This document shows positions 1-36,657 of a DNA stretch of 36,657 nt, piece by piece. Within the stretch, counting starts at the first letter, position 1; every line of letters begins with the position of its first letter. This DNA comes from a virus, in IMG/VR virus record IMGVR_UViG_3300030385_001022, positions 1 to 36,657 of that record; one strand, given 5' to 3'. The notes under the pieces are model-generated. The model was not told where the DNA came from. It saw nothing but the letters and a program-made list of their open reading frames with translations, and did not search any database. Both the position numbers and the translations under genes were made by a program.

Positions 1-90
1 AAAAACGCTATCGCTATCGCCGAGCTAGAATTTAAAACTCAACAGGAGCAGAACGCCAACATACAATCTAACTTACATATAACTCAATGA
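1..90 (+). CDS. Portal protein, 3' end (partial, duplicate copy)
   Basis: This is the last 29 codons and TGA stop of the P22-like portal gene, whose full copy ends at 36622. It is Gln-rich and helical. It differs from the full copy by one residue (His instead of Gln, fourth from the end). It is not a separate gene; it results from where the circle was opened. Confidence 0.9.
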   Translation, partial: KNAIAIAELEFKTQQEQNANIQSNLHITQ

Positions 91-125
91 CCGAAAAACT
101 AGTGGTCATTAAAGGCTATAAGTTA
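1..125. repeat. Terminal direct repeat, left copy (circular overlap)
   Basis: These 125 bases match 36533-36657 except at position 78, which is T here and G at 36610. Both copies cover the portal 3' end and the start of the next small gene. The reading frames run smoothly across the junction, so this is best read as the overlap of a circular or circularly permuted genome. The single mismatch is either an assembly-end error or a real variant (His versus Gln in the portal tail). Confidence 0.95.
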
Positions 126-269
126 CCTGGTGAAAAAGTATGGGTTACTACTCAAGATATGCATGAGGTTTACGGGCGTATTAATCTTAGTATCGACGAT
201 GAAGAAGGTGTTGAAATGATTATCGTCGATATTAAAGATGAAGGGTTAGTTGTAGAGAGCTTACAATAA
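87..269 (+). CDS. Hypothetical 60-aa protein after portal
   Basis: A small acidic protein of 60 residues whose ATG overlaps the portal TGA as ATGA, so it is probably translated by coupling to the portal gene. It has no membrane segment or cysteine motif, and short alternating beta-like stretches (VVIKGYKL, MIIVDIKDE). A strong terminator follows its stop at once, so it is the last gene of the terminase-portal operon. The family is not recognised. Its place suggests a packaging or head-completion accessory, but that is position only. Confidence 0.75.
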   Translation: MTEKLVVIKGYKLPGEKVWVTTQDMHEVYGRINLSIDDEEGVEMIIVDIKDEGLVVESLQ

Positions 270-274
270 ACAAC

Positions 275-300
275 AAAGGCATTTGACACATGCCTTTTTT
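275..300 (+). terminator. Rho-independent terminator after portal operon
   Basis: A perfect 8-bp stem, AAAGGCAT with ATGCCTTT (275-282 and 290-297), has a 7-base loop and runs into a T tract. It closes the terminase-portal operon. The loop contains a perfect TTGACA, discussed under the overlapping promoter. Confidence 0.88.
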
Positions 301-311
301 ATTGGTAACTT
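283..311 (+). promoter_or_regulatory. Candidate promoter overlapping the terminator
   Basis: TTGACA at 283-288 lies in the terminator loop. Seventeen bases later comes TAACTT (306-311), a poor -10 that is preceded by TGG, which makes an extended -10. It would drive the accessory cassette starting at 343. The -35 is perfect, but the -10 matches only three of six consensus bases, so this is tentative. Confidence 0.4.
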
Positions 312-342
312 ATTAAAACTAATTTTACAAAGGAGAGTAACA

Positions 343-1068
343 ATGAATAAATTAAACAAAGAATTATTAGCTCGTGCGTTGGTTGAAGTTGTTAATTTTG
401 AAGCAGATGAGTCATACATCTATTTAGCTGCAAGGGAAAATGAGCTTAGTGGCTTTCATGTATCATGTCATCAAGAAAGTAATTACTGGCAATACGTATG
501 CACAAAAGAGGAATACTTAGCAGCTAAAGCGGAGCAGGAAAAGACGCTTTCAATAGGCGATAACTATGAGTTTAGCGATAACAATATTGACTGGGAGATT
601 GGGAAGCTACTTGCGATAAGCTCAGACGTACCGCTTACTTATTTTTCTAAATACAATAACCATTATGAATGGTACGCATTTATTCGTCAACCGAAAGAAG
701 TAGACAATGAAGCACAACCAGTATTCACACAAGCTATGGCTGATGCTGGAGAGTTGCCGCAAGTTGGTATGGAATGTATGATTTTGAATACTAACTGCTC
801 TCGCCCTAAATACATAAAAGGACTAATAAAATATATTGGAGATTTGATGATTTATGCTTATGTTGATAGTGGCGAGCGTTGCGATAACGTAAAAACCCTT
901 AAATTCAAACCTATCGACACAAGAACCGACAAAGAGAAAGCTATTGAAGAGGCAATTACCAACTTAATGTTTTATGGAGATCAAACCCAAACATCACAAA
1001 AAGCAAATGAAACACTAATAGCAATAATGGAAGGTAGAATAACTGCCGTTAAATGGGTGGGTAAATAA
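343..1068 (+). CDS. Phage accessory protein, 241 aa
   Basis: The start is set by AAGGAGAG about 7 bases before ATG 343; upstream in-frame codons would run through the terminator. The protein is 241 residues, with a Tyr/Trp-rich N-terminal half, a middle segment FTQAMADAGELPQVGMEC (about residues 130-150) of a type I recall from accessory proteins of Gram-negative phages, and a Lys/Glu-rich helical C-terminus after TDKEKAIEEA. There is no signal peptide or membrane segment. It is the first of four genes joined by TAATG or TGATG overlaps and bounded by terminators, so it was probably acquired with them as a unit. Function unknown. Confidence 0.8.
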   Translation: MNKLNKELLARALVEVVNFEADESYIYLAARENELSGFHVSCHQESNYWQYVCTKEEYLAAKAEQEKTLSIGDNYEFSDNNIDWEIGKLLAISSDVPLTYFSKYNNHYEWYAFIRQPKEVDNEAQPVFTQAMADAGELPQVGMECMILNTNCSRPKYIKGLIKYIGDLMIYAYVDSGERCDNVKTLKFKPIDTRTDKEKAIEEAITNLMFYGDQTQTSQKANETLIAIMEGRITAVKWVGK

Positions 1069-1262
1069 TGAAATATTTAATTATAATTTTAATTACTATT
1101 TTTGCAATGTTTAACACTTCATTCTGGGTGTTTAGCGAGGTCTACATGCACAATGGTTCAATGATTGATGGATTAATTGAAGGTACTATTGTTTCTTCTT
1201 CATGTATTTTGCTGGGGTTCGCTATTGGGAAGTTAATGTCATTGTTATGGGTAGTTGAATAA
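1068..1262 (+). CDS. Two-helix membrane protein, 64 aa
   Basis: ATG 1068 shares its A with the preceding TAA (TAATG), so translation is probably coupled. There are two hydrophobic segments: residues 3-22 (YLIIILITIFAMFNTSFWVF) and about 41-61 (IVSSSCILLGFAIGKLMSLL). A short polar loop with an acidic patch lies between them. It is predicted to be an inner-membrane protein. Being followed directly by a lipoprotein gene, it could form an envelope complex with it. Holin-like size is noted, but lysis genes lie elsewhere (28.9-30.2 kb), so superinfection exclusion or another envelope role is a better guess. Confidence 0.75.
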   Translation: MKYLIIILITIFAMFNTSFWVFSEVYMHNGSMIDGLIEGTIVSSSCILLGFAIGKLMSLLWVVE

Positions 1263-1522
1263 TGATTAAACTATTGCCATTAATATTATTAAGCGGCTGC
1301 TCACTAACTAGCGAGCACGACGAATACTTAGATAGAATTGACTCAGTAACTATGGGTGACAGCTATCGATTAGTATTGGCTAAGATTATTGACAAGCCTT
1401 TTGTTTCTAATTGCCGCAGACCTGTCAACAGTCATATTTGCAATGTTGTTTACGCTACTTCAGACACAGATAAAATTGTACTTACTTTTAACGTTGATAA
1501 AAAACTAATTGGAATTTACTGA
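1262..1522 (+). CDS. Small lipoprotein, 86 aa
   Basis: A 12-residue hydrophobic leader ends in a lipobox, Leu10-Ser11-Gly12-Cys13, with Ser at +2, a residue compatible with outer-membrane sorting. The mature part is about 74 residues with two further cysteines (NCRRP and HICNVV) that could pair. The segment VTMGDSYRLVLAKIIDKP faintly recalls the 'MT.G.. V..ilG.P' pattern of BamE/OmlA-like lipoproteins, but this is weak. The ATG overlaps the previous stop as TAATG. Phage-encoded lipoproteins are often superinfection-exclusion factors; that role is an inference. Confidence 0.78.
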   Translation: MIKLLPLILLSGCSLTSEHDEYLDRIDSVTMGDSYRLVLAKIIDKPFVSNCRRPVNSHICNVVYATSDTDKIVLTFNVDKKLIGIY

Positions 1523-1677
1523 TGAAGACTTATAAATCAAGCGACCTTACTCATAAGCGTGCAGAGGTTTTAAGGGAAGCCAAGCTTAACGGTGTAATTA
1601 TTCAAGAGCGAAACACTAATGGTGAGGTAAGGTGTGAATACGTGATTATATCTAAGCAGAAATACATAGATTTATAG
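1522..1677 (+). CDS. Phd/YefM-like small protein, 51 aa
   Basis: Starts at ATG 1522, overlapping the lipoprotein TGA (TGATG), and ends at TAG 1677. The sequence reads TYKSSDLTHKRAEVLREA, then GVIIQERNTNGEVRCEYV and IISKQKYIDL. This order (a Ser/Asp 'SSDL' helix, an 'EVL.EA' helix, a 'V.I' strand, a charged turn, a 'viis...Y' end) resembles the N-terminal DNA-binding half of Phd/YefM antitoxins. No toxin gene follows; a terminator does. It may be a stand-alone regulator or a phage anti-toxin. The fold call is from pattern only. Confidence 0.65.
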   Translation: MKTYKSSDLTHKRAEVLREAKLNGVIIQERNTNGEVRCEYVIISKQKYIDL

Positions 1678-1692
1678 ATAAGCAGTACAAAC

Positions 1693-1717
1693 AAGCCACT
1701 TTAACGAGTGGCTTTTT
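1693..1717 (+). terminator. Rho-independent terminator after accessory cassette
   Basis: AAGCCACT (1693-1700) pairs perfectly with AGTGGCTT (1707-1714) around the loop TTAACG, followed by T residues. It isolates the accessory cassette from the scaffold-coat operon. Confidence 0.88.
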
Positions 1718-1747
1718 ATTGCCTAAAATTTAGTTAAATTAACCATG

Positions 1748-1777
1748 TTGTATTTTATGCTATTAATTGGTTATAAT
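1748..1777 (+). promoter_or_regulatory. Promoter for scaffold-coat operon
   Basis: TTGTAT (1748-1753), 18 bases, then a consensus TATAAT (1772-1777). It lies just after the terminator and about 60 bases before the scaffold start. The perfect -10 makes it credible; the -35 is average. Confidence 0.55.
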
Positions 1778-1791
1778 GACTAAAAGGTTAA

Positions 1792-1810
1792 CGTTACACC
1801 TAAAGTAACG
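1792..1810 (+). other. Leader hairpin upstream of scaffold
   Basis: CGTTAC (1792-1797) and GTAACG (1805-1810) form a perfect 6-bp stem with a 7-base loop, located just downstream of the promoter. It could be an operator or a 5' mRNA stabilising stem for the abundantly made scaffold and coat message. Confidence 0.4.
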
Positions 1811-1837
1811 GCTTAAATCCTCCGAAAGGTGCTTAAA

Positions 1838-2644
1838 ATGTCAGATGAAAATAACGAAGGTATTGTTATGCCTGCTGTGGTTAGCGATAAACCAATCACT
1901 GAAGAAGTAATTAGTCCCGATGTTAGTGCTGAATCATCTCCAGCTAGTGAAGAAAATCACGATAATAAATCAAATGGTGTTCAACAACGTATTAATGACT
2001 TAACGGCAAAACGATACCAAGAGACGAGACGAGCAGACGAAGCAGTAGAGGCGTTGGCTAAGTACCAGGCTCAAGCTAGTCAAGCTCCATCAAGTCAAAC
2101 AGTGCAAGAAAGTATTGCACCTGTATTGCCTGACGACATATACGATGAAGATTCTATGCGTAAATACCATACGGACAGCCAAGCATATAACATGCAAGCT
2201 GCTCAAGGTGCCGCAAAGTCTCAATATGAATCCCAACAACAAGAGAGTGCACAACAAGCTCAAAATGCTAGTCATGCCGTAGCAATCGATAAGTATTCAT
2301 CAAACGCAGTACGCGATGGTGTTAATTTCGATAAGCTATTAATTGCAGAGCAAACGCTTAAACAGAATGGTCTTGGTGGAGAGTTAGCTAATTTCTTATT
2401 GAATGACACTAACGGAGCTAAGATAGTAGAGTATCTAAGTGATAACCCTGCTGAAATGCACGAAATACTCAAGTTAGATCCTGTATCTGCTGGTATTCGC
2501 ATTGCCAATGAAGTTAAGCCAAAAGTCTTGTCGTTAACTCCTAAAGTATCTGGCGCGCCCGATCCTATCCCTGAAGTGGTGGGTGGTGGGTATGTTCAAG
2601 TTGATGACTTTAGCAAAAATTACCCTGGCGCTGAAATAATTTAA
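1838..2644 (+). CDS. Scaffolding protein (P22 gp8/Sf6-like by position)
   Basis: Start chosen at ATG 1838 after AAAGG; an in-frame GTG at 1829 lies inside the ribosome site. The product is 268 residues, acidic, Gln/Ala-rich and mostly helical, with a low-complexity Gln tract around residues 80-150 (QSQYESQQQESAQQAQN). It lies directly before the coat gene, where P22-like phages keep the scaffold. Scaffolds direct coat subunits to assemble procapsids and leave before DNA entry. The C-terminus is not strongly basic as in P22, so the assignment rests on order, length and composition. Confidence 0.75.
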   Translation: MSDENNEGIVMPAVVSDKPITEEVISPDVSAESSPASEENHDNKSNGVQQRINDLTAKRYQETRRADEAVEALAKYQAQASQAPSSQTVQESIAPVLPDDIYDEDSMRKYHTDSQAYNMQAAQGAAKSQYESQQQESAQQAQNASHAVAIDKYSSNAVRDGVNFDKLLIAEQTLKQNGLGGELANFLLNDTNGAKIVEYLSDNPAEMHEILKLDPVSAGIRIANEVKPKVLSLTPKVSGAPDPIPEVVGGGYVQVDDFSKNYPGAEII

Positions 2645-2662
2645 TTTAAGGAATAAAAGAAA

Positions 2663-3943
2663 ATGGCTAATAATTACCAAAGCAATACCAATGAGAAGCT
2701 ACTTAAAAGCTTTATCAAAGGATTCGAGTCTAGTACTGTTTTATTAAACACAGTATCTAAACAACTAGTAAATGACATTGATGCATCAACTGGCGCAGGT
2801 GCTACACCTGTTAAGATGAAGCGTCCAACACAATATAAACCAGTACGCACACCAGGTGGTGATTTAACATCTACTACTGCAAACCCTGTACAAGTTGGCT
2901 CAGTATTCGGTCAAGTTTCAGCAAACGGTTATATTACTGTTTATGTTGAGAACACACAGGTCGAAGAAGCATTACAGACAGACCAGTTAGACGCATTACT
3001 TATGCCGATTGCTGAAGATATGGTTATCACTTGTGAAAGTGAACTGGCTCAGTATATGACACGCAATGCACAATTACACTCTGGCACTGCTGGTCAATCA
3101 ATTAAAAAATGGTCTGATATCGCTAACGCTGGCGCTTTATTTAAAGAAATTGGTGCTCCTGCTGGTAAAAAGTATGCAGCTATTAACTCTTTTGATGAAA
3201 CTGTATTGGCTGACTTACAAACTCAGCTAGGCGTTAACCCTGAAGTTAATCAAGCATGGAATGACGCAGTTATCAAAACTGGCTTTGCTGGTTTAAATCA
3301 AGTAATGACTACTAACAACCTTGATGAATATGCCTCAGGTGCACCAGGTACCGGCATTACACTAGCATCAACTCCAGCTGCTACTTATGTAGCATACAAA
3401 GATACTTACCGCATGAGCTTGGCGCTTACTGGTTTAACTACCTCAACAGGTACATTAAAGGCTGGTCAGCAATTGGCATTCCCTGCATCTTCTTTAGTGA
3501 ATATGCGTAATGGTAAAGTAGTTCGTAAAGGCGGTGTTTCAGTGCCATTTACTGCAACTGTACTAGCTGATGTTACTGCTGATGGTTCTGGTAATGCTAC
3601 TGTCTCTGTTTCGGGTGCTGCAATCTTTGAAGCTGGTGGAGCATACAACACTGTAAACGCTGCGTTGGTTTCTGGTGCTACGGTTACTGTCATTGATGGT
3701 GCAACAGCAGTAGATAAGCGTCCGGCACTTGCTTACTGTGAAGGTTTTGTTGGTATGGGTTCAGTCGTATTGCCTAAGTTGCATTCTATTGACTCAAACA
3801 TTATCAATCATAAAGGTGTTAGCATTCGAGTTCATCGCTTTAGTGATGGCCTTGGCAACAAGAATAGATACCGTTTTGATATCTTGCCAACATTCGCAAC
3901 GTTTAACCCTTCTTGGGGTATTCAGCTTGAAGGTACAGCATAA
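2663..3943 (+). CDS. Major coat protein, P22/Sf6 gp5-like
   Basis: 426 residues, the length of Sf6 and P22 coat proteins. From memory it parallels Sf6 gp5 along its length: KRPTQYKPVRTPGGD near residue 54, KKWSDIANAGALFKEIG in the middle, and the C-terminal LPKLHSIDS, SIRVHRFSDG and RFDILPTFATFNPSWG. These phages use an HK97-fold coat with an inserted I-domain; the Gly/Ala/Thr/Val-rich segment around residues 230-340 fits that insertion. Preceded by AAGGAATAAAAGAAA and followed by a terminator. It builds the icosahedral capsid with the upstream scaffold. Confidence 0.95.
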   Translation: MANNYQSNTNEKLLKSFIKGFESSTVLLNTVSKQLVNDIDASTGAGATPVKMKRPTQYKPVRTPGGDLTSTTANPVQVGSVFGQVSANGYITVYVENTQVEEALQTDQLDALLMPIAEDMVITCESELAQYMTRNAQLHSGTAGQSIKKWSDIANAGALFKEIGAPAGKKYAAINSFDETVLADLQTQLGVNPEVNQAWNDAVIKTGFAGLNQVMTTNNLDEYASGAPGTGITLASTPAATYVAYKDTYRMSLALTGLTTSTGTLKAGQQLAFPASSLVNMRNGKVVRKGGVSVPFTATVLADVTADGSGNATVSVSGAAIFEAGGAYNTVNAALVSGATVTVIDGATAVDKRPALAYCEGFVGMGSVVLPKLHSIDSNIINHKGVSIRVHRFSDGLGNKNRYRFDILPTFATFNPSWGIQLEGTA

Positions 3944-3974
3944 GTTTTAAACTTTGCTGAATAATGTTATTATC

Positions 3975-4002
3975 AAGGGACTTTAATTAGTCCCTTTTTT
4001 TT
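3975..4002 (+). terminator. Terminator after coat gene
   Basis: AAGGGACT (3975-3982) and AGTCCCTT (3989-3996) form a perfect stem with loop TTAATT and then six more T residues. The next gene's ribosome site (GGAG) begins within a few bases, and I see no promoter between. It probably acts as a partial terminator that lowers tail-gene expression relative to coat. Confidence 0.9.
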
Positions 4003-4011
4003 GGAGTTAGA

Positions 4012-4170
4012 ATGCACATAACAATGTTAAAAAAGAATTTTCAAGATAAAACTATTCATTGCGTGATAGATGATTCGTTTAAAGCTGATTTTGAAGCAAT
4101 GGGTTTTGTTGATCATGATTCAAAACTAACACCTGAAGTTAAGGTTAAAGCTAAGGCTAAGGCTAAGTAA
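4012..4170 (+). CDS. Small protein with Lys-Ala tail, 52 aa
   Basis: GGAG directly after the terminator T run leads to ATG 4012. The protein is 52 residues and ends KVKAKAKAKAK. The repeated GCTAAG/AAGG codons of that tail also supply purine-rich sequence just ahead of the next ATG at 4171, which abuts the stop. Small basic-tailed proteins sit between coat and the gp4-like adaptor in several podoviruses, but I do not recognise the family. A head-joining or DNA-contacting role is possible. Confidence 0.75.
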   Translation: MHITMLKKNFQDKTIHCVIDDSFKADFEAMGFVDHDSKLTPEVKVKAKAKAK

Positions 4171-4878
4171 ATGACTGCTAAAATAGATTTGGTTAACGGC
4201 ACTTATCAATTAATAAGAATTAGCGGATTAACAGCAAAGTCAACACCTGAAGATGATGTGATCGCCTTACAAGTTGCTGACGATTACGCAGGAGAGTTGT
4301 TAGCTACTGGCTTAGATGTTGGCTATATTCAGCCTTTAGTTTACGGGCAAAGTGATCCGAATGATTACTCAGGGTTAACACCTCAAATGATGGGGCCATT
4401 TAAAAAACTATTAGCTTTACAGCTAGTTGATTTTTTTGGTCAAGTTGCGCCTATGCAGATGCAAACAAACGCAGATAAAGGCATGAGATCTTTGGAGCAA
4501 TTGCTCGTTAATGTTAAGCCATCTCAAAACCCTTCGACCTTACCTATGGGTTCAGGCAACGAGCAAAATTATAGAAGTAATATATTTTACAACGAACCAA
4601 CTAGTGACGATAACGGAATATATCAAAACACTTCAGATGTATTTCAACTACCTATTGATTGGACTGCATGGCTTGCAGGGTTGTTTGATCTAACTACAGT
4701 TACATACGAAATAGATGCAGGAATATTATTGACGGACAAAGTAATTGACGGATCTTTGTCGGTTGTAACCGTAGGGTTTAGCCAGCAAGGGCAATTCTCT
4801 CTTTGTGCCAAAGCAACAAATTCAAACGGTGATATAGAGTCTTACAAAATTACTTATAACGTTGATAACTGCAAGTAA
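4171..4878 (+). CDS. Tail accessory factor, P22 gp4-like
   Basis: 235 residues. The N-terminal two thirds is helical (TYQLIRISGLTAKSTPEDD, then FKKLLALQLVDFFGQVAP) as in the P22 gp4 family, which binds beneath the portal as a dodecamer and adapts it to the tail. The last ~70 residues form a beta-type extension (VTYEIDAGILLTDKVIDGSL) with a Ser/Gly pattern, resembling an Ig-like or viscoelastin-type add-on seen in some gp4 homologues, so it is longer than P22 gp4 (about 166). It is followed by the gp10-like gene, as in P22. Confidence 0.85.
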   Translation: MTAKIDLVNGTYQLIRISGLTAKSTPEDDVIALQVADDYAGELLATGLDVGYIQPLVYGQSDPNDYSGLTPQMMGPFKKLLALQLVDFFGQVAPMQMQTNADKGMRSLEQLLVNVKPSQNPSTLPMGSGNEQNYRSNIFYNEPTSDDNGIYQNTSDVFQLPIDWTAWLAGLFDLTTVTYEIDAGILLTDKVIDGSLSVVTVGFSQQGQFSLCAKATNSNGDIESYKITYNVDNCK

Positions 4879-4893
4879 ATAAGGGTTAAGAAA

Positions 4894-6303
4894 ATGCCAA
4901 GCATACCATTTATCAAGGGTGACAAAGTAGATAATAATACTGACTTTAGAGACTCATTAGCTGTTAATTATTACGCTGTGTTGCGTGATGTTTACGGTGA
5001 AAAAGGTTATATGCTCAACTACTACGGCTTATCTGATTTTGCTACAGGTCAGGGTATTAGTCGCGGAACTATATGGGTAGCTAGAGCCGGCCTTGAGGGA
5101 CAGTATCGGGTTACAGGACAGTCACTAATAAAAATAAACGATGATAAAAGTGTAACTGTTCTTGGTACGCTATCTGGTACTGACCAAGTCGCTATGACTT
5201 ATTCTCTTAATAATCTTGCTATTGTTGCTGATAAAAAACTTTACTATTACAACCCTACGGATGGATTTAGACAGATAACAGACTCAACGGTCGGTAGTCC
5301 TATCGATATAGTGTGGGCTGACCTTAGGTTCGTATTAACGGACGGTGAATATTTATTTCAATCAAGCGCATTGAGTGAAGAAGCTTATGAAGGGTTGGAT
5401 TTTATAGGTTCAGACTTTCAGCCAGATAAGATATGGGGCGTAGGCCTTAATGACGACAATGAGGTTATAGCGTTTAATGATTTATCAACAGAGTACTTTG
5501 TTAATGTTGGGGGGGTTAATTTCTCCCACAAAAGAATCCCACAAAAAGCTGTTAAGGCTGGCATCGCTGGCACTCATGCAAAAGCAGAGTATAAGGATAA
5601 ATGGTACGCACTAGTAAGAAGGTCTAACACACAATACCAATTTAATATCATTCAATCAGGCTCAGCAAAATCAATAACAAGCAGAGAAATTGAAAAGGTA
5701 TTAACTAAATATACAGGGCTGGAGCTATCAAAGACAGTCGTTGAAGTTTTTACAAAAGACTCTGTTACATGGATGATTGCACACCTACCTAACGAAACGC
5801 TTGCATATAACGACACAATAGCTAATACATACGGTATTGATTTAGCATGGTCTATCTTAAAAACTGATGTGTATGGTAATAAGACTTACCGCGGTAAAGA
5901 TATGACTTACGATCCCCGCTTCAGCAAGTGGACGATTGGCGATAAAATAGATAGCAAAATTGGTTTTCTTGATGATTCTCAATGCACACATTACGGTGAT
6001 ATAGTCGAAGGGTTGTTATTTACTCCATCTTTAGATATGGAAGGATTGTCGATTAATGAGCTTAAATTAAAAACTATACCAGGCATTGCGCCAAGTAATG
6101 ATGCTACTGTTTTTATGTCAAGAACAGATGATTTGCGAATTTACAGTATGGAACATACCGCTCGGTATGGAGCAAACCTTGATTACAATAAAAATTTTAC
6201 AATGAGAAGGTTAGGGTACGTAAGAAGCGAGACAGCATTCAAAATAAGAACAGCTTCACGCTCTCGTATGGCGTTTTGTCGATTAGATGTGAGTGCATCA
6301 TAA
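4894..6303 (+). CDS. Packaged DNA stabilization protein, P22 gp10-like
   Basis: 469 residues, close to the family's usual length (472 in P22). It begins MPSIPFIKGDKVDNNTDFRDSLAVN and continues with repeated beta-strand turns of the type seen in the hexameric gp10 tail hub (for example AMTYSLNNLAIVADKKLYYY). A Trp-containing segment, DPRFSKWTIGD, lies at about residue 344. gp10 closes the portal channel with gp4 and carries the tailspikes. The ribosome site is AAGGG. The stop TAA overlaps the next ATG. Confidence 0.9.
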   Translation: MPSIPFIKGDKVDNNTDFRDSLAVNYYAVLRDVYGEKGYMLNYYGLSDFATGQGISRGTIWVARAGLEGQYRVTGQSLIKINDDKSVTVLGTLSGTDQVAMTYSLNNLAIVADKKLYYYNPTDGFRQITDSTVGSPIDIVWADLRFVLTDGEYLFQSSALSEEAYEGLDFIGSDFQPDKIWGVGLNDDNEVIAFNDLSTEYFVNVGGVNFSHKRIPQKAVKAGIAGTHAKAEYKDKWYALVRRSNTQYQFNIIQSGSAKSITSREIEKVLTKYTGLELSKTVVEVFTKDSVTWMIAHLPNETLAYNDTIANTYGIDLAWSILKTDVYGNKTYRGKDMTYDPRFSKWTIGDKIDSKIGFLDDSQCTHYGDIVEGLLFTPSLDMEGLSINELKLKTIPGIAPSNDATVFMSRTDDLRIYSMEHTARYGANLDYNKNFTMRRLGYVRSETAFKIRTASRSRMAFCRLDVSAS

Positions 6304-6614
6304 TGGCTGACCCTAGAAACGCATCAACACAAAGGGCGTATTTAAGTTATTCTCAATTAGAAGAATTAACTGATTGGGCTCCATTATTACTTGATGATTA
6401 CCAAGCCATTCAGCAAGACTTTAATTATACAGCTGATGAGCTTGATATTGTTGACGCAAAAATAATAGATCTACAGGATTCGCACTACCCGAACTTATCA
6501 TCACAAGTTCAATTTATACAGCAACAATTAGACGGCCTACCTAAGTTTACCTGTGATACTACAGGATTTACGGCAGACTCAACAGAATGGACAGCAGATA
6601 AGGATACAGCATAA
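6303..6614 (+). CDS. Short coiled-coil protein, possible tail-needle component
   Basis: Start at ATG 6303 overlaps the gp10-like stop (TAATG). 103 residues beginning MADPRNAS, with a heptad-like stretch at about residues 45-80 (ELDIVDAKIIDLQ). It ends FTADSTEWTADKDTA. In P22 the gene after gp10 is the tail needle gp26, which also starts MADP and has a trimeric coiled coil, but that protein is about 233 residues. This may be a short needle, or a needle split between this gene and the next. Assigned mostly by order. Confidence 0.6.
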   Translation: MADPRNASTQRAYLSYSQLEELTDWAPLLLDDYQAIQQDFNYTADELDIVDAKIIDLQDSHYPNLSSQVQFIQQQLDGLPKFTCDTTGFTADSTEWTADKDTA

Positions 6615-7216
6615 TGACACAAGAAATAATAGAAGTTGGAGGGGCAAATCAAAAGCAAGGTGATACACCGTTTGTTTTTTGCCCGAAAATAAATAGAAAT
6701 TTTGAAGAGGTTTATGCTGCTATTGCTTCATTGGCAGGATTTACTAAAACTTACTGGTTTTATAATAATGATACCGCAACAGCAACAACCCCTATTTCTC
6801 ATGCAGGAGGGGCAACAGGCACATATTTAACTAACAATTCTGCAGGCTCTGCTACAGACGCACGCAACCCAGACTCAAAACCAAATTTATGGAATGCCGC
6901 CACAAACAAGTTTGATTTTTCATCGTTAAAAGTAGGCGATTTAGTTAACTTTAGAGTTGATTTGTTTATTGATAACGCTGCAGCGCAAGAAGTTAATTTA
7001 TTTATGAGTTTGGGTGAAGGTGTTTCACCTTACGAGCTACCTGTAGGTCATAATTATTACAAGACAGCGGCCACGGGAGTACCTGTTATTTTTATATTTC
7101 CATTGTATATAGGAAACGAAGAAACAAGAACCGGCGGCGCAAGATTTAGATTTGCATCAGCGGCAGCAACAAACATAACAGTTCGAGGCTGGCTAGCTAC
7201 AGCAACGGTGGTTTAA
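6614..7216 (+). CDS. Tail knob/fibre-like structural protein, 200 aa
   Basis: ATG 6614 overlaps the previous TAA. The N-terminus, GGANQKQGDTPFVFCPKINR then NFEEVYAA, has a 'G....GD.......KiN.NF.E.Y' pattern I recall from fibre and needle proteins. The rest (about residues 45-200) is beta-rich with many Asn, Thr and Ala, consistent with a trimeric jelly-roll knob. Sf6's needle ends in a TNF-like knob, so this gene could supply the distal needle domain. No catalytic residues are evident. Confidence 0.65.
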   Translation: MTQEIIEVGGANQKQGDTPFVFCPKINRNFEEVYAAIASLAGFTKTYWFYNNDTATATTPISHAGGATGTYLTNNSAGSATDARNPDSKPNLWNAATNKFDFSSLKVGDLVNFRVDLFIDNAAAQEVNLFMSLGEGVSPYELPVGHNYYKTAATGVPVIFIFPLYIGNEETRTGGARFRFASAAATNITVRGWLATATVV

Positions 7217-7549
7217 ATGGCAACTAAACAGATAGTTGATAACTTTGTTAATACTTCGGTTGATACGCCTCAAGTGGCTTGTACTGCGCCAACGACTGAA
7301 GGCTTGGTAATAGAAGCGTTTACAGCAACAAACAACTCAATAGTTGACGCAAGCTATAAAGCTTATATAGTTTCATCGGGTGGTGTTGAAAAGCCTATCC
7401 GACCATTTAAAATAGTAGTGTGGGGCGAGTCAGATTTAGGTCAAGGAATTAACAATCAAATCATACCGGCTGGAGGCAGTTTAAAAGTAGAATGCTCAGC
7501 ATTAGCTTCTATATTTTTTACAGTAACAGGTAGGTCTGTAAGCGTATAG
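7217..7549 (+). CDS. Beta-rich structural protein, 110 aa
   Basis: ATG follows the previous stop with no gap. 110 residues with alternating strands and short turns. The pattern '...AYIVSSGG...I.P...VVWGESD...NQIIPAGGSLKVECS' looks like small phage head-tail or decoration proteins with a beta-sandwich, where 'I.PAGGSL.V' marks a strand near the C-terminus. It has no signal peptide. It lies between the tail adaptor and ejection genes. Role by context only. Confidence 0.65.
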   Translation: MATKQIVDNFVNTSVDTPQVACTAPTTEGLVIEAFTATNNSIVDASYKAYIVSSGGVEKPIRPFKIVVWGESDLGQGINNQIIPAGGSLKVECSALASIFFTVTGRSVSV

Positions 7550-7552
7550 ATT

Positions 7553-7565
7553 ACGTGATATAATA
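7553..7565 (+). promoter_or_regulatory. Candidate extended -10 promoter before ejection genes
   Basis: ACGTGATATAATA contains TGA directly before a consensus TATAAT (7559-7564). There is no clear -35 (CTGTAA at the right distance). A near-identical element, ACGTGATATGATA, precedes 30279, so this may be a phage late-promoter motif. Confidence 0.5.
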
Positions 7566-7592
7566 AACAAAACAAAGATAAGGCAAATTATT

Positions 7593-8411
7593 ATGGGTAT
7601 GTTCAGTTTTCTAGATAAACCTTTTAGAACAGGAGCAAGCAAGGCGGCTAGGGATGCTAAAGCAGCTGGTGGCGTCTCACTGGCTGAGCAAGGAGCTTTA
7701 AAGGCAGAGATTGGTGATATATATCAACCTCGAATGGATGCAGGAAATCAGGCTTTTCAGGACATTAACAGCTTTTATAATGGCGACCAGCAAACTATTA
7801 TTGACCAAGCTCAAGCGTCACCGTTTATGTCTAGCCTGGTAGGTGCTGGAGAGAATGCCATTGCTAGAAACTCGCAAGCAACAGGCGGTTTTCGTTCGGG
7901 TACTACACAAGAAAACCTTGCTCAAAACGAGCAAAGCGTTTTAATGGGCTTGGTTAATCAAATGCTTCAAGGCAAGCAGGGTATTGCTCAGGCTGGATAT
8001 GGCGCTACGGATGCTTATACAACAGCAATGCAAAACTTAGTTGCAGGACAAGGCGCTACGCGTGGACAAATTGCCAATGTTGATATCAATAAAGCGGCAG
8101 GGAAAAGTAGTTTGCTTGGGGGTTTATTTGGTGCTGGTGCATCACTTGGGGCGGCTGGAATAAGTGCCGGAGGAATGACAGACGCAGCAAAAATCACAGC
8201 AGCTAGTGACATAGCATTAAAAGACAATGTTGTAAAAGTTGGCACTAAGCATGATTTAAACTGGTACACGTGGGATTGGAATGAACTTGCAAATGAAATA
8301 GGCTTAACTGGCAGCGAAGAAGGTCATATCGCTCAAGAAGTGCAAAAGGTTAGACCTGATTTAGTTATTAAACAAAACGGCTATTTAGCTGTAAATTACG
8401 AGGGCTTTTAA
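7593..8411 (+). CDS. DNA ejection protein with S74-like C-terminus (gp7-like)
   Basis: 272 residues. The N-terminal part is Gly/Ala/Gln-rich and helical (QAFQDINSFYNGDQQ), then a hydrophobic glycine-rich segment at about 170-190 (SSLLGGLFGAGASLGAAGIS). The C-terminal 68 residues (205-272) start SDIALKDNVVKVG and contain GHIAQEVQKVRPDL and YLAVNYEGF. This matches the core of the intramolecular chaperone of endosialidase family (Peptidase_S74), where SD marks the self-cleavage point. P22-like phages encode three ejection proteins here (gp7, gp20, gp16). Ser205-Asp206 is the predicted cleavage site. Confidence 0.82.
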   Translation: MGMFSFLDKPFRTGASKAARDAKAAGGVSLAEQGALKAEIGDIYQPRMDAGNQAFQDINSFYNGDQQTIIDQAQASPFMSSLVGAGENAIARNSQATGGFRSGTTQENLAQNEQSVLMGLVNQMLQGKQGIAQAGYGATDAYTTAMQNLVAGQGATRGQIANVDINKAAGKSSLLGGLFGAGASLGAAGISAGGMTDAAKITAASDIALKDNVVKVGTKHDLNWYTWDWNELANEIGLTGSEEGHIAQEVQKVRPDLVIKQNGYLAVNYEGF

Positions 8412-8412
8412 T

Positions 8413-9606
8413 ATGGGTTTTCAAGTTGATATGTCGCCATTGGAGCGAAGCTCAAGATACATCGGGCAGTCTTTGGCTAATGCAGGGCAATCTATCGGGG
8501 GTGCGTTAATTGATAGAGAAAGCAGAATGACACAGGCGCAACAGGGCCAAGACAACGAAGAACAAGTACAGGACTTAGTGCAGCGCTCAATGAATGGTGA
8601 TCCACAAGCATTGCAAGAGTTAATGTCAAAAAGCCCTCAAGCTGCACGTATGGTAGCTGAACAATTACAGGGGCAGCAAGCAACGCAGAAGCAGGATGAG
8701 ATAGATTTTAATTCTGAACGCTCAATTAAAACAGCTAAATTTGTCGAGCAAATGTATAGAGCACCCAAGGAGCAGCAAGCAGAAATGTTTGAGCTTGGAT
8801 TAGGTGACGATAGCATCGATCTTGATGAGGGTGACAGAATTCTCTCTCAAGATAAAAAAGCACAAGAGGACCTAATAACAAGAGCTGCATTAGAAACCAT
8901 GGAGCCGAAAGCAGCTGAGATTTACCTTGATAGATTTTTTGGTGAAGATCAGGATGCTAAAAAGTTCAGCCAGGGCACAGGTAAAATGTCTGGCTATTCC
9001 TTTGATACATCTACTGGGGGTTACTCAATAAATCCTGAATTAAAAGCTAAACTTGATGAAGTTACAGACACAAAGGTGTTAACGCTAAAAGACAAGATCA
9101 CCTTAAATAAAGAGCTAACAAACCTAACAAAAAGCACTCAAGGTATATATTCAGCAGCCGCAAGCTTATCTAAGTTAAAAGACACATCGACAGCAACAGA
9201 TAAACTAGCTGCAATATTTAAGTTTATGAAGTCATTAGATCCAACCTCGGTGGTTAGAGAGGGGGAGCAGGATATGGCAGTAAGAACAGGTGGGGCGGCA
9301 GATACTATGGTTGGCTATGTCAATTCATTAATTGGAGATGGTAAGTTGTCAGACAAGGCATTTACAAACATGGTCAATACTGCAAAAAATTTAGCTAATT
9401 CGGCTATAGAATCTAGTAACCCAGAAGTTACAAACTATTTAAGTGTATTTGGTGACGATCTTCCTAAGAACTTTAAAGCGTCACTTTTAAACAGAATACC
9501 TAAGGCATTTAACATAAAGCAGTTAGAGGGGGATAAAAAAACCATAGATGTGGACTTGTCTAAACTTAGCTTGGAAGAATTAAAAGCACTTAGAGCGAAG
9601 GGTTAA
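8413..9606 (+). CDS. DNA ejection protein (gp20-position)
   Basis: 397 residues, no Shine-Dalgarno close to ATG 8413, which lies one base after the preceding stop, so translation is probably coupled. The N-terminal ~120 residues are Gln-rich and helical (RMTQAQQGQDNEEQVQDLVQ); the rest is charged and helical, ending DLSKLSLEELKALRAKG. It lies between the gp7-like gene and a long third protein, where P22 keeps gp20. Ejection proteins leave the capsid with the DNA and form a conduit across the envelope. No enzymatic motif is seen. Confidence 0.75.
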   Translation: MGFQVDMSPLERSSRYIGQSLANAGQSIGGALIDRESRMTQAQQGQDNEEQVQDLVQRSMNGDPQALQELMSKSPQAARMVAEQLQGQQATQKQDEIDFNSERSIKTAKFVEQMYRAPKEQQAEMFELGLGDDSIDLDEGDRILSQDKKAQEDLITRAALETMEPKAAEIYLDRFFGEDQDAKKFSQGTGKMSGYSFDTSTGGYSINPELKAKLDEVTDTKVLTLKDKITLNKELTNLTKSTQGIYSAAASLSKLKDTSTATDKLAAIFKFMKSLDPTSVVREGEQDMAVRTGGAADTMVGYVNSLIGDGKLSDKAFTNMVNTAKNLANSAIESSNPEVTNYLSVFGDDLPKNFKASLLNRIPKAFNIKQLEGDKKTIDVDLSKLSLEELKALRAKG

Positions 9607-9608
9607 TT

Positions 9609-11648
9609 ATGCCGACCATACAAGATATAGATAGAGAGATAGCAAAAAGAAATCAAATGTCTGCTATTGATGCAGAAATAACAAAGAGAGAATCACAAGC
9701 AGAAACTTCTTTTGGTGATGATATTGTTGGAGGTCTAGAGGTTGGGGCTACTATTTTAAGTGGCGCTGTCGCTGAGCCTATATCCGGCATTATAGGGGCG
9801 TATGAGGCTTTTAAAGGTGGTGATCCATCTGCTTTAATACCATTTATGCAAAAGGAATTAACATACCAACCAAAGACAGACTCAGGACAGCAGCAAATAA
9901 AAGCTGTTGGAGAGTTTATGCAGCCAATAGGGGAGGCATTTAAAGGGCTGGAGGAAGGTTTAGGGAATGCTGTTTTTGATGCTACAGGTAACGCAGAGCT
10001 TGCAACTATCGCACACACTTTACCAACTGCCGCTCTAGAGGCTTTAGGGGTAAAAAGCTTTATAGGCAAAAAAACACCTTCAATGTCACCAGATGAAATA
10101 GCAAAACAAAAGTCTTTTGTATCTCAGGGCTTTGAGCCTAAAGAATTCGATAATGCAAAACAATTTACTGACTCAGCAAAAAAGAAGCAGTTAGATGAGG
10201 TTTTAGCTTCTGGCGATCAAGAAAGACTTGCAGCTATGATTGATTCTGATCCCGACTTCTTTAAAGCTTTAGATGAATTAGGAGTCAAAGAAAAAGGATT
10301 GCCATCAGCATCAAGCAAAAATAGGCAGTACCAAGAAACTGAGCAAGCACTTAAAAAAATGCCTGGGTCGGATTTGTCTAAAAAAGAATTTGATCAGGTT
10401 GCAGAGCTACAAAAAATATCTGACGATTTAATTACAGAGTTTGGCGGCACCACTGATAAATCATCGTTATCAATTTCACTTGCTAACGATGCCGATCGTG
10501 TTATTGACAGCCTTAACCTAACAACTGAGGCTGCATACAATACCATTAGAGACAACATACCAAAGCAAACGCTATCATCTATGGATAATATAGGTGAATA
10601 CATGGCGCAAGAGCTAGCCGATTTAGGTGGTGATATTTCACAACTAAGTGCGCTAGAAAGGCGGCTGTTGTCAATGTCAGAAAAAGGAGCCACTTATCAC
10701 GCACTTGATAAGATAAGGAAGGAATTAGGGGCAACTATTGGCAAAAAAAGCGACAAATACAAGTCTGAAGATGTTGGTGCATTAAAGCGAATCTATGAAA
10801 AACTAACTAACGATCAAGAGATAGTGGCTAACGATTTGGACATGGGTGAATCATGGAGCGCAGCCAAAGAACTGGTTATTCAAAGAAAATCATTAGAAGA
10901 TAAATCGATACAAATGTTTGGTAAAAATCTTTCTGATGCCTTTATGCCTAAAATGGGCTTAGCTATGAAAAAATTAACTACTGGAGATTACAAAAAGTTT
11001 AACGAGTTACTTGATTCAGTGCCAGAAGGCAGAAAGCAAGAGGTTATTGTTTCAGCTTTAAATGATGTGTTTACTATGGGTAGCAGAAAAGAAAAACAAT
11101 TGAATGTTGCTGGATATGCTGATTGGTTTAACGGGTTAAGCAAGAACGGCAAGTTAAAAAAGGAGCTTTATGATAGTCTACCAAAAGAGCTAACAGTTAA
11201 GCTTGATGCTATGGGTAAGGTAACTAATGGAATAAGAAACGCTCAAGCTGCCGCACCTGTTGGTGGTCAAGTGATGGCTAACGCTGGCGTATTAGATAAA
11301 GTCGTTAACGGTGTCGCTAGTCGATTCTTAACTAAACTACCTGGTATTATTGGAGATGTGGTTTCTGTAGGGTTAGAAAAAAGCAAAGGAAAGGGGTTTG
11401 ATGCTGCAATGGATGTATTAAATGATCCTGATTTTTTGGCTAATATTCAAGCGTTATCAAAAGGACAAGCAAGAAAAGCGGCAGAGCTAGAAAAAAGATT
11501 AATGAAGAAAAAGAAATTTAAAGACTTTGTTAATACCTTGCCAGCCAACGAAGCCAAAGCCATAAGCGTACTGGGATTAACATCATGGCTATCAAGATCA
11601 AACGAACAACAAGACGAGGCCAGCACCCCAGAGGAGGTCGCGCAATGA
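9609..11648 (+). CDS. Large DNA ejection protein (gp16-position)
   Basis: 679 residues, preceded by AAGGG. It has an amphipathic N-terminus, a Gly/Ala-rich segment at about residues 40-70 (DIVGGLEVGATILSGAVAEP), long charged helices in the middle, and a Lys-rich stretch near 630-640 (EKRLMKKKKF). There is no visible transglycosylase motif (no clear Glu-Ser-Ser/Gly core). P22 gp16 is 609 residues and acts in getting DNA across the inner membrane. Role assigned by position and composition. Confidence 0.75.
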   Translation: MPTIQDIDREIAKRNQMSAIDAEITKRESQAETSFGDDIVGGLEVGATILSGAVAEPISGIIGAYEAFKGGDPSALIPFMQKELTYQPKTDSGQQQIKAVGEFMQPIGEAFKGLEEGLGNAVFDATGNAELATIAHTLPTAALEALGVKSFIGKKTPSMSPDEIAKQKSFVSQGFEPKEFDNAKQFTDSAKKKQLDEVLASGDQERLAAMIDSDPDFFKALDELGVKEKGLPSASSKNRQYQETEQALKKMPGSDLSKKEFDQVAELQKISDDLITEFGGTTDKSSLSISLANDADRVIDSLNLTTEAAYNTIRDNIPKQTLSSMDNIGEYMAQELADLGGDISQLSALERRLLSMSEKGATYHALDKIRKELGATIGKKSDKYKSEDVGALKRIYEKLTNDQEIVANDLDMGESWSAAKELVIQRKSLEDKSIQMFGKNLSDAFMPKMGLAMKKLTTGDYKKFNELLDSVPEGRKQEVIVSALNDVFTMGSRKEKQLNVAGYADWFNGLSKNGKLKKELYDSLPKELTVKLDAMGKVTNGIRNAQAAAPVGGQVMANAGVLDKVVNGVASRFLTKLPGIIGDVVSVGLEKSKGKGFDAAMDVLNDPDFLANIQALSKGQARKAAELEKRLMKKKKFKDFVNTLPANEAKAISVLGLTSWLSRSNEQQDEASTPEEVAQ

Positions 11649-11787
11649 TTTTTGCTTGTCACCGATTATCATTGCAACAACTATAGTAATAATGCCAAAC
11701 ATAATTTAAACCTTAATATAAAAAACGTAAATATAGTGTAGCAGTAAAACAAACAATCAACCAAAAATAAATCAATAGGTGATTAAA

Positions 11788-13839
11788 ATGAGTTTAATAA
11801 ACTTTCCAGTATTGTACATTCCAGACCCGGTAAAGGGCAGGCCGTTATTTAATGGTCAAATATATGTCGGTGAGCCTGACCTAGACCCTCAAGTAGTAGC
11901 TAATCAAAAGCAACTGAATATCATAAAAAGTGATGGTACGGTTATCGCTGTTGCTCAGCCGTTTTTATTAAGTGCTGGCGGTGTCCCGGTATATAACGGA
12001 AACACTGTTCGCCTTGATGTTGATGGTAACTATTCCATTAAGATTTTAGATAAGCTAGGCGCACAAGCTTACTATATTGAAAATGTATTTGAAGGTGAGC
12101 CGGTGACTGACGCTACATTACCAGCGCTATTAATCAACGACCTATCACAAGCTTATGAGTTTGCAACGGTGGCAGAATACAAAGCATTTGCCACTGCCTT
12201 TCCTGTTGGTAAAGCCATAAGATTACTTGACAGAGGCGCTAAATTTACGGTTATATCTGGAGTGTTAACAGCTAACACATTCAGCATTATTGCAAGCGCA
12301 TCAGTTGATCAAAGTATAACGATAAATGTAAGCCCTGAAATGTATATGACACAGTTTGGAGTTCCTTTAAACGGGACAGTTACACAAAACGCAGGAATAC
12401 AAATAGCGTTTGATACTTGTGCAAAAGGCAAATTATATATTGAGGGCGATGGTTCTTACCTTATCGATGCGACAGCTAACCATGTATCTGTACCAGGAGG
12501 ATCAACAATTGAATGGTTGGGTGACACTTCATTTTTAGTTAATACAAACAATGCAGGTAATTACGCAGGTTTACTAATAGTTAATGCGAATAACATCAAG
12601 CTACTTTCACCATTTATCATAGGTGACAGAGATACTCATATTGACACAGGTGCAGAAAATGGGCATTGCATACAAATCGAAGGAACATCAACAAGCATTC
12701 ATATAGTAAGCCCTCGCCTGTCAAAATCATGGGGTGATGGGCTTTATGTGCTAAATGTTGCAAATCTGAGGGTTGACAATATCAATACCTTTAGCACTAG
12801 ACGAAACGGTATATCAATAATCAGTGCTGATGGTTGTATTATAAATGGTGGGATATCGACATTTTCTGATGGCACAAATCCCAGAGCAGGGATAGACCTT
12901 GAGCCAAACAACCCTACACAAAAACTAAAAGGAATCATTATTAATGATTTTCGCACAGCTAATTGTGCGATAGGGATATCGGTTGCGCCTATTTCAATGG
13001 ATAGTACCAGCAACCCTATTGATGTTGTAATTAATAACCCTGTCTCATTTAATGACAATAGAGGCCTTCAAGTTTCTACTTATACAGATGTGAAAGGTTC
13101 GGTTGTTGTTAATAACCCAATAGCTATAAAATCAGGTGGGAACGGCTTATTGATTGATAAGCCTAATATTAATGGTCCAAATATTGTAATTAACGACCCT
13201 GTTGTAATAGATAATAATCGGCTTAACTCTGCAAGCAATACAGCTAGTGCTGGCATACTTGTATTTTCTCCAGTGGAAGCTGTACAAACGACATTTAAAC
13301 TTGGTAATGTTGAGATAAACGGGGCAACCATTAAAAGTAGCGGCTCACCGTTAAACAGGTCAGGTATTACAGTTCAAGACGGAAGGGCAATATTCCAAGG
13401 GTTTGGCAATATAAAAATAACCGACCCTAAAGAAATAACCACTTTTACTGGAGCATTAAAACTGTCAGTTGTTGCAAATTCAGGCGGTGTCGATAGTGAT
13501 ATACAGGTTATAGATAGTAATGATTTATTTTTTGCCTCTCCCACAGGAACTAGTTCAGTTTCACCAGCGTCATGGGTGAGCCATTTATCTTCTGATGCTT
13601 ACACAGGAAATGGCAACGCAAATTTATCTGAAAACTACCCCGTAGGCTCTAGGGTTAGATTTGATAAAGGTACGAATGCCTTTACATTGAGGATAGTACC
13701 AGCATTGTGTCAAACTCAGCCACTTAATACCGTACCGGGGCAGATAGTTGATAGTACGCTAAATGGATCAACTATAACGCTAGAAAAGTTCAGTACTACA
13801 GAGTGGAGAGTTATAAATCTAGTTGGTACATGGATTTAA
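11788..13839 (+). CDS. Tailspike with P22-type head-binding domain
   Basis: Start at ATG 11788 after AGGTG; an in-frame GTG at 11779 overlaps the ribosome site. 683 residues. Residues 1-~108 are a clear P22 head-binding domain (PVLYIPDPVKGRPLFNGQIY, VANQKQLNIIKSDG, then a Gly/Asp-rich end). From about residue 160 to 620 the sequence shows repeated short strands and Asn/Gly turns (VNANNIKLLSPFIIGD; INTFSTRRNGISIISADG) typical of a right-handed beta-helix. The tailspike binds, and in many phages cleaves, surface polysaccharide. Catalytic residues cannot be assigned by eye. The 139 bases upstream hold no clear gene. Confidence 0.92.
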   Translation: MSLINFPVLYIPDPVKGRPLFNGQIYVGEPDLDPQVVANQKQLNIIKSDGTVIAVAQPFLLSAGGVPVYNGNTVRLDVDGNYSIKILDKLGAQAYYIENVFEGEPVTDATLPALLINDLSQAYEFATVAEYKAFATAFPVGKAIRLLDRGAKFTVISGVLTANTFSIIASASVDQSITINVSPEMYMTQFGVPLNGTVTQNAGIQIAFDTCAKGKLYIEGDGSYLIDATANHVSVPGGSTIEWLGDTSFLVNTNNAGNYAGLLIVNANNIKLLSPFIIGDRDTHIDTGAENGHCIQIEGTSTSIHIVSPRLSKSWGDGLYVLNVANLRVDNINTFSTRRNGISIISADGCIINGGISTFSDGTNPRAGIDLEPNNPTQKLKGIIINDFRTANCAIGISVAPISMDSTSNPIDVVINNPVSFNDNRGLQVSTYTDVKGSVVVNNPIAIKSGGNGLLIDKPNINGPNIVINDPVVIDNNRLNSASNTASAGILVFSPVEAVQTTFKLGNVEINGATIKSSGSPLNRSGITVQDGRAIFQGFGNIKITDPKEITTFTGALKLSVVANSGGVDSDIQVIDSNDLFFASPTGTSSVSPASWVSHLSSDAYTGNGNANLSENYPVGSRVRFDKGTNAFTLRIVPALCQTQPLNTVPGQIVDSTLNGSTITLEKFSTTEWRVINLVGTWI

Positions 13840-13925
13840 TTAAATCTAATATAACCTTTACCCGTTAAAATAAAGCGTGCTATGTAAATCATACACGCTA
13901 TTTCAATTGCTATTAATATATTCAT
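13836..13925 (-). CDS. Possible 29-aa membrane peptide
   Basis: Minus-strand frame with AAGGAA seven bases before ATG. The peptide reads MNILIAIEIACMIYIARFIL followed by a short basic tail. It would be a single-pass membrane peptide and the last gene of the minus operon. It runs through the terminator hairpin and overlaps the tailspike stop by four bases, which argues for caution. Confidence 0.42.
   Translation of the reverse strand: MNILIAIEIACMIYIARFILTGKGYIRFN
13874..13899. terminator. Bidirectional terminator between tailspike and minus operon
   Basis: AGCGTG (13874-13879), a bulged C, TATG, loop TAAAT, CATA and CACGCT (to 13899) form a ten-pair stem with one bulge. It is flanked by an A-rich left side and TATTTC on the right. 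It sits between convergent genes and can serve both strands. Confidence 0.65.
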
Positions 13926-13951
13926 TTTCTATTCCTTAGTACGTTAAATGG

Positions 13952-14245
13952 TTAATCAAGCTGATTGAACGGAGTTGAATTTGAATCAGGCTCAAGGTTA
14001 AGTTTTCGACAATAATCTCTTGCTGTTCCGTAACCAGTGCCAAACAACTCCATACATAATCTAGCGTTGCTTGTTGATTTATGAGCCTTGATTAATTGCC
14101 TAGCGTTAGCCATGACAAGTAAGTCATTATTTAACTCTTTTAACTCTAACTCCTTGATTGCTTCGAGAGCCAACTGCAATTGCCAACTATGCCCTATACG
14201 TTCAGACATCCAAACTTTAAACTCCTTTGCTTTACTCACTATCAT
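13952..14245 (-). CDS. Hypothetical 97-aa helical protein
   Basis: A mostly helical protein with QLQLALEAIKELELKEL, a later MANARQLIKAHKSTS, and a conserved-looking end ELFGTGYGTARDYCRKLNLE followed by PDS. That C-terminal signature recurs, to my recollection, in small proteins of gammaproteobacterial phages. The start is uncertain: GAGGGG lies right next to ATG 14245 and nine bases from an in-frame GTG at 14239, which may be the true start. Last sizeable gene of the minus operon. Function unknown. Confidence 0.7.
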   Translation of the reverse strand: MIVSKAKEFKVWMSERIGHSWQLQLALEAIKELELKELNNDLLVMANARQLIKAHKSTSNARLCMELFGTGYGTARDYCRKLNLEPDSNSTPFNQLD

Positions 14246-14269
14246 TCCCCTCGTTATCTAATTTAGCGT

Positions 14270-14485
14270 TTAAACTGACTTCGTTAACTCAGCCCATGGC
14301 AGTGCTTTATCGCCGTATTCAACATCATGAACATCTAAATATGTCACTATAGCCATCAAAAGCCCGTTAAATATAGTCACATCAAACTCCTCGGTTCTCA
14401 CGCAGTCGTAAACACTTTTTGCAGTATCACTACATACGCAAGGCGGCTCCATATTTCCACCTAAAGTAATTATTTCCTTTTCCAT
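14270..14485 (-). CDS. Hypothetical 71-aa protein
   Basis: Acidic small protein with MEPPCVCSD near residue 13 and a further Cys in VYDCVRTEE, then a helical C-terminal half (NGLLMAIVTYLDVHD). Two starts are possible: ATG 14485 has GGTGGG a few bases upstream; ATG 14497 abuts the previous stop and has no ribosome site. I chose 14485. No family recognised. Confidence 0.65.
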   Translation of the reverse strand: MEKEIITLGGNMEPPCVCSDTAKSVYDCVRTEEFDVTIFNGLLMAIVTYLDVHDVEYGDKALPWAELTKSV

Positions 14486-14497
14486 TATACCCACCAT

Positions 14498-14743
14498 TTA
14501 TTTAATTAATTTTTCTAACGTAGGCATAGTTCTAAGCATGCACGTAATGTCATAGCCAAGCTCAACCGCTAATTTTCTAAGCTCCTCCTTTATTTCCTTA
14601 GCACCAATAAGTGTTAAGATTCTTGCTTGCTCTGTAAATAATCCGTAATTACCAGCCTGATTGCCAAGACTGACAACCTTCTCTTCTAGCATCTCACTTC
14701 TAGCTGATGGCTTTTTTAAGGCACCGTAAGTAACTTGTTCCAT
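14498..14743 (-). CDS. Hypothetical 81-aa protein
   Basis: GAGGT eight bases upstream selects ATG 14743 over the in-frame ATG at 14758. The protein is helical and acidic-basic mixed: LEEKVVSLGNQAGNYGLFTE then IKEELRKLAVELGYD. No catalytic motif. It is the first gene downstream of a strong minus-strand promoter (14776-14804), so this and the two or three genes after it can be expressed apart from the rest of the operon. Confidence 0.7.
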   Translation of the reverse strand: MEQVTYGALKKPSARSEMLEEKVVSLGNQAGNYGLFTEQARILTLIGAKEIKEELRKLAVELGYDITCMLRTMPTLEKLIK

Positions 14744-14775
14744 ATAAATAAACCTCATAAATTGAATTCATACTA

Positions 14776-14804
14776 ATCATAAGCGCATATGTTACGCATG
14801 TCAA
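14776..14804 (-). promoter_or_regulatory. Strong internal sigma70 promoter (minus)
   Basis: On the minus strand TTGACA (14804-14799) is followed by a 17-base spacer and TATGAT (14781-14776). It lies in the only sizeable gap of the downstream part of the minus operon, between the RuvC-like gene and the 81-aa gene. The -35 is perfect and the -10 has one mismatch. Confidence 0.72.
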
Positions 14805-14845
14805 TAGGTTAAGCGAATTCTCGTACAAGTCAACACAATATCACA

Positions 14846-15313
14846 TTAATTCTCTAATCTTTTTATTGAACCCAGACCTAAGAACCCAAAGTATGCAGCG
14901 CTTCGGGTGTCTTCGTTGCTTCTGCCTTTCCAGCCAGTGACACTTTCAAACTGAGATTTATCCTTTTTCCACATTTTTGATATTTTATGGTTAACTATTT
15001 TTATATTGTAATGAGATAAAAATCTCTCTAACTCTATTTGCGATTGCTTACACATGCCTATATGCTGTGCCATTTTAAGCTTTACGTTTATATTTGTTTT
15101 TCTATCTCTAGCGCTAAATGCTGCACTTACTGCATTAACATCTTCAATGTGAAATTCAATATCTTGATCTATCATGGGGTTTGGCTGCATATTAATAAGA
15201 CAAAGTATTTCTTCTAAGTTACAGCACCTTAATATTTCTAGCTTACTATTAACGTAAACAGCTACGCCATGCGCTTTTGAATCTGGGTCGATACCAATTA
15301 TTATTTTGCTCAT
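14846..15313 (-). CDS. RuvC-like Holliday junction resolvase/RNase H-fold nuclease
   Basis: 155 residues. It opens with IIIGIDPDSKAHGVAVY, the RNase H-fold first strand with Asp9. The second acidic residue is Glu57 in FHIEDVN and the third pair is Glu134/Asp135 in NEDTRSAAYFG, the order and spacing of RuvC-type resolvases. RuvC (173 residues) resolves four-way junctions; phage versions resolve recombination and replication branches before packaging. The ATG overlaps the upstream stop as ATGA. Together with the HNH-like and NinB-like genes it forms a recombination module. Confidence 0.82.
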   Translation of the reverse strand: MSKIIIGIDPDSKAHGVAVYVNSKLEILRCCNLEEILCLINMQPNPMIDQDIEFHIEDVNAVSAAFSARDRKTNINVKLKMAQHIGMCKQSQIELERFLSHYNIKIVNHKISKMWKKDKSQFESVTGWKGRSNEDTRSAAYFGFLGLGSIKRLEN

Positions 15314-15681
15314 GCTCTTGTGTCCATTATTGCGTGATATACATCCATCGGTGGTACGTCATAACCCCATTGCGCCATGCAACTTATTAGGCTTTGAAAT
15401 ATACCTCTCTGGTCCCCGTACTTTTTAACAAATGATTTTTTATTGCTGCCAACGTGAAATTCATGATTAATATTTGGATCATGCAATTCAAAAGGAACAG
15501 GAATAATAAACCAGTGACCTATGTCAACTTTATTATGCCTAGCACTTCTACCCATCACATGATGTCGCTGCATTTCAAATCTACCCTCGTAGTCAGGATA
15601 TAAAATACCTAAACTTTCTTCTTCGATGAACTTAGTTATATCACTCATCCACTTCTTTTGTGCTGCGTTAGCTTGTTTCAT
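15310..15681 (-). CDS. HNH-like nuclease/recombination protein, 123 aa
   Basis: The core EMQRHHVMGRSARHNKVDIG (His40-His41), then PFELHD (His67) and NHEFHVG (His73, His76), gives a spaced histidine set of the type seen in HNH and RecA-dependent nuclease (Ref-like) phage proteins; the first helix is Lys-rich. The conserved-looking tail KKSFVKKYGDQRGIF supports a defined family. There are no zinc cysteines. The start overlaps the zinc-ribbon gene stop (TAATG), and the stop overlaps the RuvC-like start. Nuclease activity is likely but not proven by eye. Confidence 0.68.
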   Translation of the reverse strand: MKQANAAQKKWMSDITKFIEEESLGILYPDYEGRFEMQRHHVMGRSARHNKVDIGHWFIIPVPFELHDPNINHEFHVGSNKKSFVKKYGDQRGIFQSLISCMAQWGYDVPPMDVYHAIMDTRA

Positions 15682-15827
15682 TATTTATCCTTACACTTAT
15701 CACAAATAAATACCGGCCTACTTAAACTGTCACGTCTTGGCAGTCTCCAGGCTGTTTGTTTTGGTAAAAATATATAACCGCATTTACAACTCTTGTTTCC
15801 GTCTGATGTGACTTTTTTGTTTTCCAT
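15681..15827 (-). CDS. Zinc-ribbon mini-protein, 48 aa
   Basis: 48 residues with Cys14-X-Cys16 and Cys42-X2-Cys45, a zinc ribbon with a basic middle (WRLPRRDSLSRP). It sits between the NinB-like and HNH-like genes and its TAA overlaps the next ATG, so it probably works with this recombination group, perhaps as a DNA-binding accessory. No good ribosome site is seen. Confidence 0.68.
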   Translation of the reverse strand: MENKKVTSDGNKSCKCGYIFLPKQTAWRLPRRDSLSRPVFICDKCKDK

Positions 15828-15830
15828 AAT

Positions 15831-16280
15831 CTATTTATCCTTAAATTTAATTGGTATGCCGTTATCGTTAAAATAATAAATCATTTGCTCCATCATTATT
15901 TTAGACTCGGGTATCGTTAATAAACTGGTTACTTCTAAGCACTGTATAAGCTTCATTTTGCTTTCATGACTGTGCTCAAAGTAGCTTAGCTTATCTAGTA
16001 AGAACTCCATCTTATCTGAGTGTTTGGCGCTGTTTAATATCAATGGCAGTCCGAACGCATCTTTGCAAAAATTCTTAACATCTAACGGGGTTTGATCGTC
16101 ATTGTGCTTTGCTATCTGCCCGAACCATAAATGCAATTGTGCGTTAGCTGCCAGTCTTCTTGTGCTGCCTTGCTCAGTGATTGTTAATTCATATTTCTTC
16201 TGAGGATTATCGCCCAGGAACAAGTCTATTTTTCTGTAAAAGTCTTGTCTTAACGCTAATGGTATCGGCTCGTTTTTCAC
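15831..16280 (-). CDS. NinB-like recombination protein
   Basis: 149 residues starting at GTG 16280, which overlaps the upstream TGA (GTGA). The segment YELTITEQGSTRRLAANAQL then HLWFGQIAKH parallels the 'V.I.E..RSL.QN..LW..L.dI..' core of NinB/Orf proteins (lambda Orf is 146 residues), and the C-terminal helix ends near NDNGIPIKF, like their 'FG.e.Gv.W' end. NinB/Orf proteins bind single-stranded DNA with SSB and assist annealing recombination; Erf and SSB are encoded at 24.6-26.5 kb. Similarity judged by eye. Confidence 0.6.
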   Translation of the reverse strand: MKNEPIPLALRQDFYRKIDLFLGDNPQKKYELTITEQGSTRRLAANAQLHLWFGQIAKHNDDQTPLDVKNFCKDAFGLPLILNSAKHSDKMEFLLDKLSYFEHSHESKMKLIQCLEVTSLLTIPESKIMMEQMIYYFNDNGIPIKFKDK

Positions 16281-16588
16281 GCTTCACCAATCCAAAAATA
16301 AGTAACAGGCTGCCCCGTCTTTGTTTTATCATTTTCTTTTTTAATAAAACCCTTTTCAGTGAGAGTCCTTATACAATCACCAATCGATGATTTAGAGAAT
16401 CCCGAATAAGAGTTTAAGTAAGCTAATGTAATACCGTTGTTAGACTTTATTGAGTGAGTGATAGACTTTAGCGTTTCAGAATGCTTAGGCGTCTTTCTAG
16501 GTCGCGCAATAGTCTGTGGAGATATCTTATTGAATAAAGCTTCGCCGATATCGTTATATATTTTATTTACTCCAGCTGCGTTAATCAT
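16277..16588 (-). CDS. Winged-helix DNA-binding protein
   Basis: Start at ATG 16588 overlaps the 29-aa gene's TGA as ATGA; longer starts lack a ribosome site. 103 residues. The C-terminal half reads ITLAYLNSYSGFSKSSIGDC, then a recognition-like helix and IRTLTEKGFIKKENDKTKTG with QPVTYFWI as the wing and last strand, the pattern of MarR/LysR-like winged helices. The N-terminal part has a helix-turn rich in Lys/Thr (RPRKTPKHSETLK). A candidate transcription regulator, possibly for late genes. Confidence 0.68.
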   Translation of the reverse strand: MINAAGVNKIYNDIGEALFNKISPQTIARPRKTPKHSETLKSITHSIKSNNGITLAYLNSYSGFSKSSIGDCIRTLTEKGFIKKENDKTKTGQPVTYFWIGEA

Positions 16589-16674
16589 GTCATCACCATA
16601 TAAAATATTACTGTTGATAAAATCATGGATAAAATCCATACCGTTATTGCTTTAACTCTTAATCGTCTTTTCAT
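16585..16674 (-). CDS. 29-aa single-pass membrane peptide
   Basis: A strong ribosome site, AAGGAG, seven bases before ATG 16674, and an ATGA overlap with the next gene make this tiny frame credible. It has a basic N-terminus (MKRRLRVK) and one hydrophobic helix (TVWILSMILSTVIFYMVM). It probably inserts in the inner membrane with the basic end in the cytoplasm. Function unknown; it may also serve to couple translation of the winged-helix gene. Confidence 0.6.
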   Translation of the reverse strand: MKRRLRVKAITVWILSMILSTVIFYMVMT

Positions 16675-16698
16675 TTTATAACTCCTTTTTAAATAAAA

Positions 16699-17007
16699 TT
16701 ATTTTCTTGTGTATTTGACCTTTCCGCCTTTACCACGACTACCACCTCTAAATGAATTATCAATATACGGAACATCAACATGCACAGGGGGAGCGGTTAA
16801 GCAAGACATAGAAAAACCTAATACAGCTAATTGGCGCCGATTGGGTGTGGGTTCGTCATCACAAATTAATACATCTCCATCATCAGGATTAATATCATCC
16901 AGTGAATCTATCACAACTATTTCAGTTTGCTTTGCTGCTAAACTAATTGTTAGGGCTGCGGCTATTTGCTTACCTGAGCCACAGCTACCTAGTACCATTA
17001 TTTTCAT
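16699..17007 (-). CDS. Tiny P-loop protein with RGG/basic tail
   Basis: 102 residues from ATG 17007 (a TTG start at 17013 would overlap the preceding stop). MKIMVLGSCGSGKQIAAALT contains a P-loop, residues 7-14, GSCGSGKQ, where the usual Ser/Thr after Lys is Gln. A second strand, VLICDDEP, looks like a Walker B with acidic ends. The C-terminus is basic and glycine-rich (RGGSRGKGGKVKYTRK). It is too short for a complete AAA or kinase fold. It may be a reduced NTPase domain or a nucleotide-binding regulator. Not recognised as a family. Confidence 0.68.
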   Translation of the reverse strand: MKIMVLGSCGSGKQIAAALTISLAAKQTEIVVIDSLDDINPDDGDVLICDDEPTPNRRQLAVLGFSMSCLTAPPVHVDVPYIDNSFRGGSRGKGGKVKYTRK

Positions 17008-17009
17008 AA

Positions 17010-17255
17010 TCAAACACCACTCTTGATTGCCTTACTAATTGATTCTGACAAGCTTACCGGCTTGCTATCTTTAATACTTACAGTTTCACTTTCTTCATAG
17101 TCGCCAGCGTCAACATGGGCTAACCACATATTGTAAGCTTTATCCTCAACTTCAGATTTGCTATCACCTTCAGTACAGAATAGTTTTTTATTACAAACTG
17201 CATACCATTTGCCGTTTACGTATTTGTATTTCATTGACTGCTTGAAGTTATTCAT
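17010..17255 (-). CDS. Hypothetical 81-aa protein
   Basis: Start chosen at ATG 17255, with AGAGAG a few bases upstream; an in-frame GTG at 17261 is less likely. The N-terminal half is a compact KYKYVNGKWYAVCNKKLFCT motif with two cysteines and many aromatics, then a helix (SEVEDKAYNMWLAHVDAG), then a Ser/Lys-rich tail. It overlaps the membrane-protein gene upstream by eight bases and is followed two bases later by the P-loop gene. Unknown function. Confidence 0.68.
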   Translation of the reverse strand: MNNFKQSMKYKYVNGKWYAVCNKKLFCTEGDSKSEVEDKAYNMWLAHVDAGDYEESETVSIKDSKPVSLSESISKAIKSGV

Positions 17256-17427
17256 TATCACTCTCTAGTTTTTTCATTATTGAGCTACCAACATTAAAAA
17301 TAGTACTCATTAAAAGTGTAAAAAATACACCGTCAGGGCCAGAAGGGGAAAACAACTCGAGTATTATTCCGAATATAGATAAAGCTAAAAATACATTAGT
17401 CCAATTTTCCATCTGTTTGCTATTCAT
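17248..17427 (-). CDS. Two-helix membrane protein, 59 aa
   Basis: GGAG eight bases before ATG 17427. It has two hydrophobic stretches, NVFLALSIFGIILELF (about residues 11-26) and GVFFTLLMSTIFNVGSS (33-49), joined by SPSGPDG, with a charged tail EKKLESDNE-like end. Size and topology are like small class II holins, but the recognised lysis genes are far away. It may modify the membrane during early or middle infection. Confidence 0.68.
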   Translation of the reverse strand: MNSKQMENWTNVFLALSIFGIILELFSPSGPDGVFFTLLMSTIFNVGSSIMKKLESDNE

Positions 17428-17459
17428 CTTTATTACTCCGTCAGTTGGTAAGTGTTAAT

Positions 17460-17678
17460 CTATAGTTCTTCAATAATATTGCTATTTATAACTTCGATTT
17501 CATACTCTATATCAGTTTCGCAATCAGCTATAAACTTGTGAGGTTGGTTTTTTATTTCATTTACCAATTCAACTAATCTATTCGGGTCTTTTGGCATGTC
17601 CCAACCATTTTCAGCGCTAATTGTTAGTGTGTGGGTTTTTACTTCCTTAAATTGAAATGTAATTTTAGCTATGTCCAT
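17460..17678 (-). CDS. Hypothetical 72-aa protein
   Basis: AAGGAG eight bases upstream of ATG 17678. Acidic, with a beta-rich first half (ITFQFKEVKTHTLTISAENG) and a helix (PNRLVELVNEIKNQPHKF) before a strand EYEIEVINS. No recognised domain. One of a run of short minus-strand genes with similar leaders. Confidence 0.68.
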   Translation of the reverse strand: MDIAKITFQFKEVKTHTLTISAENGWDMPKDPNRLVELVNEIKNQPHKFIADCETDIEYEIEVINSNIIEEL

Positions 17679-17723
17679 CTTCTTAACTCCTTAGTTGTTA
17701 TAAACTGCAATCAAGTGCAGTGG

Positions 17724-17894
17724 TTATAAGTCTGAAGTTACATTAGTAACTAGATAGTCTGCATTTATATCAACTATCTCTGTTTCGTTATCATCTACCC
17801 ATCGAATCCACGCTTCATTTTTTGTTATGGCAAGTACTATAAATTTATTATCGAATGCACCCATGTTATAAGTTGGACCTACTTTTAATTTCAT
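17724..17894 (-). CDS. Hypothetical 56-aa protein
   Basis: ATG 17894 follows GAGAG. The sequence runs MKLKVGPTYNMGAFDNKF, then IVLAITKNEAWIRWVDDN and a strand EIVDINADYLV, which suggests a small SH3- or Tudor-like beta barrel. No catalytic residues. Unknown role in the minus operon. Confidence 0.65.
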   Translation of the reverse strand: MKLKVGPTYNMGAFDNKFIVLAITKNEAWIRWVDDNETEIVDINADYLVTNVTSDL

Positions 17895-17929
17895 AATTCA
17901 TTCTCTCTATTGGTTAGTTGTTAACTGAG

Positions 17930-18220
17930 TTACCTTACTTCTACCCAAATTTTCTTTTTGGTTACTTTTAGCGCAAATTTTAATTGAGCCAGTTCCTTTT
18001 CTAAATACTCAATATCACTTTCCATTCGCTCAATTGCTGGCTTTCTGTGAAAATGAAATCCATCAAAGTAATGTGCGTATTGATTTCTGCCTGCATTACC
18101 TACCGCACTTCTTACGTCTCTTTCGTCAGCAAAACTAGTAAGTATTTTATACTCAACGTGTTGTTGCCTATTTGTTACTTCAACAGTAGTGGGGTTTGCA
18201 TATCCAAATGTAAACTCCAT
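17930..18220 (-). CDS. Hypothetical 96-aa protein with C-terminal coiled coil
   Basis: The repeated leader puts AAGGA one base before ATG 18226 but seven bases before ATG 18220, so 18220 is the likely start. The N-terminal part has strands (EFTFGYANPTTVEVTNRQQH) and an aromatic/His patch (YAHYFDGFHFHRKP). Residues ~65-92 form a coiled coil (ERMESDIEYLEKELAQLKFA). Unknown function. Confidence 0.68.
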   Translation of the reverse strand: MEFTFGYANPTTVEVTNRQQHVEYKILTSFADERDVRSAVGNAGRNQYAHYFDGFHFHRKPAIERMESDIEYLEKELAQLKFALKVTKKKIWVEVR

Positions 18221-18227
18221 CTTCATT

Positions 18228-18244
18228 CCTTATTTCGTTTAGTT
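18228..18244 (-). repeat. Repeated gene leader, copy 1
   Basis: Minus-strand AACTAAACGAAATAAGG, identical in 17 bases to copies at 18542-18558 and 18801-18817. It ends in the ribosome site of the gene downstream. Confidence 0.85.
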
Positions 18245-18284
18245 GTCAGGGTAATAATAATTACTACCCTGTAAGATTTATTAC

Positions 18285-18533
18285 TTAGTATGAAGCGCCA
18301 ACAATAGCAAGATTACCGCTTTCGTCTTTAAGCACCTGGAAAGGTCACTCTCCAGACTTGTTAACTCCACCTGACGGGTCTTTTACTTTAAGCCAGGTTA
18401 TTACAGTATCCATGCCAACAAAAAAATTACTTGGTTGCGTGTTCTTGCTTTCACTTGTTAAGGGCATATCAGCCAAGCAAGCAGGCCTTAAATATGCGCC
18501 AATTCTGTTTGCGTATTCTGCTAATGATTCCAT
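18285..18533 (-). pseudogene. 82-codon gene interrupted by in-frame TGA
   Basis: ATG 18533 has the shared AAGGA leader. It reads MESLAEYANRIGAYLRPACL and on through GGVNKSGE, then TGA at 18345-18347, and continues in frame as PFQVLKDESGNLAIVGASY to a TAA at 18285. The downstream part looks fully coding and completes the protein (82 residues if TGA is read as an amino acid). TGG to TGA (Trp) is a one-base change. The base after TGA is C, a context known to favour readthrough. It could be a fresh nonsense mutation, a sequencing error, or regulated readthrough; the 62-residue product might still be made. Confidence 0.65.
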
Positions 18534-18541
18534 TATTCATT

Positions 18542-18558
18542 CCTTATTTCGTTTAGTT
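18542..18558 (-). repeat. Repeated gene leader, copy 2
   Basis: Same 17-base minus-strand leader (AACTAAACGAAATAAGG) as copies 1 and 3, immediately before the ribosome site of the interrupted gene at 18533. Confidence 0.85.
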
Positions 18559-18579
18559 GCATAAAGTGCTGTGATCAAA

Positions 18580-18792
18580 TTAAACTTCTCTAACATCAAG
18601 CGCGCACAATATGTTCTCAATTTCGTCTGTACTTCCAAGCTCCCACTTTACTTCATTGCACCCTTCACCATTTATCGCGTCAAACATAAAATACAAATTA
18701 AATATATTGTTCTTTTCGCTAATTGATGGGTAAATTTGAGTTACGTTTACTAAGTTGACTAGAGGGTGGTTTTTGCCATTTCTAATAATCAT
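18580..18792 (-). CDS. Hypothetical 70-aa protein, first gene of minus operon
   Basis: The leader repeat places AAGGAA next to ATG 18798 and about six bases from the in-frame ATG 18792, so 18792 is preferred. The protein begins MIIRNGKNHPLVNLVNVTQI and alternates strands with short helices; it ends acidic (STDEIENILCALDVREV). As the gene nearest the divergent promoter it should be transcribed early and strongly. Family not recognised. Confidence 0.68.
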   Translation of the reverse strand: MIIRNGKNHPLVNLVNVTQIYPSISEKNNIFNLYFMFDAINGEGCNEVKWELGSTDEIENILCALDVREV

Positions 18793-18800
18793 CTTCATTT

Positions 18801-18817
18801 CCTTATTTCGTTTAGTT
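18801..18817 (-). repeat. Repeated gene leader, copy 3
   Basis: Third 17-base copy of AACTAAACGAAATAAGG (minus strand), lying downstream of the minus promoter and upstream of the first gene. Confidence 0.85.
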
Positions 18818-18835
18818 ATTCATTAAGTTGAATCT

Positions 18836-18864
18836 ACAATAGCAAATGATTATTGACATGTCAA
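18836..18864 (-). promoter_or_regulatory. Minus-operon promoter (shared palindromic -35)
   Basis: On the minus strand TTGACA (18864-18859), 17 bases, TATTGT (18841-18836). The -35 lies within the palindrome TTGACATGTCAA, which also gives the -35 of the plus-strand promoter. Confidence 0.75.
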
Positions 18865-18881
18865 CGATAATGAGTTATTGT
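18853..18881 (+). promoter_or_regulatory. Replication-operon promoter (shared palindromic -35)
   Basis: TTGACA (18853-18858), 17 bases, TATTGT (18876-18881). It mirrors the minus promoter exactly in spacing and -10 sequence, so RNA polymerase can occupy only one side at a time, and a dimeric regulator could bind the 12-base palindrome to control both. Confidence 0.75.
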
Positions 18882-18912
18882 TTACGCAGATTAATTAATG
18901 AGGACAAAAAAT

Positions 18913-19131
18913 ATGCAACAGAAAGAGCTTAAAGAGTTGAATGATAATAACTGCGTAACAACCGTAATGGCTGTTGGTAGTGGGGGAAATTGGTTGGTTG
19001 CCGTTGATGAAGGGGAATATGGATTAGCAACTATAAGAACAGCTAGAGGCGGCAAACGAGAGTTCAAAACTTTAGATGCTGTTTACAAGATGCTTGAAGA
19101 AGTTGGAATTAAATCTTTTTCAGTTTGCTAG
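18913..19131 (+). CDS. Hypothetical 72-aa regulator-sized protein
   Basis: GAGG eight bases upstream selects ATG 18913 over ATG 18898. It reads MQQKELKELNDNNCVTTVMA, then a beta pattern GGNWLVAVDEGEYGLATIRT and RGGKREFKTLDAVYKMLEEV ending GIKSFSV. The 'R.F.TLDA....L.E.GI..F.V' end recurs, to my recollection, in small proteins of proteobacterial plasmids and phages with no settled function. First gene of the plus-strand replication operon. Confidence 0.7.
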   Translation: MQQKELKELNDNNCVTTVMAVGSGGNWLVAVDEGEYGLATIRTARGGKREFKTLDAVYKMLEEVGIKSFSVC

Positions 19132-19137
19132 AAATAA

Positions 19138-19160
19138 AAAAACGCCCTCGATAGGCGCTT
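19138..19160 (-). terminator. Weak hairpin terminator
   Basis: Around 19140-19160, AACGCC and GGCGCTT flank CTCGATA. Read on the minus strand the stem (AAGCGCC/GGCGTTT, with one G-T pair) is followed by a T run, so it works better leftwards; on the plus strand the T run is missing. It could stop antisense transcripts from entering the divergent promoter. Confidence 0.4.
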
Positions 19161-19198
19161 AATTAAGTATTCATATTGTGTGACTAGGATATTATAAC

Positions 19199-19529
19199 AT
19201 GAACATAAAAAGAAAACAAAAAAATGGCTACGTGTACCTTTTGGGTTGCAGTATAGATTGCAAAGCATACAAATATGGATGCACAACATTGACTCCAAAA
19301 GTAAGATGTAAAAAAATAAATTCAGAAAATAAGCAGTTTAACTTTAAGGTCATAGCGTCATTTAAAAGCTTTGATATTTTTAAGGATGAAAACAATATTA
19401 AATGGAACATGCTTCCATGTGGGATAGGATCATTTAGTGAGTTCTTTTATTCTTGTGGGGATTTTACGTATACCAGGAGCCAGCTTATAAATATGTTTCT
19501 TGTTACAGGTGGTGTTCTGGAGAAAGATA

Positions 19530-19543
<14 letters not shown>
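19199..19543 (+). CDS. GIY-YIG/T5orf172-like protein
   Basis: 114 residues. The N-terminal KNGYVYLLGCSIDCKAYKYG then CTTLTPKVRCKKI has the 'YVYLL......YK.G.T..p..R.k.l' pattern of GIY-YIG nucleases of the T5orf172/MUG113 type, with Arg about residue 37 and a Glu in KDENNIKW as candidate catalytic residues, and a later SEFFY. It overlaps the replication gene by 14 bases. It could be a moron endonuclease or degenerate homing-type protein. Whether it is active cannot be told. Confidence 0.65.
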
Positions 19544-20264
<721 letters not shown>

Positions 20265-20265
20265 A

Positions 20266-21639
20266 ATGACAATTAATGAACCACCATACAACTTAGAAGT
20301 TGAGCAACAGGTTTTAGGCTTGTTAATTAAAGATCCAACTCATAGCAATAGCCGTGAAACTTTAGATAGTTTAAATGTAAATGATTTCTACAGTCATTCG
20401 CACAAAGGTATTTTTAAAACCATAAAATACATGGCTGAAAATAAAAAAGAAATATCCCTGAATTTAATTGAAGAAGAAATTGAAAAGTTTGATTTCGATT
20501 ATGGAGGGTTTATATACCTAGCTGAGTTAATGAGAGGGGCAATAGGCATATCAAACATGGGAGCCTATGCAACGGTAGTAAAAAAACACGCTCGTTCAAG
20601 AGACTTGCTCTCAGCGCTTAATAACTCAAAAGAAATGATAGGCCAAAAAGTAGAAGTTTCAGAGGTAATTGAAAGCTTAGATAACGACCTTAAAAACATA
20701 TCACTCCAGTCGAGCGGTAAAGATTTACGGCACATAAGAGATTTAGAAGGTGGATTCCTTGATGAACTTGACGCAAGAGCAGCAAGAGGCGGTGCAATAG
20801 CTGGTTTATCTACCGGCATTGATGAATTAGACGCTAAAATTAATGGTGTTGGTGATGAATGCCTGGTTGTGATAGCTGGCTCTCCTTCGATGGGCAAAAC
20901 ATTATTTTGCCAAACTATTGCAACATCAGTAACTATTGATCAAAAAAAGAATGCGATGTTTTTTAGCATGGAAATGTCAGAGAGCCAAGTATTTGAGCGT
21001 TTTGTTTCAGGTGTTGGCAATGTCAGACCTGACAGTTTAAAGAGCGCACGACTTAACCCTGAAGAACTTGGCAGAATAACAAACGCAGTTGTAGAGCTAA
21101 GGTCTAGCGGTTTGTATATTACTGACGAACCGAAGCAATCAGTAGGCCAAATACGCGCAAAGGTTAGACGGCATAAAATTAAACACCCTGACTTGTCAGC
21201 TATTTTTATTGATTACTTAGGCTTAATGAAATTAGGTAAAGCAGATAGGCACGATATAGCAATTGGAAATATTACACGCGACTTAAAAGAGTTAGCAAAA
21301 GAAGTGAAAGTTCCTGTGTTTTTATGCGTTCAGTCTAAGCGCCCACAAAACGTAAAAGATAAACCGAACATGTCTAGCTTAAAAGACTCAAGTTGCATCG
21401 AAGCTGATGCAGATTTAATTATGTTTGTTCATCGTCAGGAGATAGTCGAGCCAGAAACAACTTTAAAAGGTATCACTGAATTAATTATTGCCAAGGATAG
21501 GCATAACGATGGCAACGGAACTATTTATTTAGAAAAACTGAACGGCAGGTTTAGCGCATTATCATCTGAAGATGCAGGAAGAATTCAGCACGATATGCAA
21601 TCAAAAGTAAACCCTAAAAAGAACGGTTTTCAGGGTTAA
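20266..21639 (+). CDS. dnaB: Replicative DNA helicase, DnaB-type
   Basis: ATG 20266 has GGAGAG eight bases upstream; an earlier in-frame TTG is part of that site. 457 residues. The N-domain begins PPYNLEVEQQVLGLLI as in DnaB. Walker A is residues 204-212 (AGSPSMGKT), with Lys211-Thr212; the FFSMEMS motif follows (232-238); Walker B is AIFIDYLGLM with Asp316; the C-terminal AKDRHNDGNG segment precedes the end. It unwinds the phage replication fork as a hexamer. It follows the initiator directly. Confidence 0.93.
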   Translation: MTINEPPYNLEVEQQVLGLLIKDPTHSNSRETLDSLNVNDFYSHSHKGIFKTIKYMAENKKEISLNLIEEEIEKFDFDYGGFIYLAELMRGAIGISNMGAYATVVKKHARSRDLLSALNNSKEMIGQKVEVSEVIESLDNDLKNISLQSSGKDLRHIRDLEGGFLDELDARAARGGAIAGLSTGIDELDAKINGVGDECLVVIAGSPSMGKTLFCQTIATSVTIDQKKNAMFFSMEMSESQVFERFVSGVGNVRPDSLKSARLNPEELGRITNAVVELRSSGLYITDEPKQSVGQIRAKVRRHKIKHPDLSAIFIDYLGLMKLGKADRHDIAIGNITRDLKELAKEVKVPVFLCVQSKRPQNVKDKPNMSSLKDSSCIEADADLIMFVHRQEIVEPETTLKGITELIIAKDRHNDGNGTIYLEKLNGRFSALSSEDAGRIQHDMQSKVNPKKNGFQG

Positions 21640-21663
21640 TAGCCAATAACAAGGAGAGATAAG

Positions 21664-21915
21664 ATGGAAAACGAAACAGAGTTAGAAATAAAACACGACA
21701 TTAAAGATATTGATATGTCCGGTTATACAGATGAGCAATGGTTTAATGAAATCTATGATTATCTCGAAATGATAATGACACCATCTGACCCAGTACCGCC
21801 AGCAAAGCCACTCACTGAACAAGGTAAAATCAATCAAAAAGCCAGAGTTAAAGAGTTGATCAAAGCTGAGTTTGACAAAAGGTTTTCTTATTTACTTATA
21901 AGAAATTTACTCTAA
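21664..21915 (+). CDS. Hypothetical 83-aa acidic protein
   Basis: AAGGAGAG before ATG 21664. Acidic N-terminal half (ETELEIKHDIKDIDMSG), a Pro-rich hinge (SDPVPPAKPL), then a basic helical end (QKARVKELIKAEFDKRFSYL). The layout suggests a small partner of the helicase, but no family is recognised. Confidence 0.7.
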   Translation: MENETELEIKHDIKDIDMSGYTDEQWFNEIYDYLEMIMTPSDPVPPAKPLTEQGKINQKARVKELIKAEFDKRFSYLLIRNLL

Positions 21916-21944
21916 CAGTACAGCACCCACAAAAGGATAATAGA

Positions 21945-22172
21945 ATGAAAAACGTAACTAAGGTTGAGTTTAAAACGGGAGAGGTTTCGCTTGATGCTAA
22001 CACCGTACTTGATAAGGCGAAAGGCGATTATAATTCAGTTCTTATTGTTGGCTGGGATAATCAGGGGTGTCTTGATGTCAGGTCAACAAATAATTTAGAC
22101 CAGAAAGACTGCTTGTATTTAGCTCAAATGTTTACGCATAAGTTATTGAGCGGAGATTATGCGCCAGATTAA
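21945..22172 (+). CDS. Hypothetical 75-aa protein
   Basis: AAAGGAT before ATG 21945. Begins MKNVTKVEFKTGEVSLDANT; contains SVLIVGWDNQGCLDVRSTNN followed by LAQMFTHKLLSGDY. This pattern ('vliVGwd..G.l.vrSt.......L...a.h.ll.G') is one I recall from small conserved phage proteins of unknown role. Last gene of the replication operon. Confidence 0.72.
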   Translation: MKNVTKVEFKTGEVSLDANTVLDKAKGDYNSVLIVGWDNQGCLDVRSTNNLDQKDCLYLAQMFTHKLLSGDYAPD

Positions 22173-22186
22173 ATGCAAACCACAAA

Positions 22187-22210
22187 AAAAGGCTCAATTA
22201 AGAGCCTTTT
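22187..22210. terminator. Bidirectional terminator between convergent operons
   Basis: AAAAGGCTC (22187-22195), loop AATTAA, GAGCCTTTT (22202-22210): a perfect 9-bp stem with A and T runs on the two sides, ideal for stopping both the plus replication operon and the minus operon that ends at 22226. Confidence 0.9.
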
Positions 22211-22225
22211 ATTTTACCTGGTAAA

Positions 22226-22429
22226 CTAAAAGCTTTTAAATAAATCCTCATAGTACGAATTTTCAGTAGCAGCCATCAATCGACTAGCTTCTAAATCATC
22301 TTGCTTTTCCCTTACTTCCTTTCCGCATTTTGAATTCCTATCAGGCTGCTTTTTTAACGGTATTGTTTCTGCATCAAGTATATTCATAACTGAATTTATT
22401 AACTCATCACTCATTAGATTAGTAACCAT
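22226..22429 (-). CDS. Hypothetical 67-aa protein
   Basis: ATG 22429 lies within the last codons of the preceding gene and has the shared AAGGAGAATGTATA site. Sequence MVTNLMSDELINSVMNILDA, then charged helix and a conserved-looking KEVREKQDDLEASRLMAATE end with aromatic SYYEDLF. Helical, no cysteine motif. Function unknown. Confidence 0.68.
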   Translation of the reverse strand: MVTNLMSDELINSVMNILDAETIPLKKQPDRNSKCGKEVREKQDDLEASRLMAATENSYYEDLFKSF

Positions 22430-22757
22430 TATACATTCTCCTTGCTTTAGCTAGTAAAACTTGCGATTCGTGAACCGTCTGCTTATCAATATAGTCAGGT
22501 TCATTCTCTGTTGATGAAGTTATTCCTTTGGCTCGATACTCGTTAATCTCATCAATAGCTATATTTAACTCATGAGATAATTCTTTAATCATTTTATACA
22601 TATCAGGAGCAGCAGCTATTAAGTAAGCGTTATTTTCTGCATTGGGTATCCCGGCAATATCAAATCCCCCGCCTGGTAGTTTTACTATTACCGCCCTAAG
22701 TCCTTTATCAACACCCTGTATTGAAACTGACCATTCGCCTTCAGTAAAATTACTCAT
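22419..22757 (-). CDS. Conserved phage protein (NA.LIAAAPDM motif)
   Basis: 112 residues with an AAGGAG ribosome site; ATG overlaps the upstream TAA. The N-terminal part is beta-rich (EGEWSVSIQGVDKGLRAVIV), followed by NAENNAYLIAAAPDMYKMI, a signature I recall from accessory proteins of many enterobacterial and marine phages, and a helical C-terminus. The family is widespread in early regions but has no agreed function. Confidence 0.75.
   Translation of the reverse strand: MSNFTEGEWSVSIQGVDKGLRAVIVKLPGGGFDIAGIPNAENNAYLIAAAPDMYKMIKELSHELNIAIDEINEYRAKGITSSTENEPDYIDKQTVHESQVLLAKARRMYNGY
22427..22443 (-). repeat. Repeated start cassette, copy 1
   Basis: Minus-strand AAGGAGAATGTATAATG, identical in 17 bases at 22755-22771. 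Here the upstream frame reads it as codons for its final RRMYN residues before its own stop. Confidence 0.85.
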
Positions 22758-22771
22758 TATACATTCTCCTT
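22755..22771 (-). repeat. Repeated start cassette, copy 2
   Basis: Minus-strand AAGGAGAATGTATAATG, identical to 22427-22443. Here it encodes the KENV end of the upstream gene, its TAA and the next ATG, read in a different frame from copy 1. Confidence 0.85.
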
Positions 22772-23107
22772 ATGTGCTTCGATTATTAACAATAAAATAT
22801 TTCTTTTTAATGAAGGTATATCAGTAAAGTTCATTTCGTAAAATTTATTTGTAACCATGTTTAACGTGCAAAAGTGAAAGTTTATGCTAACTTCATGCTC
22901 AAGTATTAATTGATTAAGTAAAGCATCATCTATAAGTGGGTTGTAAGCATATCTATCAATACAAAAGCTATATGAATTATTGTGGCTTTCGTTAACAACT
23001 TCGTTAAAATGTAATGACGGAATGAATGCGCCCATAAATTCATGTCCACTATCGCCATTTATCTCAGCTATACGTTTACATATTTGTAAATTTGTTAGTT
23101 TAATCAT
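22757..23107 (-). CDS. Conserved phage protein, 116 aa
   Basis: ATG 23107 overlaps the upstream gene's TGA (ATGA). Sequence has LTNLQICKRIAEING at the start, then RYAYNPLIDDALLNQLILEH, the 'YNPL.DdaL..qL...y' pattern seen in accessory proteins of gammaproteobacterial phages, and a C-terminal helix. Function unknown. Confidence 0.75.
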   Translation of the reverse strand: MIKLTNLQICKRIAEINGDSGHEFMGAFIPSLHFNEVVNESHNNSYSFCIDRYAYNPLIDDALLNQLILEHEVSINFHFCTLNMVTNKFYEMNFTDIPSLKRNILLLIIEAHKENV

Positions 23108-23309
23108 TTAACTGCTCCTTTTAATGAAACGCTCCAACCAGTGCGGCTAGAATAATCACGGACTTGCTGCTCAGTTATTTTCATCTCAACAGCGATATGA
23201 GAAATAGGATGATAACCGGCCAGCTTTGAAAATTTACGCTTGAAATTATCACGCTCAATATCTGTAAAACCGTATGGGTATTTTTAAACTTGTTTTTAAT
23301 CGGTGGCAT
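23104..23309 (-). pseudogene. HTH-like 68-aa gene with one-base frameshift
   Basis: ATG 23309 abuts the preceding stop. The first frame gives MPPIKNKFK; after the A run (T run 23281-23285 on the plus strand, five bases) coding continues one frame over as KYPYGFTDIERDNFKRKFSK, LAGYHPISHIAVEMKITEQQ and VRDYSSRTGWSVSLKGAVK, ending in a TGA that overlaps the next ATG. One more A would restore a 68-residue protein with a helix-turn-helix look (HIAVEMKITEQQVRDY). It may be a homopolymer sequencing error, a real mutation, or slippage-controlled expression. No canonical slippery heptamer is in register. Confidence 0.68.
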
Positions 23310-23600
23310 TTATTTACTCTCCATTAGTTCAGGTGATTGATCTAATTGTTCAACGTATTCACTACAAAGTTGAGCTATCTCAATTTCACCACCAATAAAT
23401 CTACATTCGTGATTATCAACTAACCAAGCGCCAAAATTAGCTATTGTATTAATTACATCGACTTCAAGCTTTTTGCTTTTGATTAGCTGGGTTTCTAGAT
23501 ATGACTTTCTATTTAAATCCTTAACAATATCCTGTACAAACATTGTATGGCCGTCTTTTGTTATGCCCACGCTACTTTCTTTGTATTTAATAGGTCGCAT
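23310..23600 (-). CDS. Hypothetical 96-aa protein after XRE regulator
   Basis: ATG 23600 overlaps the regulator's TAA. Starts MRPIKYKESSVGITKDGHTM then FVQDIVKDLNRKS, a helical mid-part, and a C-terminal acidic helix ending ELMESK. Contains GAWLVDNHECRFIGGE. No domain recognised. Its tight coupling to the regulator suggests shared control and perhaps a partner role. Confidence 0.7.
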   Translation of the reverse strand: MRPIKYKESSVGITKDGHTMFVQDIVKDLNRKSYLETQLIKSKKLEVDVINTIANFGAWLVDNHECRFIGGEIEIAQLCSEYVEQLDQSPELMESK

Positions 23601-23800
23601 TACTCTTCTCCTAATTTAATGAATTCCCAAACCTTGTAATCAATAACCTTACATACTTGCTGTAACTTACCCACAGACATTGAGCCACCTTTACTGATTT
23701 GCGTTATATAAGCACCAGTACATTTCATTTTATCTGCTAAATCTTGCTTACTAATGCCTTTAGTTGCTAGTGCTATTCTAAATGATTTTTCTAAGTTCAT
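23600..23800 (-). CDS. XRE/Cro-CI family regulator
   Basis: 66 residues, nearly all one HTH_3 domain: SFRIALATKGISKQDLADKM, CTGAYITQISKGGSMSVGKL then QVCKVIDYKVWEFI. The first helix pair and the recognition helix (TGAYITQISKG) are typical of lambda-Cro/434-like regulators. It has no C-terminal self-cleavage domain, so it is not a CI-type SOS-cleavable repressor. It heads the minus operon and faces the plus operon; the palindrome ATTAAG-tag-CTTAAT in its promoter is the likely operator. Confidence 0.85.
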   Translation of the reverse strand: MNLEKSFRIALATKGISKQDLADKMKCTGAYITQISKGGSMSVGKLQQVCKVIDYKVWEFIKLGEE

Positions 23801-23829
23801 ATTATTCTCTATTTGTTATGGATGCAGGT

Positions 23830-23858
23830 ATATTATATTAAGTAGCTTAATGCGTCAA
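23830..23858 (-). promoter_or_regulatory. XRE-operon promoter
   Basis: Minus-strand TTGACG (23858-23853) followed by TATAAT (23837-23832) at 15 bases, or TAATAT (23835-23830) at 17. The spacer contains an inverted repeat that a dimeric regulator could occupy to block RNA polymerase. Confidence 0.6.
23837..23851. promoter_or_regulatory. Candidate XRE operator
   Basis: ATTAAG, TAG, CTTAAT: a perfect inverted repeat with three central bases, lying between the -35 and -10 of the XRE-operon promoter. The plus-strand gene region has looser relatives (TTACTTAATTTAA at about 23928-23940). Confidence 0.55.
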
Positions 23859-23882
23859 CTTAAATTAATTAACACAAAACAC

Positions 23883-23910
23883 TTGCAATCATTTTTAATA
23901 AGAGTAGGAT
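23883..23910 (+). promoter_or_regulatory. Candidate plus-strand early promoter
   Basis: TTGCAA (23883-23888), 16 bases, TAGGAT (23905-23910), about 45 bases before ATG 23955. It is the best plus-strand candidate in the divergent gap, which otherwise holds no gene. Confidence 0.4.
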
Positions 23911-23954
23911 TAACTCATCGAAACGAAGTTACTTAATTTAAAAGCGAGATACTT

Positions 23955-24116
23955 ATGGATATGCAGCAAATGATGGATTTTGTACAAAGATTTAAAAATA
24001 TGGATATGAGTTCAGTTAGCGAGATTGCAGCTAAGGATATGGTTATGCAGTCAGCTGGAAGAATGGGCGCAACTTACATTCAGTCAACTGTATTAGTTAA
24101 AAATATTTTTGGGTAG
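23955..24116 (+). CDS. Hypothetical 53-aa Met-rich protein
   Basis: First gene of the plus operon. MDMQQMMDFVQRFKNMDMSS continues to a helical SEIAAKDMVMQSAGRMGATY and TVLVKNIFG. Ten methionines in 53 residues is unusual. The upstream GCGAGA gives a weak ribosome site. Amphipathic helices suggest a small binding or inhibitory peptide. Family unknown. Confidence 0.6.
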   Translation: MDMQQMMDFVQRFKNMDMSSVSEIAAKDMVMQSAGRMGATYIQSTVLVKNIFG

Positions 24117-24140
24117 AAGGTAACAAATCAAGGAAATGAA

Positions 24141-24314
24141 ATGACAAGATGTTATGTAAGCGAGCAAATAGCAGCTCACTGTAATCAAGACGAAGAATTA
24201 TTCGACGTATGTTTTTACTGCGAAAAAGCTATCGAAGAAGATGATCATTCAGAAGAAATATTGATCGAAGGCTTTGTCTGGAATCATGTTCACACTCATT
24301 GTAAAAGGAATTAA
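24141..24314 (+). CDS. Cys/His-rich mini-protein, 57 aa
   Basis: AAGGAA before ATG 24141. The sequence has CNQDEELFDVCFYCEKAIEE and later WNHVHTHCKRN, so several Cys and His in spacing that could bind zinc (C..C pair in CFYC, H-x-H-x-H-C at the end). Acidic between. It overlaps nothing and is followed two bases later by the next ATG. Unknown function. Confidence 0.65.
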   Translation: MTRCYVSEQIAAHCNQDEELFDVCFYCEKAIEEDDHSEEILIEGFVWNHVHTHCKRN

Positions 24315-24316
24315 TA

Positions 24317-24520
24317 ATGCAATTTTTAACATTAAACGTGAACCAGCCTGAAGAAGTTAGGGCGGTATTAGGTAGAAAAGGTAGTGTGTTTGGCTACGGC
24401 TATAGCTATCACGTTGTAGATTTTTGCCCCGAAGAATCAAACGTTGATAACGTAATTAACGAGCTACAAAGTCACAGCATGACGCACTGGTGTTTTATAG
24501 AGGATAGTAATGATGAGTAG
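24317..24520 (+). CDS. Hypothetical 67-aa protein
   Basis: AAAGGAA before ATG 24317. The protein is compact and aromatic: MQFLTLNVNQPEEVRAVLGR then GYGYSYHVVDF, ending in an acidic helix and THWCFIEDSND. It looks like a small alpha-beta fold. It overlaps the next gene by eight bases. No family recognised. Confidence 0.68.
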   Translation: MQFLTLNVNQPEEVRAVLGRKGSVFGYGYSYHVVDFCPEESNVDNVINELQSHSMTHWCFIEDSNDE

Positions 24521-24644
24521 CGAAACGGTAACAATTACAATTAAGGGTATACCTCACTATTTTAACGGTGATGAATTAACTAGCCCAGCACAACAAGCGA
24601 TATTGTTTTTACAAGAGCTAGATTGTTTAGGAGTGATATTCTAA
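24513..24644 (+). CDS. Hypothetical 43-aa protein before Erf
   Basis: ATG 24513 lies inside the previous gene's end (an ATG directly before it is an alternative). Reads SETVTITIKGIPHYFNGDEL then SPAQQAILFLQELDCLGVIF. The stop TAA overlaps the Erf start. Probably translated by coupling. Unknown function. Confidence 0.58.
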   Translation: MSSETVTITIKGIPHYFNGDELTSPAQQAILFLQELDCLGVIF

Positions 24645-25240
24645 TGGAAAAGTCAGAATCAATTAAAAATATAGCTATCTCTATGTGTGAGGTTCAAGCA
24701 TCTATGGAGGTAGCAAGTAAAAGCTCAGATAACCCGTTTTTTAACTCCAAGTACGCTGATCTATCTGAAGTTCTTAGATGTATAAAAGGCATTATACCAA
24801 GCAAGAATTTAAGCTTTATGCAGATGCCTAGCTTTGAAAATGGAGTTGTGTCTGTTGAAACAATTGTAATGCACTCCACTGGAGAATGGATTTCATCAAC
24901 CAGCTCTTCTCCTATATCAAAATCAAACCCTCAAGGGGTTGGTGATGCCATAACATACCTTAGAAGGTATTCACTTGCTGCAATATTTGGACTGGCTCAA
25001 AAGGATGATGATGGCAATAGCAATAGTGAGCAATCACCACCAAAGCAAAATAAATCTGCGCAGAAAAAACCTAGTGCTGACGACGATAAACCTTGGTATG
25101 ACGAGCCAGATTTTCAAATTGATTTGCAGGGCATAAAATCTGCAATTCAGAATGGAACTCCACCCGCTGAAGTAATAAAAGAAATCAGTATAAAATTTAA
25201 AATATCAAACAAGTATAGAGATTTAATTAAAGCAATTTAA
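24644..25240 (+). CDS. erf: ERF-family single-strand annealing protein
   Basis: 198 residues from ATG 24644 (TAATG overlap). Core signatures of the ERF family are present: NPFFNSKYADLSEVLRCIKG (about 30-49), NLSFMQMPSFENGVVSVETI, STGEWISS and NPQGVGDAITYLRRYSLAAI then FGLAQKDDDGN (about 95-125). Then a charged linker (QNKSAQKKPSADDDKPWYDE) and a small helical C-domain. Erf-type proteins anneal single strands to circularise or recombine phage DNA; P22 uses Erf to circularise its permuted genome, which fits a headful-packaging virus. SSB and NinB-like proteins are natural partners. Confidence 0.92.
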   Translation: MEKSESIKNIAISMCEVQASMEVASKSSDNPFFNSKYADLSEVLRCIKGIIPSKNLSFMQMPSFENGVVSVETIVMHSTGEWISSTSSSPISKSNPQGVGDAITYLRRYSLAAIFGLAQKDDDGNSNSEQSPPKQNKSAQKKPSADDDKPWYDEPDFQIDLQGIKSAIQNGTPPAEVIKEISIKFKISNKYRDLIKAI

Positions 25241-25262
25241 CTATTAAGGAAGGGTATTAATA

Positions 25263-25952
25263 ATGGAAATTACAATATTCAAAGACATAACCACAGAGGG
25301 TGTTATTGCTTCTATTGAAGAAAATAGCGCAAAGTATCACGAAGGCTTTTACGCTGACATGGAAAACTTACCAGAGCGAACGCTTGTTAAGAAAAGTGCA
25401 TCTGAAATTGGCGATATAATCAAAGAGCTTAAAGCGTCTAGAATTAAAATAACCAAGGCCAATACCGCGGCAGTCAATAAAGAGCATGACGCAATAGTTG
25501 AAAGGCTTGAACTTGCCAATAAGCCGTTTACTGATTTGATAGACGAATACAACGTTAAGCGTAAAAAGATTTTAGCAGATGGAAAGCGTGTTGTTGAATT
25601 GCGAGCGGCAATGGCACAAAAAGAAGATGATCACGAAATGGGTTTGCTGATTAATAAGACATTTGAATTTGATAAGTCAGAAGAATTACGCATAAAAAAA
25701 GAAAGTGATGATGCTTATAAATTACAGGCTGACGCAGACGCAGAAGAAAGAGCTAAGTCAAAAGCTGCACATGCTGAGGCAACTAGAGTAAACAAAGAAA
25801 ACGCACAACTAGCAAATAAAGAGCACGTTAAAAATATCAATAACCATGCGTTAAATTGCTTGATGACATGCAATTTAACTTACGAGCAAGCCAAGTCAGT
25901 TGTTGTGGCTATTGCTAAAAACGAAATATCACACGTAAACATTAACTACTAA
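25263..25952 (+). CDS. Coiled-coil protein in recombination module
   Basis: AAGGAAGGG precedes ATG 25263. 229 residues, the first ~40 globular (EITIFKDITTEGVIASIEEN), then long Lys/Glu/Ala-rich helices from about 45 to 190 (KELKASRIKITKANTAAVNK, KAAHAEATRVNKENAQLANK) and a short end with TCNLTYEQAKSVVVAIAKNE. It sits between Erf and SSB, like helper or exonuclease-partner proteins of other phages, but I find no nuclease motif. Unknown function. Confidence 0.75.
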   Translation: MEITIFKDITTEGVIASIEENSAKYHEGFYADMENLPERTLVKKSASEIGDIIKELKASRIKITKANTAAVNKEHDAIVERLELANKPFTDLIDEYNVKRKKILADGKRVVELRAAMAQKEDDHEMGLLINKTFEFDKSEELRIKKESDDAYKLQADADAEERAKSKAAHAEATRVNKENAQLANKEHVKNINNHALNCLMTCNLTYEQAKSVVVAIAKNEISHVNINY

Positions 25953-25964
25953 AGGATAAAGAAA

Positions 25965-26459
25965 ATGGCAGGAATAAACAAAGTAATCATATTGGGCAAT
26001 TTAGGCAAGGATCCTGAGATGCGTTTTTTACCTAACGGTGAAGGTGTTGCAAATATGACTGTTGCTACATCTGAAACATGGAAGGATAAGCAGACAGGAG
26101 AGCCTAAAGAAAAAACTGAATGGCATCGTGTTGTCATCTTTGGGAAGTTAGCGAGCATTGCTGGTGAATATTTAAAGAAAGGTTCGAAAGTTTATATTGA
26201 AGGTTCATTGCAGACGCGCAAATGGACTAATCAGCAAGGCCAAGACCAGTACACTACTGAGATAGTTTTGCAAAGCTTTGGTGGTAAAATGGAGATGCTT
26301 GACGGTAAGCCGAAAGAACAACAGCAAGCACCAGCACAACAAGGCGGCTATTCTCAGCAAGAACCACAACAGCAAGGCGGATTTCAACAGCAAAACCAGC
26401 AACAAGCGCCACAGCAACAAGGTCAATACCAGCAAGGTCAAGGATTTAACCGAGGCTAA
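25965..26459 (+). CDS. ssb: Single-stranded DNA-binding protein
   Basis: 164 residues. OB fold at 1-~108 with the classical [20 protein letters not shown] start, [13 protein letters not shown], and [20 protein letters not shown]. The tail (from about 115) is Gln/Gly-rich ([10 protein letters not shown] and onward). It ends GQGFNRG, so the acidic DDDIPF-type tip that binds replication and repair partners is absent. Lying just after Erf and the coiled-coil protein, it coats DNA during recombination or replication. The bacterial-type sequence suggests acquisition from a gammaproteobacterial host. Confidence 0.95.
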
Positions 26460-26464
26460 ATAAC

Positions 26465-26483
26465 ATGCGGTTAATAGCCGCAT
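26465..26483 (+). other. Hairpin after ssb
   Basis: ATGCGG (26465-26470) and CCGCAT (26478-26483) flank TTAATAG. There is no T run, so it is a stem-loop (perhaps mRNA 3' protection) rather than a clear terminator. Confidence 0.35.
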
Positions 26484-26521
26484 AACCTTGTTATGCTACA
26501 GCAATGAAAAGGATTGATAGG

Positions 26522-26710
26522 ATGTTTATAGTTAAATTGGCAGCAGGGCATTATATAGCTAATATGGGGCCAACCTCATATAAAGACAGAGCCAAACAAT
26601 ACAAAACAAAAAAAGGAGCTAAAATCGCTTTGGCTTCATACAGAAGTAGAAGGCAGTACTTTACAGCCAAAGTTATAGACCTAGACAGAGAGCTTGTTTT
26701 AGTAAAGTAA
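26522..26710 (+). CDS. Small basic protein, 62 aa
   Basis: AAGGA eight bases upstream selects ATG 26522 over ATG 26504. Sequence MFIVKLAAGHYIANMGPTSY then KDRAKQYKTKKGAKIALASY and RSRRQYFTAKVIDLDRELV. Strongly basic middle and a beta-like end; possibly nucleic-acid binding. It follows SSB. Confidence 0.68.
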   Translation: MFIVKLAAGHYIANMGPTSYKDRAKQYKTKKGAKIALASYRSRRQYFTAKVIDLDRELVLVK

Positions 26711-26718
26711 CCATAAAT

Positions 26719-26738
26719 AACGGGTATTACTGCCCGTT
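26719..26738 (+). terminator. Candidate terminator/hairpin
   Basis: AACGGG (26719-26724) and CCCGTT (26733-26738) form a 6-bp stem with an 8-base loop, then TTAATTAATTG. The T run is broken, so it may be a weak or partial terminator. Confidence 0.42.
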
Positions 26739-26782
26739 TAATTAATTGTTATGTTTGCCGATTACGCAGGAGTAACCAAGAT

Positions 26783-26965
26783 ATGAAATTAGGTAATTGT
26801 ACATGCCCAAAATGCAAACAAGACTACAACGGGCTTAGTATTGAAAGCTGTATCTCAACAGAATTTAGTAGAATTAAATGCGCTGAATGTGGCTTTAGTT
26901 ACGAAGGTGAATTTTGCGAAGAAGATTTAACGGATGCATTTATTAAAAAATACAATATCAACTAA
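26783..26965 (+). CDS. Zinc-ribbon protein, 60 aa
   Basis: AGGAG upstream of ATG 26783. Cys6, Cys8 and Cys11 (CTCPKC), another Cys at 23, and a CAEC pair (33-36) give a four-cysteine zinc ribbon. The end, DLTDAFIKKYNIN, has an 'eA..kyN' look that is loosely reminiscent of Lar-type restriction-alleviation proteins, but the match is weak. Possible small DNA- or protein-binding factor. Confidence 0.68.
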   Translation: MKLGNCTCPKCKQDYNGLSIESCISTEFSRIKCAECGFSYEGEFCEEDLTDAFIKKYNIN

Positions 26966-27062
26966 GGCAATATAACCTTTTAATATTAGCTGGCAGTTTA
27001 CTGTCCGCGCTGAATTTGTTGTTAGTTTTGCTGATAACACCGAAATATAAGCGAGAAAGAAT

Positions 27063-27269
27063 ATGTTAACAATGATGACAGAAGAAGAATTTACAGCCTC
27101 GTTAGTTAAAAAGGTTGCTGTGATGGAGATGCAATTAGAAGTGGCGTTTAATTTAATCAATGCAGTGGCGCATGTTGGTGTTGATTGTGGTTATGGAAAA
27201 TATACATTAACTGATAAAATGATCGCAGAAGCTAGATCGTTAAGTGAAAGCTATAAAAAAGCAATATAA
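27063..27269 (+). CDS. Hypothetical 68-aa protein
   Basis: GAGAAAG upstream. MLTMMTEEEFTASLVKKVAV then MEMQLEVAFNLINAVAHVGV, then GKYTLTDKMIAEARSL. Amphipathic helices, a small helical bundle. The 97-base gap before it shows no clear promoter. Unknown. Confidence 0.65.
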   Translation: MLTMMTEEEFTASLVKKVAVMEMQLEVAFNLINAVAHVGVDCGYGKYTLTDKMIAEARSLSESYKKAI

Positions 27270-27310
27270 CACTACACTACACGAGATTAAATCCGTATTT
27301 AAACAAACCG

Positions 27311-27354
27311 TAACGCCTTGAATTTTATTGATATCATTAATTTTCAGGGTGTTT
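27311..27354. other. Long imperfect palindrome
   Basis: A 44-base imperfect inverted repeat centred on GATATC: 16 of 22 base pairs match by my count, some others allow G-T pairing. It lies in the 104-base gap before ATG 27374. It could be an operator, an RNA structure, or a processing signal controlling the downstream genes. Confidence 0.45.
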
Positions 27355-27373
27355 TCGGTGAAAGAAGGCAATA

Positions 27374-27574
27374 ATGAACACTATAACTAAAGTTGTATTT
27401 AAACCGAAAGACGGTGCTCCAGTTAACTGTAAGCAAGTTGAATACCTAGTTGAGCACATGAACGGCAAAATTAATTACACTTACGCCAGAGCAAGGGCAA
27501 AAATCAGATTTGAAAGAGATAATAAATTACATGACCGGTACAAGTGTTTATGTGCTGAAGTTGAGGTTATATGA
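27374..27574 (+). CDS. Hypothetical 66-aa basic protein
   Basis: AAGAAGG before ATG 27374. MNTITKVVFKPKDGAPVNCK then VEYLVEHMNGKINYTYARAR and a basic helix (AKIRFERDNKLHDRY). Basic and possibly DNA-binding. It overlaps the next gene by four bases (ATGA). Unknown. Confidence 0.67.
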   Translation: MNTITKVVFKPKDGAPVNCKQVEYLVEHMNGKINYTYARARAKIRFERDNKLHDRYKCLCAEVEVI

Positions 27575-27765
27575 ATATATTTGAGCCATGGGTATCAGAA
27601 ATTGACATGACGTTTACTGACTTAGATGTTAATGATTCAGAAGCAAAAGCATATCACTTATGCCCTTATTCAACAGTAAGATTAAGAGAAGCACTTTCAA
27701 TAAACTCTATGCTTTATCGAGTTAACTTAATAGACGCTATAATTTTAAAGGGATTGCGCGTATAA
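27571..27765 (+). CDS. Hypothetical 64-aa protein
   Basis: ATG overlaps the preceding stop as ATGA. MNIFEPWVSEIDMTFTDLDV then SEAKAYHLCPYSTVRLREAL, ending NLIDAIILKGLRV. An acidic first half and helical end. No family recognised. Confidence 0.65.
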   Translation: MNIFEPWVSEIDMTFTDLDVNDSEAKAYHLCPYSTVRLREALSINSMLYRVNLIDAIILKGLRV

Positions 27766-27781
27766 TAGTATAATTACGCGC
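27756..27781 (+). other. GC-rich stem with TATAAT-containing loop
   Basis: GCGCGTA (27756-27762) pairs with TACGCGC (27775-27781) around a 12-base AT-rich loop TAATAGTATAAT. It overlaps the previous gene's stop and precedes ATG 27797. Two TATAAT-like boxes lie in it, but no -35 is seen. It may be an attenuator-like or processing element. Confidence 0.42.
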
Positions 27782-27796
27782 CACTTTAGAAGTAGA

Positions 27797-28051
27797 ATGA
27801 AAGAAATTAAGCAGATAGACATTATTTTGTGTGAAGACTGCGACGAAGGCGATCCACCAAAAATTAATAAAGCTGATCATCTTATACCGTTTCGGACCGA
27901 GCACTACGGAATGTTAAAAGATGGTTCAGATATTGATAGAAAAGTTGTAGGTATTTGTAAGAAGTGTCTAAAGAAAAGAAATAAATTTCAGCAAGACAAC
28001 AAACAGGCGGTCGATGTTAATCATCCGCATTTAGTTTTACGAAATGTATAG
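27797..28051 (+). CDS. Zinc-finger-like protein, 84 aa
   Basis: Two CxxC pairs: CEDC at about residues 12-15 and CKKC at about 54-57, with basic KKRNKFQQDN after. A zinc-binding treble-clef or ribbon is likely. It has PPKINKADHLIPFRTEHYG between. The ribosome site is weak (GAAG). Role unknown; nucleic-acid binding possible. Confidence 0.67.
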   Translation: MKEIKQIDIILCEDCDEGDPPKINKADHLIPFRTEHYGMLKDGSDIDRKVVGICKKCLKKRNKFQQDNKQAVDVNHPHLVLRNV

Positions 28052-28062
28052 AGGAATCAAAC

Positions 28063-28551
28063 ATGTATAATTTCAATCCAGCACAATGGATATTAATTAA
28101 CTCAAGAATAAAATTTGATGATGATTTTGTGGTTGAAGGTATACCGTTTCAATTAATGTCATTAAGCGAAGATAATATCGAGGCTGTTAGGTTATTAAAA
28201 ACATCTAAAGATATTATTGAATTAGCGGCAAATGGCGGCTTTGCAATCGACCGCAAGCGAGCTATTGAAGACGAAAGCCTTGTTTCTAGTTTAGCGCAAA
28301 TGTGGGAACAAGATGCAGTGTTAGCATTTAATGACCCTACAATCATATTTAGCGTTGGCGAGAGAGTTTGTGAATTGTCTGGCTTGGTATCATTTTTAGA
28401 TGAGGTATTGGCTCATGAGGAAAATGAAGAAAAAGAGCTTGCGGCATTATTACTAGAAGATGAAAGCCGTCCAGTTGATGGTGATAATTTAGACGTAGAT
28501 AAAATAACTGCTGACGCAAACGAGTACATATTAAATCAAACTGTAGCATAA
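28063..28551 (+). CDS. Hypothetical 162-aa acidic protein
   Basis: AGAGGAA before ATG 28063. Begins MYNFNPAQWILINSRIKFDD, with a helical middle (EAVRLLKTSKDIIELAANGG) and a strongly acidic C-terminus (HEENEEKELAALLLEDESRP). The fold is helical with no catalytic residues. It precedes the lysis region. Acidic small proteins of this sort often bind host factors or mimic DNA, but this is speculation. Confidence 0.72.
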   Translation: MYNFNPAQWILINSRIKFDDDFVVEGIPFQLMSLSEDNIEAVRLLKTSKDIIELAANGGFAIDRKRAIEDESLVSSLAQMWEQDAVLAFNDPTIIFSVGERVCELSGLVSFLDEVLAHEENEEKELAALLLEDESRPVDGDNLDVDKITADANEYILNQTVA

Positions 28552-28566
28552 TAATAAGGGCTTAAA

Positions 28567-28944
28567 ATGACAGAACCTAGAGGCTTTGACTCAAGAGTTG
28601 TTGACGAATATGGTGGAGAATATCCATCGGCAAAAGTAGTCATTCGTGATTATAAATTTGCAAACGAGGAAACAGGACGCTCTAAAGACGGTCTTTTTCC
28701 TTATGAGAAAACACAACGGGTTAATAATATAGCTTATCAATTAAGCTATCATTATAACGAAACGACAAAAGCACAAGGCAAAAAGCTTCGCCCATTGTTT
28801 TTTGAAAACGAAGAAGGTATGTCTGACGTTTATGTTGTAGATTTGAATTCTGACGAAGTTAAAGCGGCATTAGGTGACGGTGGTGATTCAACTGAAAACG
28901 TTTTTAATGCTATAGAAGCTGATTTTAAAAGTAAGCATAATTAA
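28567..28944 (+). CDS. Hypothetical 125-aa protein
   Basis: AAGGGC before ATG 28567. MTEPRGFDSRVVDEYGGEYP then KVVIRDYKFANEETGRSKDG and a helical middle, ending in an acidic helix. Tyr-rich and mixed charge. It abuts the endolysin start. Unknown, but co-transcribed with lysis genes. Confidence 0.7.
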   Translation: MTEPRGFDSRVVDEYGGEYPSAKVVIRDYKFANEETGRSKDGLFPYEKTQRVNNIAYQLSYHYNETTKAQGKKLRPLFFENEEGMSDVYVVDLNSDEVKAALGDGGDSTENVFNAIEADFKSKHN

Positions 28945-29301
28945 ATGATGCTCTCTAAAAACTTTTCTAGACAAGAGTTTAAGTGTCAGTGTGGGTCTTG
29001 TGATTATGACACTGTTGACGCTGAACTTATCAATGTCTTGCAATCGTTAAGAGAGCACTTTGATAAGCCTGTTAAAATAACTTCGGGCAATAGATGTACA
29101 TTACACAATGCTAGTATAGGTGGCTCGTTACATTCTTATCACATAAGAGGCAGGGCAGCAGACATACAAGTAAGCGGAGTATCTGCAATCGCAGTACAGG
29201 GATACTTAACATCAATTTACGCTGATAAATTTGGTATTGGTAGTTACGCCTCATTTACTCACATTGATACAAGAACAAAGGCGGGTAGATGGAATGGATA
29301 A
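28945..29301 (+). CDS. Endolysin, peptidase M15A type
   Basis: 118 residues. The motif SYHIRGRAADI, with His66 and Asp73, and the FTHID motif with His106, are the three zinc ligands and surrounding pattern of M15A D-Ala-D-Ala or L-Ala-D-Glu peptidases ('S.H..G.AaDi...H.D'). A NFSRQEFKCQCG N-terminus and TSGNRCTLHN are also typical of the family. No signal peptide, so a holin is needed. It cleaves peptidoglycan cross-links at lysis. The start has two ATGs; the ribosome site is weak and translation may be coupled. Confidence 0.92.
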   Translation: MMLSKNFSRQEFKCQCGSCDYDTVDAELINVLQSLREHFDKPVKITSGNRCTLHNASIGGSLHSYHIRGRAADIQVSGVSAIAVQGYLTSIYADKFGIGSYASFTHIDTRTKAGRWNG

Positions 29302-29611
29302 ACTAGATAAGGCGGGATCGTTTAAATTCCCTGAAATCACTGAGGGTTTAGATAAATTACTAACAGCACAAGAAGAAACAAGAAAAGAAACTGTGGTCAC
29401 AAATAATCTATTATGCGCTCTTTGTGATTTAAAAGACGCTCAGCAAGATAGTGACGATAAGTTTAGAAAGGCATGGCAGAACGCAAAGACAAATGACACC
29501 CGTGTATCATTATGGGTACTTATACTAGCTAATGCTGCCTTGTATCTTGATGTAATAAAGATAAACAGTAATGGCACTTTTGTTAACGCAATAATTAGCT
29601 TGTTTAATTAG
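29294..29611 (+). CDS. Lysis-cassette protein with C-terminal membrane segment
   Basis: Start at ATG 29294 overlaps the endolysin end by eight bases. 105 residues, the first ~60 a coiled-coil-like helix (LDKLLTAQEETRKETVVTNN), two cysteines (LLCALCDLKD), and one hydrophobic segment, VSLWVLILANAALYLDVI (about 71-88). This N-in tail-anchored topology could suit a spanin subunit or holin partner, but it is not decisive. Confidence 0.7.
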   Translation: MDKLDKAGSFKFPEITEGLDKLLTAQEETRKETVVTNNLLCALCDLKDAQQDSDDKFRKAWQNAKTNDTRVSLWVLILANAALYLDVIKINSNGTFVNAIISLFN

Positions 29612-29620
29612 GAGTTTATT

Positions 29621-29998
29621 ATGGGTATATGGAATAGTTTGTTCGGCAGCGATAAAATTATTGATGCTGGAATTAATGGTATTGACCAAATGGTTTTTAC
29701 GGACGAGGAAAAATCATCTGCAAAGATGAGGTTTTTAAAGCTATACGAACCCTTTAAGTTAGCTCAGAGATATATAGCCATGACATTTTGCCCTGCCTAT
29801 ATTTTTATGTGGATAGTTACAGGGTTATTGGAAGTTGCAAATATATTTATAATTACTTTTAGTGACAAATCATTAAACACCGATGTTATGTATAAATTAT
29901 TGTCTGGTGATATAGCTATGATGGTGATGCTAATACTGGGGTTTTATTTTGGTGGTGGAGCTATTGAAGGTGTAGTCAAAAGATTTGGTAAAAAATGA
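29621..29998 (+). CDS. Holin, 3TM type
   Basis: AGGAG upstream. 125 residues. An amphipathic N-part (SLFGSDKIIDAGINGIDQMV; FTDEEKSSAKMRFLKLYEPF), then RYIAMTFCPAYIFMWIVTGL, LEVANIFIITF and AMMVMLILGFYFGGGAIEGV as the membrane segments, and a Lys-rich end. This is the pattern of the 3TM holin family seen with Gram-negative phages. It would open the inner membrane for the endolysin. Confidence 0.82.
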   Translation: MGIWNSLFGSDKIIDAGINGIDQMVFTDEEKSSAKMRFLKLYEPFKLAQRYIAMTFCPAYIFMWIVTGLLEVANIFIITFSDKSLNTDVMYKLLSGDIAMMVMLILGFYFGGGAIEGVVKRFGKK

Positions 29999-30237
29999 TA
30001 GTAGAAATATTTTTTGTAGTAGCTATATTTTCGTTTCTGGTGTTTTTATTCTGCGTATTAATCAAGGTCGTAATTGACCTTTTTTACATTATAGCGTTAT
30101 ATTATTTAGAAGTTAAAATTTGCAGTAAGTTAAAGCACCCTGAATTGTTTTATAGCGACAATGATTTTCTGTTGCAAATAAAAGCAAGTAGACACAAGTC
30201 AAAGCGCAAATATATAACTAGTTTATACATAAGCTGA
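29995..30237 (+). CDS. Membrane protein, 80 aa, lysis cassette
   Basis: ATG overlaps the holin stop as ATGA. The first ~40 residues are strongly hydrophobic (IVEIFFVVAIFSFLVFLFCV, IDLFYIIALYYLEV), then a basic, soluble tail (KASRHKSKRKYITSLYIS). Probably an inner-membrane protein working with the holin (spanin-like or antiholin). Not assigned to a family. Confidence 0.68.
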   Translation: MIVEIFFVVAIFSFLVFLFCVLIKVVIDLFYIIALYYLEVKICSKLKHPELFYSDNDFLLQIKASRHKSKRKYITSLYIS

Positions 30238-30250
30238 ACGTGATATGATA
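30238..30250 (+). promoter_or_regulatory. Candidate late promoter motif
   Basis: ACGTGATATGATA, an extended -10 (TGA then TATGAT). It differs by one base from the element at 7553-7565. A weak -35, TTTATA, lies 16 bases upstream of the -10. It precedes the gene at 30279. Confidence 0.45.
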
Positions 30251-30278
30251 GATGTAATGTAAATAATAAGGTTGAATG

Positions 30279-30635
30279 ATGTCTTGTGATATTTTGGTAT
30301 GTAATAAGGCGGGAGTATCAGGCGAGATATCAGGAATATCTGACTCTAAATTAAACTATACACACAATGAAACTTTTGCAGCTTGGCGCTCTAAGTTTCC
30401 GAATAATGATGTAAGCGAATATCATAGAAACTTTTCACTTATAAAGATATCAGATAAGACAAGTGAAGAATTATCATATCTGACAGGTCATACATTTATT
30501 GATAATGATATTGTTAATAGATGGTATTTTGTTTTACCTTCTTCATCAACAGATGAGTGGAAAGTTTTGTTCTTGACGGGCGAGATAAGTAAGACATTTG
30601 CAGAAGTTTTAATTTTCATTAGAGAAAGAAGTTAA
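30279..30635 (+). CDS. Hypothetical 118-aa protein
   Basis: AAGG seven bases upstream favours the second of two adjacent ATGs (30279). The protein starts MSCDILVCNKAGVSGEISGI, then LNYTHNETFAAWRSKFPNND and a beta-rich end (WYFVLPSSSTDEWKVLFLTG). No signal peptide. It overlaps the next gene (TAATG) and lies before decoration-type proteins, so it may be structural or an assembly factor. Confidence 0.65.
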   Translation: MSCDILVCNKAGVSGEISGISDSKLNYTHNETFAAWRSKFPNNDVSEYHRNFSLIKISDKTSEELSYLTGHTFIDNDIVNRWYFVLPSSSTDEWKVLFLTGEISKTFAEVLIFIRERS

Positions 30636-31855
30636 TGGCAACTAAAATATTAGTCAAAGTATACACCGACGGCACAGGTGACTACACAAATCTAAGGGCG
30701 GCGGTTATTGCCGAAGCTGTCGATCTAGTTTCTATAGACTCTTACATAGTTTTTGAGTTAAAAGGGGATTTAAGAAATACAGACCCTTATGTCGATCTTG
30801 GTTCTTACACGACTGACGCGACTAGAAATATAATAATAAGGCCTATCTCAGCAGATAAGACTACGGGTGTAGCGGGTGGTACGGGAACAGTTTATGGAAC
30901 AAATACATACCTTATAGTTGCTCGTAATGAATTTGTTAAAATGATAGATTTGGAGGTCGATGGATGGACATCTTCGCCCCACTCAGCTAGTAACCTCTCT
31001 ATTGAAAATCTTTTAGTACACGACGGCACAATAGCAGCTCCGGGCATAGCTAGTGCAGTAAATATTATAGCTTACAATGTAGGTAATAATTGTTTTAACG
31101 GCACTGATTGTACTAACGTTACATCTGTAAGCAAAACCAACACACAAGTTTTATTTAGAAACAATGGCGTACTATTAAAAACTATAGGCCTTACAAATAA
31201 TTCTGCCGGAAATACATACTTCAACACAACAGACAACGCAAATAATAATAATGCATCAGGTGATGGTAGCGCCCCTGGCGCATCAACATATACTGTCTCC
31301 CAATCTGATTTTGTTGACTATGCAAATAATAATTTTAATATATCATCTTCATCGTCTTTATTTTCTTTAAGTATTGGCGCAAACTTAACTCCTGTAGCCA
31401 CAGGGGTAACTATAACAGCAACAGAAAGCTACACTGATTTTTCTGAAAGTATAGGTGTTGACGTAGTACCAGCAACAAATGCATCAAGCGTGATTACAGA
31501 AAGTTACGCTGACTTTTCTGAATTAATAAATACAGCGGTTGCCGCTAATGTCCAGATATCAACGCTTATAACTGAGTCTTATGATTCATTTACAGAGGGC
31601 GTAGTGGCTAATATAGCTGTTGATATAGCATCAGCAATTACAGAGTCACACGAAGATTTCAGCGAAACAATTTCAGTATCAGTGAGTAAGGATATTGCGC
31701 TAGCAGTAACAGAAAGTTATGAGTATTTCACGGAGTCAATAACAGCATCATTCCCGATAATTATAACTGTAAATCCTAAAAATATCGCACAAGTGAAAAG
31801 AAAAAACAATAGTGTTATAATTAAACGTAAATCAAACATAGTAAGGGTAAGATAA
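30635..31855 (+). CDS. Virion protein: beta-rich N-terminus and TESY repeats
   Basis: 406 residues. N-terminal ~240 residues begin KVYTDGTGDYTNLRAAVIAE, a pattern of right-handed beta-helix virion proteins, with Asn/Gly/Thr-rich turns. From Thr263 come five repeats of about 23-25 residues with consensus TESYxDFSExIxxxV, starting at residues 263, 288, 313, 336 and 359. A basic tail ends the protein (KRKNNSVIIKRKSNIVRVR). Probably a decoration or fibre-like surface protein. It is the first of two overlapping structural genes before terminase. Confidence 0.75.
   Translation: MATKILVKVYTDGTGDYTNLRAAVIAEAVDLVSIDSYIVFELKGDLRNTDPYVDLGSYTTDATRNIIIRPISADKTTGVAGGTGTVYGTNTYLIVARNEFVKMIDLEVDGWTSSPHSASNLSIENLLVHDGTIAAPGIASAVNIIAYNVGNNCFNGTDCTNVTSVSKTNTQVLFRNNGVLLKTIGLTNNSAGNTYFNTTDNANNNNASGDGSAPGASTYTVSQSDFVDYANNNFNISSSSSLFSLSIGANLTPVATGVTITATESYTDFSESIGVDVVPATNASSVITESYADFSELINTAVAANVQISTLITESYDSFTEGVVANIAVDIASAITESHEDFSETISVSVSKDIALAVTESYEYFTESITASFPIIITVNPKNIAQVKRKNNSVIIKRKSNIVRVR
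31421..31771 (+). repeat. Five tandem TESY-type protein repeats
   Basis: Encodes five diverged copies of TESYxDFSExI, spaced 25, 25, 23 and 23 residues. The DNA is diverged, so this is old duplication rather than a recent slippage array. Confidence 0.85.
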
Positions 31856-32253
31856 TGCCACAAAGATCAATACCAGAATGTAACGCAGCACTAGACGCGA
31901 GGAACGCCTTGCTAAATGGCGGCAGCGTAGAAATTAGAACCGGAGCTCCAGGCGATATAGATAGCGCTCCAACAGGTACGGTACAGGTAACATTTACATT
32001 ACCAAGCACAGCATTTGGTGCAGCTTCTAATCGAATATCAACAGCCAACGCGGTAACAGCAGTAACAGCTTCAAACCTTAACGCTGGAGCAACTGTTCAT
32101 TATGTCGCTAAAGACTCAGGCGGCAACGCTAGACGAAACGGTACAGCAGGAACAGCCAGCGCTAATATGATACTAAATACACTAACTTGGTCATCGGGTG
32201 ATGATGTTTCAATCACTTCATGGTCAAATTCAGAGTTAAAAGGTTCAAACTAA
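31855..32253 (+). CDS. Structural protein, ARNALL family-like, 132 aa
   Basis: ATG overlaps the previous stop (TAATG). It starts MPQRSIPECNAALDARNALL then NGGSVEIRTGAPGDIDSAPT, and continues beta-rich with TLTWSSGDDVSITSW near the end. The 'ARNAL.....G..lEIrtG..P' pattern is one I recall from phage tail and decoration proteins. Probably a trimeric beta-sandwich decoration protein working with the preceding gene. Confidence 0.72.
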   Translation: MPQRSIPECNAALDARNALLNGGSVEIRTGAPGDIDSAPTGTVQVTFTLPSTAFGAASNRISTANAVTAVTASNLNAGATVHYVAKDSGGNARRNGTAGTASANMILNTLTWSSGDDVSITSWSNSELKGSN

Positions 32254-32309
32254 TAAAAATAAACTCTTTATAAATCAAAGACGAATTCATACTTTGCCAC
32301 CGTAGATAT

Positions 32310-32334
32310 AAAGCATCTTAACCGATGCTTTTTT
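32310..32334 (+). terminator. Terminator before terminase operon
   Basis: AAAGCATC (32310-32317) and GATGCTTT (32324-32331) form a perfect 8-bp stem with loop TTAACC, then T residues. It ends the lysis/decoration operon. Confidence 0.88.
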
Positions 32335-32335
32335 A

Positions 32336-32344
32336 TGGTATAAT
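32336..32344 (+). promoter_or_regulatory. Extended -10 promoter for terminase-portal operon
   Basis: TGG directly followed by consensus TATAAT (32339-32344), immediately after the terminator T run and 30 bases before TerS. No strong -35; TTAACC in the terminator loop lies 15 bases upstream. The terminator-plus-extended -10 layout matches that at 275-311. Confidence 0.6.
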
Positions 32345-32374
32345 GTAAATAAAATAAGGGCTAAATAAGGGCTT

Positions 32375-32836
32375 ATGGCTAACTCAAAAACAACACTAAA
32401 GAAAGGCGATAACCTACCAAGCAGGGGTAAGTCAAAAAAAAATATCGTATTAGAGGCGTTAAAGGCTAAAGGGGTGCTGGGGTTAAGGTCTAACTCAACA
32501 AATGATAGTGCAGAATCTGCTTTTTTTGGTGAGATAGTAAACGTTGCGTTAAGTCCAGATGACAGCAATAGGGGTATGTGTTTAAAATTACTTGCAGATA
32601 AAGGCTGGGCGAGCATAAAGCCATCAAGCGAAAAGGTTGTATTTCCATTCACTAAAGACGCACCCCCACACGTTCAAGCATCTCAGGTTATGGACGCAGT
32701 ATCTCAAGGGTTAATACCTCCAGACATAGGCAATACTTTTGTACAATCCATAAAGGCCATGATAGATATAGAAGAATATACAAACCTAAAAGAAAGAATA
32801 GAGAGATTAGAGGCGCTACTTAATGGCGAGTCTTAA
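32375..32836 (+). CDS. Terminase small subunit (putative)
   Basis: 153 residues directly before and overlapping TerL by 14 bases. The N-terminal half is basic (ANSKTTLKKGDNLPSRGKSK) with short helices (IVLEALKAKGVLGLRSNS), the C-terminal part ends in a coiled coil (YTNLKERIERLEALLNGES). This fits small terminases, which bind pac DNA as rings and hand it to TerL. No clear HTH is visible. The call is by position and layout. Confidence 0.72.
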   Translation: MANSKTTLKKGDNLPSRGKSKKNIVLEALKAKGVLGLRSNSTNDSAESAFFGEIVNVALSPDDSNRGMCLKLLADKGWASIKPSSEKVVFPFTKDAPPHVQASQVMDAVSQGLIPPDIGNTFVQSIKAMIDIEEYTNLKERIERLEALLNGES

Positions 32837-34514
32837 ACATAGGCTTTCTATACTTGAACCTCAAATACTATCCCAAGCTGGACAGTTAGAAAAGTCAGTG
32901 TATGGAATTGTTGACCGGGTTGATAAAGTGGGTGACAAGCTTGTACCTAATTTTATACGTAGGTGGAAAGGCACGATAGGTGATATGACTCCTACCGATG
33001 AAGAGCCAACAATAATGCTTATTGAAAAGCTTGAGCCAATGATACTCAAGCATAAAAAATACAAGTGTATGTTTGGAGGTCGTGGCGGTACTAAGTCAAG
33101 AATGGCTCAAGACGTAACGGCAGGAGAGGTTAACTCTCAAGGCTCAAAGGTATTTGTTTTACGAGAAAGAATGAAAGCGTTGAAAGAATCTATTTATGCC
33201 GGTATAGAGAAAAGCATTAAGGATTTGAACTTAGCTGGATTTAGAAGTATCCCGTCTCATTGGGAGATAAGGCATAAAACAGGTGGTAAATTTGTTTTCG
33301 GTGGCATGCAAAATATTATTGATATGAAAGGCGCATCTAATTATAAAATATTTTTAACAGAAGAAGCTGCAAAAACAAAGCAAATGACAATCGATACACT
33401 TGGACCTACTTTGCGTGATACTCCAGGTGCAGAGCTTTGGTATTTATGGAACCCTGAAAGCTCACAAGACCCAATGAGCAAAGAATTTATTATCCCATAC
33501 CAAGCTGATTTAGATAAGTTTGGATGTTATGAAGATGAGCATCACCTAATAGTTAGAGTTAGTTATCTCGACAATCCCTGGTTCATGTGGGATGAGTCAC
33601 TAACACAAGAATTAGCAAAAGATAAAAACAAAGTTAAGCGAGGGATTATGTCTAAGGCTAGATTTTCATGGATATGGGATGGGAAATTTAACGACGATAT
33701 CGATACATCAGTCGTTAAAGAAGACCACTTTGCTGCATGTATTGACGCTCACATTAAATTAGGTATAGAGCCATTAGGTGCTAAAGTTGCAGCTTGTGAT
33801 CCCTCTGATGTTGGTAATGACCCTTGCGGTTATGCAGCAAGAACAGGAATAACATTCCAAGACATTGACGAAATAGAAGCAGAGAACGGCAATAGAAAAA
33901 TGGATGAGTCTTGCAAAAGAGCAATCTTGTTTGGTGCTGATTCGTTTGGTTATGATGCTGACGGACTTGGCGCAACACTCAGAGATAATGTCGATAAGTG
34001 CTTTAAGGGTAAGGCTACACAAATATATGCCTACAAGGGTTCAACAGAAATACATGATCCTATGGCAATATTTAAAAGTGAGACAGCAATGCTCACAAAC
34101 AGACAAGACACCCAATTAAAAAATAAAGATGTATTAAAAAACAAGAAGGCACAAAATATAATTAACGTGGCTGAAATGATATTCAGAACATATGAAGCTG
34201 TTGTTGAGGGTAAGTATCACGATCCTGACACACTGATAAGCTTTGCCACTTATAACCCAAAAACAAAAATAGGCATACGCCCTGAAATGATGGAGAAGCT
34301 TAAAGCTGAGGCATGTAAAACGCCAATCAAGCCAGGGCCTACAATACAATTTTATACTAAAGATGAGTTAAGGAAAGGTATTCAAATGCCTGACGGCTCA
34401 AGAATTAAGATACCTTCGCCCAACCTTTGGGACGCTGTTGTGACAAGCCTTGATAAAGCTAGTATAATCGAAATGATAAACGATACCGAAATTAATTTTG
34501 CATCACTTTACTAA
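32823..34514 (+). CDS. terL: Terminase large subunit
   Basis: 563 residues. Walker A is GGRGGTKS, residues 85-92 (Lys91); Walker B is YKIFLTEEA, with Glu180-Glu181; the motor domain ends with coupling segment LWYLWNPESSQDP. The nuclease starts with Asp326 (ACDPSDVGND), followed by FGADSFGYDADGLG (Asp378/Asp380) and an Asp in LWDAVVTSLD. This is the PBSX/Terminase_3-like order. It packages DNA by headful cutting. AGAGG precedes the ATG. Confidence 0.95.
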   Translation: MASLKHRLSILEPQILSQAGQLEKSVYGIVDRVDKVGDKLVPNFIRRWKGTIGDMTPTDEEPTIMLIEKLEPMILKHKKYKCMFGGRGGTKSRMAQDVTAGEVNSQGSKVFVLRERMKALKESIYAGIEKSIKDLNLAGFRSIPSHWEIRHKTGGKFVFGGMQNIIDMKGASNYKIFLTEEAAKTKQMTIDTLGPTLRDTPGAELWYLWNPESSQDPMSKEFIIPYQADLDKFGCYEDEHHLIVRVSYLDNPWFMWDESLTQELAKDKNKVKRGIMSKARFSWIWDGKFNDDIDTSVVKEDHFAACIDAHIKLGIEPLGAKVAACDPSDVGNDPCGYAARTGITFQDIDEIEAENGNRKMDESCKRAILFGADSFGYDADGLGATLRDNVDKCFKGKATQIYAYKGSTEIHDPMAIFKSETAMLTNRQDTQLKNKDVLKNKKAQNIINVAEMIFRTYEAVVEGKYHDPDTLISFATYNPKTKIGIRPEMMEKLKAEACKTPIKPGPTIQFYTKDELRKGIQMPDGSRIKIPSPNLWDAVVTSLDKASIIEMINDTEINFASLY

Positions 34515-34525
34515 AGGGTTTGACG

Positions 34526-36622
34526 ATGGCAGACGATAAAGAAAATAAAGAGCATTTAAGCTGGTTGAATCAATTAAGTAATTTCCAAAAATCAGACTTA
34601 GACCAGCGCGAACAAGCTAGAGAGTCAGACAGATTTTTACTTGATAAAGATGGTCAGTGGGATGACGCAACAATTAGACAGCTAGATTCGCAGCAACGCC
34701 CAAGATATACCTTTGACCAAGTAACACCAGTTATTGAAAATATCATGGCCGATATTGAAGATATGGAGTTTGGCTCAAGCGTCAAGCCTTCAGGTGGTGA
34801 TGCAACAAAAGAATTAGCTAAAACATATGAAGGCATGATAAGAAGTATCGAGGCAGATTCCAACGCAACATCCATTTATCGAAGCGCATGCCGAAGGTTA
34901 ATTCGCCGAGGCTTTGACGCATGGATAGTTAAAGCTAAGTTTAAAGATGAATGGAGTTTTGACCAAAGCTTGGTTGTTGAGGCTATACCAAACGCAATTA
35001 ATAGAGTTTGGACCTCAAACACAGCATCATCACCTGATAGTTCAGATAGCGATGTGGCTTATGTTCTGACCTCAGTTTCACCAGAAGAATATAAAAGTCA
35101 ATTCCCTAAAGGCTCAGCAATTAGCATTGGAGATTCAGATTTAAGTACAAACTTAGACCAGTATTCACCTACAGTGATTGTGTTTGGTGAAAAGTATTAC
35201 AAAAAAGAAACTACTCGCGAGGTTTGTCAGCTATCAAACGGTGAGATAGTAGAGAAAAACGAAAACTTTAAAAAGGTTGTTGATGAATACGCAGAGCAAG
35301 GAATAGTACCTGTTCGTGAAAAGAAAGTTCGCGACTTTAAAATATATCACAGGTTCTTTGATGGTGGCGGCATGCTATCCAAAGAAAGAGAAACAGTATT
35401 TAGAACATTAAATGTTGTAACTGTTTATGGTAATCATGAACTGCTTGGTGAATCATCAAAGATTACTTATTCCGGCATAACTTTAAAGATGATGGATTAT
35501 CAGCGAGTGTTCAACTCAGGTAAATCAAGAGAGATCGAAGAGGGCGCACTGGCTCCGCGTAAAAAACTTGTTATGACTAAGCGTATGGCAAAAGGCAATG
35601 AGGCTCAAATATCAGCGCTCAATGTTAGTGCTGACCCCGTACTATTTGTTACACCTGATTCTGAATGGACTGCCGGTGTTCAGGAGATAGGAGGTGCACA
35701 AGTAAATCCTAATTTAGCAAACTTGGCTAATGATATGGCTATTGGTATGCAAACAACTGGAGGCACAAACAATGCTATGAACGGTCAGTATGCGGGAAGA
35801 ATGTCTGAAGATGCTTTGCGTATGCAGATTGATAGAGGAACAGGAGCAACCCGTAAGTGGGTCAACTCTTTAGTTCACGGCATAAAAAGAACGTGTGAAA
35901 TATTAGTGCAAGCAATTCCTTCAACTTACGATACCAAGCAACAATTTATGATCCTTGGTGCCGATGGCGCTGAAGAAATGGTTATGCTAAACGATGAAAC
36001 TTACGATAAACAAACGGGTGAAATGGTAAGGGTTAACACATTGAACAAAGGCCAATACAAAGTATTCTGTGATGCAGGCCCAGCATTTGCCAACAAGATG
36101 GAGGCAGGACTATCTGCAATGTTAAACTATGCGGCAATTGATCCGTCTATCGTTCAAACTGGCGGTGATTTAATGCTCAAGAGTATCGATGCTCCACTAA
36201 TGGACGAAATGGCAGCACGTAAGCGAGCGCAGATATTGCAAGCAGGAATGATACCTCAAGACCAAATGACAAATGAAGAAATGGCAGCAGCACAAGAAGC
36301 AGCACAACAGCCACAACAAGAAGATCCTGTTGTTATGATTGAACGAATGAAAGAAGAAAATATCAAGCTTGCAAGAGAAAATGATGCTGTTAAAAATCAG
36401 ATTGAAGTTGCTAAGATGCAAGAAAGTTCAAACATGAGCACGCAAAAACTTCAAAGTGACATATTGGTTAGCGCTAGAACAATCGAACAAAACCAAGAAA
36501 AGATTGACAACGAGGCAAAAGATAAGTTTATGAAAAACGCTATCGCTATCGCCGAGCTAGAATTTAAAACTCAACAGGAGCAGAACGCCAACATACAATC
36601 TAACTTACAGATAACTCAATGA
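34526..36622 (+). CDS. Portal protein, P22-type
   Basis: ATG 34526 after AAAGGG; an in-frame TTG at 34520 is less likely. 698 residues, close to P22 portal (725). The N-terminus has LLDKDGQWDDATIRQLDSQQ then RPRYTFDQVTPVIENIMADI, typical of the P22 portal family. The C-terminus (from about 600) is a Gln/Met/Ala-rich helix (EEMAAAQEAAQQPQQE) like the portal barrel. It forms the dodecameric vertex for packaging and tail attachment. Its last codons are repeated at the window start. Confidence 0.95.
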   Translation: MADDKENKEHLSWLNQLSNFQKSDLDQREQARESDRFLLDKDGQWDDATIRQLDSQQRPRYTFDQVTPVIENIMADIEDMEFGSSVKPSGGDATKELAKTYEGMIRSIEADSNATSIYRSACRRLIRRGFDAWIVKAKFKDEWSFDQSLVVEAIPNAINRVWTSNTASSPDSSDSDVAYVLTSVSPEEYKSQFPKGSAISIGDSDLSTNLDQYSPTVIVFGEKYYKKETTREVCQLSNGEIVEKNENFKKVVDEYAEQGIVPVREKKVRDFKIYHRFFDGGGMLSKERETVFRTLNVVTVYGNHELLGESSKITYSGITLKMMDYQRVFNSGKSREIEEGALAPRKKLVMTKRMAKGNEAQISALNVSADPVLFVTPDSEWTAGVQEIGGAQVNPNLANLANDMAIGMQTTGGTNNAMNGQYAGRMSEDALRMQIDRGTGATRKWVNSLVHGIKRTCEILVQAIPSTYDTKQQFMILGADGAEEMVMLNDETYDKQTGEMVRVNTLNKGQYKVFCDAGPAFANKMEAGLSAMLNYAAIDPSIVQTGGDLMLKSIDAPLMDEMAARKRAQILQAGMIPQDQMTNEEMAAAQEAAQQPQQEDPVVMIERMKEENIKLARENDAVKNQIEVAKMQESSNMSTQKLQSDILVSARTIEQNQEKIDNEAKDKFMKNAIAIAELEFKTQQEQNANIQSNLQITQ

Positions 36623-36657
36623 CCGAAAAACTAGTGGTCATTAAAGGCTATAAGTTA
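36533..36657. repeat. Terminal direct repeat, right copy (circular overlap)
   Basis: Same 125 bases as 1-125 with one difference (G at 36610 versus T at 78). The circle closes here; unique length is 36532 bases if one copy is removed. Confidence 0.95.
36619..36657 (+). CDS. Partial 5' end of the 60-aa post-portal protein
   Basis: The first 13 codons of the small gene that is complete at 87-269, starting within the portal TGA. It is cut by the window edge and is a duplicate created by the circular overlap. Confidence 0.85.
   Translation, partial: MTEKLVVIKGYKL

Follow-up and report, generated by a model that had tools for sequence, protein, structure and literature searches.

The genes at positions 343–1677 of the window, which is the 36,657-nucleotide viral record IMGVR_UViG_3300030385_001022 analysed over its full length, probably constitute a self-contained accessory operon that is inserted in the head operon and represses itself, in a manner resembling acr-aca operons but with a repressor of the Phd fold. 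Comparison of sequences establishes an insulated unit, a predicted Phd fold for its last gene product (D), a putative operator and the co-variation of this operator with D. With less confidence, the products of the other three genes (A, B and C) may be host-interaction proteins that are exchanged between phages and serve counter-defence, host takeover or a change of the envelope; this reading draws on the resemblance to acr-aca operons, on the exchangeability of the cargo and on single cases such as a PagP-like enzyme.

The window comprises the whole virus record of a P22-type short-tailed phage, with a coat protein that matches P22_CoatProtein (PF11651, E = 1.8e-49) and a scaffold protein belonging to PHROG 8865. 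The ends of the record (1–125 and 36533–36657) form a 125-bp repeat with one mismatch at position 78, which makes the genome either circular or permuted, one base being variable. All window features described here are located on the + strand. The gene directly 3′ of the portal gene (87–269) codes for a 60-aa protein, which is 40–75% identical in relatives with and without cargo, where it likewise follows the portal; it is the conserved left neighbour of the slot and not part of the cargo. The four open reading frames of the block are all found where they were originally predicted, with 241, 64, 86 and 51 residues, and consecutive frames overlap by one base each. Gene A (343–1068) codes for a mosaic cytosolic protein, gene B (1068–1262) for a protein with two predicted membrane helices, gene C (1262–1522) for a putative lipoprotein, and gene D (1522–1677) for a DNA-binding protein of predicted Phd/YefM fold, the candidate autorepressor and the hallmark of the slot. 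In agreement with the proposal that the block has its own upstream and closing terminators, terminator-like hairpins are present at 275–297 and 1693–1714. The former is a Rho-independent terminator hairpin closing the portal transcript, with a −35 box in its loop, while the latter closes the block and occurs at the same place in many relatives. Before the scaffold gene, a candidate promoter read from the sequence (TTGTAT-18-TATAAT, 1748–1777) would restart transcription; similar sites are observed both in relatives with the block and in relatives without it.

The −35 box in the hairpin loop (TTGACA, 283–288) is kept across loci. It is followed, at a spacing of 17 bp, by a −10 box TAACTT (306–311), which is weak (a match at three of six positions) and extended by a TG in the preceding TGG, and by an operator-like palindrome, TTAAAA-CTAA-TTTTA (313–327), at the expected transcription start. 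The promoter claim of the original prediction is weak when judged from one sequence, because a generic promoter scan performs no better than chance (12 sites found, 12.7 expected), and becomes strong upon comparison with relatives. In most relatives carrying the 51-residue protein a terminator hairpin holds TTGAC or TTTAC in its loop, and in most relatives the −10 box reads TATATT. The centre of the palindrome lies 37.5 nt from where the −35 box starts; at this position 3.6 of 5 arm pairs are formed, which none of 2000 shuffles attains. The complete promoter/operator element occurs once in the window (283–327), is present in nearly all D loci whose leader is in view, and is absent from all 12 inspected slots that lack D. 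Spurious automatic calls of the element were discarded (L033, L050, L053, L068 and L086), as were the first automatic picks for L071, L073, L077, L085, L092 and L095; these six loci, when re-read by eye, show palindromes, the clearest of which are TTAGAA-TTAG-TTCTAA in L071 and TTAGATT-A-AATCTAA in L085. In L031 and L075 gene D directly follows the promoter, and these two loci may represent a minimal autoregulated unit.

The block had been taken for an inserted moron because P22/Sf6-type phages place the scaffold gene right after the portal gene. This arrangement is borne out: zero genes separate portal from scaffold in P22 and Sf6, where the gap measures 13 nt in each case, and the two genes also adjoin in Shewanella phage ZP9 and in Vibrio phage 234P9 (gap of 114 nt), the closest isolate with 66% coat identity. 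The adjoining genes in these four phages mark 343–1677 as an insertion, and the block has the attributes of a moron, with its own promoter and terminators, a position between morphogenetic genes and absence from close relatives. Comparison of the portal-scaffold interval across 46 coat-related viral contigs reveals that it is empty in many of them, while others contain various small genes. The set of genes A, B and C does not recur among these contigs; the cargo is swapped and only gene D recurs, so that the four-gene block as a single conserved unit was rejected. The finding named beforehand as one that would speak against an inserted moron, all four genes in most relatives, is therefore not what the contigs show. 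A profile search finds D in a further 53 viral contigs. In at least 40 of these, D is flanked by a portal gene on the left side, by a scaffold or coat gene on the right side, or by both, and this position holds even where the portal protein is only 20–30% identical to that of the window. In a few contigs D is found behind the coat gene (L081, L082) or ahead of the terminase genes (L056, L084, L095). Since genes are present 3′ of D in many relatives, D is not always the last gene of the unit.

The proposal that the 51-residue protein is Phd/YefM-like and most likely the regulator of the block agrees with its predicted structure. An AlphaFold model of D, based on 47 homologues, has a pLDDT of 94 and a strand-helix-helix-strand-strand-helix topology, and its best 24 PDB matches in a Foldseek search are all Phd/YefM antitoxins, with the DNA-binding domain of P1 Phd ranking first; entry 3hs2 superposes on the model with a TM-score of 0.74 and an rmsd of 1.5. 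By predicted structure, D thus has the DNA-binding fold of the Phd/YefM superfamily. At the sequence level the relationship is distant: the window protein does not match PF02604, the curated cut-off not being reached, the L030 homologue scores 12.5 bits against a cut-off of 29.8, and PF02604 matches 10 of the 47 homologues, with a best E-value of 6.5e-4. Conservation is confined to codons 1–44, the DNA-binding part, with abrupt edges, and nucleotide identity falls to about 0.28 on either side (after codon 45–50 at the 3′ side). Within this part the identities at codon positions 1, 2 and 3 are 0.77, 0.82 and 0.51, respectively, which places the conservation at the protein level; the candidate explanation that D is only a recombination site at the DNA level was rejected because the third position is far less conserved than the other two. 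A conserved C-terminal toxin-binding segment was not found in the D family, in which the tails are unrelated. Searches with three different family members do not find D in 50,697 phage records, nor does a search with one family member find it in plasmids, and one degenerate pattern from the D alignment finds no match in the GTDB genomes scanned, which does not prove its absence there.

Operator and D change together. Proteins starting with YKSSDLTHKR pair with TAAAA-CTAA-TTTTA, those starting with FNASDLSKKP with CTGA-CTAA-TCAG (six of six), FNAFQLNQSD with TTAGA..TCTAA, YKSSDLTNNKR with TGAAA-CTAA-TTTCA, and YNQSALS with ATCCATTAACGGA, the last in two phages whose units occupy different places in the genome. 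Over 32 loci the distances between D proteins correlate with those between operators (r = 0.83), and a partial Mantel test that controls for the phage backbone gives r = 0.82, with a permutation p of 2e-4 that treats the loci as exchangeable, which is a simplification. Joint switches of D class and operator are observed within three backbone groups (L034 versus L003 and the window, L097 versus L064 and L049, and L098 versus L055 and L062). The pairing was also examined by blind scans of 2.9 million viral contigs with exact DNA patterns of core promoter plus operator. The class-2 pattern CTGACTAATCAG is found in six stretches, all on contigs with a class-2 D. The class-1 pattern AAAACTAATTTTA is found in 11 stretches, of which eight are on known D contigs and two on new contigs, both with a previously missed D homologue downstream (MKTYKLSDLIHKREELF...); the remaining stretch is without hairpin, −35 box or D and is evidently a chance occurrence.

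The cargo is highly diverse. The 205 proteins encoded near D fall into 105 sequence clusters, including 77 singletons. Gene A, which matches phrog_3483 (E = 1.6e-9) in its middle and C-terminal part, is related to genes in the slots of L096 and L100. The description of B and C as a two-helix membrane protein and a lipoprotein is supported by two hydrophobic segments in the 64-residue protein and a lipobox, LSGC, in the 86-residue protein. No PHROG or Pfam family above noise was found for gene B or gene C, and C is also without relatives among isolate phages and viral contigs. The fold model of C is poor (pLDDT 46), and its alpha-alpha-beta-beta-beta arrangement has too low a confidence for use. 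Recognisable cargo of other loci includes a PagP-like lipid A enzyme (L069), an HNH endonuclease (L051), a GroES-like protein (L079), DUF3307 membrane proteins and a small lipoprotein (L034). Matches in Pfam, PHROGs and NCBIfam include no anti-CRISPR families, and the cargo proteins do not match known counter-defence families.

The presence of a membrane protein next to a lipoprotein had suggested a superinfection-exclusion or envelope-modification pair, with D as its regulator. The lipobox and the two hydrophobic segments are in keeping with such a pair, as are the lipid A enzyme and the other lipoprotein in the slots of L069 and L034, but genes B and C have no detected relatives and do not match Cor or other exclusion families, and we regard this function as unlikely. 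In particular, the 86-residue protein bears no similarity in PHROGs or Pfam to Cor-type exclusion lipoproteins (PHROG 1119 or related), and a Cor-like exclusion lipoprotein was dropped as a candidate. Less likely still is a role of D as a phage-borne decoy antitoxin, which would counteract abortive infection by host Phd-Doc or YefM-YoeB toxins rather than act primarily as a repressor, its variable tails matching different toxins. The Phd fold would suit this role, some D tails have a Phd/YefM-like S-K-x-x-Y end, and Phd homologues of archaeal viruses that inhibit a host Doc toxin have been described (PMC11065993). However, the toxin-binding C-terminal part is precisely the part of D that is not kept, the L100 homologue even ending at residue 48, which makes a decoy less likely, and for a decoy one would not expect a link between D type and a promoter palindrome.

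The Phd-like protein without a toxin could also be the remnant of a toxin-antitoxin locus that has lost its toxin. No toxin family is found among the 141 slot proteins scanned, though, and selection acts on D at the protein level in at least 53 contigs, which renders such decay highly improbable. An intact toxin-antitoxin locus was rejected, as a cognate toxin gene next to D is absent and no conserved tail exists. Promoter, operator and D could, finally, be merely co-inherited as one piece of DNA, with a palindrome that is not the binding site of D. These elements are close together on a unit that is exchanged between phages and, with 60–1400 bp between operator and D, linkage could contribute to their correlation. 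However, the promoter spacer adjacent to the operator, which served as a control, does not vary with D type (partial r = 0.08), and the cargo families located between operator and D are common to different operator types, so that the block is not simply inherited as a whole; mere co-inheritance is considered very unlikely.

For the autorepressed operon, the following course of events is envisaged. As the sequence shows, transcription of the portal gene runs into a terminator that holds the −35 box of a new promoter in its loop. The operon behind this promoter encodes three exchangeable cargo proteins and ends with D, and the second terminator closes it. A dimer of D may then bind the palindrome, which would span the start of transcription, and shut the promoter once enough D has accumulated. 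As D would repress the unit while accumulating, the cargo would be made in a pulse, with a burst shortly after the DNA has entered and little expression thereafter, an effect that Aca proteins have on anti-CRISPR operons.

The resemblance to acr-aca operons extends to several features, including small unrelated proteins, a promoter of their own, a core promoter that contains an inverted repeat, and a small DNA-binding protein that is encoded in the operon and usually follows the cargo (PMC9410906). Aca proteins bind inverted repeats in the core promoter of acr-aca operons, and Aca1–10 have helix-turn-helix motifs (PMC9410906). By sequence comparison, the palindrome described here is likewise a core-promoter inverted repeat matched to its regulator, but the putative repressor has the Phd/YefM fold and not a helix-turn-helix, and the block contains no known anti-CRISPR. 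Because of this non-Aca fold and cargo, the block is classified as working like an acr-aca operon and not as a member of that group. With Phd/YefM antitoxins such as P1 Phd and E. coli YefM, D shares the DNA-binding fold and a palindromic operator, in its case predicted, at its own promoter, but it differs from them in having neither a toxin partner nor a conserved toxin-binding tail and in scoring below the PF02604 cut-off. Like the present unit, morons of lambdoid and P22-like phages are extra genes that lie between morphogenetic genes, bring a promoter and a terminator of their own and are missing from relatives; the unit differs in being defined by a dedicated, putative autoregulator with a co-varying operator and in being spread over very different phages. 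ADG.17 (SMV1 gp44) is also a solitary Phd-family protein in a virus, but it has retained a toxin-contacting residue and has been assayed against Doc, whereas D keeps only the DNA-binding part (PMC11065993). No description of the D unit was found in the open-access literature.

Tentatively, and with somewhat more doubt than confidence, the 51-residue family may represent a new class of Aca-like guardians, with a Phd fold instead of a helix-turn-helix, that occurs in many uncultured short-tailed phages and whose cargo consists of undiscovered counter-defence or host-takeover proteins. If so, the promoter/operator and Phd pair would be a sequence bait for such cargo. Small, fast-evolving and difficult to recognise, counter-defence genes have been found largely through their association with conserved helix-turn-helix regulators. 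D, with its different fold, its matching operator and its fixed genomic slot across very different phages, would be a concrete bait, by which about 100 cargo clusters are already in hand, most of them without any family. The D-operator pairs, with their several natural specificity classes, also lend themselves to clean tests of repressor-operator co-evolution.

Several further observations concern the slot and the 5′ end of D. In Pseudoalteromonas phage H6/1 (KX257490, 4789–5478; L119) the same slot holds four small genes on the minus strand, including one for a 48-aa protein whose sequence suggests a small helix-turn-helix protein. In L026 (4538–5189, minus strand) it holds another Phd-like gene (VKIFTAEEFNKSPKKVF...) and an 82-aa lipoprotein, which resembles the 75-aa lipoprotein of L034. 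Whatever gene precedes D, it often overlaps the start of D by exactly 14, 4 or 1 bases (loci L049–L100), which suggests that translational coupling has been rebuilt many times. A membrane-protein reading frame just 5′ of D in L086 (614–730) begins with MKTYKSSD, as D itself does, and looks as if the 5′ end of D has been duplicated onto another gene; recurring fused starts are also seen in the MNNxEKLLRAFIEAQG cargo family.

The 5′ leader of the scaffold gene contains an H-type pseudoknot (AGGT taa CGTTAC / ACCT aaa GTAACG, 1785–1810) before the scaffold start at 1838. Its architecture recurs in 37 of 38 relatives, among them Sf6, Vibrio phage 234P9, ZP9 and H6/1, versus 17% of shuffles, with 28 different stem-pair sequences; the P22 leader has a weaker version, and the element has no match in Rfam. 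The scaffold protein of P22 autoregulates its own synthesis after transcription, and the pseudoknot could be the RNA site of this autoregulation. It is followed, at 1811–1837, by a conserved GGCTTAAAT and by another small hairpin, of which the Shine-Dalgarno region forms part and which is also seen in relatives, for example as CGTCTTGGAGACG in L031.
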